Shown here one piece after another: positions 1 to 64,000 of a DNA stretch of 64,000 nucleotides; the first letter of the stretch is position 1, and every line of letters starts with the position of its first letter. Source of the DNA: Candidatus Rokuibacteriota bacterium (lineage in GTDB: Bacteria; Methylomirabilota; Methylomirabilia; Rokubacteriales; CSP1-6); the NCBI GenBank assembly GCA_003220685.1, contig QHTE01000045.1, positions 68,989 to 132,988 on the forward strand, in the 5' to 3' direction. The position numbers and the translations under genes were made by a program. The notes beneath the pieces are model-generated. The model searched no databases and was not told the origin of the DNA. It saw nothing but the letters and a program-made list of their open reading frames with translations.

Positions 1-2
1 AG

Positions 3-1481
3 GCGAACGACTTCGCGTGCATGCTGACCGACGCCCGCGGCTACTCGCTGGCGCAGAACACCGGCAGCATCCCCTCGTTCATCGGGACCCTGCCGGCCAC
101 CGTTCGCCATTTCCTGCGCGCGATGGGCGCCGCGGCGATGCAGCCCGGCGACGTCCTCATCACCAACGACGCGTGGATGGGCACCGGGCACATGAGCGAC
201 GTCAGCGTCCTCAAGCCGATCTTCCGCGCCGGCCGTCTCGTCGCCTTCTCGGCCACCACCTCGCACATGCCGGACATCGGCGGACGACTCCGCGCCATCG
301 AGGCCCGCGAGGTGTTCGAGGAAGGCATCCACATCCCGCTGATGAAGCTCCGGCGGGAAGGGCGCACCGACGAGACGTTGATCGAGATGATCCGCGCCAA
401 CGTGCGCACGCCCGACCAGACCGTCGGCGACATCTGGGCGCAGGTGGGCGCCAACGAGCTGATGGACAAGCGGCTGCTCGCGCTGATGGACGCCGCCGGG
501 CTCGAGACCTTGGACGAGCTCGCCGACGAGCTGTTCGCGCGGGCCGAGCACGCGATGCGCGCGGCGATCCGCGCGGTGCCCGACGGGACCTACCGCTACG
601 CGATGCGGACCGACGGCGTCGACGCGCCGCTCGACTACCGGGTGGCGCTGACGATCGCCGGCGACGAGATCACCGCCGACTACGCGGGGACCTCGCCGCA
701 GCAGCCGCGTGCGATCAACTGCGTCATGGCCTACACCTATGCGATGACCGCGTACGCGATCAAGTGCGCGCTCCTCCCGGGCCTGGCCAACAACGAGGGC
801 ATGTACCGCCCGTTGCGCGTCAGCGCGCCGGAGGGCTCGCTCCTCAACCCGCGCTTCCCGGCCGCCGTGGTGAGCCGCGCCGTCACCGGCCACTACGTTC
901 CGGTGCTGCTCTTCGGCGCGCTCCACCAGGTGATCCCGGATCGCGTGATGGCCGGCGCGGGCTCGCCGCTCTGGGCAGTCCAGCAGACCGGGCTTCGCGC
1001 CGACGGCCGGCCCTACACGAACATCCTCTTCTTCAACGGCGGCATGGGCGCCACGCCGGGCAAGGACGGCGAGCACGTGCTCTCCTGGCCGAGCAACATC
1101 TCGTCGACGCCGGTCGAGGTGGCCGAGCGCAACACTCCGCTCTTCTTCCGCGAGAAGCGCCTGACGCCGGGCTCGAGCGGCGCCGGCCGCTTCCGCGGCG
1201 GACTCGGTCAGGACGTCGTGTTCGAGTGCGAGTCGGAGGCGCCGATCGTCGTCTCGTTCATGGCCGAGCGCACGAAGTTTCCGGCTCCGGGCTTCGCGGG
1301 CGGGACCGACGGCGGACTGGGCGACGTGCAGATCAACGGCGTTTCGATCGACAACCGCCGCCAGCACGTGCTCAGGCGCGGTGACGTCGTGCTGGTGCGG
1401 ACGCCGGGCGGGGGCGGCTATGGTCCGGTCGCTCAGCGCGATCCGGCATTGACCGAGCGCGATCGCGCGCTCGGCTATTGA
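3..1481 (+). CDS. Hydantoinase B/oxoprolinase family protein (5' partial)
   Basis: This is the large HyuB-type subunit of an ATP-dependent hydantoinase/5-oxoprolinase-like enzyme. The reading frame is open to the window edge and the first codons (ANDFAC) already match the family before the first ATG at 21, so the true start lies upstream and about 60-100 residues are missing. Family landmarks are visible: the NDAWMGTGHMSDV segment, a TSHMPDIGG segment, a central SPQQPRAINC region and a C-terminal TPGGGGYGP motif that ends HyuB proteins. The ATP-binding HyuA partner would be expected just upstream. The substrate cannot be told; environmental bacteria carry many HyuAB paralogues, commonly acting on cyclic amides. 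The family call is firm and the exact reaction is unknown. Confidence 0.9.
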   Translation, partial: ANDFACMLTDARGYSLAQNTGSIPSFIGTLPATVRHFLRAMGAAAMQPGDVLITNDAWMGTGHMSDVSVLKPIFRAGRLVAFSATTSHMPDIGGRLRAIEAREVFEEGIHIPLMKLRREGRTDETLIEMIRANVRTPDQTVGDIWAQVGANELMDKRLLALMDAAGLETLDELADELFARAEHAMRAAIRAVPDGTYRYAMRTDGVDAPLDYRVALTIAGDEITADYAGTSPQQPRAINCVMAYTYAMTAYAIKCALLPGLANNEGMYRPLRVSAPEGSLLNPRFPAAVVSRAVTGHYVPVLLFGALHQVIPDRVMAGAGSPLWAVQQTGLRADGRPYTNILFFNGGMGATPGKDGEHVLSWPSNISSTPVEVAERNTPLFFREKRLTPGSSGAGRFRGGLGQDVVFECESEAPIVVSFMAERTKFPAPGFAGGTDGGLGDVQINGVSIDNRRQHVLRRGDVVLVRTPGGGGYGPVAQRDPALTERDRALGY

Positions 1482-1524
1482 GAGCCGGCGCTCCCGGCTC
1501 GGGCTCCAAACCGCTCAACCCAAG

Positions 1525-1671
1525 GGGAGGCGTCGCGGCATCTGGAATCTCGAGAACGTCGACACCAAGTCGCTCGTCGACGGCAAGGTGCTCGAAGGCG
1601 CGTTCATCTGGGCGCCGCTCCGGATCATCGGGGCGACGGGCTCGCCCGGCAATCCGGTAGTGCTCTACTAG
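1525..1671 (+). pseudogene. 3' remnant of a cyclase family gene
   Basis: The frame ending at the TAG at 1669-1671 reads IWNLENVDTKSLVDGKV, then APLRIIGATGSPGNPVVLY and stop. This is the characteristic C-terminus of kynurenine-formamidase-like cyclases (PF04199). The intact cyclase at 32484-33416 ends the same way with SPLRVVGGTGSPANPLAVF. No start codon or zinc-binding HxGTHxD segment is present upstream, because the hydantoinase gene occupies that DNA. I therefore read it as the tail of a deleted cyclase gene. A very short independent gene is unlikely. Confidence 0.65.
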
Positions 1672-1696
1672 CTCGAGCGAGCTCGAAGGCGCGCGG

Positions 1697-2716
1697 TCAG
1701 GCCTTCCTGAAGCGGTGGACGCCGTCGCCGTCCACGAGCCGGACCGCGCGCCCTTCGTCCTCGAGAAAGCGCAGGTGCGCGAGCGCCTCGCCGACGGCGA
1801 AGCTCAGCTGGTGACTGTCGAGCTCGCGCCGGAAGAGGACCGGCACCAGCTCCGCCGCCGTGCGCGGCTCGACGAGGGCGTCGAGCGCCTCGTTGAGCCG
1901 CGCGGCGTGATGGTCGCGCAGAAAGCCGAGCCGCGCGTGGAGGCCGCGGAATGGTAAGCCGTGCGAGGGCAGCACGAGCGTGTCCGGCGCCATGGGCTCG
2001 AAGCGATCGAGCGAGTCGAGGTACAGCCGCAGCGGATTGAGCCCGGGCTGCTCGGACCAGACGCTCACGTTGGTCGTGATCTTCGGCAGCACCTGATCGC
2101 CGGAGATCAGCACGCAGCCCGCCTCGTCCCAGAGGCAGGCGTGCTCCGGCGCGTGGCCGAGGACCGTCAGCACGCGAAACGTCCCGTTGCCGATCGTGAT
2201 CCCATCGCCCTCGCGGATTCGCCGGAACTCGCTCGACACCTCGGGCACGAGGGTCGGATAGTGGTTGCCGCGCCGGCCGAGCTGAACGAGCGCGTCGGGG
2301 CCGCAGCCGTGGCGACGGAAGTGGGCCAGCCGCGGCTCGAAGTCGGCCGCGCCGCGGCTTCGCCAGGCGTACTGCGCATAGAGCCACTCCGCCTGCGTGC
2401 ACCAGAGCTCGGTCTTCCAGCGCGCCGAGAGCCAGCCCGCGTTGCCCATGTGATCGGGATGGAAGTGCGTCACGAGGACGCGCCGCACCGGGCGGCCGCC
2501 GAGGTGCGCGGCGAAGACGCGCTCCCACAGGGCGCGCGTGTCGTCGAGGCCGACGCCGGTGTCGACGATGGTCCAGCCGGGGCCGTCCTCGAGGAGCCAC
2601 AGATTGATGTGGTTGAGCTGAAACGGCAGCGGCATGCGCAGCCAGTAGATTCCGGGAGCGACCGCGCGGATGTCGGCGGGCGCGGGCGGCTCCGTCCACG
2701 GATGGTCGAGCGTCAT
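1697..2716 (-). CDS. MBL-fold metallo-hydrolase
   Basis: A 339-residue zinc-dependent hydrolase of the metallo-beta-lactamase fold. The signature HxHxDH is seen as HFHPDH at about residues 84-89. Downstream histidines and aspartates in GHAPEHACLWDEAGCVLISGDQV (the GH and SGD motifs) and in LPSHGLPF complete the usual di-metal ligand set. The C-terminal third is helical and ends with a winged-helix-like stretch (RTAAELVPVLFRRELD...), as in the LACTB2/glyoxalase-II-like branch. The ATG at 2716 gives full family length. The gene is transcribed toward the cyclase remnant and diverges from the beta-propeller gene. No signal peptide is seen, so it is probably cytoplasmic. The substrate (thioester, lactone or other) is not determinable. 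Confidence 0.85.
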   Translation of the reverse strand: MTLDHPWTEPPAPADIRAVAPGIYWLRMPLPFQLNHINLWLLEDGPGWTIVDTGVGLDDTRALWERVFAAHLGGRPVRRVLVTHFHPDHMGNAGWLSARWKTELWCTQAEWLYAQYAWRSRGAADFEPRLAHFRRHGCGPDALVQLGRRGNHYPTLVPEVSSEFRRIREGDGITIGNGTFRVLTVLGHAPEHACLWDEAGCVLISGDQVLPKITTNVSVWSEQPGLNPLRLYLDSLDRFEPMAPDTLVLPSHGLPFRGLHARLGFLRDHHAARLNEALDALVEPRTAAELVPVLFRRELDSHQLSFAVGEALAHLRFLEDEGRAVRLVDGDGVHRFRKA

Positions 2717-2811
2717 GCGATGCAGTGTACCTTGCGTTCGCGAGTCGAACCTGATCTTCTATGCGCCGCCGCCCAGACCATGCGGCGCCGTCAACCATCG
2801 GAGGTGGCTCC

Positions 2812-3972
2812 ATGAATCCGCTGCGCCTCGCCGTCGTCGTCGTCCCGCTCGCGGTGCTGAGTGTCGTTCCGCGCGCGCACGCGCAACTGCTCCTGTCGAC
2901 CAACGACAACAAGGTGACGCTCGTCAACGGCGTCGCGACGGTCGTGAAGAATCCGCCGCCCGATACCCTGACGGTGATCGACATCAAGAGCTGGCCGCCG
3001 CAGGTCGTGGCCGAGCTCGAGGTGCCCGGCAGCGTGGTCGGGCCGCCGTTCAGCGTGGCGGTGGCGCCCGACGAGTCGATCGCGCTCGTGACCGCCAACG
3101 AGAAGCTCGACCCGGGCGACCCGACCAAGCGCATTCCCAACAACACGATGTCAGTGGTCGATCTCAAGGCAACGCCGCCGCGCATCATCGCGACGCTCGA
3201 GACCGGCCGAGCACCGGCCGGCGTGTCAATCAACCGCGCCGGCACGCTCGCGCTCGTGGCCAACCGCGCCGAGGGCACCGTGTCGGTCTACACCGTTCAG
3301 GGCAAGACCGTCACGCCGGCCGGCAAGGTCACGGTCGCCGACGACAAATCCGGCACGAGCCACGCGGCCATCTCGCCCGACGGCAAGCTGGCGCTGGTGA
3401 CCCGCGACGGCGACGACCGGATCTCCGTGCTCTCGATCGACGGCACCAAGGTCGAATACACCAAGCGCGACATCTCGGCGGGCTTGCGGCCTTACGGCAT
3501 CGACATCGCCTCCAGCGGCGCGTTCGCGGCCGTCGCCAACATCGGCCGCGGCGGCGGCGACGCCGACACCGTCAGCATCATCGATCTCAAGGCCCAGCCG
3601 CCGCGGGTCACGAGCACGATGACCGTGGGTCAGACGCCCGAGGGCATCAAGGTCTCGCCCGACGGCTCGATGGTCGCGGTCGTGGTCATGAACGGCAGCA
3701 ACAAGCCGAAGGAGTCGCCCTTCTACAACGACGCCGGCAAGCTCGTGCTGCTGCGCGTGAGCGGCACCGACCTCTCGCGCGTGGGCGAGGCGGCGATCGG
3801 CCACTGGTCGCAGGGCGCCGCGTTCACTCCCGACGGCAAGCGCATCTTCGTCGGAAACATGGTCGAGAAGGAGATTCAGGTCCTCAGCCTGGACGCGACC
3901 ACGCTCAAGGACACGGGGGTGCGCATCGCGGTCAAGGGCGGGCCAGCGGCGATCCGCATCGCGGACCGGTAA
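2812..3972 (+). CDS. Secreted beta-propeller (YncE/lactonase-like) protein
   Basis: A 386-residue exported protein. The ATG at 2812 is chosen because GGAGGTGG lies just upstream and the product then begins with a clean signal peptide (MNPLRLAVVVVPLAVLSVVPRAHA, cleavage after AHA). An upstream in-frame ATG at 2761 would bury the signal. The mature part is built of repeated blades with motifs such as VSINRAGTLALVANR, AAISPDGKLALVTRDGD and IKVSPDGSMVAVV, the YVTN/NHL-type seven-bladed propeller pattern. Such proteins bind ligands or act as periplasmic lactonase-like scaffolds; no catalytic residues can be assigned. Its 3' end overlaps the convergent gene at 3876-4334 by about 97 bp. Confidence 0.8.
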   Translation: MNPLRLAVVVVPLAVLSVVPRAHAQLLLSTNDNKVTLVNGVATVVKNPPPDTLTVIDIKSWPPQVVAELEVPGSVVGPPFSVAVAPDESIALVTANEKLDPGDPTKRIPNNTMSVVDLKATPPRIIATLETGRAPAGVSINRAGTLALVANRAEGTVSVYTVQGKTVTPAGKVTVADDKSGTSHAAISPDGKLALVTRDGDDRISVLSIDGTKVEYTKRDISAGLRPYGIDIASSGAFAAVANIGRGGGDADTVSIIDLKAQPPRVTSTMTVGQTPEGIKVSPDGSMVAVVVMNGSNKPKESPFYNDAGKLVLLRVSGTDLSRVGEAAIGHWSQGAAFTPDGKRIFVGNMVEKEIQVLSLDATTLKDTGVRIAVKGGPAAIRIADR

Positions 3973-4334
3973 GCGTCAGGGCCGCTCTTCGCACCCCGGG
4001 TGGGGAAGAGGAACCAGCGCTTGCCGTCCAGCATGTGGGCGCAGTGCTCGCGCCACCAGGCGGCGGCGGTCGGGTCCTTGGCCTGGAGCAGGTTGACGGC
4101 GTCCCGCGCGTTCACGGCGTAGCCGGTCTGAACGCCGTAGCGGCCGAGAAGGAGCGCGGCGATGCGCTGCCACCAGCCGCGCGGGGCGGAGACCACGCCG
4201 GTAGTCATCGCGAGCAGCCGGCTGGAGCGCCCGGGTGTCAGCGGGAGCTCGAGGCCGACCCACGCCAGCCGCACGGACAGCGGCGCCTCGCCCGGCGGGC
4301 ACGAGATGATTCGGATTCGCGTCGCTGGCGCCAC
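3876..4334 (-). CDS. Hypothetical protein
   Basis: A 152-residue protein with a GTG start at 4332-4334. The N-terminus is coherent (RIRIISCPPGEAPLSVRLAWVG), followed by WWQRIAALLLGRYGVQTGYAVNARDAV and LDGKRWFLFP. I do not recognise the family. The last 30 or so residues lie antisense to the C-terminus of the beta-propeller gene, so the 3' end may be an accidental read-through extension past the ancestral stop. The gene is the last of a leftward run with 4414-4992 and 5003-7036. It has no signal peptide or membrane segment. That it is a real gene is moderately likely from codon pattern and coherent composition. Confidence 0.5.
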   Translation of the reverse strand: MAPATRIRIISCPPGEAPLSVRLAWVGLELPLTPGRSSRLLAMTTGVVSAPRGWWQRIAALLLGRYGVQTGYAVNARDAVNLLQAKDPTAAAWWREHCAHMLDGKRWFLFPTRGAKSGPDAYRSAMRIAAGPPLTAMRTPVSLSVVASRLRT

Positions 4335-4413
4335 AAGACCACGATAGCTCGCGTCGGCGGAGGTCTCCGAGCGGTTTTTCGCAAGGTACGGCCGCGCGGT
4401 CAGGGCACGGCGA

Positions 4414-4992
4414 TCAGCGCGGCTTCACCCACGTCTCCGACCACGCCAGGCACGCGCTCGAGGCCTGGCGGTCGCCGCGCGTCTCCGCCCAGGGCTGGCC
4501 GGTCGCGAAGCGTCCGTTCCACTCGACCTGCGCCGAGCGCGCCGGGAAGAACGTGCTGAACACGCCGATCGGGCGGTTGTTGAAGCCGGGTGGGGCGTTG
4601 AGCACAAAGGGCTCGATGCAGTCGTACCAGGTCAGGCGGATGCGGTCGGCGCCCGAGACTATGGTCTCGACCGCCGTCGAGCGCGGCTCGCCGGAGCGGC
4701 TGAACTCGGCGGTGATCACCGGCACGTTCGTGTCGGCGAACGCGGGAAACAGCAACGTCTCGATGGTGCGCTGGAGCCAGCGAGCCACCGCGGCATTGTC
4801 GCTGTAGATCCGGGTCTGGCCGGAGCTGAGCTCGCTCTGGGCGAACAGCACGTGACCGGCGCCCGACGGACACCACAGCACGCGCCAGTGGCTGAAGCGG
4901 TCCGACTGGGTCTTGCCGCCGTCGTGGCTCAGGCGGATGAACGAGTTCTCGCCGGTCATCAGGACCGCGTTGGGGTCGACGGGTGGGGTCAT
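4414..4992 (-). CDS. Conserved hypothetical protein in molybdoenzyme operon
   Basis: A 192-residue protein starting at ATG 4992, 10 bp after the stop of the molybdopterin oxidoreductase, so almost certainly co-transcribed with it. The sequence is soluble and mixed alpha/beta, rich in aromatic residues: FSHWRVLWCPSGAGHVLFAQSE, RIRLTWYDCIEPFVLNAPPG, GVFSTFFPARSAQVEWNGR. No metal-binding Cys/His cluster, signal peptide or membrane helix is visible. I do not recognise the family. Position suggests an accessory or unrelated metabolic protein co-expressed with the oxidoreductase, which is only an inference. Confidence 0.65.
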   Translation of the reverse strand: MTPPVDPNAVLMTGENSFIRLSHDGGKTQSDRFSHWRVLWCPSGAGHVLFAQSELSSGQTRIYSDNAAVARWLQRTIETLLFPAFADTNVPVITAEFSRSGEPRSTAVETIVSGADRIRLTWYDCIEPFVLNAPPGFNNRPIGVFSTFFPARSAQVEWNGRFATGQPWAETRGDRQASSACLAWSETWVKPR

Positions 4993-5002
4993 GGTCTCGT
5001 CC

Positions 5003-7036
5003 TCAGAGGGCGGCGACCTCGACGCGCGCGTCGTTGTAGCAGGCGCCCTCGGAAATGTCGGCGTGATCGGCCGGGCACAGGGCGGAGATCGTCTGGCCGT
5101 TGTCGCTCGTCGCCATCCACGCGCCTTTGAGCGTGCAGACCACCCCGCGGGGGATGGCGTCGGTCACCCGCAGCGGCAGTCGGACCTCGCCGAGGTCGTT
5201 CCACACGCGCACCCGCATGCCGTCGCGCAGGTGGCGCGCCCGCGCGTCGTCCGGGTGCATCTCGAGCGGCGGCGGGCCGTCGGCCACGTGGAGCCCGCCG
5301 AAGGTCGACGTGATGCGCTGGTCCGAAGCCGGCGAGATCAACGTCAGCGGATAGGACGACGTCACCGGCCGCCAGCTCGGCAGGCGCGCTCCGTACTTCT
5401 TCTCGAGGTAGGGCGACGCGAGCTCGACCTTGCCCGACGCCGTCTTCGGGAACACGTTCTTGAACAGGATCGCTTCCTCGCCGCCGCCGCCCACGGTCAT
5501 CGGCGTCGCGCGATCGAGCGGGATCGCGCTCGGCCGCTTGCCGCCCATGCGCGGGTCGGCGGAGTCGATCCCGTCGTCCATCAGCTCGGCGTCGCTGGCG
5601 CGGAACGCGGGGTCGTCGAATCCGAAGCGCGCCGCGAGCCGGCGGAAGATCTCGGTGTTGGGCAGCGCCTCGCCCTGCGGCGGGATCACCCGGTCGGCGC
5701 GCTGCAGCCAGTGCGTGCCGTACGCGGCGAACAGGTCGGCGTGCTCGAAGTGGCTGCAGGCCGGCAGCACGACGTCCGCGTAGGCGAGGCTGTCGGTCAT
5801 CACCACGTCCGAGCCGACCACGAAGAGATCCTCGCGCGCGAGGCCTCGGCGCAGGACGTTTTGCTCGGGATGCACGACGAGCGGATTGTGATTGTAGATG
5901 AACAGCGCCTGGATCGGCGGCGACAGGCGCGGGTCGTTCAGATGGCGGCCGACGTCGATGATGTTGACCGAGCGCGTGCCGGCGGGAACGAAGTCCGGCC
6001 GCCCGAGCCGCGCCGGCGTCTTCGGGAACGCGAACCCGGCGCCGTTGATGAGTCCCCCGCCCGGCACGCCGAACTTTCCGGCGAGCGCGGGCAGCGCGAA
6101 CACGGCGCGGATGCCGCTGCCGCCGTTGCGGTTGCGCTCGAGCCCGTTGCCGACGGTGATCACTGCGGGCGCGATCGTCCGGTACCACTCGGCGAACTGG
6201 CCCACCAGGCGCTCGTCGACGCCGCAGATCCGCGCGGCGTCCGCCAGGGTGTAGCGGCGCGCGAGGGCCATGTAGTCTTCGAACCCGGCCACGTGGCGCT
6301 CGATGAAGTTACGGTCGAGGCCACCCCGCCGCTCGAGGTCGGCGGCGATCGCCCACGCGAGGACGACGTCCGTCCCCGGGCGGAGCGCGATGTGGAGGTC
6401 GGCCTGCTCGGCGATCTTCGTGCGCCGCGTGTCCACGATGACCAGCTTGGCGCCCGCGCGGCGCGCGCGGTTGATGATCGGCACGACATGGAGGTTCGAC
6501 CACGTCACGTTGCTGCCCCACGCGACGATCAGCTTGGCGTGCTCGGCTTGCTCGGGCCGGATCCCCGGCGTCGGACCGAAGGTGCCGACCCAGGCCTCGG
6601 TGCGGATGCCGCCGCAGAGCGGACGGCGATCGAGCAGGCTGGCGCCGAGCCGGTGGAAGAACCGGAGATCCATCGAGCCGCCGGCGAGGAATCCGTGCGG
6701 GCCGGCGTAGTTGAGGGGCAGAATGGCCTGCGGACCGTGCGCGGCGATGATCGCGCTGAACCGGTCGTGGACGATGTCGAGCGCCTGCGACCACGAGATG
6801 CGCTCGAAGCGTCCCTCGCCCTTGGCGCCCGTCCGGCGCAGCGGCGTCTTCAGACGTCCCTCGCCGTGAACGAAGCCCGGATACGCCTCGGGCACCTTCG
6901 CGCAGAGGACGCCCGCCGTGTACGGGTTCGCGCGCGAGCCCTTGATCGAGACGATCTTCTCGTCCTCGACGGTGACGGTCAGACTGCACGTGTCGGGACA
7001 ATCGAGCGGACAAACACTCGGGTGCTCGGTTCTCAT
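5003..7036 (-). CDS. Molybdopterin-dependent oxidoreductase (DMSO reductase family)
   Basis: A 677-residue catalytic subunit of the bis-MGD molybdenum oxidoreductase family. The N-terminus carries a [4Fe-4S] motif with Cys 9, 13, 17 and 45 (CPLDCPDTC ... GVLCAK). The central domain has the usual cofactor-binding signatures, including IIVAWGSNVTWSN-like and VIVDTRRTKIAEQADLHIALRPGTD segments. The C-terminal molydop-binding domain includes HPDDARARHLRDGMRVRVWND and ends at a family-typical position. There is no Tat signal, so the enzyme is probably cytoplasmic. No obvious electron-transfer subunit is adjacent; the next gene is a hypothetical 10 bp downstream. Such stand-alone members include formate-dehydrogenase-like and hydroxylase-like enzymes, and the substrate is unknown. 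A triple palindromic repeat lies immediately upstream. Confidence 0.88.
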   Translation of the reverse strand: MRTEHPSVCPLDCPDTCSLTVTVEDEKIVSIKGSRANPYTAGVLCAKVPEAYPGFVHGEGRLKTPLRRTGAKGEGRFERISWSQALDIVHDRFSAIIAAHGPQAILPLNYAGPHGFLAGGSMDLRFFHRLGASLLDRRPLCGGIRTEAWVGTFGPTPGIRPEQAEHAKLIVAWGSNVTWSNLHVVPIINRARRAGAKLVIVDTRRTKIAEQADLHIALRPGTDVVLAWAIAADLERRGGLDRNFIERHVAGFEDYMALARRYTLADAARICGVDERLVGQFAEWYRTIAPAVITVGNGLERNRNGGSGIRAVFALPALAGKFGVPGGGLINGAGFAFPKTPARLGRPDFVPAGTRSVNIIDVGRHLNDPRLSPPIQALFIYNHNPLVVHPEQNVLRRGLAREDLFVVGSDVVMTDSLAYADVVLPACSHFEHADLFAAYGTHWLQRADRVIPPQGEALPNTEIFRRLAARFGFDDPAFRASDAELMDDGIDSADPRMGGKRPSAIPLDRATPMTVGGGGEEAILFKNVFPKTASGKVELASPYLEKKYGARLPSWRPVTSSYPLTLISPASDQRITSTFGGLHVADGPPPLEMHPDDARARHLRDGMRVRVWNDLGEVRLPLRVTDAIPRGVVCTLKGAWMATSDNGQTISALCPADHADISEGACYNDARVEVAAL

Positions 7037-7062
7037 GCGCGTCCTCCCGGCGGCCTTTCATT

Positions 7063-7251
7063 CATAGGCGCGCCTCGGCCGGCGGGACCCCAGCCCCGCG
7101 ACGGCCGGCGGCGCGCACTGCCTCTCATAGGCGCGCCTCGGCCGGCGGGACCCCAGCCCCGCGACGGCCGGCGGCGCGCACTGCCTCTCATAGGCGCGCC
7201 TCGGCCGGCGGGACCCTAGCCCCGCGACGGCCGGCGGCGCGCACTACCTCT
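7063..7251. repeat. Three tandem 63-bp copies of a REP-like GC-rich palindrome
   Basis: Copies start at about 7063, 7126 and 7189, with a 63-bp period. The first two are almost identical and the third has two visible substitutions. Each copy is an imperfect palindrome: one arm begins GCGCGCCTCGGCCGGCGGG and the opposite arm ends GACGGCCGGCGGCGCGC, separated by a CCCCAGCCCC-type centre. Single related copies occur before the genes at 10125 and 14034. They occupy the promoter side of the molybdoenzyme gene and contain no plausible ORF. I read them as a repetitive extragenic palindrome family that has locally amplified. Confidence 0.8.
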
Positions 7252-7310
7252 GTGTACACGGTGGGGACGATTGCGAAAAGAGCCATTGGACGGGGCGCCG
7301 ACAGAGCCAA

Positions 7311-7922
7311 TCAGCGCGGCTGCGCCGGGGGCAAAGACGCCATATAGTGCGCGAGGTTCTCGATGTCAGCCTCGCTGAGCGGCTGGACCGCAGTCGTCAT
7401 CGTGCCGTCGAGATCTCCGGCCGTCTGCGCCTTGAATCCCCGGAGGATCTTCACCAGGTAGGCCAGGTCCTGGCCGGCGAGCCGCGGAATCTGCTCGTGA
7501 CCGACGAGGCCGGGCCGGTGGCAGGAAACGCAGTGGTGCTGCTGGGCGAGCTCGCGCCCGGCGGCGACCTTCGACGGATCGGTCGCGGCCGGTCGCGGCG
7601 TGGGCCGCTGTGCGGCGTAGAAGGCGGCCAGGTCGGCCATGTCGGCGTCGGTGAGGTTGGCGCCGAACGGCGTCATCTGAGGATCCTTGCGCCGGCCGTC
7701 GCGGAACTTGATGAGCTGCCAGTGCGTGAAGTAGACGGGTTGTCCCGCGACCGACGGCGTGCCCGGAATCGACGCGTTGCCGTCGGCGCCGTGACAGGCC
7801 TTGCACGGCTCGGACTTGCGGCTCCCGGCCTCGAGGTCGGCGGCCCGCGCGGGCGCCGCGGCCGCCACGGCCAGGAGCGCGGCGACGACCGAGGCGCCGG
7901 CGAGCGCGCGAGCTTGCCTCAG
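7311..7922 (-). CDS. Diheme cytochrome c (c4-like), periplasmic
   Basis: About 203 residues with two class-I heme motifs, CKACH (residues about 40-44) and CVSCH near the middle, each followed by the expected distal region (MTPFGANLTDADM and TTAVQPLSEADIENLAHYM). This two-domain layout resembles cytochrome c4-type electron carriers. A signal peptide (RQARALAGASVVAALLAVAAAAPARAA) is present, but no ATG, GTG or TTG precedes it in a sensible place. The best start is CTG at 7920-7922, which overlaps the TGA stop of the upstream dehydrogenase as CTGA, mimicking the ATGA couplings elsewhere in the window. It probably accepts electrons from the co-transcribed dehydrogenase. Confidence 0.8.
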   Translation of the reverse strand: MRQARALAGASVVAALLAVAAAAPARAADLEAGSRKSEPCKACHGADGNASIPGTPSVAGQPVYFTHWQLIKFRDGRRKDPQMTPFGANLTDADMADLAAFYAAQRPTPRPAATDPSKVAAGRELAQQHHCVSCHRPGLVGHEQIPRLAGQDLAYLVKILRGFKAQTAGDLDGTMTTAVQPLSEADIENLAHYMASLPPAQPR

Positions 7923-9130
7923 CGCTGGTAGGTGACGCGGTAGATCGCGCCCGCGTAGTCGTCGGCGATCAGGAGCGAGCCGTCCTTCATCTGCCGCGTG
8001 TAGACCGGGCGGCCCCAGATCTGGTCGCCCTGCAGCCAGCCCTCGGCGAACGGCTCGTACTTCGCCACGCCACCCTTGGCATCCAGGGTGACCATCATCA
8101 CCCGGAAGCCGATCTTCTGCGTGCGGTTCCACGAGCCCCGCTGGGCGAGGAACGCGCGGTTCTGGTACTCGGACGGGAACATCGAGCCCGTGTAGAACTC
8201 GATGCCGTTGCCCGCGACGTGCGGGCCGGTCTTGAGAATCGGCTTCACGTAGTCGTTGCAGTTCTTCCCTTTGCCGAACTCGGGATCGAGGATGTCGCCC
8301 TGGTGGCAGTGGGGGTAGCCGAAGTGCAAGCCCTTCTTCGACGCGATGTCCAGGCGATCGCTCGGCGTGTCCTCGCCCAGCCAGTCGCGGGCGTGCGTCG
8401 TGAAGTAGAGCTCCTTCGACACCGGGTGCCAGTCGAAGCCGACGCTGTTGCGCACGCCGTGCGCGACGTACTCGAAGCCGGTGCCGTCGGCGTTGACGCG
8501 CGAGAGGTTGGCGTGGGTGTCGGGCGGGATGCAGATGTTGCACGGCGCGCCGATGTTGAAGTAGAGCTTGCCGTCCGGCCCGAAGGCCAGATACTTCCAG
8601 CCGTGCGGAAGATCCTTCGGCAGCGTGTCGTAGACGACTTCCATCGCCGGCGGGTTGTCGAGCTTGTCCTCGATCCCGACCATCCTGGTGATCCGCGACA
8701 CCTCGGCGATGTAGAGCGTGCCGTTCTTGAACGCGACACCGTTGGGCAGATTGAGCCCCTTGGCGATCACCTTGACCTCGCGCGTGGCGCCACGGTCGAG
8801 GACGGCGTAGACGTTGCCCGCGACGCGGCTCGACACGAACAGCGTGCCCTTGTCGCCCCAGGTCATCACGCGCGCGTTGTTGATCCCGCTCGCCCACAGG
8901 GCCACCTTGAATCCGGGCGGGACCTTGATCTTGTCGACGGGAATCTCGCCGGGCGCCTTCGGCCCGGGCGGCTGCGCGATCGGCGCCAGCGGGGAATCCG
9001 CCATCGACGGCGGCTGACCTTGCTTCCAGGTCGGCGGCGGCTGCGCGGGCTGCTGAGCCTGGACGAACGGCCCGAACGCCAGCACGAGGGTCACGGCGAC
9101 CACGAGCAACGTCAAGGTGATGCGCAGCAT
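7919..9130 (-). CDS. Sorbosone dehydrogenase-like PQQ-type sugar dehydrogenase
   Basis: A 403-residue exported six-bladed beta-propeller of the GDH-B/sorbosone dehydrogenase family (GSDH, PF07995). It has a Sec signal (MLRITLTLLVVAVTLVLAFGPFVQAQ) and a ribosome-binding GGGAGG just before the ATG at 9130. Family segments include LPNGVAFKNGTLYIAEVSRI, FGPDGKLYFNIGAPCNIC, GVRNSVGFDWHPVSKELYFTTHARDW and a C-terminal LLIADDYAGAIYRVTY. It probably oxidises an aldose or related alcohol in the periplasm using PQQ, passing electrons to the diheme cytochrome encoded immediately downstream with a 4-bp overlap. No heme motif is fused, which explains the separate cytochrome. The specific substrate is unknown. 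Confidence 0.85.
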   Translation of the reverse strand: MLRITLTLLVVAVTLVLAFGPFVQAQQPAQPPPTWKQGQPPSMADSPLAPIAQPPGPKAPGEIPVDKIKVPPGFKVALWASGINNARVMTWGDKGTLFVSSRVAGNVYAVLDRGATREVKVIAKGLNLPNGVAFKNGTLYIAEVSRITRMVGIEDKLDNPPAMEVVYDTLPKDLPHGWKYLAFGPDGKLYFNIGAPCNICIPPDTHANLSRVNADGTGFEYVAHGVRNSVGFDWHPVSKELYFTTHARDWLGEDTPSDRLDIASKKGLHFGYPHCHQGDILDPEFGKGKNCNDYVKPILKTGPHVAGNGIEFYTGSMFPSEYQNRAFLAQRGSWNRTQKIGFRVMMVTLDAKGGVAKYEPFAEGWLQGDQIWGRPVYTRQMKDGSLLIADDYAGAIYRVTYQR

Positions 9131-9215
9131 GAGGGCCTCCCTTTGGTCGATGAGCGGCCGGAAACGAATTCGCCAGTCGCGGCCGGACGATACGTCCCGG
9201 ACCCCGGCTTGTCAA

Positions 9216-9335
9216 GGCAGCGTCGCCGCCGAGAATATCTTCGATCGCGTTTACACGACGGGACGGACTACCGACGGGGTCATCTCGATCGGCGAGCCGT
9301 TCATGGTGCGCGGCGGCGTGCGCCTCCGCTTCTGA
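9216..9335 (+). pseudogene. 3' remnant of a TonB-dependent receptor
   Basis: The 39 or so codons ending at the TGA at 9333-9335 read SVAAENIFDRVYTTG, then a short turn and GGVRLRF at the terminus. This is the standard last two strands of an outer-membrane TonB receptor barrel: ENLFD..Y..GR... followed by a terminal aromatic residue in RVGLRYRF-type sequences. Nothing upstream continues the barrel; the preceding DNA is the promoter side of the sugar dehydrogenase. It is therefore a leftover tail after deletion of the rest of the gene. Confidence 0.65.
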
Positions 9336-9366
9336 CCGCGGCCGACAGACCGGGGCCCGCGGTCAG
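9332..9366. terminator. Inverted repeat spanning convergent gene ends
   Basis: CTGACCGCGG at 9332-9341 pairs perfectly with CCGCGGTCAG at 9357-9366 across a 15-nt loop. The arms contain the stop codon of the TonB remnant (plus strand) and of the HAD gene (minus strand). No long T-tract follows, so it is a candidate bidirectional terminator or 3'-end stabiliser. Confidence 0.45.
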
Positions 9367-10016
9367 GAGACGAGGTCGAGCTCCAGCAACGCCCCGAGCT
9401 CGCGCAGCGCCCGATCCGGGTCGTCGACCTTGATCGTCGCCATCCCGAGCGCGCGCGCCGGCTTGAGGTTGCGGCCGATGTCGTCGAGGAAGGCGACGCG
9501 CGCCGGCTCCACGCCGAGCCTCTCGCAGACCAGCGCGTAGATGCGCGGATCGGGCTTGCGGAGGCTGACCACCGCCGACTCGACGAAGACGTCGAAGTGC
9601 GGACCGAGGCGCGCGCGCGTCGTCGCCTCGCCGAGCGGCCCTCGCCCCGGCGCGTCGGCCACCCAGTTGTTCGTGAGGGCGGCGACTTTGCGACCGCCCG
9701 CGCGGATGCGCCGGATCGCCTCGAGCATGCGCGGGCGCGGCACGCTCGCCTCCGCGATCCTCGTCATGAGGCGCCGCGCGTCGATCGCGATGCCCTGCGC
9801 GCTGCAGTCGGCCTCGAAGAGCGCGTAGAAGGTCTGGATCGTCAGCTCGCCCCGCTCGAGCCGCGCCCAGGCGCCGCGCTCGCCCGCCGCGACGACCGCG
9901 CGGTTGATCGCGTTGGCCTCGAGACCGCGCTCGCGCTCGTAGCGGGCGATGACGTGGAGCGGCGAGTCCTGGACCACGCCGCCGATGTCGAAGACCACCG
10001 CCGCGATCGCGTTCAT
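9363..10016 (-). CDS. HAD-superfamily hydrolase
   Basis: A 217-residue protein with the Rossmann-like HAD core. Motif I is FDIGGVVQDSP near the N-terminus, with the nucleophile Asp present and Gly at the +2 position, as in the YihX-like FDxGGV branch. Motif II is seen in KVAALTNNW and motif III/IV in SLRKPDPRIYALVCERLGVEPARVAFLDDIGRN. The helical cap lies between motif I and motif II (about residues 20-95). Such proteins are usually phosphatases of small metabolites or haloacid-dehalogenase-like hydrolases. It stands alone on the minus strand, divergent from the CoA-transferase gene. Substrate not assignable. Confidence 0.85.
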   Translation of the reverse strand: MNAIAAVVFDIGGVVQDSPLHVIARYERERGLEANAINRAVVAAGERGAWARLERGELTIQTFYALFEADCSAQGIAIDARRLMTRIAEASVPRPRMLEAIRRIRAGGRKVAALTNNWVADAPGRGPLGEATTRARLGPHFDVFVESAVVSLRKPDPRIYALVCERLGVEPARVAFLDDIGRNLKPARALGMATIKVDDPDRALRELGALLELDLVS

Positions 10017-10068
10017 GATCGGGCCCCTTGGAACATAGCAGATTCGCGGCTACGCTACGGCCCAGGGA

Positions 10069-10115
10069 GCGCGGCTCGGCCGGCGGGGCCCAGCCCCCGC
10101 GGCCTGCCCGCGCGC
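10069..10115. repeat. REP-like palindrome, single copy
   Basis: A GC-rich imperfect palindrome related to the 7063-7251 repeats. It has a GCGCGGCTCGGCCGGCGGGG arm, a CCCAGCCCCC centre and a closing CCCGCGCGC arm. It lies directly before the start codon at 10125, leaving about 10 nt for a ribosome-binding site. Confidence 0.65.
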
Positions 10116-10124
10116 TGCCACGCC

Positions 10125-11423
10125 ATGGACGACGCGCGCCCGTTCGCCGGCATCGAGGTCGTCGAGTTCGGCCAGTTCATCGCCGTCCCCTTCTGCGCGC
10201 AGGTCCTCTCCGAGGGCGGTGCGCACGTGATCAAGATCGAGTCGGTCGAGGGGGACCCGGTGCGCCAGCTGGCGCCGCTGGCGCCGGGCGAGACCCGTCA
10301 TTTCCTCTCGCGCAACCGCGGCAAGCACTCGCTGCCCCTCGATCTCCGGCACCCATCGGCCGGGCGAGTCGTCGAGCGTCTGCTGGGCCGGGCCGACGTC
10401 GTGCTGACGAACTTTCGCCCCGGACTGGCCGCCGAGCTCGGCCTCGACTGGCCGAGCCTCGCGCCGCGCTTCCCGCGCCTGGTCGTCGGCAACGTCAGCG
10501 CGTTCGGTCGGCGCGGACCCGCCGCGGGGCTGGCCGGGATGGATCTCGTGGTCCAGGCGCGCAGCGGTCTGCTCGCGGCGGGCGGTAGCGTGAACGACGG
10601 CGTGCCGACCGGCGGCGAGAACCCGGTCGTCGATTACATGTGCGCGATGACCCTCGCGTTTGGCATCGCCTCGGCGCTGCTGCGGCGCGCGCGCACGGGG
10701 CGCGGCGGCGAGGTGGACGCCTCGCTCCTGATGGCCGCGCTCGTGGTCCAGAACAACAACATGGTGCGCATCGACTCGGCGGACGGCGCGACGCACGCCG
10801 CGGTGCGGGCCAGGCTCGCGCAGCTCCGCGCGGCCGGGCGCCCGTACGCTGAGCAGGCCGCGCTCACGCCGTCGATCCGGCCGCCGGGCACGGTCAACGT
10901 CTACTACCGCACCTACGCGACCCGCGACGCCGCCCTGGCCGTCGCGTGCGGCAGCTTGGCGCTCCGGCGCGCGTTCATCCGCGCCGTCGGCCTGAGCGAC
11001 GACGCGCTCGATCGGCCAATCGCCGACCGGGCGAAGGAGGTCGAGCACTACCTGGCGCTTCGGCGGCGCGTCGAGGCGATCGTGGCCACGCGCACCACCG
11101 CCGACTGGCAGACGACGCTCGAGGCGGCCGGCGTGCCGGCGGCGGGCGTGAAGCTGCCGCTCGAGCTCCTCGACGACGAGCAGCCGCTCGCCAACGGAAT
11201 GCTCCACGACCTGACCCATCCGGTCCTCGGCCCCGTGCGCCTCCTGGGGCCGCCGCTCGGGATGGACGGCGGCGGATTCGTCGCGGCTCAGGCGACCGCG
11301 CCGTTCGGGTCGGAGACGCGCGCGATCCTCGGCGAGCTCGGCTTCTCGAGCGGGGAGATCGAAACCTTACTGGCGGAGGGTGTGACGCGCGACCGGTTGA
11401 AACCTCACGCAGGTGGCCGATAA
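10125..11423 (+). CDS. CaiB/BaiF CoA-transferase (family III)
   Basis: A 432-residue class III CoA-transferase, which moves CoA between carboxylic acids by a ping-pong mechanism through an aspartyl-CoA thioester. The N-terminal signature GIEVVEFGQFIAVPFCAQVL and the segment DVVLTNFRPGLAAELGLDW are typical. The catalytic aspartate is expected in AGMDLVVQARSG (Asp about residue 140). The C-terminal half has RFELT-like linker features and ends in a helical LGFSSGEIETLLAEGV motif common to the family. The ATG at 10125 fits family length; the frame is open far upstream but that part is non-coding palindrome and antisense HAD DNA. It may act with the beta-oxidation-type enzymes elsewhere in the window, though no partner is adjacent. 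Confidence 0.9.
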   Translation: MDDARPFAGIEVVEFGQFIAVPFCAQVLSEGGAHVIKIESVEGDPVRQLAPLAPGETRHFLSRNRGKHSLPLDLRHPSAGRVVERLLGRADVVLTNFRPGLAAELGLDWPSLAPRFPRLVVGNVSAFGRRGPAAGLAGMDLVVQARSGLLAAGGSVNDGVPTGGENPVVDYMCAMTLAFGIASALLRRARTGRGGEVDASLLMAALVVQNNNMVRIDSADGATHAAVRARLAQLRAAGRPYAEQAALTPSIRPPGTVNVYYRTYATRDAALAVACGSLALRRAFIRAVGLSDDALDRPIADRAKEVEHYLALRRRVEAIVATRTTADWQTTLEAAGVPAAGVKLPLELLDDEQPLANGMLHDLTHPVLGPVRLLGPPLGMDGGGFVAAQATAPFGSETRAILGELGFSSGEIETLLAEGVTRDRLKPHAGGR

Positions 11424-11453
11424 GGGGCCCGGTGGCGCCTTCTCGGCCGCCTG

Positions 11454-13895
11454 CTAGTTGCGCGAGGGGTCGGGGGTCGCCGGCTGAAGGTCGCCGGGGG
11501 CGATGCGGCGATCGATCCGTGGGTTGCGCAGATCGATGGTGACCCGAAGCGCGCGCAGGCCGTGCACGCCCTGCAGCTCCTCGAGCTCGAGGTCCTCGAC
11601 CTCGCCGATGAAGTAGCCGAGCGACTTCAGATATTCGATGTAGCCGCGGTACTCGTGGCCCTCAGAGGGGTGCGAGTAGACGATCGCGACCTGCCCGGGC
11701 TGCGTGATCCGCTCGTCGGTGCCCTTAACGACGGCCTTGTCGATGCGCTTCTTGACGATCTCGTAGCGGATGTCGTAGGCGCCGTCCACGTCGAACCGCT
11801 TCTCGTCGAACCGGAAACGGATCGACAGCGGCGCGTGCTGGACCAGCACCAGATGGGTCACCTCGAGCGGGATGGGCAGCTTGTCCTTGAGCCGGTTCAC
11901 CTTCAGCGCGACGCCGCACGTCACCATGAGCTGCCAGAGGCGGAGGCTCTTGAGGTAGAGCGGGTCGAACTTGCCGTCCTCGAGCAGCGAGGCGCCGACG
12001 TAGATCTGATGGTCCACGCCGTCCGTCTTCTGCTTCTCGAAGTAGTGCGGGAACATCGTCTGCGCGGTCTGCTCCTCGAGGTCGAGGTACGCCGAGATCC
12101 CGTCGGCGATGCGGGTCACGCTCTCCTCGAACAGCCGCCGCCGGTCGTACACGGTCCCGATGCGCGGATCGAGCGCAGCCCGGTACGCCTCGATCCGCTC
12201 GCGGATCCCGGGCCCGAAGGTCTGCAGGTGGTCGAACAGCGACTCCACGTCGGTCCGGAGAAACGCGATGATCGAGACCTCGTCGCCCGAGTTGAGGTTC
12301 GTCTCGATCTTGGCCGCGTGCTTGTCGATCCGGTACAGCAACTCGTGCAGGCCGGGCAGCCGCCGCGCGTCGTGCGCCCATCGGATCACGTCGCGCGCCA
12401 GCCGGAGCTGCGTCAGGAGGTCGGCCTGGATCGCGAGGCTCCGCTGGATCGAGGAGCCGCGGATATCGGCGAGCGCGTAGAGCGGATAGATCCGCTCGAA
12501 CACGATCGGCTCCATCTCGACCACGGCGTCGTCGGCGTCCTCGGCCTGGCTCTCGATGCCCTTGAGCACGGCCTTGCGGAAGCGCCACTCGACCACCGGA
12601 TGGATCGCCGTGCACTTCTCCTTGATGAACGCCTGGATGCGCGCGTTCAGCTCCTCCATGCTCCGCTGCACGGCCATGGAGAAGAGCGGCAGGATCTGCA
12701 TGAGCTTGGGCAGATGCGTCCAGTCGAGATCGCCGGGCCGCGGCGAGCCCAGCTCGAGCGTGCCGATCACGCGATCCTGGTAATAGAGCGGCGCCACGAT
12801 GATGTTGCGCAGCCCCCACTCGATGATCTCGTCGTCCGCCGGCGTGCGCCCGGGCATCTCGGTGAGGTCCTCGACGATGAGTGGGCCCCCCTGCTTGACC
12901 GCGCGCTCGTAGACCGACCCGCGGAACTCCTCGACTGTGTGGTGCCGGGAGTCGGCGAAGATGCAGGCGTGCTCGCACTCCGCCCCATAGTTGAGGACGA
13001 GCACCTGGTCGCCGTCCAGGGCGGCCAGCCCGAAGCGCAGCTCGGGGCGGCGGAAGAGCGTCCGGAGCTTGTCCTGGAGCGCCTTGAAGCGCGTGTGCGA
13101 GACGATCGACTCCTTGTCGATCAGGTCGCGCTCGAGCGAGGACAGCACTTCCTGGTCCGTGACCTCGATCGCCCTGAAGATCGTGAATCCCCGGAACACG
13201 AAGCGATCGGCCGGCAGCAGCTCGCGGAACATCGCCGTCTCGAAGAGCTCGCCGTGTAGTCGCCGCCGCATCGCGTCGGTCAGAGCCGGGACCGGCCCGA
13301 CGGTCTCTACGTCGACGCACCGCCAGTCGAATTCCATCTTGAAGTGGCGGTCGAGGGTGGTCTCGGCGTCGGTGACGGTGAGGATCAATGGATAGTCGAC
13401 GTCGAGCACGACTCCGTAGACCCGCTCCAGGATGAGCGCGTAGGCGAAGAAGACCCGCATCGCGCTGATCATCGAGGCGTCGAGGTTCACGTGGCCGCGC
13501 AGCGATCCGTCCTCGGCGCGGAGGAGCCGCTCGAAGGGCGGCGTGGCGTAGAAGCTCTTCAACATGAACGGGATCAGGACGGCCGTGAACTCCTGCTCGA
13601 AGAAGGCCGGCGGGAAGATGCCCGCCATGAGCACGTCGACCAAAGCCTTGTGACGCTCGATCACGCTCAGATCGGTGATCGGATTCAGGAGCTCGGGCAC
13701 CTGGCTGATCTGCTCGCGGACCGTCCGGATGAACGCCCCCTTGGCGGATGTGTCGTCGCCGTACTTCTTGCCCCAGAAGGCCAGCAGGGGCGCCAGGCTC
13801 AGCTCGCTCTTGAACGGAAAGCTGTCCGGGTCGGTCTTGAGCGCGGACTGAAGGTCGGCCGAGCGCTCCAGCGCCCCGCGGGTGGATCCAAGCAT
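11454..13895 (-). CDS. Large GAF-domain protein of unknown function
   Basis: An 813-residue soluble protein. A GAF-like sensory domain is visible around residues 280-400 (LRFGLAALDGDQVLVLNYGAEC ... GGPLIVEDLTE ... NIIVAPLYYQDRVIGTLELGSP), followed by a helical middle and a C-terminal region with FPHYFEKQKTDGVDHQIYVGASL. Similar stand-alone 800-residue GAF proteins are known from Bacteroidetes and other soil bacteria without an assigned role. No kinase, cyclase or DNA-binding domain can be seen. Start: ATG 13895, preceded on its strand by an extended -10 box TGCTACAAT only six bases upstream, so the mRNA is probably leaderless. A divergent aldo/keto reductase gene lies 138 bp away. Confidence 0.75.
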   Translation of the reverse strand: MLGSTRGALERSADLQSALKTDPDSFPFKSELSLAPLLAFWGKKYGDDTSAKGAFIRTVREQISQVPELLNPITDLSVIERHKALVDVLMAGIFPPAFFEQEFTAVLIPFMLKSFYATPPFERLLRAEDGSLRGHVNLDASMISAMRVFFAYALILERVYGVVLDVDYPLILTVTDAETTLDRHFKMEFDWRCVDVETVGPVPALTDAMRRRLHGELFETAMFRELLPADRFVFRGFTIFRAIEVTDQEVLSSLERDLIDKESIVSHTRFKALQDKLRTLFRRPELRFGLAALDGDQVLVLNYGAECEHACIFADSRHHTVEEFRGSVYERAVKQGGPLIVEDLTEMPGRTPADDEIIEWGLRNIIVAPLYYQDRVIGTLELGSPRPGDLDWTHLPKLMQILPLFSMAVQRSMEELNARIQAFIKEKCTAIHPVVEWRFRKAVLKGIESQAEDADDAVVEMEPIVFERIYPLYALADIRGSSIQRSLAIQADLLTQLRLARDVIRWAHDARRLPGLHELLYRIDKHAAKIETNLNSGDEVSIIAFLRTDVESLFDHLQTFGPGIRERIEAYRAALDPRIGTVYDRRRLFEESVTRIADGISAYLDLEEQTAQTMFPHYFEKQKTDGVDHQIYVGASLLEDGKFDPLYLKSLRLWQLMVTCGVALKVNRLKDKLPIPLEVTHLVLVQHAPLSIRFRFDEKRFDVDGAYDIRYEIVKKRIDKAVVKGTDERITQPGQVAIVYSHPSEGHEYRGYIEYLKSLGYFIGEVEDLELEELQGVHGLRALRVTIDLRNPRIDRRIAPGDLQPATPDPSRN

Positions 13896-13901
13896 GGGCC
13901 T

Positions 13902-13910
13902 ATTGTAGCA
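13902..13910 (-). promoter_or_regulatory. Extended -10 promoter element, leaderless start
   Basis: On the minus strand the bases read TGCTACAAT, then six bases, then the ATG of the GAF-protein gene. A start about seven bases after the box would fall on the A of ATG. No clear -35 hexamer is seen, consistent with an extended -10 promoter. Confidence 0.5.
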
Positions 13911-13969
13911 AGCCTCGCCAGCCGAGCCCGAGGCGCAGTGGTGTAGAATCGCGCGACATTATGTCTAGC

Positions 13970-14017
13970 GGCGCGCCTCGGCCGGCGGGGGAGCCCCGAC
14001 GGCCCGCAGCGCGCACA
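13970..14017. repeat. REP-like palindrome, single copy
   Basis: GGCGCGCCTCGGCCGGCGGG forms the left arm and GACGGCCCGCAGCGCGC the right arm, around a GAGCCCC centre. It is the same element family as 7063-7251 and 10069-10115. It sits between a GTGTAGAAT -10-like box (13942-13949) and the start of the aldo/keto reductase, so it would be in the mRNA leader. Confidence 0.65.
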
Positions 14018-14033
14018 GCCATTGGGAGGCTCC

Positions 14034-15017
14034 ATGGAACACCGCCAGCTCGGCCACAGCTCGCTCTCGGTGCCGGCGCTCGGCCTGGGATGCATGTCGA
14101 TGTCGGGCACCTACGGCAAGCACGACGACGCGCAATCGATCGGCGTCGTGCACCGGGCCCTCGACCTGGGCGTGAATTTCCTCGATTCGTCGGACATGTA
14201 CGGCTTCGGCCACAACGAGGAGCTCCTGGGGCGGGCCATTCGCGGGCGCCGCGATCAGGCGGTGGTCACGACCAAGTTCGGTCAGGTCCGGACGCCTGAG
14301 GGCCGCATGACGGTCAACGGCCGGCCCGACTACGTCGCCCAGGCCTGCGACGCGAGCCTGAAGCGGTTGGGCGTCGACGTGATCGACCTCTATTATCAGC
14401 ACCGCGTCGATCCGACCGTGCCGATCGAGGACACGGTGGGCGCCATGAAGCGGCTGGTCGAGCGGGGCAAGGTGCGCTACATCGGCCTGTGCGAGGCGGC
14501 GCCCGCGACCGTCCGGCGGGCGCATCGAATCCATCCGCTCAGCGCGCTGCAGAGCGAATTCTCGCTGCTCTATCGAGTCGAGGCCGAGGCGATTCTTCCG
14601 ACCCTGCGCGAGCTCGGCATCTCGTTCGTCGCCTACTCACCGCTCGGGCGCAGCTGGCTCACCGGCCGCGTGGGGAGCCTCGCCGACATCCCGTCGGACG
14701 ATCGGCGGCGCGATCACCCGCGCTTTCTGGAAGCCAACTTCGCCAGGAACCTCGAGCTGGTGCGCCGGATCGAGCCGATCGCGAAGGAAAAGGGCTGTAC
14801 GCCGGGTCAGCTGGCGCTCGCGTGGCTACTGGCGCAGGGGCCGGACATCGTGCCCATCCCCGGCACGAAGCGCACGGAGCGGCTCGAGGAGAACGTGACC
14901 TCGGCCTCCCTACGCCTCGACGCGCGCGACGTCGAGCGGATCGCGGCGGCGATCCCGTCCGGGGCCGCCGCCGGCACCCGCTATCCCGAGGCCCAGATGA
15001 AGGGAGTGCACATCTAG
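14034..15017 (+). CDS. Aldo/keto reductase
   Basis: A 327-residue NADPH-dependent (beta/alpha)8-barrel oxidoreductase. The ATG at 14034 is supported by GGGAGG about six bases upstream. The catalytic tetrad can be followed: Asp and Tyr in [22 protein letters not shown], Lys in VVTTKFGQV and His in [10 protein letters not shown]. The NADPH-binding end is [16 protein letters not shown]. The sequence resembles the AKR family of YajO/IolS/pyridoxal-reductase-like proteins, which reduce aldehydes or ketones. Its stop codon TAG lies inside a CTAG that also supplies the stop of the convergent MASE1 gene. Confidence 0.93.
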
Positions 15018-16570
15018 GCCAGCCGCTCCGGATCGTCGGCGGGCGGCTCGGCGCGCCCGCTCGACTTGCCGAGGTCGAGCATCTCGGGAAGGTGCCGCTG
15101 GCGCTCCGCGGGCACGAGCCGGGTGATCTGGTTCATTCGCAAGACGACCTCCCGGATCCGCTCGAGCGCCTCGAGCATCGCCGTGATCCGGCTGGACCAG
15201 CGCCCACCGACCTCCCGAGTGAGCAGCTGGAGCTCGCCCGACACGACCGTCAGCGGATTGTTGATCTCGTGCGCGGCGGCCACCGCCAGGCTCGTGACCG
15301 ACCTGAGGGTCGCGGCCTCGCGCAGCGCCGCGTCGACGCGCTTCTTCTCGGTGATGTCGCGGCCGATCGCGGACGCCCCGATGATGCTACCGGACGAGCT
15401 CCGGAGCGGTGACACCGTGACCGAGACCTGAACGAGCGTGCCGTCCTTTCGAATCCGAGCCGTCTCGTAGGGCTGAACATGCTCGCCCCGCTTGAGCCGG
15501 GCCAGCACGCGAGACAGCTCGTCCGGATGATCGGGCGGAACGATGACCGAAATCGGCCTGCCGATCGCCTCGGCGGCGGAGTAGCCGTAGAGAAGCTCGG
15601 CGCCCGCGTTCCAGCTCGTCACGACGCCCTCGAGCGTCTTGCTCACAATGGCGTCGTCGGAGGACTCCACGATGGATGCCAGGTGCTCCAGCGCCGCCTC
15701 GTCTCGCTTCCGCTCCACCACCACCGCGGCGATCAGGATACTCATCACCGCCATCGTGCCGAGGAACGCCTGCAGGAGCAGCAGCGACTCGTTCGGCGGG
15801 CCGTCGGCGAAGGGACCGAGGCCGTGGATGGTTCCCCAGATCGCCAGCCCAGACAGGATGGTGATCGCGGTCGCCGTCTCTCGTGGTCTGAAGCGAAACG
15901 CCGCCCAGACCAGCGGCGGCACGCAAAGAAACGTAAGGGGCTGACCGACGAATCCAAAGAAAACGAGGGCGCCTACCGCAACCACCGTCCCGAACAGCCC
16001 GACCTCCTCCAACAGGCGCAGTCGGCTTTGCAGAACGCCACCGCCCACGCTCCACAGCACCAGGACCGGCCCGACGACCAGCGCGCCCACCGCGTCGCCG
16101 AGCCACCACGTGAACCAGATCGCGGGGTACTCGCGCCAGCCGGCGTGGCCGCCGAGCGTCAGGCTGCTTATGCCGATTGTCGCGCTCACCGTCGTGCTGA
16201 ACAGGCCGGCGAGCACGACGAACTTGAAGACGTCCCGCGCACGGTCGAAGACGGCGCGGCCGTTCGCGAAGAGGCGCACCAGCTCGGCGCCCAGACGGCC
16301 TTCGCAGGTGTTACCGATCGCGATCCCGATCGACGGCGCGATCGAGCCCGTGGTCGTGACGTTCACGAGAAAGGCGCCGAAGAAGATGGCGGGCCAGATC
16401 CGCGGCCCCAGGAGCAGGAACGACGCGAACGCGATCCCGGTCGGCGGCCACACCGGCGACACGCTCACGTTGACGACGGCCAGGGCGAGGCCCAATTTGC
16501 CCGCGGCGAAATACGCCAGGGTCAGGAGGGCCAACTGCCAGAGCGCGACTCGTTTTCGAGGTTCGGTCAT
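15014..16570 (-). CDS. MASE1-PAS-HisKA sensor protein lacking a kinase ATPase domain
   Basis: A 518-residue membrane sensor. The ATG at 16570 is preferred to the in-frame start at 16732 because the product then begins right before the first membrane helix ([20 protein letters not shown]). Residues about 8-290 form a MASE1-type eight-helix integral membrane sensor ([16 protein letters not shown] is diagnostic). A PAS domain follows at about residues 320-440 ([31 protein letters not shown]), then a HisKA-like helix pair with the phospho-acceptor box [14 protein letters not shown]. The protein stops about 60 residues later with no N, G1 or G2 boxes of an ATPase domain, so it cannot autophosphorylate as encoded. 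It may be truncated or phosphorylated in trans. Confidence 0.82.
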
Positions 16571-16733
16571 CGCCCGACCCGTTCCGACTCTACTGTCGGG
16601 CCCCTGCAGCCCGGGTCGTTCAACCGATTCCGACAAGACCAGCTTAACACCCGGCGCCCAGGCCCGGCCGACTCGTGTAGGCTTACTCGGGTCGCCGGAC
16701 CGGCGTCTGCCGCCTGTCGAGGAGGAAGACATC

Positions 16734-17612
16734 GTGAACGACTGGCTCGAGACCTACCGCGGGATCGTCTACCGCTGGGAGGTCGACCACAACGACCACC
16801 TCACGGTCGCGTTCTATTTCGCCCGGCTCGGCGACGCCATGCTCGCGCTGCTCGCTTCGCTCGGGCTCGGCGTGGCCTACACTCGGCGACGCGGGAGCCT
16901 CTGCGTCACCGCCGGTTGCTACGTGCGCTACGTCCGCGAGCTGCGGGTCGGCGACATCATGCACGTCGTGAGCGGCGTCATCGCGGTCGAGCGGGATGCC
17001 CTCGTGTTGGGTCACAAGCTCTTCAACTCCGAGACCGGCGACGTCTGCACGACGGTCGAGCAGCGCGTCCGCCACGTGGAGGCGCGGCGCCAAGCCGCAC
17101 GGCCCTTGCCGGCGGCGCAGCGACGGGCGGCGGAGCAGCGGCGGGTCGAGTGGGACGTCCCGGCCCGCGAGCGCCGCCCGAGGCCGAGCGGGCTCGACGG
17201 CTTCCACGAGAGCTCGCGCGACACGGTCAAGCCGGACGAGGTGGACGTGTTCGGCCAGGTCGCCCTGATGCACTACATCCACCGCTTCTCGGCCGCCAAC
17301 GGCCACGCGACTGCGGTGTTCGGGATCACTCCGGGCTACATGCGGAACGAGCGCCGCGGCTTCTCGACGTTCGAATTCCAGCTGGAGCTCGGCGGTGTGC
17401 TCAGGCCGGGCGACCCGGTCCGCGTGCGCTCGGCGCTCGTCCACGTCGGCAACTCGTCGATGCGCCTCTTCCACGTGATGACGAACGAGCGTACCGGCGA
17501 GCGCGTGGCTACGCTCGAGCAGCTGGGCGTGCACCTCGACATGGACGCGCGGCGGCCGACACCGCTGCCCGACGCGATCCGCGATCGCGCGAAGGCGATC
17601 CTGGTGTCCTGA
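16734..17612 (+). CDS. Double hot-dog acyl-CoA thioesterase-like protein
   Basis: A 292-residue protein with two successive 4HBT-like hot-dog domains, residues about 8-120 (WEVDHNDHLTVAFYFARLGDAM) and about 160-285 (VDVFGQVALMHYIHRFSAANGH). The DHNDHLTVAFYF segment corresponds to the YbgC/FcbC active-site region DxxGHVNNxxYL. Such proteins hydrolyse acyl-CoA thioesters. The GTG at 16734 is chosen because GAGGAGGAAG lies six to ten bases upstream. A GTGTAGGCTTAC box about 60 bp upstream may be the -10. The gene is convergent with the NYN protein, with a hairpin between them. The acyl substrate is unknown. Confidence 0.8.
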   Translation: MNDWLETYRGIVYRWEVDHNDHLTVAFYFARLGDAMLALLASLGLGVAYTRRRGSLCVTAGCYVRYVRELRVGDIMHVVSGVIAVERDALVLGHKLFNSETGDVCTTVEQRVRHVEARRQAARPLPAAQRRAAEQRRVEWDVPARERRPRPSGLDGFHESSRDTVKPDEVDVFGQVALMHYIHRFSAANGHATAVFGITPGYMRNERRGFSTFEFQLELGGVLRPGDPVRVRSALVHVGNSSMRLFHVMTNERTGERVATLEQLGVHLDMDARRPTPLPDAIRDRAKAILVS

Positions 17613-17619
17613 GGCCGAT

Positions 17620-17636
17620 CGGGCGCTACGCGCCCG
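17620..17636. terminator. Short hairpin between convergent genes
   Basis: CGGGCGC (17620-17626) pairs with GCGCCCG (17630-17636) across a TAC loop. The loop contains part of the stop codon of the leftward NYN gene. The stem is compact and GC-only with no T-tract. Confidence 0.4.
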
Positions 17637-18753
17637 CGGCCGGGTTCGCGCGACGCCGGCCGCGACCGCCGCGGCGGGAGCGACGGCGACTACGCCTCCT
17701 GGGCGGCGCTGCCGCTGACGGTGCCGGCGCCGCCTCGACCTCGGTCGTCTCCTCGACGGGGGCCGGGGGCGGCGGCGCCTCGGAGCGAACGATCGCGTCC
17801 GGCACCAGCGAGATCATTCCGGTCGGGCTCACCGACAGCTCCTTGATGCGCCGGAGCCTGGTGACGAGCCGCGGCGATCCGGGCGGTCGGCTGAAACCGC
17901 GCGCCTTGAGCGCACGCGCCACGTTGTCGATGAGCACGGCGCCGTTGGGCGAGCGATCGGCCAGCTCGCTGACGACGAGCACGAGCTCGTCGTGCGGCGC
18001 GCTGTGGGCTTCGTCGGACTCGGCGAACGCCGGCGCCGGCGGGTGACGGACCGGGTCGGCCCGGCGTGGCTCGATCTCCGCCCCACCCGGGCGCCCGCCG
18101 CGCCGGCCACGGCGTCCACGGGGCCGGCCGCGGTCGCCTCCGGGCGCGGGACGACTCGACTCCGCCGGGGGCGCGCCCGGGAGCGTCCGGGCGGTCAGCC
18201 GGTGAAAGGTGATGCCGAGCGCCGCGGCGACGTCGCCCACCGCGTCAAAGGCGCGGTCGTCCGACACGATCTCGAGCACGTCGCCCGGGCGCGCGCCGGC
18301 GAGCCACACGCCCGCGCTCACGGCGATCCGGAGATCGCTCCAGTCACGGACGCCGGTGGATGGCGCGCTGTGGAGGAGCTGGGCGCCGAATCGGGCGAGC
18401 ACGCGCCCCGTTTCGTGGCCGATCACGCGCCAGTTGCCGACGGCGAAGAATTCGGTACTCCGGCCGATGTGATCGATGGCCAGACGCCCGACCACCCGCT
18501 CGATGTGCGCGGGGTTGCTGGTGTTCTCGACGTCGAAGAAGATCGCGTGGCGGGTCGCGGGCCGAAGCCGCTCGGGCGCCGGCGGCGGGACGCGCGTCAC
18601 GAAGACGGGCTCCGGCGTGACGATCGGCAGAGAGGCTTCGGGCTCGGCGACGGGCAGCGCGAACGGCTCGGGGCCGGCGGGGGCGACCTCGACGGGGACG
18701 GCCACCTTCGTCGCGCGGCGCCGCCGGGGTCGAGTGGTGGTTGCTCGTTCCAT
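17626..18753 (-). CDS. NYN-domain protein with LOTUS/OST-HTH-like C-terminus
   Basis: A 375-residue protein. After a basic and proline-rich N-terminus, an NYN (PIN-like) domain runs from about residue 68 (HAIFFDVENTSNPAHIERVV), with further conserved acidic residues in DLRIAVSAGVWLAG and IVSDDRAFDAVGDVAAALG. NYN domains are metal-dependent RNases. A basic RG-rich linker follows (GGDRGRPRGRRGRRGGRPGG). A helical domain (LVLVVSELADRSPNGAVLIDNVARALKARG) then resembles the LOTUS/OST-HTH RNA-binding module that often accompanies NYN domains. The tail is Arg-rich. I infer an RNA-processing or degrading factor. The ATG at 18753 is the first start before the conserved part. The preceding gene on the same strand encodes a coiled-coil protein. 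Confidence 0.75.
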   Translation of the reverse strand: MERATTTRPRRRRATKVAVPVEVAPAGPEPFALPVAEPEASLPIVTPEPVFVTRVPPPAPERLRPATRHAIFFDVENTSNPAHIERVVGRLAIDHIGRSTEFFAVGNWRVIGHETGRVLARFGAQLLHSAPSTGVRDWSDLRIAVSAGVWLAGARPGDVLEIVSDDRAFDAVGDVAAALGITFHRLTARTLPGAPPAESSRPAPGGDRGRPRGRRGRRGGRPGGAEIEPRRADPVRHPPAPAFAESDEAHSAPHDELVLVVSELADRSPNGAVLIDNVARALKARGFSRPPGSPRLVTRLRRIKELSVSPTGMISLVPDAIVRSEAPPPPAPVEETTEVEAAPAPSAAAPPRRRSRRRSRRGGRGRRRANPAAGA

Positions 18754-18839
18754 GCCCGCATCATACCCTTCAGCGATGCTGAAGAGCCGCTCGTCCCCGT
18801 CGGTCCGCGCCCTCGCGCCGCGCGCAGGGCGCGCGAACG

Positions 18840-19475
18840 CTAGTCCTGCTGCGTGACGGAAATCGGCGGCGTGGTCTGCAAGCGCCGCGCGATGTCGGCC
18901 AGAGGCCGATGCATCTGCCCGAGCATGTCCACGACGCCGCCGAACGCCTCGGCCACCGCCGTGCGCTCGCCCCGCAAGGCATCGAGCTCGCCCTGGAGCG
19001 CGCCGTGGATGCGGCGGAGCTCGCCGAGCTCGCTGCCCAGCCGCTCGCACTCCTGCTCACGCGCCGCGAGCGCGCGACGCAGGCGATCGCGCTCCTCGAC
19101 CAACGACGGAATCACATGGCTGAGCTGATACTGGCTTTCAGCGAGCCAGCGGGTAGTCCGTTGCGTGTCGTCGACGGTCTCGATCTGGCTCATCGGGGGT
19201 GGTGCCTCCTCGTAAGGCGCGCGGGGTTGCGGGTTAGGCGTCGGGGTCTCGGGCACCTCGGGCGCGAGCGCGACGAGCTCGTGCGATGCGCCGGTCATGA
19301 GCGACGACCGGCGGCGGCGACGGTCGACCGGCGGCGGGCTATCCGGCGACTCGTACTCGACCGCGCCGCGGCGGTCGAGCATCACCCGGACCTTGGAATC
19401 GCCGAGATGACGGTTGCGGAGATGCTCGTACACTGCCGCCTCTGTCCGCGCGACGACGATCAGATAACGCGTCAT
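18840..19475 (-). CDS. Coiled-coil protein, hypothetical
   Basis: A 211-residue protein. The N-terminal 50 residues (MTRYLIVVARTEAAVYEHLRNRHLGDSKVRVMLDRR) look like a small alpha/beta module common in proteobacterial hypotheticals that start TRYLIVVARTEA/YxxLRxxF. Residues about 125-190 form a long heptad-patterned coiled coil (VEERDRLRRALAAREQECERLGSELGELRRIH). No catalytic motif is seen. The ATG at 19475 was chosen; the frame stays open upstream but that DNA is the promoter region, with a TTGAAT-N17-TAGAGT promoter. It lies 86 bp upstream of the NYN gene and may be its co-transcribed partner. Confidence 0.6.
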   Translation of the reverse strand: MTRYLIVVARTEAAVYEHLRNRHLGDSKVRVMLDRRGAVEYESPDSPPPVDRRRRRSSLMTGASHELVALAPEVPETPTPNPQPRAPYEEAPPPMSQIETVDDTQRTTRWLAESQYQLSHVIPSLVEERDRLRRALAAREQECERLGSELGELRRIHGALQGELDALRGERTAVAEAFGGVVDMLGQMHRPLADIARRLQTTPPISVTQQD

Positions 19476-19629
19476 GCTGCCTCGGTTCGATTCGTCCGCC
19501 CTGGGCGCGGGTCCGGCGAGGTCGGAGATCATCTCCCGGAGCAGCGACCGGAGGAGCAAGAGATGCATTGCGGTGCCGCTAGGCTCTCCCAGGCTTCTTC
19601 GAGGTTCATCGTGAGAGTGATCGAAGCGG

Positions 19630-19658
19630 ACTCTACACTCCCGCTCGTGAACATTCAA
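19630..19658 (-). promoter_or_regulatory. Housekeeping-type promoter (TTGAAT-17-TAGAGT)
   Basis: On the minus strand TTGAAT (19658-19653) and TAGAGT (19635-19630) are separated by 17 bases. It would drive the coiled-coil gene at 19475 and possibly the NYN gene, giving a leader of about 145 nt. Confidence 0.5.
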
Positions 19659-19732
19659 GAGTGAATCGCTTTTCACGTCGCGCACGCGATACGATGAGTC
19701 CGCGCGCGAAAATTTTTGCGGCGGGCTCACGC

Positions 19733-19762
19733 TTGACAGCGGCCCCGAGGCCCGACTAGCCT
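19733..19762 (+). promoter_or_regulatory. Promoter of acyl-CoA dehydrogenase
   Basis: A perfect TTGACA (19733-19738) is followed 18 bases later by TAGCCT (19757-19762), ending 11 bases before the ATG at 19774. No Shine-Dalgarno is visible, so the transcript would be leaderless or have a leader of a few bases. Confidence 0.5.
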
Positions 19763-19773
19763 CGGCTCAAGTC

Positions 19774-20964
19774 ATGGATTTCGAGTTCGCCGCCGAGCAC
19801 GAGAGCTTTCGCAAGCAATTCCGCGACTGGCTCGCCGCGAACCTCCCGCCCGAGCTCTGTCTGGACGACGCTTCCGACGACCGCGTCGCCTCCGATCGCG
19901 AGACCTTCGAGCGCCGCCGCGTCTGGCAGAAGAAGATGCACGCGGCGGGCTGGGTCGGCATCACCTGGCCGAAGGAATACGGAGGCCGCGACGCCGGGCT
20001 GATCGAGCGGGTCATCTGGGACGAGGAGTACAGCGCCGCCCGCGCGCCCGTGCTGCCGGGGAACATGGGGTTGAACCTGGTCGGGCCGACCATCATCCAC
20101 TGGGGCACCGCGGAGCAGAAGCGCCGCCACCTGCCCGCGATCCTCAACGCCGACGAGATCTGGTGCCAGGGCTTCTCCGAGCCCGGCGCCGGCTCCGATC
20201 TGGCGAGCCTCCGGACGCGCGCCGTCGACCAGGGCGATCACTTCGTCGTCAACGGCCAGAAGGTGTGGACGTCGGGCGCCCACTTCGCCCACTGGATCAT
20301 CCTGCTCGTCCGCACCAATCCGGACGTGCCGAAGCATCAGGGGATCAGCTGCCTGCTCGTTCCGATGACGAGCCCCGGCATTACCGTGCGGCCGCTCGTA
20401 CTGATGACGGGGCACCACCACTTCAACGAGGTCTTCTTCACGGACGTCGTGGTGCCAAAGGCGAATCTTCTGGGACCGGTCAATCAGGGCTGGAAGGTCT
20501 CGACGACCACGCTCATGTACGAGCGTCATTCGGCCGGCGGACGCAGTCACACCGCTCAGATCGCCCGCCTGATCGCGCTGGCGCGTCAGGTGCCGATCGA
20601 GGGCCGGCCGGCGTGGGATCATCCGGCCATCCGGCAGCGGCTGGCCCAGCTCGCCATCGAGTCCGAGGCGCTCAAGTACACGCGTCTCAGGAGCCTCAGC
20701 CGCCAGCTGCGCGGCGAGCCGCCCGGGCCCGAGGGATCGGTGCTCAAGCTCAGCGGCTCGGAGCTCGGCGTACGGATCGCCGACGCGGCCGGCGAGCTCC
20801 TCGGCATGCACGTGCTCGTGAATCAGGCGTCGACGGCGGTGCCGGACGCGCCGCGCTGGTTCAACCGCGTGCTCGCCGCGCGGCAATACACGATTTCGGC
20901 CGGTACGAGCGAGGTCCAGCGCAACATCATCGGCGAGCGCGTGCTCGGGCTGCCGCGCGGCTGA
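19774..20964 (+). CDS. Acyl-CoA dehydrogenase family protein
   Basis: A 396-residue flavoenzyme that introduces an alpha-beta double bond into an acyl-CoA. It has the N-terminal helical domain (MDFEFAAEHESFRKQFRDWLAANLP), the middle beta-domain with the FAD-binding stretch QGFSEPGAGSDLASLRTRA and VNGQKVWTSGAHFAHW, and the C-terminal helical domain ending in TISAGTSEVQRNIIGERVLGLPRG, all family hallmarks. Length is normal. It is preceded by a TTGACA promoter. The downstream convergent gene encodes an alpha/beta hydrolase. No electron-transfer flavoprotein gene is close. Chain length or branched substrate cannot be told. Confidence 0.93.
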   Translation: MDFEFAAEHESFRKQFRDWLAANLPPELCLDDASDDRVASDRETFERRRVWQKKMHAAGWVGITWPKEYGGRDAGLIERVIWDEEYSAARAPVLPGNMGLNLVGPTIIHWGTAEQKRRHLPAILNADEIWCQGFSEPGAGSDLASLRTRAVDQGDHFVVNGQKVWTSGAHFAHWIILLVRTNPDVPKHQGISCLLVPMTSPGITVRPLVLMTGHHHFNEVFFTDVVVPKANLLGPVNQGWKVSTTTLMYERHSAGGRSHTAQIARLIALARQVPIEGRPAWDHPAIRQRLAQLAIESEALKYTRLRSLSRQLRGEPPGPEGSVLKLSGSELGVRIADAAGELLGMHVLVNQASTAVPDAPRWFNRVLAARQYTISAGTSEVQRNIIGERVLGLPRG

Positions 20965-21016
20965 GCCGCCGGGTCAGGCCGTGAGCCGCCGGGGCTCGGG
21001 CCGGAGCGGGCCGAGC

Positions 21017-21787
21017 TCAGGCCGGCAGCGAGTCGAGGAAGCTCAGCAGCACGCGGTCGAAGGCCTCCGGCTGATCGAGGTTGGAGGCGTGCCCCGCGCC
21101 GGCGATGACCTCGAGCCGAGCGCCCGGGATCTTCTTCGCCATGTACTCGCACGGCGCCATGAACGGCGTGTCCTGGTCGCCCACGACGATTAACGTCGGC
21201 ACGCGGATCGACGTCAGGCCGTCGATGACGCGCGCGTCCTGTTGCGCCAGCATCCCTCGCGCGGCGTGGGCGAGCCCCTGGGCGCTCTTGTGGTGGCCGA
21301 GCGCGTCGCGCACCTCGCGGCTCCGGCCGCCGAGCGCCTCGAGCCCGCGCGCTTCGAGGTCGCCGGCCCGCTCGTGGGCACGGCGGTTCCACGCGTTGCG
21401 CGCCTCGGCGTTGCGATAGCCCGGCCCCGAGTCGCAGACGACCAGCGCGTCGACCATCTCGGGGTGCGCGAGGTAGAACGCGAGCGACATGTAGCCGCCG
21501 AGCGAGAGCCCGCCCACTACCGCGCGGCTCACCCCGAGCGCGGTCAGGAGCGCGCGCATGTCGGCCACCGTCAGCTCGGTCGAGTACCGAGCCGGATCGT
21601 GCGGGCTCTCCGTCTGGCCGTGACCGCGCATGTCCCACGTGATGAGCCGGTAGCGGTCGCCGATCGTCCGGTGCTGGCCGTCCCACATGCGCCCGGTGGC
21701 GCCGTAGCCGTGGCTCAGGATGACCGGGCGCCCGCGCCCGCCCACCGTGTAGTCGATCTCGATGCCGTTCAGGCTCGCTCGCGCCAT
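21017..21787 (-). CDS. Alpha/beta hydrolase
   Basis: A 256-residue alpha/beta-hydrolase-fold enzyme. The oxyanion region is ILSHGYGATGRMW, the nucleophile elbow GGLSLGGYMS, the acid GDQDTPFMAP and the catalytic histidine AGAGHASNLDQP. The ATG at 21787 was chosen because the product then begins with the standard first strand (ASLNGIEIDYTVGGRGRPVILSHG). The frame is open upstream through the M24 gene but only as a shadow. It lies 20 bp downstream of the M24 gene on the same strand, so the two are probably one operon. Members include 3-oxoadipate enol-lactonase-like and esterase-like enzymes. Confidence 0.88.
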   Translation of the reverse strand: MARASLNGIEIDYTVGGRGRPVILSHGYGATGRMWDGQHRTIGDRYRLITWDMRGHGQTESPHDPARYSTELTVADMRALLTALGVSRAVVGGLSLGGYMSLAFYLAHPEMVDALVVCDSGPGYRNAEARNAWNRRAHERAGDLEARGLEALGGRSREVRDALGHHKSAQGLAHAARGMLAQQDARVIDGLTSIRVPTLIVVGDQDTPFMAPCEYMAKKIPGARLEVIAGAGHASNLDQPEAFDRVLLSFLDSLPA

Positions 21788-21807
21788 GCTCGGGACCTCG
21801 GCTCGGC

Positions 21808-23115
21808 CTAGTAGCGGTTGGCGATCGGAAGCTCGTCGGCCGGGAACAGCGTGATGATCTGAGCGCCGCTCGGGGTCACGATGACTTCCTCCTCGATGCG
21901 GGCGGCGGACATCCCGTCGGTCGCCGGGCAGTAGGTCTCGACGGCGAACATCATCCCGGCCTGCAGCTCCATCGGGTCGTCGAACGAGTTCAGGCGGCTG
22001 ATGATCGGCCGCTCGTGGAGCCCGAGGCCGATTCCGTGGCAGAAGTTGAGACCGAACGCGGCCATCTCGCTGTCGAAGCCGATCTCCTGCGCCTTTGGAA
22101 AGGCGCGCGCGATCTTGTCGGTGGCCACGCCGGGCTTGATGAGCGCGATCGCCTCGTCCATCCACTCGCGCGCCTTCTTGTAGGCGGCCACCTGGGGCTT
22201 CGTCGCGCGCCCCACGCTGAAGGTGCGGTAGTAGCAGGTCCGGTAGCCGACGAACGACATGATGATGTCGAAGAACGCCTGGTCGCCGGGCCGGATGATC
22301 CGGTCGGTGAAATTGTGCGGGTGGGGGCTGCAGCGCTCGCCCGAGATCGCGTTGATCGCCTCGACGCAGTCCGAGCCCATCTCGTAGAGCCGCATGGTGG
22401 CGAGCCCGACGATCTCGTTCTCGCGCGCGCCGGGCTTGAGCGCCTCGAAGATGTCCTGGTAGACGCCGTCGACCATCGCCGCCGCCATGTTCAGGAGCGT
22501 CAGCTCGTCCCGGCTCTTGAGCATCCGCGCCTCGAGCAGCACCTGCTGGCCGTCGCGCACCTCGACGCCAGCCTCCTGGAGCGCGAACAGGAACGGCGGC
22601 TCGACGAGATCGATCCCGAGCGGCATCCCGGCGACGCCTTCGGCCTTCAGGATCTCTCGGATTTCCGCGGCCGCCTTCTGGAAGAGCCCGGCTTTCGGCG
22701 ACACGGCGCCGCGCATGCCGACCATGCCCGCGAGCGACTGGCGCGCCGGGATCTGCGGCGTATACAGGCGATGGTGGCGCGCGGCGGAGCCGAAGTCCCA
22801 CACCCAGGGCTCGCCGGTGCCCGTCAGCAAGCACCAGCGCGTGAGCTTGTCGCGTGCCCACTCGCCGATGACCGTGCCCGAGAGGTAGCGGATGTTGTAC
22901 TGGTCGAAGACGAGGATCGCGCCGAGGCCCGAGCGCGCCAGCGCCTGGCGTGCGCGGCCTAGCCGATAGGCGTGCAGGCGCCGAAAGTCCACGCGCTCCT
23001 CGAAGTCCACCTGTGTGTGTCCGGGCGACTGAAGCGGTCGGTCCCACCGATGGCGAGGATCCACGTCGTCGGCTGTCACGGGCCGGGCCTTCGGGGCGTC
23101 CTGCTTGCGCGCCAT
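21808..23115 (-). CDS. M24 family (Xaa-Pro peptidase/creatinase-like) protein
   Basis: A 435-residue protein with an N-terminal creatinase-N domain (about 45-190) and a C-terminal pita-bread domain (about 200-420). The catalytic-site histidines are present in HPHNFTDRI and CHGIGLGLHERPII, and the glutamates in FAVETY and ARIEEEVIVT. The first metal Asp (GDQAFFDI) is present, but the second, expected in GYxSDxTRT, is replaced by Cys in GYRTCYYRTF. The enzyme may thus be a non-canonical or metal-independent member, like creatinase. The ATG at 23115 follows a strong GGAGGAGG. It is co-directional with the alpha/beta hydrolase. Confidence 0.85.
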   Translation of the reverse strand: MARKQDAPKARPVTADDVDPRHRWDRPLQSPGHTQVDFEERVDFRRLHAYRLGRARQALARSGLGAILVFDQYNIRYLSGTVIGEWARDKLTRWCLLTGTGEPWVWDFGSAARHHRLYTPQIPARQSLAGMVGMRGAVSPKAGLFQKAAAEIREILKAEGVAGMPLGIDLVEPPFLFALQEAGVEVRDGQQVLLEARMLKSRDELTLLNMAAAMVDGVYQDIFEALKPGARENEIVGLATMRLYEMGSDCVEAINAISGERCSPHPHNFTDRIIRPGDQAFFDIIMSFVGYRTCYYRTFSVGRATKPQVAAYKKAREWMDEAIALIKPGVATDKIARAFPKAQEIGFDSEMAAFGLNFCHGIGLGLHERPIISRLNSFDDPMELQAGMMFAVETYCPATDGMSAARIEEEVIVTPSGAQIITLFPADELPIANRY

Positions 23116-23172
23116 GGGGTGCCTCCTCCTTGTCGCCGCGCCTCGGGGCGGTACTTTACCCCAGCTTGCGTG

Positions 23173-23178
23173 TAGAAT
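23173..23178 (+). promoter_or_regulatory. TAGAAT -10 box close to start codon
   Basis: GTGTAGAAT precedes the ATG at 23187 with only eight bases between the box and the start codon and no Shine-Dalgarno. This implies a leaderless or nearly leaderless transcript for the DUF35-thiolase operon. Confidence 0.45.
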
Positions 23179-23186
23179 CCTCGCCC

Positions 23187-23612
23187 ATGGACCTCGAACG
23201 CCCGCTCCCGACTCCGATCACGCCCGAGTGCCGCCCCTACTGGGACGGCGCGCGCGAGGGCAAGCTCATGATCACCAAGTGCCGCGCGTGCGGGAAGCCG
23301 TTCATGTACCCGCGCGTGTCGTGTCCGTTCTGCGCCTCGCGCGACATCGGCTGGGTGCAGGCGAGCGGCCGCGGTCGGCTCTACTCGTTCGAGATCGCCC
23401 ACCAGATCTTGAACAAGGCGTTCAAGGTGAAGACGCCGGTAGTGCTGGCGATGGTCGAGCTCGAGGAAGGGCCGCGCCTCTTGAGCAATCTGGTCGGCAT
23501 CGCGCCGGATCCAAAGCAGATCCGCTGCGACATGCCGGTCGAGGTGTGCTTCGAGAAGCTCACGGATGAGATCAGCCTGCCGATGTTCCGTCCGGCGGGC
23601 GGTGCGCGATGA
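23187..23612 (+). CDS. Zn-ribbon/OB-fold protein (DUF35-like), thiolase partner
   Basis: A 141-residue two-domain protein. A rubredoxin-like zinc ribbon is formed by CRACGKPFMYPRVSCPFCAS (Cys pairs at about residues 31/34 and 45/48), followed by an OB-fold typical of the DUF35/ChsH2-like family (GRGRLYSFEIAHQI). These proteins bind thiolases or acyl-CoA hydratases and channel acyl-CoA intermediates. The gene overlaps the following thiolase gene by 4 bp (ATGA), a standard arrangement for this pair. The start ATG at 23187 is fixed by the -10 box just upstream and by the family N-terminus (PTPITPECRPYWDGAREGKL). Confidence 0.88.
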   Translation: MDLERPLPTPITPECRPYWDGAREGKLMITKCRACGKPFMYPRVSCPFCASRDIGWVQASGRGRLYSFEIAHQILNKAFKVKTPVVLAMVELEEGPRLLSNLVGIAPDPKQIRCDMPVEVCFEKLTDEISLPMFRPAGGAR

Positions 23613-24778
23613 GCGACCTCGCGCGGCTGCGGGAGCTCAGCAACACGGTCTGCATCGTCGGCGTGGACGAGAGCGACGAGATCGGCACCGTGCCGGGGAA
23701 GAGCCAGCTGACCCTGCACGTCGAGGCGATCACCAACGCCGCGCGCGACGCCGGGATCAAGGTGTCCGACATCGACGGGATCTTCACCGCGGGCCAGCAC
23801 TCGCCCGCCACCATCGGCGAGGCGATCGGCGTCGTGCCGCGCTACGTCGACGGCACGACGGTCGGCGGCTGCTCGTTCATCATCATGGCCGGGCACGCGA
23901 TGGTCGCGCTCTATCACGGGCTCTGCGACGTCGCGGTCGTCTGCCACGGCGAGTCCGGACGCTCGGGCGTCGGCGTCTCGCCCCGGCGCGACACGGCGCT
24001 CCCCGGCCAGTTCGAGTTCCCGTACGGCTTCGGCGGCGCGCCGACCTATTTCGGGCTGATCACCACGCGCCACATGCACGAGTACGGCACGACGCTCGAG
24101 CAGTGGGCGCAGGTCGCGGTCTCGACACGGAAGTGGGCCGCGCTGAATCCGAAGGCGCGCAACCGGGAGCCCCTCACCGTGAAGGACGTGCTCGACTCCC
24201 GGCCGGTCGTGTGGCCGTTCAACATCCTGAACATCTGCCTCGTCACCGACGCCGGAGGCGCCGTCATCTTGACCCGCGCCGATCGGGCGAAGGACTGCGC
24301 GAAAAAGCCGGTCTACGTGCGCGGGGCCGGCGAGGGCAGCGAGCACGTCATGCTCACGCAGATGCGCAACCTCACGTTCAGCGAGGCCACGCGGCGCTCG
24401 GGCGAGAAGGCATTCGCGATGGCGGGCGTGAAGCCGACCGACTTCGATCACATCATGCTCTACGACGCCTTCACCTCGGGCCCGCCGCTCATGCTCGAGG
24501 CGCTCGGTCTCGCCAAGCGCGGCGAGGGCGTGCACTTCTTCGCCGAGGGCCGCTCGACACCGGGCGGCAAGCTGCCGATCAACACGAACGGCGGCGGGCT
24601 CTCCTACACACACAGCGGCATGTACGGCATCTTCCCGATCATCGAGGCGACGCGGCAGCTGCGCAGCGAGTGCGGCGCGCGGCAGGTGCCGAACACCAAG
24701 CTGTCGCTGGTGAATGGAATGGGGGGAATGTTGAGCGCCGCGGGCACGCTCGTCCTCTCCAACGACGGGGGCCGCTGA
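23609..24778 (+). CDS. Thiolase family protein (SCP2-type)
   Basis: A 389-residue thiolase-fold protein of the non-catabolic, SCP2/lipid-transfer type. The N-terminal half has ITNAARDAGIKVSDIDGIFT and the nucleophile-Cys region VGGCSFIIMAGHAMVAL. The C-terminal half has DAFTSGPPLMLEALG and the catalytic His region NGGGLSYTHSGMYGIFPIIEA. The usual second Cys near the C-terminus (CxG) is replaced in GMGGMLSAAGTLVL, as in many DUF35-associated thiolases. It probably performs a thiolytic or condensation step on an acyl-CoA together with the DUF35 protein, whose gene overlaps it by 4 bp. Confidence 0.88.
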   Translation: MSDLARLRELSNTVCIVGVDESDEIGTVPGKSQLTLHVEAITNAARDAGIKVSDIDGIFTAGQHSPATIGEAIGVVPRYVDGTTVGGCSFIIMAGHAMVALYHGLCDVAVVCHGESGRSGVGVSPRRDTALPGQFEFPYGFGGAPTYFGLITTRHMHEYGTTLEQWAQVAVSTRKWAALNPKARNREPLTVKDVLDSRPVVWPFNILNICLVTDAGGAVILTRADRAKDCAKKPVYVRGAGEGSEHVMLTQMRNLTFSEATRRSGEKAFAMAGVKPTDFDHIMLYDAFTSGPPLMLEALGLAKRGEGVHFFAEGRSTPGGKLPINTNGGGLSYTHSGMYGIFPIIEATRQLRSECGARQVPNTKLSLVNGMGGMLSAAGTLVLSNDGGR

Positions 24779-24802
24779 GAAGGCCCATCTTTTGAGCGGC
24801 CC
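24769..24802 (+). terminator. Stem-loop after thiolase gene
   Basis: GGGCCGCT (24769-24776) pairs with AGCGGCCC (24795-24802) around an 18-base loop that includes the thiolase stop codon and a CTTTT stretch. It is a probable 3'-end structure of the DUF35-thiolase operon. Confidence 0.35.
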
Positions 24803-24855
24803 TCCGAAGAGGAAAGCCTCGGCTTCGTGACGCAGTCGCTGTGCCGATCGGCGCG

Positions 24856-25491
24856 TCAGAGGAGCTGGGCGGCGAGGTGCTCGACGAGCGGGGCGGCGCT
24901 GGCGGAGATGTCGGCGCGGGCCACGCGAGCCCAGTCACGGACTGCCTGGACCGCCGTGTCGTCGAGCGACAGGCGCGGGCGCGCGGCGAGCGCCACCCTC
25001 AGGCGCTCGGCCACGGTCTCGGGCGCGATGTCGCCCGTGATGGCCCCGCGCGCGAGCAGCCGTTCCCGAAGCGTGTCGAAGCGATCGCGCTGCTCGCTCG
25101 ACCCCCAGCGCACGTAGCGTCCGAGCCCGTCTCCGGCGGCGCGCTCGAGCGCCGCGCGATACGCACGCTGCGCCCGGTCGTCGCCGGACAGCGCGGCATC
25201 GAGCATGACTTCGACGCCGACGTGCGCCACCGCGAGCGCGCTGCCGCTCCGAACGCCTCGCGCCGCCAGCCAGACGACCGCCTGACGGGTGAGCGCCAGG
25301 AACGCCGGCGAGCGGTGGAAGATCTCGTCGGTCCTCCAGTGGAACTGCATCCCGGAGTCGATGGCGGCGTGCGCCGTGCTCGGCGGGCGCGCTCCGATCA
25401 TCGTGGCGAAGTCGGGGAGCATCGATCCGAGCACGAAGGCCGGATCCGCGCTCCGCCGGACCGCCAGCACGGTGTGACCGAAGAAGTTCAC
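24856..25491 (-). CDS. ACP phosphodiesterase-like helical protein
   Basis: A 211-residue protein starting at GTG 25489-25491, which overlaps the TGA of the upstream dehydrogenase (GTGA), indicating translational coupling. The N-terminus VNFFGHTVLAV..., the segment FVLGSMLPDF, the helix TAHAAIDSGMQFHWRTDEIFHRSPAF and the later AVAHVGVEVMLDAAL place His and Asp residues much as in acyl-carrier-protein phosphodiesterase (AcpH, PF04336): MNFLAH..., GNLLADFV, GI.MHR.ID..TD.HP. AcpH removes phosphopantetheine from ACP and belongs to the HD-like superfamily. The resemblance is by eye and sequence divergence is large, so function remains tentative. It is cytoplasmic, without membrane helices. Confidence 0.6.
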   Translation of the reverse strand: MNFFGHTVLAVRRSADPAFVLGSMLPDFATMIGARPPSTAHAAIDSGMQFHWRTDEIFHRSPAFLALTRQAVVWLAARGVRSGSALAVAHVGVEVMLDAALSGDDRAQRAYRAALERAAGDGLGRYVRWGSSEQRDRFDTLRERLLARGAITGDIAPETVAERLRVALAARPRLSLDDTAVQAVRDWARVARADISASAAPLVEHLAAQLL

Positions 25492-26561
25492 GCGGACCGT
25501 ATCGGCTGGAGCAGCCCGGCGATCGCCTGCGCGACCTCGCTGGTCGACGCGCGGCCGCCGAGGTCGCGCGTCAAGGTCTTGCCCTCCTCGACCAGGCGCT
25601 CGACCGCGGCCACGACGGCCCGCGCCGCGTCCGCGTGATCGAGGTGCTCGAGCATCATCGCGCCCGTCCAGATCTGCGCGATCGGGTTGGCCACCGCCTT
25701 GCCCGCGATGTCCGGGGCCGAGCCGTGGACGGGCTCGAACATCGACGGGTACTCCTTCTCGGGGTTGATGTTTCCGCCCGGCGCCAGCCCGATCGAGCCG
25801 GCGATCGCCGGACCGAGATCGGAGAGGATGTCGCCGAAAAGGTTCGAGCCGACGACGACGTCGAACCAGTCCGGGTGCTGCACGAAGTGAGCGGTCAGGA
25901 TGTCGATGTGATACTGGGCGGTCTTCACCGACGGATATTCCTTCGCGATGGCGGCGAAGCGCTCGTCCCAGTACGGCATGCTGTGGATGATCCCGTTCGA
26001 TTTGGTCGCCGACGTCACGTGACGGCGCGGCCGCTTCATGGCCCGCTCGAACGCGTAGCGCATGATGCGGTCGCACCCCTTGCGCGTGAAGACCGACTGC
26101 TGCACGGCGAGCTCCTCCGGCGTTCCGCGGTAGAGCCGCCCGCCGATCTCCGAGTACTCGCCCTCGTTGTTCTCGCGGACGATCAGCATGTCGATGTCGG
26201 CGGGGCCGCGGCCGGCGAGCGGCGACCTGACGCCCTTGAGCAGCCGCACGGGCCGGAGGTTCACGTACTGATGAAACCCGCGTCGGATGGGGATCAGCAG
26301 CCCCCAGAGCGAGACGTGGTCCGGCACGCCCGGGAATCCGACCGCGCCGAGGAAGATCGCCTCGAACTGTCGGAGACGGTCGAGGCCGTCTTCGGGCATC
26401 ATGCGACCGGTTTCCGCGTAGCGCTCGCAGCTCCAGTCGAACGTCGTCCACTCGATCTCGAAGCCGAACCGGCGGCCCGCTGCGTCGAGGACGCGCATGC
26501 CTTCCGGCACGACTTCCTTGCCGATTCCGTCGCCGGGAATCGCGGCAATGCGATGCTTCAT
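25488..26561 (-). CDS. Tartrate/D-malate dehydrogenase (isopropylmalate dehydrogenase family)
   Basis: A 357-residue NAD-dependent beta-decarboxylating dehydrogenase. The N-terminus IAAIPGDGIGKEVVPEG is diagnostic of the isocitrate/isopropylmalate dehydrogenase family. GAVGFPGVPDHVSLWGLLIPIRRGFHQYVNLRPVR matches the tartrate/D-malate dehydrogenase (TtuC/DmlA) branch rather than LeuB. The metal-binding and catalytic portion is NLFGDILSDLGPAIAGSIGLAPGGNIN and the NAD site FEPVHGSAPDIAGK. ATG 26561 follows GGAGGG. Expected reaction: oxidation and decarboxylation of D-malate or tartrate. It is followed by a coupled ACP-phosphodiesterase-like gene. Confidence 0.88.
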   Translation of the reverse strand: MKHRIAAIPGDGIGKEVVPEGMRVLDAAGRRFGFEIEWTTFDWSCERYAETGRMMPEDGLDRLRQFEAIFLGAVGFPGVPDHVSLWGLLIPIRRGFHQYVNLRPVRLLKGVRSPLAGRGPADIDMLIVRENNEGEYSEIGGRLYRGTPEELAVQQSVFTRKGCDRIMRYAFERAMKRPRRHVTSATKSNGIIHSMPYWDERFAAIAKEYPSVKTAQYHIDILTAHFVQHPDWFDVVVGSNLFGDILSDLGPAIAGSIGLAPGGNINPEKEYPSMFEPVHGSAPDIAGKAVANPIAQIWTGAMMLEHLDHADAARAVVAAVERLVEEGKTLTRDLGGRASTSEVAQAIAGLLQPIRSA

Positions 26562-26820
26562 CGAGGCCCTCCGGGCGCTCTCATTCGTGAGAAACGGCGC
26601 CCTAGGGTATCAAGAAAGCGCCAGTAGACACACACGCGGTCCTGTGCTTCGATACCCCGAGGCTTCGGAGTTCGCGTTTCCTACCACCCGGTAGGCCTTC
26701 GATCGTCGCAGCATGGCATTCATCCACTCGGGCACGGCGCCGGACACTTCGCGGTCTCGCGCCGAGCTTGCCGGGCGAAGGGCTCGGGCGTCACGGTCGT
26801 CGCGCAAGCTGGGAGTCGTC

Positions 26821-27147
26821 ATGTCGATCATGCGTGTCAGCGATCCCACGTTCGAGGCGAAGGACAAGCGTTCCGACAGCCGCGTTTTCGTCCGCTTCCG
26901 GGTGAACCGAGCGCCCGACCAGTCGTGGATCGCCACGTTCAAGGGCCACGCGAGCTCGAGCGTCCTTCGCGCGGCCCACGCGGTGTTCAACGGCACCGAC
27001 GTCACCCTCGAGCTCGTCAAGCCCAACAGCCCCGCGGAGCTGACGACCGCCCTGGATTGCTTCATCGAGTGCGCGAATCTCGGGCTGCGCACCTGGGGTG
27101 GCGTCGAGCGAAGCCCGGCCTCGAGCGGCATACTCCGCCGCGTCTAG
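26821..27147 (+). CDS. Small hypothetical protein
   Basis: A 108-residue protein from ATG 26821, preceded by GGGAG. An in-frame ATG at 26713 would add 36 residues of Arg/Ser-rich, unstructured sequence and is less likely. The core alternates hydrophobic and charged residues (SDSRVFVRFRVNRAPDQSWIATFKGHASS...) and looks like a small alpha/beta fold. The family is not recognised. It stands alone between the tartrate dehydrogenase promoter region and the sigma-54-like promoter of the transglycosylase gene. The 260 bases upstream hold no other evident gene. Confidence 0.5.
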   Translation: MSIMRVSDPTFEAKDKRSDSRVFVRFRVNRAPDQSWIATFKGHASSSVLRAAHAVFNGTDVTLELVKPNSPAELTTALDCFIECANLGLRTWGGVERSPASSGILRRV

Positions 27148-27183
27148 GCCCTTGCAGGCTTCCGGAAATGCAGGAGACGGGAT

Positions 27184-27244
27184 GACACGCCCGTGTCGCC
27201 TCACTGACGGGCTTCGTCAGTTCTCACGGTGCCGAGGTGCCGTG
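27184..27244. promoter_or_regulatory. Three small dyads upstream of sigma-54-type promoter
   Basis: GACACG-CC-CGTGTC (27184-27197), CTGACG-5-CGTCAG (27204-27220) and CACGG-10-CCGTG (27225-27244) lie in a row, about 75-120 bases before the predicted transcription start. That is the position expected for activator or repressor sites. The arms differ, so they are not copies of one operator. Confidence 0.35.
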
Positions 27245-27284
27245 CATCAATTGAATAAATTTAGCCTTTGACACTTTTGACTCC

Positions 27285-27300
27285 TGGCATTCGGGTTGCG
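27285..27300 (+). promoter_or_regulatory. Candidate sigma-54 (-24/-12) promoter
   Basis: TGGCATTCGGGTTGCG has the invariant GG and GC with the required 10 bases between them, and a TGGCA/TTGC match on either side. It is the only promoter-like element between the hypothetical gene and the transglycosylase start 72 bases downstream, apart from a lone TTGACA at 27268. Confidence 0.5.
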
Positions 27301-27371
27301 TTCTTGGGGGGTGCTACGCATAGACCCATCCAGAATGCTGTTCGCCAGGCATCAAACCCGGAGGAAATTTC

Positions 27372-28217
27372 TTGGACGCGAAAGCGACGATCCGACGCCT
27401 CGAGCGAGACCCGCTCTCGCCAGTCGCGCGCCACGCGCTGGGGCTCGGAGTCTTGCTGCTGACGATCGTCCCGGCCTACGGCTACTTCGGGTCGCGGGTG
27501 AGTCAACCGGAGTCCGAGATCATGCGGATGGCGCGCGAGACGGTCGACGCGACCGACTCGAGCGTCGAGATCGCGGAGATCGTCGAGATCGAGGCGCACA
27601 TCCGAGAGGTCGCCGTGCGGTACGACATTCCGCCGATCCTGGTGGCGGCGATCGTCGAGGCCGAATCGGAGTTCAACCCGCGCGCGGTCTCGCGGCGCGG
27701 CGCCCGCGGCTTGATGCAGCTCATGCCGGACACGGCGTCGAGCCTGCGCGTGTCGGACACGTTCGACCCGTACGAGAACATCGAGGGCGGCGTTCGCCAC
27801 TTGCGCCGACTGATGGACCGTTATCGCGGCAACCTGCCCCTCGTGCTCGCGGCCTACAATGCCGGTGAGCAGGCCGTTATGGTGTACGGCGGCGTGCCGC
27901 CATACCGGGAGACCCGCCGGTACGTCAACCGAATCCTGCGGCGCATCGGCCGGCCGGACCTCGTCCCGCCGCCGCGGGTCAGCCATGTGCACGCCACCGT
28001 CATTCCCGTGGCGACGACCCGGATCGACCCCACCTTCGCCCTGTTGTCGCCTCCGTCTCTGGCGCCGAGCTCGAGCTCGCTGCGCTCGGCCTGGGCCGAG
28101 CGTCAGGCCCTCGAGCACCAGAGGGTCGAACGCGCCGTCGCCGCCTCGCCGGCCCCGCCGTTCCGGGCCGCCGCCGAGCCTTCTTGGTCCGGCCGCACCA
28201 ACGGCCAGGGCCCCTAG
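27372..28217 (+). CDS. Lytic transglycosylase (SLT domain), membrane-anchored
   Basis: A 281-residue peptidoglycan lytic transglycosylase. The TTG at 27372 is the start because GGAGGA sits seven bases upstream. An N-terminal membrane anchor (HALGLGVLLLTIVPAYGYFG, residues about 18-38) is followed by the SLT domain at about residues 70-190. The catalytic Glu is in VEAESEFNPRAVSRRGARGL, then LMQLMPDTA, NIEGGVRHLRRLM and LVLAAYNAGEQAV complete the motif set. The C-terminal 70 residues are Pro/Ser/Ala-rich and probably disordered. It acts in the periplasm, cleaving the glycan strand. It heads a run of envelope-related genes and has a sigma-54-like promoter. Confidence 0.88.
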   Translation: MDAKATIRRLERDPLSPVARHALGLGVLLLTIVPAYGYFGSRVSQPESEIMRMARETVDATDSSVEIAEIVEIEAHIREVAVRYDIPPILVAAIVEAESEFNPRAVSRRGARGLMQLMPDTASSLRVSDTFDPYENIEGGVRHLRRLMDRYRGNLPLVLAAYNAGEQAVMVYGGVPPYRETRRYVNRILRRIGRPDLVPPPRVSHVHATVIPVATTRIDPTFALLSPPSLAPSSSSLRSAWAERQALEHQRVERAVAASPAPPFRAAAEPSWSGRTNGQGP

Positions 28218-28311
28218 ACCGCCCCGGATCCCGATCCCACACTCAGGCGAGTCCTGCGAGGAATAACTTTGGAATTGGCTTTCATGCAGGCAGCGTATGA
28301 AGGAGGGTCAG

Positions 28312-29520
28312 ATGATTGATCGGATCATTGGCAAGCTTCCCGAGGCGTGGCGCGGCCCGGCCGAGCTGGTGGCGGCCCCGATCGCCTGGGTTCCGGTACT
28401 GCAGCAAACGCTCATGAGCTTCTTCTTCGACGCCCAGCCCGGCTGGATGGCGGCGCTGAAGTACGTGTTCCTGCTGTTCCCGGTGCTCCTGGGTGTCGTC
28501 GCCGTCTGGTCCACCGGGCTCTCCGTCTACACGCTGCCCTTCCGCTCGAGTCGCACCCGTTTCGTCTCGCTGGTTCTGCTCGCGTGGTGGGACGCGGCGC
28601 TCGCGGTGTGGCTCTACTGGGTCGGCATGGTGCGGGTCGCCGGCGTGGTGTTGGGCTGGATCCTCGGCATCGCGCGGCTGGCCGTCCGGCTCGTCATGGG
28701 CTTCCTCCGCGACGTCGTGGGCACGCCGGTCGCCATGTCGAGCATGCTGATGCGCGGCTACTTCAAGCCGGGTGTGCCGTGGCTCGCGTTCGTGATGCTG
28801 CTCCTCTGGTGCGCCTTCGAAGCCGCCGTGCTCACGTACACGCTCGAGCCGCGGATCACGACTCTGATGAACGACCTTTCCGGCTCGGACGATTCGCGCT
28901 TCACCATTCCGATCCTGTACGCCATGGTCCTGACGCTCGTGATAGCCAGCTTCGCGTGCGTCCAGGTGCTGATCAACGCAGTGCGCACGAAGGACCCCCG
29001 GTTCATCGCGCAGATCATCGGGATCGAGCTGTTCACGATATTCTTCGAAGTGATGTTCCTCTACCGGGGCGTGGTCGAGGTGACGATGCCGTGGATCGCC
29101 AGGGGCAACGGCGCCCTGGTGGGCGCTGCCGTCACCGGCTGGATCGGCGTCCGGGGCCTCACGTGGTTCCTGTTCGGTCAGTACGGAACGCCCCCGCTGC
29201 TGGCCATCCTCGCGCGGCGCCCGCTCACGGACCTCGAGGCGTCGAATTCGTCGAGCATGCGCTCGGAGTCGTTCTGGCGGCTGGCGATGGACGACTTCCG
29301 CCGGGACCTGGACTGGCTTCACATCAAGAGCGATGAGATGCTCGAGCTGCTGGCGCTCCCGGTCGTGCACCTGCTGGGGGCGGCCCTGAACTTCGCCATG
29401 ATCCTGACGGCGTCGCGACCCGTCTTCAACCTTCCGTTCCGGAGCCTCAAAGAGGTGACGGAGTCGCGCGACATGGAGACGACGATGCACCTGGAGCCGC
29501 GCAAGCAGGTCAGCCTGTGA
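28312..29520 (+). CDS. Polytopic membrane protein of unknown function
   Basis: A 402-residue integral membrane protein with about eight hydrophobic segments, for example YVFLLFPVLLGVVAVWSTGL, LVLLAWWDAALAVWLYWVGM, VAGVVLGWILGIARLAVRLV, WLAFVMLLLWCAFEAAVL and ILYAMVLTLVIASFACVQVL. ATG 28312 is preferred over 28297 because AAGGAGG ends five bases before it. The C-terminal 90 residues are soluble. Its stop overlaps the GTG of the MurC-like ligase (GTGA), so the two are translationally coupled. I do not recognise the family. Context suggests a role in envelope synthesis, perhaps transport or modification of the ligase product; this is inference. Confidence 0.8.
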   Translation: MIDRIIGKLPEAWRGPAELVAAPIAWVPVLQQTLMSFFFDAQPGWMAALKYVFLLFPVLLGVVAVWSTGLSVYTLPFRSSRTRFVSLVLLAWWDAALAVWLYWVGMVRVAGVVLGWILGIARLAVRLVMGFLRDVVGTPVAMSSMLMRGYFKPGVPWLAFVMLLLWCAFEAAVLTYTLEPRITTLMNDLSGSDDSRFTIPILYAMVLTLVIASFACVQVLINAVRTKDPRFIAQIIGIELFTIFFEVMFLYRGVVEVTMPWIARGNGALVGAAVTGWIGVRGLTWFLFGQYGTPPLLAILARRPLTDLEASNSSSMRSESFWRLAMDDFRRDLDWLHIKSDEMLELLALPVVHLLGAALNFAMILTASRPVFNLPFRSLKEVTESRDMETTMHLEPRKQVSL

Positions 29521-30884
29521 CGGTTCTCCGGTATCACTTCTCCGGCATCGCGGGCGCCGGCATGGGCCCGCTCGCGTGCCTGATGCGGGCGCGCGGGCAT
29601 CGAGTGCAGGGATCGGATCGCGCGTTCGATCAGGGCAAGAAGCAGGAGATCGCGGCGCAGCTCCGCCGGGTCGGCATCGAGTTGGCTCCGCAGGATGGGA
29701 CGGCCATTACGGCGGCGATCGATCGGCTGGTCTACTCCGCGGCCGTCGAAGCGGACACGCCGGAGCTGCGGGCGGGACGCGCGCTCGGGCTCGACTGCGT
29801 GCCGAGGCCGCAGCTGCTCGCCGAGGTGGTCAACACCGCCGCGCCGGGCGTGGCGATCGCGGGCACCAGCGGCAAGAGCACGATCGTCGGCATGCTCGGC
29901 TGGCTCCTGCGTGAGGGCGGTGTCAAGGCCACGGTCCTGGGCGGCGCCGACTTCGTGGGCGAGGGCACCGGCGGCTGCTTCGTGGCCGGGCCGGCCGAAG
30001 GCCCCGCGGTCGCCGAGGCGTGCGAGTCCGACGGCACACTCGTCGGCTACCATCCGGCGATCGGGCTGATCCACAACGTGAGTCGTGATCACGACGAGCT
30101 GAGCGCGCTGCGTCCGCAGTTCACCGCGTTCGCACGGAACTGCGGCCGACTGCTCGTCGGCGCGGACTGCCCCGAGGCCGCGGCGCTCGGCCGCCGATTC
30201 AAGGCGGCGACCTACGGCGTCACCCAGGACGCCGACGCGAGGCTCCGGGTCACCAGCGTGGGGCCGCGTCGGGCCCGTGGTGTTCTGAGACACGGCGGCC
30301 GCGATCTGAGCCTGGACATTCCGCAGCCCGGTCTCCACAACCTCGAGAACGCCACCGCCGCCGCGATGGTCGCGCTCGAGATCGGTCTCAACGCCGAGCT
30401 CGTCGTGGACCTGCTCTCGCGCTTCCCGGGCGTTGCGCGCCGATTCGAGCTGGTGGGCACGACGGCCCGCGACATCCACGTCGTGGACGACTACGCGCAC
30501 AACGGTGAAAAGATCCGCGCGGCCATCACGACGGCGCAGGCCGGATCGGCGCGGGTCGTGGCCGTCTTCCAGCCCCACGGCTTCGGGCCGGCGCGATTCC
30601 TGCGCGGCGAGCTGCGGGCGATGATCCCGACCCTGCTCCGGCCCCAGGACCGCTTCTGCTATGCCGAGATCTTCTACGCCGGCGGAACGGTCGCCAAGGA
30701 CATCTCGAGCCGGATGCTGGCCGACGACCTGCCGGCCGCCCTCAATTGCGGCTACGCGCGCGACCATGAGGCCGCGCGGCAGTGGATCGTCAGCGAGGCC
30801 CAGCCGGGTGATACGGTGCTCATCATGGGCGCGCGCGATCCGGACTTGCCCCGCCTAGCGCGCGCCGTACTCAGCTCACTCTAG
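29517..30884 (+). CDS. Mur ligase family protein (MurC/Mpl-like)
   Basis: A 455-residue ATP-dependent ligase of the Mur family. The N-terminal Rossmann-like domain begins YHFSGIAGAGMGPLACLM, matching the MurC/Mpl HxxGIxGxGM signature. The P-loop is GTSGKSTIVGML. The central ACESDGTLVGYHPAIGLIHNVSRDHDEL corresponds to the MurC metal and UDP-sugar region, and the C-terminal domain contains VVDDYAHNGEKIRAAI, the conserved DDYAHxP motif with N in place of P. Genuine MurC normally sits in the dcw cluster, so this is probably a paralogue adding an amino acid or peptide to a sugar-linked acceptor. It is coupled to the membrane protein upstream. Confidence 0.82.
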   Translation: MTVLRYHFSGIAGAGMGPLACLMRARGHRVQGSDRAFDQGKKQEIAAQLRRVGIELAPQDGTAITAAIDRLVYSAAVEADTPELRAGRALGLDCVPRPQLLAEVVNTAAPGVAIAGTSGKSTIVGMLGWLLREGGVKATVLGGADFVGEGTGGCFVAGPAEGPAVAEACESDGTLVGYHPAIGLIHNVSRDHDELSALRPQFTAFARNCGRLLVGADCPEAAALGRRFKAATYGVTQDADARLRVTSVGPRRARGVLRHGGRDLSLDIPQPGLHNLENATAAAMVALEIGLNAELVVDLLSRFPGVARRFELVGTTARDIHVVDDYAHNGEKIRAAITTAQAGSARVVAVFQPHGFGPARFLRGELRAMIPTLLRPQDRFCYAEIFYAGGTVAKDISSRMLADDLPAALNCGYARDHEAARQWIVSEAQPGDTVLIMGARDPDLPRLARAVLSSL

Positions 30885-30892
30885 CTCCCGAA

Positions 30893-30906
30893 GGAGAGGT
30901 CTCTCC
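30893..30906 (+). promoter_or_regulatory. Inverted repeat covering the ribosome-binding site
   Basis: GGAGAG and CTCTCC flank a GT centre directly before ATG 30907. The left arm is the Shine-Dalgarno itself, so pairing (with a few bases opened for a loop) would hide it. It may modulate translation of the secreted protein, but the short loop makes the structure marginal. Confidence 0.3.
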
Positions 30907-31446
30907 ATGCGCTACGCACTTCTGACCGTTCTCGCACTGGCTTTGGCGGCGCCGGCCTCGGCGCAGGTGCACGTCGACATCGGCATCCACCTTCCGGTCC
31001 CTCCGCCGCTGGTGATCGTCCCGGGCGTCCCGACCGTGCAGTACGCTCCCGCGGCCCCGGCCAACGTCTTCTTCTACAGCAACCAGTACTGGATCTACGC
31101 CAACGGAGGCTGGCACGTGAGCCGCCGGCACGACGGCCCGTGGATCCTCGTGGCTCCTCAATTCGTCCCGCGCCCGGTCTTGCTCGTGCCGGTACGGTAT
31201 TACCACGTCCCGCCCGGGCACTGGAAGCAGTGGCAGCGCGAAGCGGCGCCGCGCTGGGAGCACGAGTGGGGCCACGGCTGGGCCGAGAAGCGAGCGTGGA
31301 GGGAGCGCGGGAACAACGACCACGGCTGGGGTCGCCAGGAGGCTCGCGTGGGCGGTCCTCCGGGCTTCGGGCGCGGCGATGATCCGGGACGCGGAGAGGG
31401 TCACGGCAAAGAGGGGCGTGGCAAAGGTCACGGCAAGGACAAGTAG
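30907..31446 (+). CDS. Secreted basic protein with Gly/His/Lys-rich tail
   Basis: A 179-residue exported protein with a clear signal peptide (MRYALLTVLALALAAPASAQ). The mature N-half is proline-rich with a YYW-type motif (NVFFYSNQYWIYANGGWHVSRRHDGPWILV), like the short YXWGXW/DUF3300-like envelope proteins of proteobacteria. The C-terminal third is low-complexity, with repeated G-H-G-K and G-R-G units and many His and Trp. It may bind metal or polyanions in the periplasm. It follows the ligase by 22 bp, so it is probably co-transcribed. Exact family uncertain. Confidence 0.72.
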   Translation: MRYALLTVLALALAAPASAQVHVDIGIHLPVPPPLVIVPGVPTVQYAPAAPANVFFYSNQYWIYANGGWHVSRRHDGPWILVAPQFVPRPVLLVPVRYYHVPPGHWKQWQREAAPRWEHEWGHGWAEKRAWRERGNNDHGWGRQEARVGGPPGFGRGDDPGRGEGHGKEGRGKGHGKDK

Positions 31447-31465
31447 GGATCGCCCTCGCCGCGGG

Positions 31466-31487
31466 GGCGCTCGGTCAGCCGAGCGCC
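31466..31487. terminator. Hairpin between convergent genes
   Basis: GGCGCTCGG (31466-31474) pairs perfectly with CCGAGCGCC (31479-31487) across a TCAG loop. The loop is the stop codon of the leftward kinase gene and the right arm encodes its last residues. It could end transcripts from both sides. Confidence 0.5.
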
Positions 31488-32446
31488 TCCGCGATCTGCA
31501 CCAACTCCTCGTATTCCTGGTTCCAGTAGTTGTGATTACGGAACATCGGGAAGGCGGGGGGAAACGACGGATCGGTCCAGCGCCGCGCGATCCAGCCGGA
31601 CATGTAGACGATCCGCATCGCGCGCAGCGGCTCGCACAGCGCGAGCGTCGCGCGATCGAACTCGCGGAAGAGCTCGTAGCCCTCTAGGAGATCCTCGCGC
31701 AGTTTTCGCGCCTCTTCCGAGTTGCCACGCGCGAGCAGCCAGATGTCCTGCACCGGCGGCCCGACCAGACAGTCGTCGAAGTCGACGAGCAACGGGTCGG
31801 GCGTCCAGAGGATGTTGCCCCAGTGCAGATCGCCGTGGATGCGCTGGACGCGCGCGGTCGCGAGCGCCTTGGCCGCGAACTCGGCGATGCGCACCGCCAC
31901 GTCGCGATAGCGCGGCGCCAGCCCCTCGGGAATGAAGCTCCCGGCCATGAGGACCTCGAGCGGCTCGAAGATGTAGCGCTTCACGTCCAGACGCGGCCGC
32001 CGAGGCGCGTCGCCCGAGGCGCCGACCGCGTGCAGGCGCCCGATCGTGCGGCCGATCCGCCGGCGATTCTCGGCGTCGAGCTCGTCGAGCGAGCGTCCGC
32101 GGACCTTCGGGAACACCGCGTAGTAGATTCCCTCGATCTCGCCGAGCGTGGCTCCGGTACCGATGTCGATCGGCGCGACGGCCGGCACCTCGGCCGCCAT
32201 GAGGTCGGCCAGGAACGCGTGCTCGTCGAGAATCGTCTCGCGCGACCAGCGACCGGGACGGTAGAACTTGACGACTAGGCGGCGCTCGTCGTCCAGCTCC
32301 ACTTCGTAGACGCGGTTCTCGAACGCGCGCAGCGGCAGACAGCGGCCGGTGCAGCGGAGCCCGCCGACCTCGACCGCGTCCAGGACGCGGTCGGGGGTCA
32401 GCGCAAAAAACGTCGCCCCGGGCTCCGCCGCCACGCCTGATACCAT
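31475..32446 (-). CDS. srkA: Stress response kinase A-like Ser/Thr kinase
   Basis: A 323-residue member of the RdoA/SrkA (YihE) kinase family, which has an aminoglycoside-phosphotransferase (APH)-type fold. N-terminal FENRVYEVELDDERRLVVKFYRPGRWSRETILDEHAFL holds the ATP Lys (VVKFYRP) and is strongly characteristic. The catalytic loop is RIHGDLHWGNILW and the metal Asp is in LLVDFDDCLVGPPVQDIWLL. Length (E. coli 328) and order match. In E. coli SrkA protects against stress-induced death by countering MazF. Start ATG 32446. It is divergent from the cyclase gene. Confidence 0.87.
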   Translation of the reverse strand: MVSGVAAEPGATFFALTPDRVLDAVEVGGLRCTGRCLPLRAFENRVYEVELDDERRLVVKFYRPGRWSRETILDEHAFLADLMAAEVPAVAPIDIGTGATLGEIEGIYYAVFPKVRGRSLDELDAENRRRIGRTIGRLHAVGASGDAPRRPRLDVKRYIFEPLEVLMAGSFIPEGLAPRYRDVAVRIAEFAAKALATARVQRIHGDLHWGNILWTPDPLLVDFDDCLVGPPVQDIWLLARGNSEEARKLREDLLEGYELFREFDRATLALCEPLRAMRIVYMSGWIARRWTDPSFPPAFPMFRNHNYWNQEYEELVQIAEALG

Positions 32447-32483
32447 AGCGCGGCGTCAGGAAACATTCATCAGGGAGGCCGCG

Positions 32484-33416
32484 ATGCCGGAACGCAAGCT
32501 ACCGACGGAGCAAGAGGTGCTCGGCTGGATCCGAGATCGGCGTAACTGGGGTCGCTGGGGCAAGGACGATCAGCTCGGCGCCCTCAACCTCGTCACGCCG
32601 GCCAAGCGCGCGGCCGCGGCCCGGCTGGTGCGCACCGGACGCAGCATCTCGCTGAGCCGGCCGTTTCCCAAAGACCCCGGCCCGAACAATCCGCTGCCGG
32701 CCCACCACTTCATGCGGACGCATCCCCGGGGCAAGGGCGGCTTCTCCGCGGACTACTACGGCATCTACTACCACGGCATCGCCTCCACCCACATCGACGC
32801 GCTCTGCCACACGTGGGACGACGACGCGATGTGGAACGGACGCGACCCGAAGAAGGAGATCACGTTCGAGGGCGCGCGGTTCGGGTCGGTCGAGCACTGG
32901 GCCGAGGGGATCATGACCCGCGCCGTCATGCTCGACGTGCCGCACCACCGCGGCGTTCCGTGCGTGACCCACGACACGCCCGTGCACGGCTGGGAGCTCG
33001 ACGACATCCTCACCAAGCGCGGGATCAAGCTCGAGCCCGGCGACGCGGTGTGCGTCTATTCCGGGCGCGAGGCGTGGCAGGCGCAGGATCCGGAGCGGCC
33101 GTACGGTCGTCCGTTCAACCCGATGCAGCAGCAGCGTCCGGGGCTCCACGTGTCGTGTCTGCCGTTCCTGCGCGATCACGACGTGAGCGTGCTGGTGTGG
33201 GACATGCTCGACCACCTGCCGATCGGCTACGACATCCCGTGGGCGGTGCACGCCGCGATCTTCGCGTACGGCGTGGCGCTCGTCGACAACGCGCTGCTCG
33301 AGCCCCTCGCGAAGGCGTGCGTGGAGGAGCAGCGCGACGAGTTCATGCTGCTCGTGTCGCCGCTGCGCGTGGTCGGCGGCACGGGCTCGCCCGCGAATCC
33401 GCTCGCGGTGTTTTGA
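32484..33416 (+). CDS. Cyclase family protein (kynurenine formamidase-like)
   Basis: A 310-residue metal-dependent hydrolase of PF04199. The metal motif HGIASTHIDALCH (usual HxGTHxDxPxH, with Ala-Ser for Gly-Thr) is near residue 95. A second conserved His/Asp region is PHHRGVPCVTHDTP, and the C-terminus LRVVGGTGSPANPL is typical. ATG 32484 follows GGGAGG. Such enzymes hydrolyse formyl-amides, lactones or cyclic compounds. Its 3' end overlaps the following phosphatase by TTGA, suggesting co-expression. A remnant of a related cyclase is at 1525-1671. Confidence 0.88.
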   Translation: MPERKLPTEQEVLGWIRDRRNWGRWGKDDQLGALNLVTPAKRAAAARLVRTGRSISLSRPFPKDPGPNNPLPAHHFMRTHPRGKGGFSADYYGIYYHGIASTHIDALCHTWDDDAMWNGRDPKKEITFEGARFGSVEHWAEGIMTRAVMLDVPHHRGVPCVTHDTPVHGWELDDILTKRGIKLEPGDAVCVYSGREAWQAQDPERPYGRPFNPMQQQRPGLHVSCLPFLRDHDVSVLVWDMLDHLPIGYDIPWAVHAAIFAYGVALVDNALLEPLAKACVEEQRDEFMLLVSPLRVVGGTGSPANPLAVF

Positions 33417-34021
33417 CCGTTCCCAATAGCATTCTTCTGGTGCGGCATGGCGAGACCGAATGGAATCGTGTCAGGCGGTTTCAGGGATGGAGCGACTCGC
33501 CGCTGACCGAGCGAGGCATCGCCCAGGCGGAGGCGATTGGCCGGCTATTGAGCCGCGTCGGCTGGACCGTCTCGGCCGAATTGGTGGCGAGCCCGATCGG
33601 TCGAGCGCGCCACACCGCCGAGATCATTCGCGCCTGCCTCCCCGGCGGGCCGCCGTTGCGGCTTGACGATCGGCTTCGGGAAATTTCGCTCGGCTCCTGG
33701 GAGGGGCTCGACCGCAGCGAGGTCACCGCGCGCGCACCCGGCATTTTCGACGGCGACGGCCGCCACGAGTGGTATTCCCGCGCGCCGGACGGCGAGACGT
33801 ATGAGGCGTTCAGCAGGCGCATCGCCGATTGGCTCGGGTCAGTCCGCGACAGATCGATCATCGCGCTGACGCACGGCATCGTGACGCGGGTATTGCGCGG
33901 CCTGTATACCGGTCTGCCTCGCGCGGCCGCTCTCAAGCTGCCGGTGCCGCAGGACCGGATCTTCAGGCTCTCGGCGGGTACGGTCGAAGAGATCGCCGTT
34001 GAGCGACTCGCGCCTCGATGA
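33413..34021 (+). CDS. Histidine phosphatase (phosphoglycerate mutase-like)
   Basis: A 202-residue histidine phosphatase. The catalytic RHG motif is in ILLVRHGETEWNRVRRFQGWSDSPLTERG near residue 12, the second Arg in LVASPIGRARHTAEII, the acid in REISLGSWEGL and the second His in IALTHGIVTRVL. The start is taken as TTG 33413, overlapping the cyclase TGA as TTGA. It is the only start codon close to the conserved N-terminus; the frame is otherwise open upstream as a shadow of the cyclase. Substrate unknown; relatives include alpha-ribazole phosphatase and fructose-bisphosphatase-like enzymes. Confidence 0.85.
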   Translation: MTVPNSILLVRHGETEWNRVRRFQGWSDSPLTERGIAQAEAIGRLLSRVGWTVSAELVASPIGRARHTAEIIRACLPGGPPLRLDDRLREISLGSWEGLDRSEVTARAPGIFDGDGRHEWYSRAPDGETYEAFSRRIADWLGSVRDRSIIALTHGIVTRVLRGLYTGLPRAAALKLPVPQDRIFRLSAGTVEEIAVERLAPR

Positions 34022-34037
34022 TCCGGCACCGATGCGA

Positions 34038-34577
34038 TCACGTGACGGTGTACGGAATTGGCCCGGCGTACTCCGTGTGCAATGCGGTCCAGCGCGTCGC
34101 CCAGAGTCGCGCGAGCGTGGCGCCGAGTTGGGTCAGATGCAGGCGGTCGTGCTCCACCCACGCGGCCAGAATGTCGAGGCCCGACAGCCCTCCCGTTCGC
34201 GGATGCGGGACCACGGTCGTGAGACGCGGCGGCGTGACCGTGGCCAGCCAGCCGAGACTGGCCGCCCGCCTCTCGCGAAAGGCCGCGAACGCTCGCGGGC
34301 CGTCGTCCTCGAGATAGCGGCGCTCGGTCGCCCACCGCTCGGGGTCGATCGGCGTGAAGCGCCGGCCGCCGTCGAGTACCACCTGCAGGCGCGCGCCGAA
34401 ATCCTCGACCTCCTCGTCACGAAGGTGACAGACGATCTCGACCGGCGCCCACTCCGCAGCGGCGGGACGCGCCCGCCACGCGGAGGCGTCGAGATCGTTC
34501 AGCAAGGCGTCGAGCACCAGCGGAAATCGCGCGAGCTCGATCCGGGCGTTCGTCAGGACGTCGCCGGGGTCGTGCAC
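34038..34577 (-). CDS. DinB family protein
   Basis: A 179-residue four-helix-bundle protein of the DinB/YfiT superfamily. The three metal-ligand histidines of the family fit CHLRDEEVEDF (first) and EHDRLHLTQL (second and third). GTG 34577 is chosen because GGAGG lies nine bases upstream and the conserved DALLNDLDASAWRARPAAAEWAPVEIVCHL begins shortly after. The members are metal-dependent, often thiol-S-transferases or stress-induced proteins of unknown role. The gene faces the phosphatase (16 bp apart) and diverges from the broken SDR gene. Confidence 0.82.
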   Translation of the reverse strand: MHDPGDVLTNARIELARFPLVLDALLNDLDASAWRARPAAAEWAPVEIVCHLRDEEVEDFGARLQVVLDGGRRFTPIDPERWATERRYLEDDGPRAFAAFRERRAASLGWLATVTPPRLTTVVPHPRTGGLSGLDILAAWVEHDRLHLTQLGATLARLWATRWTALHTEYAGPIPYTVT

Positions 34578-34580
34578 GTC

Positions 34581-34610
34581 TTGACACCTCCTTCGTCCGC
34601 GCTGTATAGC
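34581..34610 (+). promoter_or_regulatory. TTGACA-18-TATAGC promoter, divergent region
   Basis: TTGACA (34581-34586) and TATAGC (34605-34610) with an 18-base spacer point toward the decayed SDR gene at 34654. The complementary strand reads GCTATACAG, a -10-like box for the DinB gene, and the TTGACA overlaps that gene's Shine-Dalgarno region. It is a compact divergent promoter. Confidence 0.5.
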
Positions 34611-34653
34611 CCTCGCAGCACCACACCACGAACCCGAGCATGAGGATACTCGC

Positions 34654-35270
34654 ATGGGACGTCTCGACGGGCGCGTCGCGCTCGTGACGGGAGCAGGGCG
34701 CGGCTTCGGCCGCGCGATCGCGCTGGCCTTCGGGCTTGAGGGCGCGGACGTGGCGGTGAACTACAACACCAGCGCCGCCGGGGCGAAGGAAGTCGTCGCG
34801 GAGATCGAGCGGCTCGGCCGGCGCGCCGAGGCGGTGCACGCCGACGTCGCCCGCGCGGACCATGTGGACGCGATGGTGGAGCGGGTGCTCGCGCGCTTCG
34901 GCCGGCTCGACATCCTCGTCAACAACGCCGGCGTGATGACCCGCGCGGCCAGTTCCTCGACGTCCCGATCGCGAGCTACGACTCGATGTTCGCCATCAAC
35001 GTGACCGGCCCGTTCCTCTGCACGCAGCGTGCGCTGCGTCCGATGGTCGCCGCGCGCTACGGCCGCATCATCAACTTCTCCACCCAGCTCGTGCGCGCCT
35101 CGGTCGGCACCGGCGGCGTTGCCGCCTACGCCGCGACCAAGGGCGCCATCGTGCGCCACCTCGGGCAGGTCGAGGACGTCGCCTACTGCGCGGTCTTTCT
35201 GGCGGCCGAACAAGCCCACTACCTCACCGGCCAGGTGCTCCAGCCCAACGGGGGCTGGGTCACGGCCTGA
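34654..35270 (+). pseudogene. SDR-family oxidoreductase, frameshifted and internally deleted
   Basis: Short-chain dehydrogenase. The first frame (34654 to about 34950) has the NAD site VTGAGRGFGRAIALAFG and LVNNAGVMTR. The homology then continues one frame over with FLDVPIASYDSMFAINVTG, so one base is lost (or two gained) near 34945. In the second frame the active site YAATKGAIV is followed directly by RHLGQVEDVAYCAVFLAAEQ and GQVLQPNGGWVTA. The 50 or so residues that normally lie between the Lys helix and this segment (PGxxxT substrate loop) are missing. The promoter is intact. A translated product would lack the catalytic loop, so it is a pseudogene or an assembly artefact. Confidence 0.82.
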
Positions 35271-35308
35271 GAGCCGCGGTCGACCGGCGCCCGCTGCGTG
35301 CGGCCAGG

Positions 35309-35469
35309 ATGCGCGATCCGATCGTTCTCGCGACCTGCCGCGCCTGGCCCGAGCTGAGCCCGAGCGATCGCTGTCTGGCCCTGATACTCGAGCAGCGGGG
35401 GTTCCGCGTCGAGCGGGCCCCGTGGATCGCTTCGCCGAGGCGCTCACCGCCCGCCTGAGCGCGGCTTGA
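35309..35469 (+). pseudogene. ATP-grasp protein remnant (N- and C-terminal ends joined)
   Basis: From ATG 35309 the frame reads PIVLATCRAWPELSPSDRC, LALILEQRGFRVERAPW, the usual N-terminal strand-helix of the RimK-like ATP-grasp proteins (IALVTxxxxPDLxxDDxxLxxALxxRG). It then stops at 35456, while the neighbouring frame gives DRFAEALTARLSAA and stop, like the C-terminal helix of the same proteins. All the central ATP-grasp domain (about 230 residues) is missing. It directly follows the deleted SDR gene and looks like the same type of event. Confidence 0.5.
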
Positions 35470-35527
35470 CAGTCGATGGGCGGCCGACCGATCATCATTA
35501 GAACGTTCGATTTTCCGGAGGGACGCA

Positions 35528-36271
35528 ATGGCGATGACGTCGCTGGAACGGGCCGAGGCAGCCGAGCACGCGATGAGCCAGGAGCTCGATCGGATCGTCG
35601 TGAAGTCGGTGATCTATACATCGGGTGAGCGCGATCCGCGCCAGCCGCTGTCGCCCCAGCAGAGCCAGGGCAGGCTCTACATGATGGGCGACGACCCGCG
35701 GCTGCCGCGCATGCCCGAAAAGCCGACCCTCTTCGATTTCTTCAAGTACCGCTTCGGGCCCTCCACGCACGTGCTCCAGAGCGCGCGCCTGGCGAAGAAG
35801 AACGGCCTCGACGAGAAGATCGTGCTGGCGTGCCTGCTCCACGATATCTCGGTCATGGGCTTCATCCGCGGCGATCACGGCTACTGGGGTGCGCAGCTCG
35901 TCGAGCCCTACGTCGACGAGGAAGTGAGCTGGGCGATCCGTCATCATCAGGTGCTTCGATTCTTCGCCGACGAATCGTACGGCTACAAGTACCCGGACTC
36001 CTACATCCGGCTCTTCGGCGCGGACTATCAGCCCGAGCCGCACATTCAAGAGGCCTACCGGCGCGCGCGTGAGCACAAGTGGTACGAGACGTGCCGCCTC
36101 ATCACCGTGAACGACCTCTACGCGTTCGATCCGAACGTGCGCGTCGAGCTCGAGGAGTTCACCGACGTCGTCGGCCGCCACTTCCGCCAGCCGAAGGAAG
36201 GGCTCGGCTTCGACCAGAGCCCGTCGGCGCACATGTGGAGGACGATGAACCACCCGACGAAATATCTGTAA
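35528..36271 (+). CDS. HD-domain phosphohydrolase-like protein
   Basis: A 247-residue HD-superfamily protein. The metal ligands are in STHVLQSARLAKK (first His), LACLLHDISVMGF (HD pair) and SWAIRHHQVLRFF (later histidines), matching the H...HD...H...D order with the last Asp likely in ITVNDLYAFDPN. The ATG at 35528 follows GGAGGGA. It resembles the myo-inositol oxygenase-like/HD-related hydrolases used in catabolism, but no diagnostic motif distinguishes them. A TTGACA at 35466 with a CATTAGAAC region may be its promoter. It stands alone and is convergent with the GNAT gene. Confidence 0.78.
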   Translation: MAMTSLERAEAAEHAMSQELDRIVVKSVIYTSGERDPRQPLSPQQSQGRLYMMGDDPRLPRMPEKPTLFDFFKYRFGPSTHVLQSARLAKKNGLDEKIVLACLLHDISVMGFIRGDHGYWGAQLVEPYVDEEVSWAIRHHQVLRFFADESYGYKYPDSYIRLFGADYQPEPHIQEAYRRAREHKWYETCRLITVNDLYAFDPNVRVELEEFTDVVGRHFRQPKEGLGFDQSPSAHMWRTMNHPTKYL

Positions 36272-36280
36272 GCCGGCCGC

Positions 36281-36316
36281 GGAGCGCCGGCGACCGCCTA
36301 GGTGAGCCGGCGCTCC
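36281..36316. terminator. Long perfect inverted repeat between convergent genes
   Basis: GGAGCGCCGGC (36281-36291) is perfectly complementary to GCCGGCGCTCC (36306-36316), an 11-bp stem with a 14-base loop. The stop codon of the leftward acetyltransferase (36298-36300) is in the loop. It is a strong candidate bidirectional terminator without T-tract. Confidence 0.55.
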
Positions 36317-36789
36317 ATCAGCACCCACGTAGGCTCGGTGTAGCCCTCGTGGCGACGAAACTCGAAGTCCTCGAAGCCGCACGATCTGAAGAGCTGGCGG
36401 TTTTCTTCCAGCTCGAGCCGCACGCCGAGCGTCATGCGCGGCAGCCGGCGCCGGCGGGCCTCGCGCTCGGCTTCGCCGACCAGCGCTCGCGCGATGCCCT
36501 GCCTTCGGCAGGCCGGATCGACGGAGACGCGGCTGATGTAGAGCGCGTCGTCCTCCACTTCCCACAGGACGGCGCCGACGACGACGCCTCCACGCTCCAG
36601 CACCGCGCCCCCACCGCGCGCAAGGTGCGCGGCGACGATGGCGGCGGTCTCCTTCAGGGCGCTCGACGGCGGGTCGGTCGTCCTCGGCTGCGCGGCGAAC
36701 GCGCGCCGGACGAGATCGGCGATAACCGTGGCATCCGCCGCGGTCGCGATGCGGATCGAGTGAGGACGCGCGCGCTCGACACTGGCCAC
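36298..36789 (-). CDS. GNAT family N-acetyltransferase
   Basis: A 163-residue acetyltransferase. The acetyl-CoA site is VSVDPACRRQGIARALVGEAEREARRRRL (Q/RxxGxG/A pattern as RRQGIA), preceded by strand 4 LYISRVSV and followed by NRQLFRSCGFEDFEF. Start is GTG 36789. A perfect TATAAT lies six bases upstream on that strand, implying leaderless translation. The nitroreductase gene on the same strand ends 16 bp upstream, so the GNAT gene has both its own promoter and possible read-through. Acceptor substrate unknown. Confidence 0.85.
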   Translation of the reverse strand: MASVERARPHSIRIATAADATVIADLVRRAFAAQPRTTDPPSSALKETAAIVAAHLARGGGAVLERGGVVVGAVLWEVEDDALYISRVSVDPACRRQGIARALVGEAEREARRRRLPRMTLGVRLELEENRQLFRSCGFEDFEFRRHEGYTEPTWVLMERRLT

Positions 36790-36795
36790 ATTTCG

Positions 36796-36801
36796 ATTAT
36801 A
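36796..36801 (-). promoter_or_regulatory. TATAAT -10 box six bases before a GTG start
   Basis: Minus-strand TATAAT followed by CGAAAT and then GTG of the acetyltransferase gene. This spacing puts the transcription start on or beside the start codon. Confidence 0.45.
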
Positions 36802-36805
36802 GAGA

Positions 36806-37426
36806 TCAGAGCGCCAGGCCCCAACGATCCGCGAAGGCCACCTCGCGCACCGGCCGGCGCGGCGGACGGCCGAATTTTCCGAGCGGATAGCCCAGCGGGA
36901 TCAGGGCGGCTGTCTCGACGTCCGCCGGGATCGCGAGCAGCTCCTTCACCTGCGCGTCGCGGAACCGGTGAATGGTCGTGATGCAGCTTCCGACGTCGAG
37001 CGCGCGCGCCGCGAGCATGATGTTCTGCACGGCCGGGTAGATCGACGCGCCGGTGGTCAGGCTCGCCTTGACGCCGGGGTCGAGCGAGACGCACGCCAGA
37101 ACGATCACCGGCGCCTCGCCGAGGTGCTCGGCCAGATGTCGGGCCGATGCCAGCATCTTGCCCGCCGGACTGTCCGGCGGCTCTTTCGCCGCTCCGGCGT
37201 AGTAGGGCACCTTCATCAGCTCGCCCCACGCCTCGCGGTAGAGCTCGCCGAGCCGCGCGCGCTTGGCCCGGTCGCGCACCACGACGAAGCTCCAGTTCTG
37301 GCGGTTTCCGCCGCTCGGCGCACAGATGGCCGCGTCCATGATCCTTCTCAACGCGTCCTCGGGGATGGCATCCGACTTGAGGCGTCGCATCGCGCGCTGC
37401 GTGGTCACGACATCAAAGAAGTCCAT
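36806..37426 (-). CDS. Nitroreductase family protein
   Basis: A 206-residue FMN-dependent oxidoreductase. The N-terminal AMRRLKSDAIPEDALRRIMDAAICAPSGGNRQNWSFVVV carries the FMN phosphate-binding Arg residues and the PSGGNxQ motif. The central MLAARALDVGSCITTIHRFRDAQVKELLAIP and C-terminal AALIPLGYPLGKFG are family-typical. It reduces nitro compounds, quinones or enones with NAD(P)H, usually as a dimer. ATG 37426 is only 42 bp from the divergent enoyl-CoA hydratase start. Confidence 0.9.
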   Translation of the reverse strand: MDFFDVVTTQRAMRRLKSDAIPEDALRRIMDAAICAPSGGNRQNWSFVVVRDRAKRARLGELYREAWGELMKVPYYAGAAKEPPDSPAGKMLASARHLAEHLGEAPVIVLACVSLDPGVKASLTTGASIYPAVQNIMLAARALDVGSCITTIHRFRDAQVKELLAIPADVETAALIPLGYPLGKFGRPPRRPVREVAFADRWGLAL

Positions 37427-37468
37427 GTGCCCTCCGGGGTATATTCGAGGTCCTTATAGGAGAGGACC

Positions 37469-38269
37469 ATGCCCGACTACAAGTGCCTGATCTACGAAGT
37501 GAAGGACGCCGTCGCCACGCTCACCCTGAACCGCCCCGAGCGCCTGAACGCGCTCGGCGACACGTTGCGCGACGACCTCTACGACGCGGTCCTCCGGGCG
37601 AGTCAGGACCCGGAGATCCGCGTGCTGGTCGTGACGGGCGCCGGCAAGGGCTTCTGCGCCGGCGGCGACGTCAAGGCCATGAACGACACGAAGGAAGGCC
37701 GCGCGCCGGCGCGCCCGCTCGAGGACAAGGTGGCCCCGCTGCGCGACCGCGTGCTCCTGGCCATGCGCGACGCGCCCAAGCCCGTGATCGCCGCGGTCAA
37801 CGGCGCCGCGGCCGGCGCCGGCATGAACCTGGCGCTCGGCTGCGACATCCGCCTGGCCTCGACCACCGCCCGGTTCACCCAGGCGTTCGTCAAGCGCGGG
37901 CTGCATCCCGACTGGGGCGGGACGTACTTCCTGCCCCGCCTGGTCGGCATGGCCAAGGCGTGCGAGCTCATTTTCACCGGCGAGATCATCGACGCGCAGG
38001 AGGCGCTGCGGCTCGGGATCGTGAACGCCGTCTACGCGCCCGAAGAGCTCATGCCGGCCGCCTACGAGCTCGCGCGAAAGATCGCCGCGGGCCCGCCGGT
38101 CGCCATCCGGCTGGCCAAGCGCGCCCTCTACCACAGCGAGGAGACCGATCTGCGCGGGGCGCTCGAGTTCGAGACGTTCGCCCAGAACGTCTGCTCCGAG
38201 ACGGAGGACGCGCGTGAGGGCATCCGCGCGTTCGTCGAGAAGCGCGCGCCGTCGTTCAAGGGTCGCTGA
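37469..38269 (+). CDS. Enoyl-CoA hydratase/isomerase (crotonase) family protein
   Basis: A 266-residue crotonase. The oxyanion-hole segments are VLVVTGAGKGFCAGGDVKAM and AAVNGAAAGAGMNLALGCDIRLAS. The catalytic-Glu segment, usually FxxPEIxLG, reads TQAFVKRGLHPDWGG, so the first Glu is absent. A second Glu is in AKACELIFTGEIIDAQEALRLGIVN. The enzyme is therefore more likely an isomerase, hydrolase or a hydratase variant than a classic hydratase. GGAGAGG precedes ATG 37469, and TATATT at 37440 may be the -10. Ends in an inverted repeat shared with the convergent RidA-repeat gene. Confidence 0.88.
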   Translation: MPDYKCLIYEVKDAVATLTLNRPERLNALGDTLRDDLYDAVLRASQDPEIRVLVVTGAGKGFCAGGDVKAMNDTKEGRAPARPLEDKVAPLRDRVLLAMRDAPKPVIAAVNGAAAGAGMNLALGCDIRLASTTARFTQAFVKRGLHPDWGGTYFLPRLVGMAKACELIFTGEIIDAQEALRLGIVNAVYAPEELMPAAYELARKIAAGPPVAIRLAKRALYHSEETDLRGALEFETFAQNVCSETEDAREGIRAFVEKRAPSFKGR

Positions 38270-38300
38270 GCCGCTCGGCGCGCGGCCGCGGCCGGCTCAG
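38266..38300. terminator. Inverted repeat spanning two convergent stop codons
   Basis: CTGAGCCG (38266-38273) pairs with CGGCTCAG (38293-38300). The TGA of the crotonase gene is in the left arm and the TGA of the RidA-repeat gene in the right arm. The 19-base loop is itself GC-rich and palindromic (GCGCGGCCGCGGCCG). Confidence 0.45.
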
Positions 38301-39544
38301 GGCACGGCCGCGATGAGATCGATCTCCACGAGGGTGCCGGGCACCAGCAGGCCGGTCGTGCCCACGCTCGTGCGCGGCGGCGGTACGGGGAAGAACTCTC
38401 GCCACGCCTCGTCGAAGCCGGCGAAGTTGGCGAGGTCGGTGTGGAACACCTGGGCCTTGACGACCTGGTCGAGCGAGGTGCCGGCGGCCTTGAACGTCTT
38501 CGCCAGATTTTCGAGCACATAGCGCGTCTGTCGCTGGATGCCCGAGCCGTAGAACGGAAACGCGGGGTCGACGCGCGCCTCGCGGGGCACGCCGGTCTGG
38601 TAGTCGCTCGCGATCTGACCCGCCGCGAACACGAGCTCGCCGACCCGCGTCGCCGGCGTGTAGTGCGCGAGCGGCCGGGGGATATCGGGCACCGATATCG
38701 ACTGCGCTCGGGCCGACGGAAGTGCCGCGATCAGATCGATCTCGACCAGCGTGTCCTTGACCAGGAGCCCGGTCGTGCCGACCGTCGTCCGCGGCGGCGG
38801 CGACGGGAAAAACTCGCGCCAGACTTCGTCGAACGCGAAGAAGTTGTTCAGGTCGGTGTGGAACACCTGGGCCTTGACGACGCGATCCAGCGACGTGCCG
38901 GCCGCCTCGAAGGTGCGCGCCAGGTTTTCGAGCACGTAGCGCGTCTGGCGCTTGATGTCGGATCCGTAGTACGGAAACTCCGGATCGACGCGCGCTTCCC
39001 GCGGTACGCCCGTCTTGAAATCGCTCGCGAGCTGACCGGCCGCGAAGACGAGATCACCCGCCACGACCGCCTCGGAGTAATTCGCCAGCGGCCGCGGTCC
39101 GCTCGACTGGACCACGCGCGCGGCCGCCCGCGGCATCGCGGCGGTGAGATCGACCTCGACGAGACAGCCCGGGACCAGGAGCCCGCTCGTGCCGATCGTC
39201 GTCCGCGGCGGCGGCGTCGGGAAGAATTCGCGCCAGACCTCGTCGAACCCGCTGAAGTGCCGGAGGTCCGTGAGAAACACCTGCGCCTTCACGACGTGGC
39301 TCAGCGAGGTGCCGGCGGCCTCGAACGTCTTTTTCAGATTCGCCAGCACGTAGCGCGTCTGCTTCTTGATCGCCGAGCCGTAGTAGGGGAACGCCGGGTC
39401 GACGCGCGCCTCGGGCGCCACGCCCTGCTTGAAGTCGCTCGCGAGGTGGCCGGCCGCGAACACGAGGTCGCCGGCGCGCGCGGCCGGCGTGTAGCTCGCC
39501 AGCGGCTGCGGGATGGTGGGTACGGAAATGTCGACCCTGGGCAC
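38297..39544 (-). CDS. Triple-RidA protein (three tandem YjgF/RidA domains)
   Basis: A 415-residue protein made of three consecutive RidA domains, residues about 8-137, 147-276 and 283-415. Each contains AGDLVFAAG/GELVFAAGQ, ARVDPxFPxYGS, QTRYVLxNLxxTFxAAGTSL, VVKAQVFxTDL, FDExWREFFP and PPPRTxxGTxGLL. The catalytic-type Arg is kept in all three (about 114, 252, 391), as is the acidic residue in LVEVDL/LVEIDL (about 130, 268, 407). Ordinary RidA (about 130 residues) is a homotrimer that deaminates reactive enamine/imine intermediates. Here a single chain could form the whole trimer. The GTG start is four bases after the UGSC selenoprotein stop, so the gene ends a three-gene operon. Domains 2 and 3 are the more alike. 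Confidence 0.92.
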   Translation of the reverse strand: MPRVDISVPTIPQPLASYTPAARAGDLVFAAGHLASDFKQGVAPEARVDPAFPYYGSAIKKQTRYVLANLKKTFEAAGTSLSHVVKAQVFLTDLRHFSGFDEVWREFFPTPPPRTTIGTSGLLVPGCLVEVDLTAAMPRAAARVVQSSGPRPLANYSEAVVAGDLVFAAGQLASDFKTGVPREARVDPEFPYYGSDIKRQTRYVLENLARTFEAAGTSLDRVVKAQVFHTDLNNFFAFDEVWREFFPSPPPRTTVGTTGLLVKDTLVEIDLIAALPSARAQSISVPDIPRPLAHYTPATRVGELVFAAGQIASDYQTGVPREARVDPAFPFYGSGIQRQTRYVLENLAKTFKAAGTSLDQVVKAQVFHTDLANFAGFDEAWREFFPVPPPRTSVGTTGLLVPGTLVEIDLIAAVP

Positions 39545-39548
39545 GCTC

Positions 39549-40079
39549 TCAATCGCGGACGCGCAGGAGTGCCAGGACCGCCTCCACCAGCCGATCGGCG
39601 CGCGCGTCGAGCTCCTTGTCGTCGAGATTGGCGATCGGATGGGGCATGTCGAGGAAGCGGTAGCCCGGCAGGCCCCAACTGGTCGCCATCGCCTCGCCGG
39701 TCGGGCGGAAGGGCTCCGTCACGATGGCGATGGCGGGCACGCCCACCCGCTCGAACAGGATCGCGTCGAGCACACTGCTCGACGAGCAGGACCCTCAGTC
39801 CCCGATGCCGGAGACGACGAAGTCCGCCTGCGATCGCAGTGCCTCGACTGACACCTCGTCGACCTCGTGGCTGGGCGAGCGCTTGCGCACCATGCGGGCC
39901 ACGGTCATGCCGTGACGACGGCCGAGCCGATCGGCCAGGCGCCGCAGCAGCACGTCCGAATTGAACTTCGTGTTCTCGACCAGCCCGATCCGAAGCCCGT
40001 CGAGCCGCGCTGGCCGCGGCGCGACCTTGACGTCGCGGCCGACGGGCGGCGCCGTGGGATCGAAGAGGGGCGCGCTCAT
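39549..40079 (-). CDS. UGSC family selenoprotein (in-frame TGA = Sec)
   Basis: A 176-residue product if the TGA at 39795-39797 is read as selenocysteine. The first part (from ATG 40079) has GLRIGLVENTKFNSDVLLRRL and ends SQADFVVSGIGD. After the TGA the same frame continues GSCSSSSVLDAILFERVGVP to a normal stop at 39549. The residues around the TGA read GIGD-U-GSC, the U-G-S-C motif for which the UGSC (seleno)protein family is named. A stem-loop fitting the bacterial SECIS rules starts 11 bases after the TGA. The ATG overlaps the upstream 346-aa gene (ATGA) and the stop is four bases before the triple-RidA gene. Family members resemble redox or selenol enzymes of unknown substrate. Automated callers would wrongly split this gene. 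Confidence 0.85.
39765..39797 (-). promoter_or_regulatory. SECIS-like hairpin downstream of Sec TGA
   Basis: On the minus strand the TGA (39797-39795) is followed by 11 bases and then GTCGAGCA-GTG-TGCTCGAC, an 8-bp perfect stem with a GTG loop (39783-39765). The distance from TGA to loop is 19 bases, the loop is 3 nt and its first base is G. This satisfies the known bacterial SECIS pattern (16-37 bases, loop 3-14 nt, G in the first two positions). Confidence 0.7.
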
Positions 40080-41116
40080 GGAATCTCTCCTATCGGCGTC
40101 GTGACTGCCTTCGTCCATTTGTTGCCCCACCCGGGAAGACACGCCGACCAGCTACCCGCCCGGCCTCCGGCGCAGACGATCAGGATGTCGTCCGGGTTCT
40201 GGAAGAAATAGCGCCAGGTGGTCTCGTCGCCGGACATGGCCTCACCGGGCAAGCGGGCGGCCCCCTTCAGGTCGGCGACGCGACGGCGCGTGTGCTCGAT
40301 CAGGAAGCGCTGAACGTCCCGCCGCGCCCACCCGCTCTGGCGCAAGATTTCTGAGTGCTCCCCGGCCAGGACGACGAGCGCCTGGTTGAAGCCCTTCACG
40401 TTGGGAAGGCCGAGGTTGCAGAGCGCGTCGGCGAAGCACCTCAGGAGCGGCTCCGGTTCGGCGGCGAGCTGGTTGTAGACCTGGTAGAGGCTGTTCGAGG
40501 CGAACACGGTCACGGCGCTCTGCTCGGGGCGCAGCCCCCGCGCGACGTGGAACGGCTCCCAGGGCAGATCGTCGGCGCGCTCGGCGAAGCAGAACGAGTA
40601 CTTGCCCGGATTGCCGAGCGCGGCGCGATCGAGCAGCCCGGGCCGCGCTTGCATGACGTTCATCATCACCAGGCGCACGGCCCGGCCGATCGTCGCGTTG
40701 GGCCGCCACCCCTGCCCGAAGGCGTTGTTGCCCGAGTTCAGTCCGATGCGCCGCGCGACGGGACCGTTGACGATCAGCACCATCGCCGAGCCGCCCGTGC
40801 TGGACGCGGGTCCGTGATACGCGAAGTCGGGATGACAGAGCCCGCGGATCGCGGCGACCACCACCGGCATGTACTCCGGCCGGCAGCCCGCGAGGACCGC
40901 GTTGATCGCGACCTTCTCGGCGATCACCACGGTGTTCCGGCCTTCGATCTCGCCGAGAACCTCGTCGCGCCGCAGCGCGGCGCCGGCCAGCATCTCGGCC
41001 ACCGACTTCTCCGTCGGCGGCACGACGGGCAGGCCGTCGGTCCAGCCGCGCTCGAAGTAAGCCTCGATCAGGCTCGCGGGATCGGGCTCGGCGGTGGGTG
41101 ACACGCTCGGTATCAT
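40076..41116 (-). CDS. Conserved hypothetical protein upstream of UGSC selenoprotein
   Basis: A 346-residue soluble protein, first gene of the operon. ATG 41116 follows a GGGAGGCGGT ribosome-binding site. Notable segments are WTDGLPVVPPTEKSVAEMLAG, IEGRNTVVIAEKVAINAVLAGC, a Gly/Asn-rich block (STGGSAMVLIVNGPVARRIG and NSGNNAFGQGWRPNATIGRA) and a C-terminal DDILIVCAGGRAGSWSACLPGWG with two Cys. I do not recognise a characterised family. Gene order (4-bp overlap with the UGSC gene) points to a shared reaction. The two C-terminal Cys might interact with the selenol partner; that is speculation. Confidence 0.78.
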   Translation of the reverse strand: MIPSVSPTAEPDPASLIEAYFERGWTDGLPVVPPTEKSVAEMLAGAALRRDEVLGEIEGRNTVVIAEKVAINAVLAGCRPEYMPVVVAAIRGLCHPDFAYHGPASSTGGSAMVLIVNGPVARRIGLNSGNNAFGQGWRPNATIGRAVRLVMMNVMQARPGLLDRAALGNPGKYSFCFAERADDLPWEPFHVARGLRPEQSAVTVFASNSLYQVYNQLAAEPEPLLRCFADALCNLGLPNVKGFNQALVVLAGEHSEILRQSGWARRDVQRFLIEHTRRRVADLKGAARLPGEAMSGDETTWRYFFQNPDDILIVCAGGRAGSWSACLPGWGNKWTKAVTTPIGEIP

Positions 41117-41354
41117 ACCGCCTCCCGCGACCGGTTCGATGCCCGTCTGCGTATCGATCCCCGCGCATTGATCGAATCCGCCGTCCGTCGCGATCATGAC
41201 TTCATGACGCTGGACTACGCGGCAATCAAGACCCGACGCTGGACACGCCGGGCGCCTGGCGCCGGGCGCGACCGTTTCTCCGCTCTCCGCGCCCGGCCGG
41301 TTCATCGACATCGCGGAGCTGCTGCCGTCGGCGCGACTACACGCTGTCGCCGGT

Positions 41355-42911
41355 TCACCGCCGGCTTCGGCCCTTCCGCCGCTCGATCGCCGCACCCCAG
41401 CTCGCGAGGAACGCGTTGATGAACGCGTGCTCCTTCGCTGGATCGACCGCCAGTGGGGCCAGCGCCAGCGCGACCGCGAGAGCCGTGTGATATCCCTCCG
41501 AGCGAGACGCGGCGGCCCGACGATACGCCGGGTGCGCTTCGTTCACCCATACGGTCGAGTCGACCAGGCGCCCGAGCTCGGGATCGTCGGGGCGCGCCTC
41601 GAACCCGATGCCGAGTCCGTAACGCACCGGGCGACGCGTACGCCCATCGTCGACGATATGGGCCGACGCCGCGGACGCCCGCTCGGACGATGCGGGCGCC
41701 GTCTCGTGCGCGGCCGAGTCGATGCCTGTCGTCGGCGCCGGCGCGCCGGCAACGCTCGCTTCGGGCAGCGGGAGCGGGGCGCCGCTCGACCCCGGCCTTC
41801 CGATCGCTGGGCCGGCCGCCAGGCGACGCTGGCCGCCCGCGCGCTGCTCGACCAGTGGCGCGAGCAGCGGGAACTCGTCGGCCAGGTCCGCGAGCACCGC
41901 CTCGAGATCCCGTTCGATCGGGCGGGCGGCTCGACGGCGGGCGCGCTCGGCCGACTCGCCGACATCGCCCCAGAGACCGAGCTGATGCGCGACGGCCTCC
42001 TGGATCGCCTTGCGGTACGCGAGGTAGGTCGCGCCGCGCGCGCCGGCGCGGATAAAGTCCGCTTTGTTCAGGGTGAGGCTCTCGGCGAGCGCCGGCACCT
42101 CGATCAAGCCCGCGACACGATCGGCCCCCGCCGGCGCCAGCCCGAGCCAATCCCAGCCGCGCCGGATCACCTTGCCGAACGTGCTGATCGCGACGCCGCG
42201 GAGCGCCTCCGGTAGCGGCTCGGCCGCGCGCACGAGATAGCCGGCGGCCGCCGGGCGGCGCTTGCGCCCGACGCGAATCGAGAGCTGGGCAACCTCGGGC
42301 CCCTCCGCGCCCTGGGAATCGAGGGCCCGCCCGTTCAGCACGACCGCGACGCCACGTGGATACTGCTCGCGCAGAATCGTGGCGAGCGCCGGATCGAAGA
42401 GCGGCTGAAACGCTCTGCGCAACACGCTCTCGACGAACCCCGGATCGACCAGCGGCGAGAGCGCGGTCTCGGGCACGAGCCGGACGGCCGTCCCACGCGA
42501 GGGCACGCGGCCCTCCGGCACGATCCAGCGCCAGGGCGCCCGGTTGCGGGAGGCCAGCCGCCATGACGACGCCACGTGGTGTCTGCCACGTCGTGTCTCC
42601 GTGACCACTTCCGTGCAGACCAGGAGCGCGACTTTGATGCCGACGCCCGCGAAACCGATGCCGTCGCCACGCGTCTTGGCGCTGGCCGCGACGTCGTGGT
42701 AACGCGCCAGCTCGCGCCGCCGCATGCCGGCCCCGTCGTCCACGATCGTGAGCGCCGGCGCGGCCGGGTCGGTGGTGATGACGATCGTCGCGGCGCTCGA
42801 GTCGAGCGAGTTCGCGACGATCTCGGTGAGGATCGTCCCCTCGGTGGAGCCGGGGTACGCGTCGCGCAGGTCTTCCAGCAGGTGGAGCAGGTCGACCCGC
42901 GTCTCGCCCAC
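41355..42911 (-). CDS. GHKL-type ATPase (Hsp90/MORC/MutL-like fold)
   Basis: A 518-residue protein. The N-terminal Bergerat ATP-binding fold has the N box EIVANSLDSSA (Glu 30, Asn 34), G1 box VDDGAGM (Asp 58/59) and G2 region GDGIGFAGVGIKVALL (about 84-93), as in Hsp90, MORC and MutL rather than histidine kinases; no HisKA domain is present. A transducer-like middle (about 120-300: LREQYPRGVAVVLNGRALDS, TLNKADFIRAGARG) follows, then an Ala/Pro-rich linker and a short helical C-terminus. GTG 42911 is 13 bases after the cupin stop, so it belongs to the glnS-cupin operon. Role unknown; related stand-alone ATPases are found in chaperone and defence contexts. Confidence 0.72.
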   Translation of the reverse strand: MGETRVDLLHLLEDLRDAYPGSTEGTILTEIVANSLDSSAATIVITTDPAAPALTIVDDGAGMRRRELARYHDVAASAKTRGDGIGFAGVGIKVALLVCTEVVTETRRGRHHVASSWRLASRNRAPWRWIVPEGRVPSRGTAVRLVPETALSPLVDPGFVESVLRRAFQPLFDPALATILREQYPRGVAVVLNGRALDSQGAEGPEVAQLSIRVGRKRRPAAAGYLVRAAEPLPEALRGVAISTFGKVIRRGWDWLGLAPAGADRVAGLIEVPALAESLTLNKADFIRAGARGATYLAYRKAIQEAVAHQLGLWGDVGESAERARRRAARPIERDLEAVLADLADEFPLLAPLVEQRAGGQRRLAAGPAIGRPGSSGAPLPLPEASVAGAPAPTTGIDSAAHETAPASSERASAASAHIVDDGRTRRPVRYGLGIGFEARPDDPELGRLVDSTVWVNEAHPAYRRAAASRSEGYHTALAVALALAPLAVDPAKEHAFINAFLASWGAAIERRKGRSRR

Positions 42912-42924
42912 CGCCGGCCTCGGG

Positions 42925-43443
42925 TCAGCGCTGGGGCGCGGCCGGCAACGGGTGCGTGTAGGTCATCCCCGCCGCGCGCTCGACCTCGACCATGTCGTCC
43001 GGCCGCGCGAACGGCGTCGGCGCCGGTTCCCCCGGCGTGCGCGGGCGGCCGATCGCCTTGAAGAAGTTCTCGAGCCCCGCCGGCGACACCAGCCAGAGCA
43101 TCACGAGCTCCTCGTCCGTCTCGTTGATGATCTCGTGCTTGACGTCGCAGCCGAGGAAGCACGCGGTGCCCGGCACCAGCGGATGGCTCACGCCGTCAAC
43201 CACGACGCGGCCGCGCCCGCGGAAGCAGATCTGCAGCTCGATCTGATCGCCGTGCGAGTGCTCGCGCACGTGGCTTCCGGGCGCGATCGTCTGGTAGCCC
43301 ATCGCGACATCCCCGTACCGTGTGTTCGCGGGCGTGAGCTTGGGATCGGCGTGGCCGTTGGCCGGCACCGGCTGCCAGAAGGAATCGCCCTCGTTCGGCT
43401 GGATCACGGTCGCGCGGCGCCTCGCGGACTCGATTGAGTTCAT
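42925..43443 (-). CDS. Cupin-domain protein
   Basis: A 172-residue single-cupin protein. Motif 1 is GSHVREHSHGDQIELQICFRGRGRVVVDG (HxH and Glu ligands) and motif 2 PGTACFLGCDVKHEIINETDEEL (His ligand). Its extra C-terminal segment (LENFFKAIGRPRTPGEPAPTPFARPDDM) is common in a group of environmental cupins. These proteins are dioxygenases, isomerases or sugar-binding proteins. It lies 7 bp after glnS and 13 bp before the GHKL gene. Start ATG 43443. Function unassigned. Confidence 0.85.
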   Translation of the reverse strand: MNSIESARRRATVIQPNEGDSFWQPVPANGHADPKLTPANTRYGDVAMGYQTIAPGSHVREHSHGDQIELQICFRGRGRVVVDGVSHPLVPGTACFLGCDVKHEIINETDEELVMLWLVSPAGLENFFKAIGRPRTPGEPAPTPFARPDDMVEVERAAGMTYTHPLPAAPQR

Positions 43444-43450
43444 GGCTCTC

Positions 43451-45127
<1,677 letters not shown>

Positions 45128-45201
45128 CCCGTTGAGTGTAACGCATGCGGCGCGGCGATTCTCGGGGTCGCTCGACACCGGGCGGAGCGGCGTGCCGCAG
45201 G

Positions 45202-45558
45202 TCAGCAGCGCGAGTCGTCGTTGATCGCGAGGCCGAGCGTGCCCGTGGCGGGGTCATACTCAAAGTCGTTGCCCGGACACTGGAACCGCGGCGGCGAGGC
45301 GAGCAGGCCGACGACGGCGGCCTTGTCGGGCGGAAACTGGCCCTTCTCGGCCTGATAGCTCCGCACGAGCCCCTGCACCGACGTCAAGGTAGCCTGATCA
45401 GCGGCGAGCTTGGTGCGCGCGAGCGGACGGTCGTGCTGCAGCTTCTCGACCGTCGTGGCCGTCGAGGTGAAGTACTTCATCAGCAGGAATCCGGCGACCG
45501 CCACCACCGCCACCACGATGACGATCTCGATGTAGCCGAACCCTCGCGCTTTCACCAT
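45202..45558 (-). CDS. Type IV pilin-like / prepilin-type N-methylation protein
   Basis: A 118-residue protein with a class III signal: [28 protein letters not shown]. The leader ends in Gly, Phe is the residue that would be methylated and Glu occupies position 5, followed by the hydrophobic assembly helix. The globular part has two Cys (FQCPGNDF and DDSRC at the very end), which could form the C-terminal disulfide loop of a minor pilin or pseudopilin. ATG 45558. No other pilus or secretion genes are in the window, so it is an orphan that would use machinery encoded elsewhere. Confidence 0.82.
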
Positions 45559-45569
45559 GTGTCGTCGCG

Positions 45570-45650
45570 CCTAAGCTCGCCTCGGGCCCCAGCCCCCGGC
45601 TGGTCATGCGGCTTGCACTGCGGCCCCGCAACGGCCTGCAGCACGCCCGC
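45570..45650. repeat. Degenerate REP-like GC element
   Basis: AGCTCGCCTCGGGCCCCAGC and a later GCGGCCCCGCAACGGCCTGC resemble the arm and centre of the 7063-7251 palindromes, but pairing is poor. It lies between the divergent prepilin and HIT-like genes. Confidence 0.3.
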
Positions 45651-45772
45651 GAACGATCGTATCACCCGCGCCACGAGGCGCCGCGAAGATGTGCTCGTCC
45701 TGGCGGCCGTCGGCCTCCTGGTGGCGCCGTCCCAGATTCGCCAGGAGTGATCGGCGCCGGCGTCGGTTGCGG

Positions 45773-45778
45773 TAGGGT
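45773..45778 (+). promoter_or_regulatory. TAGGGT -10-like box near start codon
   Basis: TAGGGT ends seven bases before ATG 45786 with no separate Shine-Dalgarno, another possible leaderless start. Weaker than the TAGAAT/TATAAT examples. Confidence 0.3.
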
Positions 45779-45785
45779 ATGGAGC

Positions 45786-46118
45786 ATGAGCACGCCTCCC
45801 CCGGCCGGTCCCGAGCTCACCCGTCTCAAAGACTGCGACCTCTGCCGCGCCCTGAAGCTGACCCCGTGGTTTTTCGAGGACGACATCTGCTGGATCGCCG
45901 AGTGCGAGATCTGCGAGACGCCGATGGTGGTCTGGCGCTTCCACGGCACGACGCCGCCGGAGACGCACGTCGCGCACATGCGCGAGCGCCTGCGCGAGGT
46001 CGCCACCGCGCAGCTTGGCGAGTTCTGGGTGGACGGGCACATGCGCAACATCCCCGACCACTTCCACGCCCACGCGCGGCCCAAGGACGGCTTCTTCGGT
46101 CGCGACCGCAAGCGCTGA
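45786..46118 (+). CDS. Small HIT-like/zinc-binding hypothetical protein
   Basis: A 110-residue protein. An N-terminal CDLCRALKLTPWFFEDDICW and ECEICETPMVVWRFHG give two CxxC pairs that could bind zinc. The C-terminal IPDHFHAHARPKDGFFGR has an HxHxH-like run reminiscent of HIT-family hydrolases, but lacks the full HxHxHxx signature. The ATG at 45786 begins the conserved part. Other frame extensions upstream run through the palindromic spacer and are not credible. Probably a small metal-binding or nucleotide-binding protein; function not assigned. UdgX follows 33 bases later. Confidence 0.65.
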   Translation: MSTPPPAGPELTRLKDCDLCRALKLTPWFFEDDICWIAECEICETPMVVWRFHGTTPPETHVAHMRERLREVATAQLGEFWVDGHMRNIPDHFHAHARPKDGFFGRDRKR

Positions 46119-46151
46119 CGCCGCGAGTACCATGGATCTCAGGGGCGTGCG

Positions 46152-47111
46152 GTGAAGACGGTCGAGATCGAGCCGACGTTCGAGAGCTGGCAGGCGGCGG
46201 CGCGCGCGCTCCTGCGCGACGGCGTACCGCCGGCGGACGTACGCTGGCGCGAGGCGTCGAGCGTGGAACAGCCCCTGCTCCCCTCCGAGCCGTCGTCGGC
46301 CGGCGGCGCGAAGGTGCCGCGGCAGTTCCTGGACCTGGCGCGCCGGGCCGCCGCCGCGACCGATCCCTCGCGCTGGCAGATCCTCTACGACACGCTGTGG
46401 CGGCTCGTCCACGAGGATCGCGAGTTGTTGAAGAACGCGCGCGATCCGGGTGTCCGGCGCCTCCACGCGCTGCTGACACCGACCGCGGCCGAGCCGGAGA
46501 CCGCCGGGGCCGCGGCGTTCATTCCCTCCGGCGCCGGCCTCGCCGAGCTCAAGGCGGCGGCGGCGCGTTGCAAGGGCTGCGATCTCTACCGCCACGCGAC
46601 CCAGACCGTGTTCGGCCGCGGCTCGGCCGACGCGCGCATCGTGCTCGTCGGCGAGCAGCCGGGCGACCAGGAAGATCTCCAGGGCGCCCCGTTCGTCGGG
46701 CCGGCGGGCGAGGTGTTCGATCGGGCACTCGCCGAAGCGGGTCTGGCGCGCGAGAAGCTCTACGTCACCAACGCGGTCAAGCACTTCAAGTTCGAGCAGC
46801 GTGGCAAGCGCCGGATCCACCAGACGCCGCGAGCGAGCGAGCTCAACGCGTGCCGCCCGTGGCTCGAAGCCGAGCTGACCCTGCTCAAGCCGGAGGTGCT
46901 CGTCTGCCTGGGTGCCACCGCCGCTCGCGCGATCTTCGGCGACAAGTTCAGGATCACGAAGGACCGCGGCCGCTTCGCGCCGACGCGCTGGGCGCCGAAG
47001 ACGATCGCCACGTACCATCCCTCGGCGGTGCTACGAGGCGAGGACGACGCGCAGAAAGCGGAGCTCTACGGAATGCTCCTCGACGATCTCCGGAAGGTCG
47101 CGCGGGCGTAG
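46152..47111 (+). CDS. udgX: UdgX family uracil-DNA binding protein with N-terminal DUF4130-like region
   Basis: A 319-residue DNA-repair protein. Residues about 130-319 form a family-4-like uracil-DNA glycosylase with an FeS-cluster Cys set (CKGCDLY, later VLVCLG), GEQPGDQEDLQGAPFVGPAG and the UdgX-defining loop GKRRIHQTP, whose His (about residue 223) makes a covalent bond to the abasic site in characterised UdgX. YHPSAVLR is the last motif. Residues 1-115 (TFESWQAAARALLRDGVPPADVRWRE ... WQILYDTLWRLVHEDRELLKNARDPGVRRL) match a shortened DUF4130 domain, often fused to UdgX. Start GTG 46152. It excises or traps uracil in DNA. Confidence 0.88.
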   Translation: MKTVEIEPTFESWQAAARALLRDGVPPADVRWREASSVEQPLLPSEPSSAGGAKVPRQFLDLARRAAAATDPSRWQILYDTLWRLVHEDRELLKNARDPGVRRLHALLTPTAAEPETAGAAAFIPSGAGLAELKAAAARCKGCDLYRHATQTVFGRGSADARIVLVGEQPGDQEDLQGAPFVGPAGEVFDRALAEAGLAREKLYVTNAVKHFKFEQRGKRRIHQTPRASELNACRPWLEAELTLLKPEVLVCLGATAARAIFGDKFRITKDRGRFAPTRWAPKTIATYHPSAVLRGEDDAQKAELYGMLLDDLRKVARA

Positions 47112-47303
47112 CGGACGCCCGGGAGCGGCATAGGTCCGCCGCCCCCGAGCGCCGTCTAGACTAGCCGGCCCCGGAGCACCGACGGCACGCCACTCGAGCC
47201 CGGTGGTGTCTCCATAGTTGTCTCCAGCACGGTTAACACCCAGACCAGGAGGCGGCGCCTGTGCCTCCCGTCGGATCCAGTCAACCGCCGTGGGTGTGGT
47301 CTG

Positions 47304-47990
47304 TCAACGAGTCGAGACCGCCGTACCGAGAACCCGGCCGAGCCAGGCGGAGATGTCGCGGATCTCCTCGAGGCACACGGAATGCGGCATCGGATACTCG
47401 TGCCACTCCACGCGGTAGCCGAGCCCGGCGAGCGTCTCCCGCGCCCGCAACGCGCGCGCCATCGGGATCATCGGATCGTGGGTGCCGTGGGCCATGAAGA
47501 TCGGGACGTCGCGGTTGGCGGGCGCCGCGTCGGTGGCCAGCGTATCGGCCAGCGGCAACGAGCACGAGAGGGCCATGATGCCGGCCAGCCGCTCGCCGTG
47601 GCGCAGGCCCGCGTGCAAGGCCATCGCCCCGCCCTGCGAGAATCCGGCGAGTACGATCGCCGCCGGCGGAACGCCGCGCTCCTTCTCGCGCTGGATCAGC
47701 GCCTCGATCGACTTCTGGGAGGCGCGCACGCCGGCGGGATCCTCGCGTCGGCCGCCGCCGTCGTCGCGGATGTCGTACCAGGCGCGCATCACGGAGCCGC
47801 CGTTGATCGTCACCGACCGCATCGGGGCGTGCGGGAACACGAACCGGACGCCCGGGCGCGCGGGCAGACCGAGCGCGGGCACGATGTCCACGAAGTCGTG
47901 GCCGTCGGCGCCGAGCCCGTGCATCCAGATGATGCTGGCGGTCGGTGACGCGGTGGTCTCGATCTCGATCGCTTCGAGCAGGTCGGCCAC
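47304..47990 (-). CDS. Phospholipase/carboxylesterase family hydrolase
   Basis: A 228-residue alpha/beta hydrolase of the acyl-protein thioesterase/carboxylesterase type. The N-terminal SIIWMHGLGADGHDFVDIVPAL gives the oxyanion region. The nucleophile is in VLAGFSQGGAMALHAGL, the acid in FMAHGTHDPMIPMARA and the histidine in YPMPHSVCLEEIRDISAWL. It matches bacterial EstB-like carboxylesterases that split short acyl esters. GTG 47990. The phosphoesterase gene begins upstream on the same strand, 25 bases away at its stop, so both may be one transcript. Confidence 0.9.
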   Translation of the reverse strand: MADLLEAIEIETTASPTASIIWMHGLGADGHDFVDIVPALGLPARPGVRFVFPHAPMRSVTINGGSVMRAWYDIRDDGGGRREDPAGVRASQKSIEALIQREKERGVPPAAIVLAGFSQGGAMALHAGLRHGERLAGIMALSCSLPLADTLATDAAPANRDVPIFMAHGTHDPMIPMARALRARETLAGLGYRVEWHEYPMPHSVCLEEIRDISAWLGRVLGTAVSTR

Positions 47991-48015
47991 GGTCAGGCCC
48001 TCGGGTGTCGATCGC

Positions 48016-49407
48016 TCACGGCAAACCTACCGGCGCGCGGGGCGCCTGGGTGAAGTCGAAGGCCTCGAGCGGCGCCGCCGCCCTGCGATCACGCTCGGTC
48101 AGGGGCTCGAGCCCGAACCGCCACTCGATCAGCTTCAGCACGGAGGCGTGATCGTACTCGCGGCGGCCGATGAAGCCGCGCTTGGCGTAGGGCGACACGA
48201 TCAAGGCGGGCACGCGCGTCCCCAGGCCGAAGCGGTCCACGACCGGCGGCCTCACGTGATCGAACCAGCCGCCGCCCTCGTCGTAGGTGATCACGATGGC
48301 CGCTCGCGGCCAGTAACGGCTGGCCATCACCTCTCGCACCATCTCGGCGATCCAGCGGTCGCCCGCGCCGACCGTCGAGGACGCCGCGTGCGCGTTGTCC
48401 CGCGCGTGGGGCTTCACGAACGCGACCGACGGCAGGCCGCCCTCGCGCAGCGCCCGGGTGAAGCCCGACGCGTCGCGAATGTGGGCGAGCCCCTCGGGCG
48501 TCTCCATGATGCGCTTCACGTACTGGAACGGGTTGTGATGCGGCACGAGCCCTTGCTTCACCGCGTCGGCGCCGCCGCCCCAGCCGGTGGCATACCAGGC
48601 CCAGGTGATGCGAGCGGCGTCGAGCCGGTCCGCGATCGTCGGCGCGGTCTGCGGCGCGCGGAGGATCTCGGGCACTCGCTGTGGCGGATAGGGCGGGTCG
48701 AGGTTGTTGACGACCCAGCCGTCGGGATCGACCTCGCCGTCCTTCTCGACTCGACCCTCGGGCCCGACCCCCGCCGCGCGCTGCTCGGCCGGCGCCTCCG
48801 CGTACCGCGCGAGCCCCGCCGAGATCAGATAGAAGTGATTCGCGAACGAGCCGCCGTGGATGCCCTGGAACCAGTGATCGAGCAGCACGAACTCGTCGGC
48901 CAGCTTCCATTGCGTCGGGCTCGCATAGCGATCGAAATACCCCATCGTGGTGCCGCCGCTGGTCCCCTCGGCCACCCACTTGCCCATGGCAACGCCGTCG
49001 GCACCGGCGCCGTACTGCCGCTGCATGTGATAGAAGCGGTGGACCGGGTTGTTGGTCGGATCGAACGGCGCGAGGAACTTCTGCATCGCGAACGGCGCGT
49101 TGGGCAGATCGGCGGGCAAGCGCGGGTCGGGCTTGCCGTCGCGCCCGAGCGGAGCCGGCAAGGTCGCGTACGTCACGCCCTTCTCGTCGGCCTGCCGGCC
49201 GCGATAGCCCGCGAGCCCCTCGGCGCCCGGATAGGTGCCGAAGAGATGGTCGAACGCGCGGTTCTCGAGGAACAGCACGATGATGTGGTCGATCGGCGCG
49301 CGCTGACCGTCGACCGGCTCGCCGACACCGGAGCTTCCGCCGGCGCACGCGCTCAGGACGAGGCTCACCAACGCAGCGGTGACGAGCCCTGGACGACGAA
49401 CGCGCAT
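48016..49407 (-). CDS. Alkaline phosphatase/phospholipase C-like phosphoesterase lipoprotein
   Basis: A 463-residue exported phosphoesterase (PF04185). The N-terminus VRRPGLVTAALVSLVLSACAGG is a lipoprotein signal (LSAC), then IDHIIVLFLENRAFDHLFGTYPGAEG has the metal and nucleophile region (ENRAFDH). Later ligands are in AIVITYDEGGGWFDHVRPP and YDHASVLKLIEWRFG. Such enzymes hydrolyse phospholipids or phosphomonoesters in the periplasm. ATG 49407. Only 18 bases separate it from the divergent molybdoenzyme start codon, with a TAGAAT box on its strand five bases before ATG, so translation is probably leaderless. Confidence 0.85.
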   Translation of the reverse strand: MRVRRPGLVTAALVSLVLSACAGGSSGVGEPVDGQRAPIDHIIVLFLENRAFDHLFGTYPGAEGLAGYRGRQADEKGVTYATLPAPLGRDGKPDPRLPADLPNAPFAMQKFLAPFDPTNNPVHRFYHMQRQYGAGADGVAMGKWVAEGTSGGTTMGYFDRYASPTQWKLADEFVLLDHWFQGIHGGSFANHFYLISAGLARYAEAPAEQRAAGVGPEGRVEKDGEVDPDGWVVNNLDPPYPPQRVPEILRAPQTAPTIADRLDAARITWAWYATGWGGGADAVKQGLVPHHNPFQYVKRIMETPEGLAHIRDASGFTRALREGGLPSVAFVKPHARDNAHAASSTVGAGDRWIAEMVREVMASRYWPRAAIVITYDEGGGWFDHVRPPVVDRFGLGTRVPALIVSPYAKRGFIGRREYDHASVLKLIEWRFGLEPLTERDRRAAAPLEAFDFTQAPRAPVGLP

Positions 49408-49425
49408 GGAGTATTCTAACTGACC
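49408..49425. promoter_or_regulatory. 18-bp bidirectional promoter between divergent start codons
   Basis: GAGTATTCTAACTGACC contains TATTCT for the rightward gene (ends eight bases before ATG 49426) and, on the other strand, TAGAAT for the leftward gene (ends five bases before ATG 49407). The two -10 boxes share bases. Any -35 would lie inside the opposite gene. Confidence 0.55.
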
Positions 49426-51741
49426 ATGGCGACTCCACGACTGATGGGAGCGGAAGTCAAGCGCAAGGAAGATCCCCGTCTGATCACGGGCACCTCGAGC
49501 TACGTGGGCGACCTGGCGCTGCCGGGCATGCACTTCGTCGCGTTCGTCCGGAGCCCACACGCCCACGCGCGCATCCGGCGGGTCGACGGAGCGCCTGCGC
49601 TGCGGCGACCGGGCGTCTTCAAGGTGGTCACCGGCCACGACATCCGCACGCTCTGTGCGGCGTTGCCCGTGGCCGGCGCCGGCGAAGGGGGCAGCAGCGA
49701 CGGGTCGGCGAACATCGGACGCAAGCACTATCCGCTCTCGGTAGACCGCGTCCGCCACGTCGGCGAGGCCGTCGCCGCGGTCATCGCGACGTCGGAAGAC
49801 GTTGCGGTCGACGCGGCCGCCGACGTCGTCGTCGACTGGCAGCCGCTGCCCGCGGTCGCCGACGTGTTCCAAGCGATGGCGAAGGGCGCCCCGCAGCTCC
49901 ACGACGACGCGCCCGGCAACATCGAGCACCAGACCCCCATCAAGTCCGGCGATCCGGACGCCGCGTTCGCGAAGGCCAAGCGCGTCGTGAAGCAGCGCAT
50001 GGTCAGCCAGCGGCTCTGCGGCGTGCCGATGGAGGGGCGCGCGATCCTGGCGGCTCCCGACCCGACCTCGGGCGGCCTGGTCGTCTGGGCGACGAACCAG
50101 GCGCCGCACGGCCTGCGCAACGATCTGGCCACGGTGCTCGGCATGCCCCAGAACCTGATCCGCGTCATCGCGCCGGAGGTCGGCGGGGGCTTCGGCGTGA
50201 AGTTCGGCTGTTATCCGGAGGACGCGACCGTCGCCGCGCTCGCGCGGCTCTACCGGATGCCGCTGCGCTGGACCGAGACGCGGCTCGAGCACATGATGGC
50301 GACCACGCACGGGCGCGCGCAGGTCACCGATCTCGAGGCCGCCGTGGAGGACGACGGCACCATCACCGCGCTCCGCATGCGGGTGACCGCCGACATCGGC
50401 GCGTATCCGGTCTTCACGTTCATCCCCGACCTCACCTTGAGCATGGGCGTCGGCGTGTACAAGTTCACCAACGTCGATCTACAGTCCACCTGCGTCTTCA
50501 CCAACTCGACGTCGGTCGCCGCGTATCGCGGCGCCGGGCGTCCGGAAGCCGCGTACTACCTCGAGCGCCTGATGGACGTGATCGCGGCCGAGCTCGGCCG
50601 AGCGCCCGAAGAGGTGCGCCGCAAGAACTTCATCCCGCCAAGCGCGTTTCCGTACCAGGCGCCGACCGGCCAGCACTACGACAGCGGCGAGTACGACCGC
50701 GCGCTCACCAGGGCGCTCGAGCTCGCGGGCTACGCCAAGCTGCGCGCCGAGCAGAAGGAGCGCCTGCAGCGCCCGGACAAGAAGCTCCTCGGGATCGGGA
50801 TGTCCTGCTACGTCGAGATGTGCGGCTTCGGCCCCTTCGAGAGCGCGGTGGTGCGCGTGGAGCCCGGCGGCACCGTCACCGCGTACACCGGCACCTCGGC
50901 CCACGGCCAGGGTCACGAAACTTCGTTCTCTCAGATCCTCTCCGATCATCTGGGCGTGCCCTTCGACAAGATCGTGGTGCGGCACGGCGACACGTTGAAC
51001 ACGCCGATGGGCAACGGCACCGGCGGGAGCCGGAGCCTGGTGGTCGGCGGCTCGGCCATCCTGGGCGCGGCGCTCAAGGTGCAGGCCAAGGCGCGGCGCC
51101 TCGCGGCCCACATGCTCGAGGCCGCCGAGGCCGACGTCGTCTTCACCGAAGGCCGCTATCAGGTGAAGGGCGTGCCCGACAAGGCGCTCACGCTCGACGC
51201 GATCGCCGCGAAGGCCTACGGCGAGGGCTTGCCGGAGGGGATCGAATCAGGACTCGAGTCGACCGAGTTCTTCCGCCCACCCAACCTGGTCTATCCCTTC
51301 GGCGCCCACGTGGCGGTGGTGGAGGCCGATCGCGAGACCGGCCGCGTCACGGTGCGCGACTTCATCTCGGTCGACGACTGCGGCGTGCGGATCAGCCCGC
51401 TGCTCGTGGCCGGGCAGGTGCACGGCGGGCTCGCGCAGGGCATCGCCCAGGCGCTGCTCGAGGAACTCGTCTACGGCGCGGACGGACAACTCGTGACCGG
51501 CACGCTCATGGATTACCCCGTGCCGCACGCCGACGATCTTCCGTCGTTCCGGACCGATCAGACGGTGACGCCGTCGCCGCGCAATCCGATGGGCGCCAAG
51601 GGCATCGGCGAGGCGGCCACGATCGGCGCGACGCCGGCGATCGTCAACGCGGTCGTCGACGCGCTCCGGCCTTTCGGCGTGCGGCATCTGGATATGCCGC
51701 TGCGCCCGGAGCGCGTCTGGCAGGCGTCGAGGGGACGCTAG
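49426..51741 (+). CDS. Xanthine dehydrogenase family molybdopterin-binding subunit (CoxL-like)
   Basis: A 771-residue large subunit of the molybdenum hydroxylase (xanthine dehydrogenase/CO dehydrogenase) family. It has the N-terminal aldehyde-oxidase a/b-hammerhead domain (LMGAEVKRKEDPRLITGTSSYVGDL, GMHFVAFVRSPHAHARI) and the molybdopterin domains with EVGGGFGVKFGCYPEDA, SAHGQGHETSFSQ, GNGTGGSRSLVVGG and the C-terminal active-site Glu in GAKGIGEAATIGATPA. The CO dehydrogenase AYRCSFR signature is absent: the corresponding stretch reads AAYRGAGRPEA, so it is not a form I CO dehydrogenase. The medium FAD and small FeS subunits are not adjacent. Substrate unknown. Confidence 0.92.
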   Translation: MATPRLMGAEVKRKEDPRLITGTSSYVGDLALPGMHFVAFVRSPHAHARIRRVDGAPALRRPGVFKVVTGHDIRTLCAALPVAGAGEGGSSDGSANIGRKHYPLSVDRVRHVGEAVAAVIATSEDVAVDAAADVVVDWQPLPAVADVFQAMAKGAPQLHDDAPGNIEHQTPIKSGDPDAAFAKAKRVVKQRMVSQRLCGVPMEGRAILAAPDPTSGGLVVWATNQAPHGLRNDLATVLGMPQNLIRVIAPEVGGGFGVKFGCYPEDATVAALARLYRMPLRWTETRLEHMMATTHGRAQVTDLEAAVEDDGTITALRMRVTADIGAYPVFTFIPDLTLSMGVGVYKFTNVDLQSTCVFTNSTSVAAYRGAGRPEAAYYLERLMDVIAAELGRAPEEVRRKNFIPPSAFPYQAPTGQHYDSGEYDRALTRALELAGYAKLRAEQKERLQRPDKKLLGIGMSCYVEMCGFGPFESAVVRVEPGGTVTAYTGTSAHGQGHETSFSQILSDHLGVPFDKIVVRHGDTLNTPMGNGTGGSRSLVVGGSAILGAALKVQAKARRLAAHMLEAAEADVVFTEGRYQVKGVPDKALTLDAIAAKAYGEGLPEGIESGLESTEFFRPPNLVYPFGAHVAVVEADRETGRVTVRDFISVDDCGVRISPLLVAGQVHGGLAQGIAQALLEELVYGADGQLVTGTLMDYPVPHADDLPSFRTDQTVTPSPRNPMGAKGIGEAATIGATPAIVNAVVDALRPFGVRHLDMPLRPERVWQASRGR

Positions 51742-51756
51742 GACAGGCCCGGGGCG

Positions 51757-52425
51757 TCAGGACGCGCTTCGGCCCGCCGTCTCAACGAGGCCGGTCGGAC
51801 AGGCGACGCCGGTGCCGCCGAGACCGCAGTAGCCGCCCGGATTCTTCGCCAGATACTGCTGGTGATAGTCCTCGGCGTAGTAGAACTCGGGCGCGTCGAG
51901 GATCTCGGACGTGATCGGGGCGTAGCCCGCCTTCGAGAGCACGCGCTGATACGCGTCGCGTGAGGCCTCGGCCTGACGGCGCTGCTCCGGCGTGTAGACG
52001 TAGATGCCCGAGCGATATTGCGTGCCGACGTCATTGCCCTGACGCATCCCCTGGGTCGGATCGTGGCTCTCCCAGAAGAGCTTCAGAATGCCGTCGTAGC
52101 TGATGCGCTTGGGATCGAAGACCACCAGCACGACCTCGTTGTGGCCGGTGAGGCCGGTGCACACCTCTTCGTAGGTGGGGTTGGGCGTGAAGCCGGCGGC
52201 GTAGCCGACCGCCGTCGTGAACACGCCGGGCGCCTCCCAGAACTTGCGCTCGGCGCCCCAGAAGCAGCCCAGGCCGAACATGGCCGTCTCGAGCCCGGCC
52301 GGAAACGGCGGCGTCAGCGGATGGCGGTTCACGAAATGCGCGGCCGGCACGCGTATGCGCTCACTCCGGCCCGGAAGCGCCTTGTCCTTCGACGGCATCA
52401 TCAGCTTCGAGCGCGATCCCCACAT
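51757..52425 (-). CDS. msrA: Peptide-methionine (S)-S-oxide reductase
   Basis: A 222-residue MsrA, which repairs oxidised methionine. The catalytic Cys is in [21 protein letters not shown]. Further family stretches are [63 protein letters not shown] and [22 protein letters not shown]. Resolving Cys residues are in [18 protein letters not shown]. Length and order are normal. ATG 52425. It faces the CoxL-like gene with 15 bases between stops and diverges from the histidine kinase. No msrB is visible nearby. Confidence 0.96.
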
Positions 52426-52609
52426 GGTCTCGTCCTCCTGGTACCCCGATCTTACCAGGGTGAGCGAGCTCCGGGCGCCGCGTTGCCGAGCGCTGGCGGG
52501 GCGTGGTACCGTCCCGGGCTGTGATCCTCAGCGCGCACGACGGGACCGTGATGCGTTGGCGGCGCTGTCGCCACGGCCGCCGCGGAGAGCGCCGGATCGT
52601 CGCCGTCGG

Positions 52610-54151
52610 GTGACGGGCGGGGGCCGTTTGCGCCTCAGCGTCCGCCACAAGCTCACGCTTTTCAGCACGCTGGTCATCCTCGTGGTCTCCTCGGGGTTCA
52701 CCTGGGTCAGTCTCGGCCTCGCACGCCGGGCGATCGAGGAGGATCTGCAGAATCGCGCGATCATCTATGCGCGGGAGGTCGCGGCCGCCATCGGCGGCGG
52801 CCGCGCGCTCGAAAGCGGGCCGGCGCTCCAGCAGCTCATCGCGCGCCTGCTCGAGATCCGGACCAGCGTCCTGCAGCTCGACGTCCTCACCTTCGACGCG
52901 GACGGCACGACGCTCGTCGCCTCGAACGAGCCGCGGAGCCAGCTCTCGTTCAACTGGAGCGACGCCGAGGATGTCCAGCGTGGTCGCGTCATCTCGCGAG
53001 CCGTCAGCCGGGACAAGGAGCACCACTGGGAAGTGATGGCGCCGATCACGCTCCAGGGCGCGGTGGCGGGCGCGGTCGCCGTGAAGTTCTCCGCGCAGCG
53101 CTCGGATCAGCTGATCAGAAGGATCCAGTTCTGGGCGCTGACCTTGGCCGGCGTGTCGCTGGTGCTGATGGGCGTCCTGATGACCGTCGCCATCCAGATC
53201 GTCGTGGACCGGCCGATCCGGCGCTTCATGGACGCGATCTCCGCGGCCGCGGACGACGGAGCGCCCGCCCCGGTCACGGTGACGACCACCGACGAGTTCG
53301 GTGTGCTCGCCGAGCACTTCAACGAGATGGTGGCGCGCATCGCGCGATTCAGCGAGGAGCTCCGGACGCGCATCGCCGAGGCCACCGGCGAGCTCGACCA
53401 TCGGGTCCGCCAGGTCGAGCAGCTGAACGTGCTGCTCTACGAGATGCAGCGGCGGCTCAGCCACGCCGAGCGGCTGGCGCTCTCAGGGCGCGTCATGGCC
53501 GAAGTCGCCCACGAGGTCGGCACGCCTCTCCACTCGGTCGCGGGACATCTGGAGCTGCTGCGCAAGGACCTGCCGCCGGCCCTCCTGTCCGAGGACGTCA
53601 CGCGACGCCTCGGCATCATCGAGACCCAGGTGGCGCGGGTCATCGAGATCATCAGCCGGCTCCTCGACGCCACACGACGCGTGCCCAGCGAGCCGACCGC
53701 GGTCGACGTCAGCACGCTCGTCCGCGACACGGCCGAGCTGGTCCGCCCCGGCCTGGCCGGCGCCCGGCTCACCCTGGACGTGCGCGCCGAGTCCGGTCTG
53801 CCGGCGGTCCTGGGCCAGCGCGACCAGCTTCAGCAGGTGATTCTCAACCTGCTCACCAACGCGATCGACGCCACGGCGCCGGACGGGCGCGTCGAGATGA
53901 CTACCCGGAGCCGGCCGGGCCAGGACGAAGTCGAGATCGCCATCGCCGACACCGGCCGCGGCATCTCGCCGGCGGACCGCAAGCACATCTTCGAGCCGTT
54001 CTTCTCGACGAAGGAGGCCGGACACGGCACGGGGCTCGGCCTGTTCATCACCGCCGAGATCGTGCGCGAGCACAAGGGACGGATCGAGCTCGACAGCGAC
54101 GAGGGTAGCGGCAGCACCTTCCGCGTCTACCTGCCGGCGCTGCGGAGCTAG
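52610..54151 (+). CDS. Sensor histidine kinase of sigma-54 two-component system
   Basis: About 513 residues. Two membrane helices (FSTLVILVVSSGFTWVSLGLA and ALTLAGVSLVLMGVLMTVAI) bracket a periplasmic sensor (about 40-165). A HAMP-like segment (VDRPIRRFMDAISAAADDG) and a coiled coil lead to HisKA with the phospho-acceptor His in VMAEVAHEVGTPLHSVAGHL. The ATPase domain has the N box VILNLLTNAID, G1 ADTGRGISPAD, F box IFEPFFSTKEAG and G2 GHGTGLGLF. The start is uncertain: GTG 52610 or TTG 52628 (MRLSVRHKLTLFS) both fit. Its stop is two bases before the response regulator ATG. This is the NtrB/AtoS-like type that normally pairs with an NtrC-family regulator. Confidence 0.9.
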   Translation: MTGGGRLRLSVRHKLTLFSTLVILVVSSGFTWVSLGLARRAIEEDLQNRAIIYAREVAAAIGGGRALESGPALQQLIARLLEIRTSVLQLDVLTFDADGTTLVASNEPRSQLSFNWSDAEDVQRGRVISRAVSRDKEHHWEVMAPITLQGAVAGAVAVKFSAQRSDQLIRRIQFWALTLAGVSLVLMGVLMTVAIQIVVDRPIRRFMDAISAAADDGAPAPVTVTTTDEFGVLAEHFNEMVARIARFSEELRTRIAEATGELDHRVRQVEQLNVLLYEMQRRLSHAERLALSGRVMAEVAHEVGTPLHSVAGHLELLRKDLPPALLSEDVTRRLGIIETQVARVIEIISRLLDATRRVPSEPTAVDVSTLVRDTAELVRPGLAGARLTLDVRAESGLPAVLGQRDQLQQVILNLLTNAIDATAPDGRVEMTTRSRPGQDEVEIAIADTGRGISPADRKHIFEPFFSTKEAGHGTGLGLFITAEIVREHKGRIELDSDEGSGSTFRVYLPALRS

Positions 54152-54153
54152 GG

Positions 54154-55514
<1,361 letters not shown>

Positions 55515-55518
<4 letters not shown>

Positions 55519-56258
55519 GATTCGCGCTGACGCTGATCGGGCTCGCCCTCGCGGGCGCCGGCTGCACGCCGGCGGTCCAGACCGCGCCGCGCACGCCGGA
55601 TCGCGCCGAGCTGATCCGCGGCATCCTCGCGTCGACGGTGCAGCTCCGGTCCGAGCACGAAGCAGGCATCAGCCGGGCCGCGTCGGGGGTCGTCGTCGCG
55701 ACGCATTTCGCGTCGCGGCGCATGTGGATCGCGACCGCCCGGCATTTCTTCGAGCCTTCGCGCCCCCAGCAGCTGTACGTGCGCCTCCCGGGCCGGACGA
55801 GCATGGCGCCCGCGACGATCGCCTTCGTGAGCGGCGACCGTGACCTGGCCATCGTCGAGACCGAATACGCCGACGTCACGCCCGCTCGCCTGAAGATGAC
55901 CGCGACGCTCGGCGACGAAATCCTGCTCGTCTCGTTCCCGTGGGGTCAGCGGTTCACGGTGGTGCGCGGCGTCGTCAGCCAGATCGAAGCGCCCGCCGAC
56001 GAGCTCCCCGTGGCGGGAGCGCCGCGCATGGTGAGCGCCACCGTGAGCTACGGATCGAGCGGCGGCGGCGTGTTCGACGCCACGACCGGCGAGCTGGTCG
56101 CCATCGTCGAGAGCTACCGCACCGCGAAAGTCGCCATTCCGGAAATGAAGGAGCGCGTGCTCGAGGTCCCGGTGGCGGGCGAGACGACCGTGATCCCCGC
56201 GCCTCTGATCTCCCGATTCCTGGTGGACTCGGGATTGAGCGCCTACGTACGACGATAG
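55515..56258 (+). CDS. Trypsin-like serine protease, lipoprotein
   Basis: A 247-residue exported protein. The start is GTG 55515, overlapping the regulator stop (GTGA). The N-terminus LTLIGLALAGAGC is a lipoprotein signal with the lipidated Cys near residue 17. The chymotrypsin-fold triad is visible as His in IATARHFFEP, Asp in SGDRDLAIVETE and Ser in SYGSSGGGVFDATTG. There is no PDZ domain, unlike DegP/HtrA. It may be a sensor-linked or stress-responsive periplasmic protease, since it is co-transcribed with the two-component system. Confidence 0.85.
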
Positions 56259-56264
56259 CTCGCT

Positions 56265-56297
56265 GTGGCGCTTCGCCACGGTGTGGCGTTCTGCCAC
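56265..56297. promoter_or_regulatory. Two tandem dyads: candidate activator (UAS) sites
   Basis: GTGGCG-CTT-CGCCAC (56265-56279, perfect) and GTGGC-GTTCT-GCCAC (56283-56297) share the GTGGC/GCCAC arms, with centres 18 bases apart. They lie about 109 and 127 bases before the predicted start of the sigma-54-type promoter at 56372. That is the usual enhancer position for NtrC-family activators, and such a regulator is encoded 750 bases upstream. Confidence 0.65.
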
Positions 56298-56371
56298 GGT
56301 GAACCGAGCCTTCGAACCTCGCCCGCACCAGCCAAATCCACGAAAAATCGACGCTCCACGACCACGTCGCT

Positions 56372-56388
56372 TCGGCACGCAAATTGCT
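56372..56388 (+). promoter_or_regulatory. Near-consensus sigma-54 (-24/-12) promoter
   Basis: TCGGCACGCAAATTGCT contains GGCACG and TTGCT with the invariant GG and GC exactly 10 bases apart. Only the -26 T of TGGCACG-N4-TTGCW is changed. Predicted transcription start is near 56399, giving a leader of about 30 bases with AAGGAG before ATG 56428. Confidence 0.72.
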
Positions 56389-56427
56389 TCGTCGAAAGGT
56401 GATCGAACTTGGGCGAAGGAGATCACT

Positions 56428-56727
56428 ATGGGAAAGACGTTGGGATTGGCGCTGGTACTCACACTCGGCCTCGCGGTCACCGCAGCGGCCGAGGAGGCGC
56501 GCGGAACGATTCGGTCGATGGACACGAGCAACCACACGATCGTCCTGGAGGACGGCACGCGCCTCTGGGTCAGCGAGGGCCAGGAAGCCACGGTGTCGCC
56601 GGGTAACTACATCGACGCGGCCTACGAGTCGAAGGGCGACAAGAAGGTCGTCATCGAGCTGGAGCGTCATGTCGGCCTGGACGGCAGCACCGACCCGCTG
56701 CTCTCCATCCAGGCGCCCGGGGACTAG
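56428..56727 (+). CDS. Small secreted protein (DUF1344-like)
   Basis: A 99-residue exported protein with signal MGKTLGLALVLTLGLAVTAAA and a mature domain EEARGTIRSMDTSNHTIVLEDGTRLWVSEGQ like the small periplasmic DUF1344 family (GTVKxIDxxxxTIxLDDGxxYxxP). These are OB-like single-domain proteins of unknown role. ATG 56428 follows AAGGAG; the longer frame from 56281 runs through the regulatory DNA and is not used. It is the apparent target of the adjacent sigma-54 two-component system, with the promoter and dyads directly upstream. A strong hairpin terminator follows. Confidence 0.78.
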   Translation: MGKTLGLALVLTLGLAVTAAAEEARGTIRSMDTSNHTIVLEDGTRLWVSEGQEATVSPGNYIDAAYESKGDKKVVIELERHVGLDGSTDPLLSIQAPGD

Positions 56728-56755
56728 CTCAGGACCCCGTCGATCGCAGCACAGG

Positions 56756-56790
56756 GGCCACGCCGGCTGGCGGCGTGGCCTCAGCTTCTT
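56756..56790 (+). terminator. Strong hairpin terminator
   Basis: GGCCACGCCG (56756-56765) and CGGCGTGGCC (56771-56780) make a perfect 10-bp stem with a GCTGG loop, followed by a T-biased TCAGCTTCTT. It lies between the convergent small secreted protein and methyltransferase genes. Confidence 0.65.
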
Positions 56791-56794
56791 AGCG

Positions 56795-57511
56795 CTAGAG
56801 CTTCTGCCAGACCGCCTCCCACTGCGACCAGCTGCCGGTCTGCGGCGGCGTCCGCGCGGTCACCGCTTCGCGGGGCCCGACCAGAAGACGGAACCGACCA
56901 CGAGTGAGCTTGAGGAGCTCGTCGCGCGAGTAGAAGTGGACGCAGAGCCCGCGCTTGGGCCCTTCGTCGTATCGGATCGTGAGACCGCCGGGCGCGTTCC
57001 GATCCACGAGCGTGTGCCGAAGGTAGATGTCGGTCGAGGCCGAGTTCACGCGCAGGAAGAAGAGCCCGCCCGCTTTCAGCACGGCCGCCGTCCTGGCAAA
57101 GTACGCTGCCGCGTCAACCTGGTCGCCGTGCTGAAAGACTTGGACCGCGACGAGATAGTCGAACGGTGAGGCGGGGTCGAGGGCGCGAAAGTCGGCGCAC
57201 ACCAGCTGCGGCGTCAGCGTCGGGCGGTGCGCGATGAGCTGATCGAGCGCCTCGCGCGAGACGTCGAGCCCGTGAAGCGCGAGCCCGGCGTCGACCAGCG
57301 GCAGGTAGTTGCGGCCGTTGCCGCAGCCGACATAGAGTCCGACGCCGTCCATCGCGGCGGGATGAGCTCGCAACGTGGCGAGGATCTGATCGACGAACGG
57401 GAGTGGAGGCTCCGCGACGTAGCGGCCCGCGCGGTACTCGGCGTCCCAGCGCGTCGCGACGAGGTCGGCGCTCAGACTTCGCCCTTCTCCCGCATCGTCT
57501 TTTCGTCCCAC
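56795..57511 (-). CDS. Class I SAM-dependent methyltransferase
   Basis: A 238-residue methyltransferase. SAM motif I is VGLYVGCGNGRNYLPLVDAG, then LDVSREALDQLI and FDYLVAVQVFQHGD, all typical of the Rossmann-fold class. The listed start is GTG 57511, inside the VOC gene. A CTG at 57475, overlapping the VOC TGA as CTGA with GAGAAGG upstream, is an alternative that would match the cytochrome gene pattern at 7922. It is co-directional with VOC. Substrate unknown. Confidence 0.82.
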   Translation of the reverse strand: MGRKDDAGEGRSLSADLVATRWDAEYRAGRYVAEPPLPFVDQILATLRAHPAAMDGVGLYVGCGNGRNYLPLVDAGLALHGLDVSREALDQLIAHRPTLTPQLVCADFRALDPASPFDYLVAVQVFQHGDQVDAAAYFARTAAVLKAGGLFFLRVNSASTDIYLRHTLVDRNAPGGLTIRYDEGPKRGLCVHFYSRDELLKLTRGRFRLLVGPREAVTARTPPQTGSWSQWEAVWQKL

Positions 57512-57843
57512 AGCCAGATGTGATAGCCGTCGGGGTCCTTCAGATCCGCGCCATAGCCCCAGAACGTCTTCTGCGGCGGATGCACGAACTTCACGCCGGC
57601 GGCCACCAGCTGCTTGTGCTTGGCCTCGACGTCGCTGACCTGGAACGTGAGAACACAGCTCGGCCGCCCCGGGCCCCCCGGCGTCTCGGCGAGGAACAGC
57701 GTGAAGCCGAACTCGTCCTGCACGGCCGAGGTATGCCGCTCTGGAATCTCGAACTCGAGCTTGAGCCCGAGCGTCTCGATGTACCAGTCGCGCGACTTCT
57801 CGCAGTCGGTCACCGCGATCGTCAGGTGGTCGAGCTTGATCAT
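57472..57843 (-). CDS. VOC family protein (glyoxalase/dioxygenase-like)
   Basis: A 123-residue vicinal oxygen chelate protein. ATG 57843 follows GGAGG. The paired beta-alpha-beta-beta modules are seen as KLDHLTIAVTDCEKSRDWYIETLGLKLEFE and VLTFQVSDVEAKHKQLVAAGVKFVHPP, ending in DPDGYHIWLWDE. Metal ligands may be the His in DHLTIAV, Glu in the middle and the His of GYHIWLW. Probably a lyase or dioxygenase for a small substrate; substrate unknown. The methyltransferase gene downstream overlaps its 3' end. Confidence 0.87.
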   Translation of the reverse strand: MIKLDHLTIAVTDCEKSRDWYIETLGLKLEFEIPERHTSAVQDEFGFTLFLAETPGGPGRPSCVLTFQVSDVEAKHKQLVAAGVKFVHPPQKTFWGYGADLKDPDGYHIWLWDEKTMREKGEV

Positions 57844-57913
57844 GCGTCCTCCGTTAGGCCCCCCTCGGGCACCGGACCGACGACGACAGAATACGCCATG
57901 CACGGGCCGCCAG

Positions 57914-58948
57914 TCACGGAACCCGGGAAGCGCGCTCGCGGTCGAGGGTCGGGATCACGGCATCGCCGATGAGCTGGATCGCGGCGGCGGGGTCGCCGTG
58001 CGGAGCCAGCGCGATCTCCGTGAGCCCCAGCCGCTCGAATTCCTGGAGGCGTTCGATGCACCCCGCGAGCCCCCGGCGATCGGCGGTCAAGGTCAAATGC
58101 TCGATCAGCCGCTCTGCGACGGGCGGCGCCGGGGCCCACGGCTCGCCGCCCCTGAAGATCGCGCGCAGCATCTCAGGCTGCCTGGCCGCGAGCTCGCGGG
58201 CCTCGGCCTCGCCGAGGCCGATCGAGGCCGCGACGTCGCGGATGTAGTAGAGGCGAAACGCGAGCCCGCGGCGGGCCAGGCGCTCGGCTTCGGCGCGGGT
58301 CTCCTGGACGTTCCACACGAACCAGTTGCTGAGGGCGAACGCGCTCGGGTCTCGCCGGGCCTCGACAAGCTCGCCACGGATCCGCGCGACGAGCCCCCCG
58401 AGGTAGGCGAGCGGCATGTCGGTCACCATGATGCCGTCGGCCTTGCGCGCGCCGAGCCGCAGCATGCGCGGGCGATTGGCGCCGAGGTAGAGCCGATCCA
58501 TCGCGACGCGGCCCCACGGCGAGAAGAGCCTGGTCACTCGATAGTGCTTGCCCGCGTAGTTGATCTCGCCGCCCGCGGCCTGGGCGCGCAGGATGTCCAG
58601 GCATTCCTCGACGGCCTCGACGCGGCCGCGTTTCGGCGGATCGAGCGTCGCCGCCAGATCGCCGCCCGCGCCGAGCACCAGACAGGCGCGGCCCGGCGCG
58701 ATCTCGTCGAGCGTCAGGAGCGCCAGGCCGATGTGCACGGGGTGCATCTCGAACGGGCTCACCGCGATCGGACCCAGCCGGATCCGCCGCGTCGCGGCGG
58801 CTGCCAGCGCCAGACGCACGAAATGGTCCTTCGTCCGGGCGCCTGCCGACAACCAGACGGTGGAAAACCCGCAGGTCTCCGCCAGCCGCGCGAGCTCGGC
58901 GATCTCGGCGGCCGACCGCCGCCCGTCGAGGACTACGCCAATCCTCAT
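57914..58948 (-). CDS. LLM-class flavin-dependent oxidoreductase
   Basis: A 344-residue luciferase-like monooxygenase/F420-dependent oxidoreductase. The barrel N-terminus RIGVVLDGRRSAAEIAELARLAETCGFSTVWLS is typical, followed by ALAAAATRRIRLGPIAVSPFEMHPVHIGLALLTLDE and RACLVLGAGGDL. The C-terminal VAERLIEHLTLTADRRGLAGCIERLQEFERLGLTEIALAPHG is a standard end. It may be an F420- or FMN-dependent dehydrogenase. ATG 58948 is preceded by a TATCTT-like box. It is divergent from the zinc-ribbon protein by 33 bp. Confidence 0.9.
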   Translation of the reverse strand: MRIGVVLDGRRSAAEIAELARLAETCGFSTVWLSAGARTKDHFVRLALAAAATRRIRLGPIAVSPFEMHPVHIGLALLTLDEIAPGRACLVLGAGGDLAATLDPPKRGRVEAVEECLDILRAQAAGGEINYAGKHYRVTRLFSPWGRVAMDRLYLGANRPRMLRLGARKADGIMVTDMPLAYLGGLVARIRGELVEARRDPSAFALSNWFVWNVQETRAEAERLARRGLAFRLYYIRDVAASIGLGEAEARELAARQPEMLRAIFRGGEPWAPAPPVAERLIEHLTLTADRRGLAGCIERLQEFERLGLTEIALAPHGDPAAAIQLIGDAVIPTLDRERASRVP

Positions 58949-58981
58949 CCGGCCAAAGATACGCTACAATGGCCTTCGCCC

Positions 58982-59257
58982 ATGAAGCTGGCGAAAGCAA
59001 AACGCGTGAAACGGAAAGCCGAGGCCACCCCGGCCACCGTCATCCGTCTCACCCCCGAGCACACCTTGCAGAGGACGGCGAAGCGATTTCTCGCTGCGCC
59101 GCAGGCTCGGTGCCCCAAGTGCGACAGCACGTACGTCGGCCGCGAGCCGGCGTTCATCCACTGTCGCCTCTGCGGCAAGCTGGCGCGGATCGCTGACGCG
59201 CCGCTCGAGCTCCAGGAGCTCTGGGAGATTCGCTCCGGCCTGCGCATCGCCTCCTGA
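58982..59257 (+). CDS. Small zinc-ribbon protein
   Basis: A 91-residue basic protein. A zinc ribbon is formed by CPKCDSTYVGREPAFIHCRLCG (Cys pairs at about residues 44/47 and 60/63). The N-terminal 25 residues are Lys/Arg-rich and could contact nucleic acid. TACAAT lies 11 bases before ATG 58982. It is nine bases upstream of the M20 peptidase ATG and probably co-transcribed. Role unknown. Confidence 0.65.
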   Translation: MKLAKAKRVKRKAEATPATVIRLTPEHTLQRTAKRFLAAPQARCPKCDSTYVGREPAFIHCRLCGKLARIADAPLELQELWEIRSGLRIAS

Positions 59258-59266
59258 GGACCGCCC

Positions 59267-60688
59267 ATGGCGCTCGACTCCGGTAAGATCCGCGACTTCG
59301 TCCAGAAGACGTGGGATCAGAGCATCGTTCCCACCTTGCACGACTACGTCAAGATCCCGGCGAAGTCGCCGATGTTCGACGCCCAGTGGCGCGAGCACGG
59401 CCACATCGACCGGGCCGTCGAGCTGTTGCGGGGCTGGGCCGGCGAGCGGCCGATCGAGGGGCTCTCCATCGAGGTCGTCCGGCTCGAGGGACGCACGCCG
59501 GTGCTGCTCATGGAGGCGCCGGGAACCGGCACCGACACGGTGCTGCTCTACGGTCACCTCGACAAGCAGCCCGAGATGGTCGGGTGGGCCGAGGGCACCG
59601 GCCCGTGGACGCCGGTGCGCCGCGGCGACAAGCTCTACGGCCGCGGCGTCGGCGACGACGGCTACGCCACCTTCGCGGCGCTCACCGCGATCCAGGCGTT
59701 GCAGGAGCAGCGCACCCGTCACGGGCGCTGCGTGGTGCTGATCGAGGCGTGCGAGGAGAGCGGCAGCCCCGATCTTCCCTTCTACGTCGACGCCCTCAAG
59801 ACGAAGCTCGGCACGCCGAGCCTGGTCGTGTGCCTCGACTCGGGCTGCGGCAACTACGAGCAGCTCTGGGGCACGACGTCGCTGCGCGGCGTGGTCGGCG
59901 GCGTCCTCACGGCCGAGGCGCTGACCGAGGGCGTGCACTCCGGCGCCGCCAGCGGCATCGTCGCCTCGAGCTTCCGCGTGCTGCGCCAGCTGCTCGATCG
60001 TCTCGAGGACTCGCGCACGGGCGAGATCATCCCGCGCGATTTCCACGTCGAGATCCCGCGCGAGCGGCTCGCCGAGGCGCGCGAGGTGGCGACGGTGCTC
60101 GGCACGGAGATCTACGATCGCTTCCCGTTTCCGCCGGGCGCCCGACCGGTCAGCACCGACCCGTACGAGCTGATCCTGAACAACACGTGGCGGCCGGCGC
60201 TCGCGATCACCGGCGGCGCCGGGCTTCCGTTGCCGGCCGACGGCGGCAACGTGCTGCGTCCCAAGACGTCGCTGAAGCTCTCGCTGCGCCTGCCGCCGAC
60301 GTGCGAGGCCGGCCGCGCGGTGCGACGGCTCAAGGAGATCCTCGAGGCCGATCCCCCGTACGGGGCGCGCGTCACGCTCGACACCTACGGCGACGCCGGC
60401 AACGGCTGGAACGCGCCCGCGACGGATCCCGCGCTGCTCGAGTCGATCCATCGCGCGTCGCACAGCTACTTCGGCAAGCCGGCCATGTTCGCCGGCCTCG
60501 GTGGCTCGATCCCGTTCATGAGCATGCTGGGAGAGCGCTTCCCGCAGGCGCAGTTCCTCATCACTGGGGCGATGGGGCCCGGCTCGAACGCCCACGGACC
60601 GAACGAGTTCCTCCACTTGCCGACCGGCGTCAGGGTGACCGCGTGCGTGGCGCAGGTCATCGCCGACCACTCCGGGAGGGCGAAATGA
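59267..60688 (+). CDS. M20 family metallopeptidase
   Basis: A 473-residue zinc exopeptidase or amidohydrolase of the M20 family. Metal ligands: VLLYGHLDKQPE (His), LYGRGVGDDGYATFAA (bridging Asp), VLIEACEESGSPDLPFYVDAL (Glu-Glu pair) and C-terminal PGSNAHGPNEFLHLPTGV (His). The dimerisation domain contains GVHSGAASGIVASSF with the active-site His. It resembles CPG2/dipeptidase enzymes acting on small peptides or N-acyl amino acids. ATG 59267. Its stop overlaps the following amidohydrolase start (ATGA). Confidence 0.92.
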   Translation: MALDSGKIRDFVQKTWDQSIVPTLHDYVKIPAKSPMFDAQWREHGHIDRAVELLRGWAGERPIEGLSIEVVRLEGRTPVLLMEAPGTGTDTVLLYGHLDKQPEMVGWAEGTGPWTPVRRGDKLYGRGVGDDGYATFAALTAIQALQEQRTRHGRCVVLIEACEESGSPDLPFYVDALKTKLGTPSLVVCLDSGCGNYEQLWGTTSLRGVVGGVLTAEALTEGVHSGAASGIVASSFRVLRQLLDRLEDSRTGEIIPRDFHVEIPRERLAEAREVATVLGTEIYDRFPFPPGARPVSTDPYELILNNTWRPALAITGGAGLPLPADGGNVLRPKTSLKLSLRLPPTCEAGRAVRRLKEILEADPPYGARVTLDTYGDAGNGWNAPATDPALLESIHRASHSYFGKPAMFAGLGGSIPFMSMLGERFPQAQFLITGAMGPGSNAHGPNEFLHLPTGVRVTACVAQVIADHSGRAK

Positions 60689-61791
60689 AGGCGGGCTTCC
60701 GCGTCCTCGACAGCGATCTTCACGTGATCGAGCCCTCGGACCTCTACGATCGCTATCTCGACCCGGCCTATCGCGACCGCACGCCTCGCCCGACCGCCTC
60801 GCGCGGCGCCCACACGAGCCAGTGGACGGTCGGCGAGTTCACGTTCCCGAGGCCGCTCGGCCGGGGGCGGGTCGACGCGGAAAAGCGCGCCGCCACCGTG
60901 CTGAAGGACTACGCCGCCGCGCGCTTCGACTCCGCCTCGCAGCAGAGGGCGATGGACGCCGAGGGGCTCGACGTGGCGGTGCTCTTTCGCACGCTGCCGG
61001 TCGTCTGCGTCGACGCCTTCGAGCCGGCGTTCGCGGTCGCGCTGTGCCGGGCCTGGAACGACTGGGCGGCGGACTTTCGCAGGCCGGCCCCCGCGCGGAT
61101 GCACGCGGCCGCGCTCGTGACCTTGCACGACGCGACCTTGGCGGCGCGCGAGCTGCGGCGCTCCGTCGAGGAGCTCGGCTTCGTCGCGGCGCAGATGATG
61201 CCGAATCCCGTGAACGGCGTGAACCTGCACGACCCGCGGATGGATCCGCTCTGGGCGGAAGCCGAGCGTCTGAACGTCCCGATCTGCTTCCATCCCGCGC
61301 CCAACAACTACTCGGACACGCACTTCGTGAACCGCTACCTCACGGCGCCCAGCACCACCATCGCCGGCGGGCTGAACAACCCCGTCGAGCTGATGGCCGC
61401 GGTCGCGTCGATGACGGCCGGCGGAGTGCTCGAGCGCTTTCCGCGCCTGCGCGTCGCCTTCCTCGAGGGCAACTGCAGCTGGCTGCCGTGGCTCCTGTGG
61501 CGGCTCGACGAATACTGGGAGATGGCGAAGAGCGGCGAGAGCACGAAGCTCCAGGCGCCGCCCAGCGAGTACTTCAAGCGCCAGTGCTTCATCAGCGTCG
61601 ATCCCGACGAGGATCAGGTGGAGTGGGTGATCCAGAGGCTGGGCGACGACACGCTGGTGTTCTCGACGGACTACCCGCACTCGGACTCGCACTTCCCCGA
61701 GGCGACCAACCTCTTCCTCAAGCTGCCGCTCTCGGAGACGAGCCGGCGGAAGATCCTCTGGGACAACTGCGCCCGGCTCTATAACCTCTAG
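60685..61791 (+). CDS. Amidohydrolase family protein (ACMSD-like)
   Basis: A 368-residue TIM-barrel metal hydrolase/decarboxylase of the amidohydrolase-2 family. The metal motif is in VLDSDLHVIEPSDLYDRYLD (D-x-H). Other ligands lie in NVPICFHPAPNNYSDTHFVNR (His), FLEGNCSWLPWLLWRLDEYW and VFSTDYPHSDSHFPEA (Asp/His). Members related to ACMSD and 2-pyrone-4,6-dicarboxylate enzymes decarboxylate or hydrolyse aromatic metabolites. ATG 60685 overlaps the peptidase stop, so expression is coupled. Confidence 0.9.
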   Translation: MKAGFRVLDSDLHVIEPSDLYDRYLDPAYRDRTPRPTASRGAHTSQWTVGEFTFPRPLGRGRVDAEKRAATVLKDYAAARFDSASQQRAMDAEGLDVAVLFRTLPVVCVDAFEPAFAVALCRAWNDWAADFRRPAPARMHAAALVTLHDATLAARELRRSVEELGFVAAQMMPNPVNGVNLHDPRMDPLWAEAERLNVPICFHPAPNNYSDTHFVNRYLTAPSTTIAGGLNNPVELMAAVASMTAGGVLERFPRLRVAFLEGNCSWLPWLLWRLDEYWEMAKSGESTKLQAPPSEYFKRQCFISVDPDEDQVEWVIQRLGDDTLVFSTDYPHSDSHFPEATNLFLKLPLSETSRRKILWDNCARLYNL

Positions 61792-61977
61792 AGCCATGGA
61801 TCCCACGGACAATACGGGAATCCGCGACGTGGTCCAGAAGACACTGGCCCGCCAGACTCCGAAAACTGATTCCGGGACGCGGATGGCGAAGGGACAGCCC
61901 GCAAGCCCTTCGTGACCTTGCGCAGGTCACGGCCGCCTCGGCCGGCGAGGAATGGAAGCGCCGGCGAGCCGCCTCGA

Positions 61978-62160
61978 AGCGCGCTCACAATCGGCGTCTG
62001 CATGAACACGCGGGGGCTGATGGAGCTAATCGTCCTCAACATCGGCAAGGACCTGATGCTCGTGATCATGGCGCTGGTGAGCACCTTCATCGCCGCGCCG
62101 CTCATTCGCTGGCTGATGAAGGGCCAGGAGTTGGGCGAGCCGGTCGCCGCGGGCGGCTAG
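61978..62160 (+). pseudogene. 3' remnant of a cation/proton antiporter gene
   Basis: The frame reads [20 protein letters not shown] then [30 protein letters not shown] and a stop at 62160. [15 protein letters not shown] is a signature of a conserved transmembrane helix near the C-terminus of Kef/NapA-type Na+/H+ antiporters. The usual GVI...LFTM residues between NIGxDL and MALVSTF are missing, so a small internal deletion is also present. Nothing upstream resembles the rest of the roughly 400-residue transporter. It ends with a CTAG shared with the convergent GNAT stop. I treat it as a gene remnant; a tiny membrane protein from ATG 62002 is an alternative. Confidence 0.6.
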
Positions 62161-62693
62161 GGCGCCGGGATTTTCCTCGCTTTCCACGCGATGCGGTCGA
62201 TGGCGTACCAGACGACCGGGACGTCGGGATTCGTCCACAACCGCGTGCCTCGGTACGTGAGCCCTGCCTTCTCCATGACGCGGCGAGCGGCGGTGTGCGC
62301 GGCGGCCGTGACACTGATGATCCGCTCGAGGCCGTGCTGCTCGAAGCCGAAATCGAGCGCCGTCAGGGCGCCTTCGGTGGCGAGGCCACGACCCCACCAG
62401 GCCTTGTGAAGCTCGAATCCGATCTCGATCTTGTCGACTTCCGGCCAGTCGTCGAGCTGATCGAGACCGATCCGGCCGATCCAGTCGCCCGTGGACTTCT
62501 CGATGGCGGCCCACGGGCCGAAGCCGTTCACGCGCCACTGCCGCACGCTGCTTTCGGCGAATCTGGCGATTCGCTCTGGAGGGAAACTTCGGCCACCTCT
62601 GACGGCCGGGTCGCTGAACAGGCGCTGCAACTCCACGCCGTCGTCTTCGCGCCACGGGCGCAAGACAAGCCGATCCGTCTCCACCGTCGTCAT
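62157..62693 (-). CDS. GNAT family acetyltransferase (RimJ/RimL-like)
   Basis: A 178-residue acetyltransferase of the RimJ-like branch. N-terminus [26 protein letters not shown] is diagnostic. The central [39 protein letters not shown] contains the acetyl-CoA site (WGRGLATEG), and [17 protein letters not shown] ends the fold. It may acetylate a protein N-terminus or a small amine. ATG 62693. The 3' end meets the antiporter remnant at a shared CTAG. Confidence 0.9.
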
Positions 62694-62830
62694 CTCGGCG
62701 TACCCCCGCGACTACGTGGCTGGACCCGCGCGATCCGACCGCATTATCCGGTGCCGCGCATTATACGGAAGAGGCAGAATCGTCCCGTCAACGCCCGCGG
62801 TGGCCCGTCGAAACGGAGAAAGGACATGCC

Positions 62831-63271
62831 ATGACGCCGCAACAGCTCGAGCGCTTGTGGGAAGAGCACCTCAAAGGAGAGTTCGAGAGCAAAGACGTCG
62901 AGGCGACCCTCGCCACCATGACGGATGATGCGTTCGTCAACCACATGCCGGTGAACACCGGAGGTCGCGGGAAGAACGCGTTGCGAGCGTTCTATCGGGA
63001 TGACTTCATCCCTTCATGGCCTGACGATCTGCGGACGACGCCCGTGAACCGCGTGGTCGGCGAGGGACAGCTCGTGGACGAGCTGCACCTCACGTTCACC
63101 CACAGTCGGCCGATGCCCTGGCTCTTGCCGAACGTGCCTCCGACCCACAAGAAGATCGCCCTGGACGTCGTCGTGGTCGTGCAGTTTCGCGGCGACAAGC
63201 TCGCCTGTGAGCGGATCTACTGGGATCACGCCGCCGTACTTCGCCAGATCGGCCTGCTGACGGCGGGATGA
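62831..63271 (+). CDS. SnoaL/NTF2-like ester-cyclase family protein
   Basis: A 146-residue alpha+beta-barrel protein of the SnoaL/NTF2-like superfamily. Landmarks are VEATLATMTDDAFVNHMPVNTGGRG (helix and first pocket), NALRAFYRDDFIPSWPDDL and VVVVQFRGDKLACERIYWDHAAVLRQIGL, which matches the ester-cyclase/SnoaL ending (YWDQASVLxQxGLL). Such proteins isomerise or hydrate small substrates. ATG 62831 has AAGGAC upstream. Neighbours do not give a pathway. Confidence 0.83.
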   Translation: MTPQQLERLWEEHLKGEFESKDVEATLATMTDDAFVNHMPVNTGGRGKNALRAFYRDDFIPSWPDDLRTTPVNRVVGEGQLVDELHLTFTHSRPMPWLLPNVPPTHKKIALDVVVVVQFRGDKLACERIYWDHAAVLRQIGLLTAG

Positions 63272-63308
63272 GAGCCGTCGCCCGCCAGGCGCACCGCGGC
63301 CGAGAACC

Positions 63309-64000
63309 CTACGCGATCGCGCGGCGCTTGTTGCGGACGTAGTCGACCAGGATGTACTCGCCGAGGCGGTCGGGGCTCGCGAAGAACGCGCGGCCCTTGT
63401 TGATGCGGGCCAGCTGCTCGATGAACTGCGTCAGCATCCGGCTCTGCTCGAGCATGAACGTGTTGATGGTGATCCCCTCGCGCGTGCAGCGCTGGACCTC
63501 CTTCAACGTCTCCTCGAACGTGCGCCGGGTCGGCGGGTAGGAGAAGTCGGCTTCGCCGCCCTCCATGTGGGCGGTCGGCTCGCCGTCGGTGATCATGATG
63601 ATCTGCTTGTTGCCGCCCTTCTGCCGCCCGAGGAGCCGCCGCGAGAGCTGGAAGCCGTGGTGCATGTTGGTCCCGATGTTCCACTCGCTCCACGCGAGCT
63701 TCGGAAGGTCTTCGGCCTTGAACTCTTTCGCGTAGAGGGAGAACCCGAGGATGTACAGGTTGTCGCGCGGGAACTGGCCGCGGATCAGCGCGGTCAGCGC
63801 GAGCGCGACCTTCTTGGCCGGTAGGAAGTAGCCGTTGTTGATCATCGAGCGGCTCATGTCGAGCATGACGACCGTCGAGGCCTGGGTCGAGAGCTCGGTC
63901 CGGATCACCTCGAAATCGTCCGGCGAGAGCCGCACGGGCGTGCCGGCGCCGTTGCGCTCGACCGCGTTCATCAGCGTCTTCTTGAGGTCGAGCAGGAAGG
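63309..64000 (-). CDS. vWA (MIDAS) domain protein, partial
   Basis: At least 220 residues, running off the window edge at the 5' side: the frame is open beyond ATG 63971 with FLLDLKKTLMNAVERNG, so the start is outside. The von Willebrand A fold has the MIDAS motif VMLDMSRSM (DxSxS), the Thr in GTNMHHGFQLSRRLL and the Asp in IIMITDGEPTA. The end SPDRLGEYILVDYVRNKRRAIA is the family-typical C-terminus of vWA proteins that act with MoxR-type AAA+ ATPases as metal- or protein-assembly factors. The ATPase partner is not in view but may lie just outside. Confidence 0.85.
   Translation of the reverse strand, partial: FLLDLKKTLMNAVERNGAGTPVRLSPDDFEVIRTELSTQASTVVMLDMSRSMINNGYFLPAKKVALALTALIRGQFPRDNLYILGFSLYAKEFKAEDLPKLAWSEWNIGTNMHHGFQLSRRLLGRQKGGNKQIIMITDGEPTAHMEGGEADFSYPPTRRTFEETLKEVQRCTREGITINTFMLEQSRMLTQFIEQLARINKGRAFFASPDRLGEYILVDYVRNKRRAIA

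Follow-up and report, generated by a model that had tools for sequence, protein, structure and literature searches.

An open reading frame at positions 39549-40079, on the minus strand of a 64,000-nucleotide stretch of Candidatus Rokuibacteriota DNA (the window), is interrupted by a single in-frame TGA that is followed closely by a SECIS-like hairpin. From this frame we infer insertion of selenocysteine (Sec), and its product is almost certainly a selenoprotein. Judged by its sequence, the protein is a new member of the UGSC family, which has been known in print since at least 2008. The original prediction for this DNA had described an in-frame TGA with a hairpin, which was confirmed, and had interpreted the gene as a UGSC selenoprotein, which our analysis supported. 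The complete statement, that a UGSC selenoprotein decoded with the help of SelB, tRNA-Sec and the hairpin would work together with an adjacent partner protein as a two-component reductase of the GrdB/PrdB type, has in our judgement an even chance of being correct.

The in-frame TGA and the downstream hairpin

The frame runs over 177 codons from an ATG, preceded by the likely ribosome-binding sequence AGGAGAG, to a TGA terminator, and encodes 176 residues. Its only internal TGA is codon 95 (39795-39797, minus strand), the predicted Sec of U-G-S-C, and relatives carry TGA at the same site. The peptide surrounding this codon reads GIGD-U-GSCSSSS, so that both the coherent protein broken by one TGA and the U-G-S-C signature were found as described beforehand. 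Under the ordinary code (table 11) the frame falls into two pieces, again as anticipated for standard gene calling. The in-frame TGA and the split reading are also what speaks for a pseudogene or a sequencing error, in which the TGA would be a real stop in a broken gene. We rejected this explanation, whose probability is negligible, because the TGA is shared across relatives and paralogues, with the same codon in place in 68 distinct stretches and at each of the genome's eight UGSC loci, and because the hairpin co-varies; the genome, moreover, has a Sec system. The codon bias also carries on beyond the TGA, with third-position G+C of 0.89 upstream and 0.91 downstream and the same codon-position bias in both halves of the frame.

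The read-through protein matched the NCBIfam model NF041046 'UGSC family (seleno)protein' at 142.7-143.2 bits (cut-off 125) and the Pfam model PF24696 'UGSC' at 185 bits (cut-off 25), each over nearly its whole length. The original prediction had made its case depend on homologues being conserved past the TGA and had proposed an alignment of the family as a check; both flanks proved to be conserved, and the site between them holds Sec or Cys. The codon-95 site is TGA in 68 distinct stretches (window included) and TGC or TGT in 8, and all 8 of these DNA-verified Cys forms come from actinobacterial records (Microbacterium, Nesterenkonia, Frigoribacterium and Streptosporangiaceae). The counts are based on 106 UGSC domains. 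One of them, L017, failed the motif pattern and was dropped before counting, and merging of identical stretches reduced the remaining 105 to 76; L018, which scored below the threshold, was never part of the 106, and both loci are reported separately below. Cys-bearing proteins taken from databases were excluded from the count of Cys homologues, as their coding DNA was not inspected and a U is rendered as C by the tools. In a 49-row tree, the six DNA-verified Cys rows included formed one group with four database proteins (95/87). The nearest named relatives of the window protein belong to Candidatus Rokuibacteriota assemblies (83-84% identity), and TGA forms were also present in records named Binatota, SAR324, Tectomicrobia and Entotheonella.

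Bacterial SECIS elements are hairpins located just 3' of the UGA and obey rules of spacing and loop sequence. The SECIS-like hairpin of the window (39764-39784, minus strand) lies 10 nt after the TGA, and its 9-bp stem, which begins at the 11th base, pairs 39784-39776 with 39772-39764 around a GTG loop (39773-39775), the sequence being CGTCGAGCA-GTG-TGCTCGACG. The GTG loop was present as predicted; the stem had been given as 8 bp and was found to contain nine pairs. The folding energy was not exceptional compared to dinucleotide shuffles (z -0.99; 31 of 200 folded as well), and the argument for the hairpin is therefore built on conservation. Among synonymous-codon versions of the window stretch, all nine pairs were kept in 120 of 20,000 and the folding was as stable in 26 of 1,000.

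All nine pairs were present in 58 of the 68 distinct TGA-bearing stretches (window included), and the other ten had 7 or 8. The mean over the 68 stretches was 8.72 pairs compared to 5.66 in synonymous shuffles, the highest mean among 1000 such shuffles being 6.25, and on this conservation we rejected a chance hairpin. In contrast, the 8 stretches with a Cys codon averaged 4.25 pairs, which does not exceed the value of their own shuffles (5.50). Thus, the conserved, co-varying stem is absent from the Cys forms. The loop was always GTN in the 68 TGA stretches (58 GTG, 5 GTA, 3 GTT and 2 GTC). One UGSC type has the stem letters CGTCGRGCA/TGCTCGACG, and a second type makes the same stem of other letters, CGTCGTGGA/TCCACGACG, within which a further G-C to A-T exchange occurred (L061, L069).

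The hairpin alignment drew on 53 of the 68 TGA stretches, which over 48 nt comprise 49 different sequences. Across these 49 rows 96.1% of the cells paired, compared to 24-47% once the 3' arm had been slid, and cells changed on both sides numbered 31 compared to 8.9 in shuffles. The number of pairs with changes on both sides was not clearly above shuffles (3 vs 2.2), nor were further pair types in excess (5 vs 5.2). A covariance model built from rows that included the window copy gave this copy 72.8 bits and the next best site of the window 17 bits. The search of the genome, which scored 150 of 16,864 candidates, gave 54-75 bits to six of its eight UGSC loci, all six among the rows of the model, and 27 bits to the next match. 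An Rfam search around the UGSC gene returned nothing near a gathering score.

The canonical stem was not found at the other two UGSC loci of the genome, L017 (H-U-STC) and L018 (A-U-GSC), which are divergent UGSC-partner fusions. Sec decoding at these two loci, if any, would need another signal.

Selenocysteine machinery, gene copies and the partner protein

The genome assembly containing the window (6.1 Mb in 137 contigs, 88% complete) carries all four sel genes that the original prediction had named for a search. selA scored 588 bits for TIGR00474; selB (363 bits, cut-off 242) overlaps the end of selA, and tRNA-Sec, the selC product (69.8 bits, gathering score 47), is encoded on the same contig as both. 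selD scored 335 bits and contains one TGA. This selD (L105, G000:C19:189837-190781), in which the TGA is read in ASCAG-U-ASK, is likely a Sec-dependent selenophosphate synthetase.

Eight UGSC loci, each with one TGA, were identified in the window's genome. UGSC genes occurred in 72 of the 95 genomes of the phylum, in 1 to 12 copies each, and every UGSC row among the matches listed for the phylum had the TGA. Each of the 57 genomes of the window's own family (f1) carried at least 2 copies, with up to 12 in G058. According to an excerpt of a 2026 review, one Methylomirabilota assembly has 63 predicted selenoprotein genes (PMC13188914), and the selenoprotein wealth of Methylomirabilota is thus already in print; no report of the UGSC expansion in the phylum was found in the literature searched. 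selA was over its cut-off in 64 of the 72 UGSC genomes of the phylum and below it or absent in 8, mostly incomplete ones, with exceptions that included G087 (listed as 100% complete) and G060 and G052 (both listed as 95%), the last carrying a selA fragment. Outside the phylum, selA was present in 4 of 4 searched genomes with TGA-bearing UGSC. Six genomes with Cys-bearing UGSC were searched, a set without loci L093 and L098; two had selA, three gave no match and one had sub-threshold pieces. This last genome, of Nesterenkonia pannonica (L097), holds two such pieces (G097:C1:834615-835723), one with a TAA, and its UGSC gene is of the Cys form; the pieces are possibly the relic of a lost Sec system.

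Immediately upstream of the UGSC gene lies the gene of a partner protein of 346 residues (40076-41116, minus strand), for which no family of Pfam or NCBIfam scored over its cut-off. The stop codon of this gene and the UGSC start overlap in the sequence ATGA (40076-40079), and the two genes are therefore probably translated together. Nearly all scored database candidates (7,998 of 8,000) were related to the partner. In the 69 UGSC domains of loci L049-L104 and the window, the partner was adjacent or fused (within 350 nt, same strand) in 60, just upstream of UGSC in 42 and downstream in 18. Twelve of the 18 downstream cases were single-frame fusions, in which neither the partner nor the stretch joining the domains had another TGA. 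The remaining nine domains had no partner nearby; two of them lie by a contig end, and for several (L058, L096, L097) a partner is encoded a few kb away. Single-frame fusions also make up five of the eight UGSC loci in the genome of the window (L013, L015-L018). Because the partner lies behind the TGA in the fusions, its synthesis from that start would require read-through. Fusion of UGSC to an unknown domain was already noted in 2008, in the passages seen of PMC2398784. We consider it very probable that UGSC acts with the partner, and the two may assemble into a single enzyme.

Pfam returned sub-threshold matches only for 36 partner rows. A deaminase-toxin C-terminal model (8 of the 36 rows, best E 0.0024, about 20 residues in the window protein) and designed TIM barrels in the PDB sequence search (about 50 residues, best E 0.00075) were both taken as chance matches. 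Cys78 of the partner is at least 90% conserved.

On the other side of the UGSC gene, an open reading frame with three Rid (L-PSP) domains (38297-39544, minus strand) begins 4 bases past the UGSC stop. A three-domain Rid protein beside UGSC was found at no other locus compared, its matches being confined to the window and the duplicate L012, and this protein, an imine deaminase, was dropped as a part of the system. Upstream of the partner, an open reading frame at 41355-42911 (minus strand) encodes a HATPase domain and has sub-threshold similarity to sacsin/MutL-type ATPases and to a BbrUII-type restriction enzyme. At related loci the surrounding genes encode, among others, hydrolases (amidohydrolases and alpha/beta hydrolases), dehydrogenases for alcohols and aldehydes, a CoA transferase and transporters. 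Clusters for this comparison were built from mechanically called open reading frames, some of them antisense or out of frame; these gene types recurred, with several types of transporter, yet no single substrate emerged. The neighbours fit a catabolic step acting on imported small molecules.

Kinship with GrdB and PrdB and a candidate reaction

The fold of the UGSC protein was predicted (pLDDT 93.8, pTM 0.88) as alternating strands and helices, strand-helix five times over, with Sec95 after strand 3, between the strand at residues 87-93 and the helix at 96-111. The predicted fold is Rossmann-like, unlike the thioredoxin-like fold that the marine metagenome paper, as far as its passages were seen, had suggested for UGSC (PMC2398784). 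Foldseek returned generic Rossmann-like matches only (TM near 0.45), and the PDB sequence search gave nothing convincing for UGSC. These results bear on the suggestion that the UGSC selenoprotein is a thioredoxin-like redox protein, such as a peroxide or disulfide reductase, for which the UxxC motif argues. The predicted alternating strand-helix sheet appears unlike a thioredoxin topology, and no thioredoxin chain appeared among the best 50 rows of either structure search, although such absence is not proof. Remote profile matches go to GrdB and PrdB instead, and catabolic enzymes and transporters neighbour related loci; we therefore regard a thioredoxin-like function as quite improbable.

Profile comparison pointed to kinship with the Sec-bearing subunits of glycine and D-proline reductases. 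Alignment of the 49 UGSC rows with 11 rokubacterial GrdB rows by hhalign gave 77% (E 2e-5), and 69% when rerun on the columns of the first row. The signal was strongest for nine rows of the GSAD-U-GSCTSW type (93.6%, E 2e-7) and weakest for the 38 rows of the window's own type (34.6%, E 4e-4), compared to 1.0% or less for controls with reversed or unrelated profiles. In the alignment Sec is matched with Sec and the helix behind it with its counterpart, and the HP motifs coincide. Leaving aside UGSC itself, the 49 rows most often hit the NCBIfam models of PrdB (14 rows) and GrdB TIGR01917 (8), followed in a shared third place by GrdF, a geranylgeranyl reductase and a MauG-like model (5 each). 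When eight UGSC relatives were scanned singly, five matched over the Sec region and three showed no match; a rokubacterial GrdB, conversely, matched the UGSC model over its Sec region at E 0.008. The GrdB and PrdB matches are far under the family cut-offs (at best 22 bits vs 602, and 16.4 bits vs 300, in the single scans), and the window protein itself matched no GrdB, GrdF, GrdH or PrdB model up to E 10.

The 49 UGSC rows gave no match to Pfam GRDB (PF07355); their best Pfam match besides UGSC was a glycosyltransferase model (2 of 49 rows, E 1e-4). The stretches that PF07355 matched in eleven GrdB loci contain no TGA, and one of them (L125) has a TAG; in all eleven, the TGA at the Sec site comes only later. 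It seems, then, that PF07355 stops short of Sec, a possible reason why the kinship escapes Pfam. Together, the controlled profile comparisons and the reciprocal family matches show remote homology, at profile level, between UGSC around Sec and the Sec-bearing C-terminal part of GrdB/PrdB, a relationship strongest for a sister type and weak for the type of the window. No statement linking UGSC with glycine reductase was found in the UGSC passages seen of papers naming both.

The GrdB-like genes of the phylum themselves (L116, L118-L125 and L127-L130, with L121 in the window's genome) carry an in-frame TGA (U-G-T/S) beyond the PF07355 stretch. In six of the nine loci folded, the minimum-energy fold contained a hairpin comparable to that of UGSC: its stem, 7 or 8 pairs long, starts at the 11th or 12th base after the TGA, and its loop begins with GG.

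Several residues of UGSC are conserved, some of them candidates for a catalytic role. Cys98 of the UxxC motif (39786-39788, minus strand), at least 90% conserved in the 49 rows, is the likely resolving thiol. In the N-T-K-F-N motif (39960-39974, minus strand), which may serve the substrate or the active site, N36, K38 and N40 are invariant in the same rows. In the His-Pro motif (39636-39641, minus strand), which aligns with the HP of GrdB, H147 is at least 90% conserved and P148 is invariant.

A mechanism can be proposed for UGSC and its partner by analogy with GrdB/PrdB-type enzymes. Passages on glycine and D-proline reductases state that Sec is thought to attack a carbon of the substrate and that a thiol then breaks the Se-C bond (PMC10298544), and an excerpt of another paper proposes C-F cleavage in fluoroacetate by a GrdB-type pair (PMC10838667). 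SelB and tRNA-Sec would decode the codon-95 TGA as Sec, aided by the hairpin 10 nt downstream. The partner would bind and activate a small substrate, and the selenolate of Sec95 would attack a C-N or similar bond, as in GrdB/PrdB; Cys98 would then resolve the selenoether intermediate, and a cellular dithiol would reduce the Sec95/Cys98 pair. Each paralogue may have its own substrate. Reductive cleavage of this type by UGSC is plausible, in our estimate slightly short of an even chance. The substrate-activating carbonyl of GrdE/PrdA-type enzymes is left unaccounted for by this scheme, because the partner showed no detectable kinship to GrdB and no NCBIfam match to the pyruvoyl proprotein (GrdE/PrdA) among 36 rows up to E 10.

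The same Sec or Cys nucleophile might alternatively serve UGSC and its partner in a non-reductive reaction, for example hydrolysis, a lyase reaction or the opening of a ring. By Foldseek, the partner weakly resembles class I fumarate hydratase (E 4.7e-5, TM 0.27-0.31) and cyclic amide hydrolases (E 5e-3), which points in this direction, as do the amidohydrolase, alcohol dehydrogenase and aldehyde dehydrogenase genes adjoining the actinobacterial Cys forms. The structural matches of the partner conflict with each other and were not used for function; VIA-align gave Z of at most 6.1 over 92 residues, which may reflect only a common arrangement, and the GrdB/PrdB kinship of UGSC points to reduction. 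We therefore consider a non-reductive reaction rather unlikely.

Returning to reductive cleavage, we tentatively propose, as a possibility on the doubtful side, that UGSC and its partner would constitute a third branch of GrdB/PrdB-type selenoenzymes. This branch would lie outside the anaerobic amino-acid fermenters and be diversified in substrate, with up to 12 copies per genome in soil and groundwater Rokubacteria and Cys versions in actinobacteria, and it would cleave C-N or C-X bonds of imported small molecules. UGSC has been recognized as abundant in metagenomes since 2008, and the GrdB/PrdB kinship, together with a nearly constant partner, gives a type of reaction to assay. Such a reading might explain the many selenoprotein genes kept by uncultured soil bacteria. 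The ordinary code splits the TGA-bearing UGSC genes in two, and no family name exists for the partner; the kinship, the constancy of the partner and the copy number are all worth following. The Cys versions from named actinobacteria could be made in E. coli without selenium machinery.

Comparison with known selenoprotein systems

UGSC was described in 2008 as a major selenoprotein family of marine metagenomes (passages of PMC2398784) and belongs, in the part seen of a 2026 review that lists it, among families whose functions are largely uncharacterised (PMC13188914). The window protein resembles the known family in its UxxC motif with Sec, in having Cys homologues and in the association of UGSC with an unnamed conserved domain, known as a fusion. 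It differs from the known description in being one of eight paralogues of a single genome, and from the other loci compared in adjoining the three-domain Rid protein.

PrdB (TIGR04483), like UGSC in the proposed reading, is a small Sec subunit of a multi-subunit enzyme according to the passages seen; it matched 14 of the 49 UGSC rows weakly (best E 0.0025), and its partner differs. The partner of UGSC is not recognisably GrdE, and UGSC scores against the GrdB-type models fall far short of the cut-offs. Compared to GrdB, GrdF and GrdH (PF07355, TIGR01917, TIGR01918), UGSC has no counterpart of roughly the first 330 residues of GrdB, while about 95 residues around and after Sec align, and GrdB and UGSC have in common the Sec, the helix that follows it and the 'G-[IV]-P' and 'HP' motifs.
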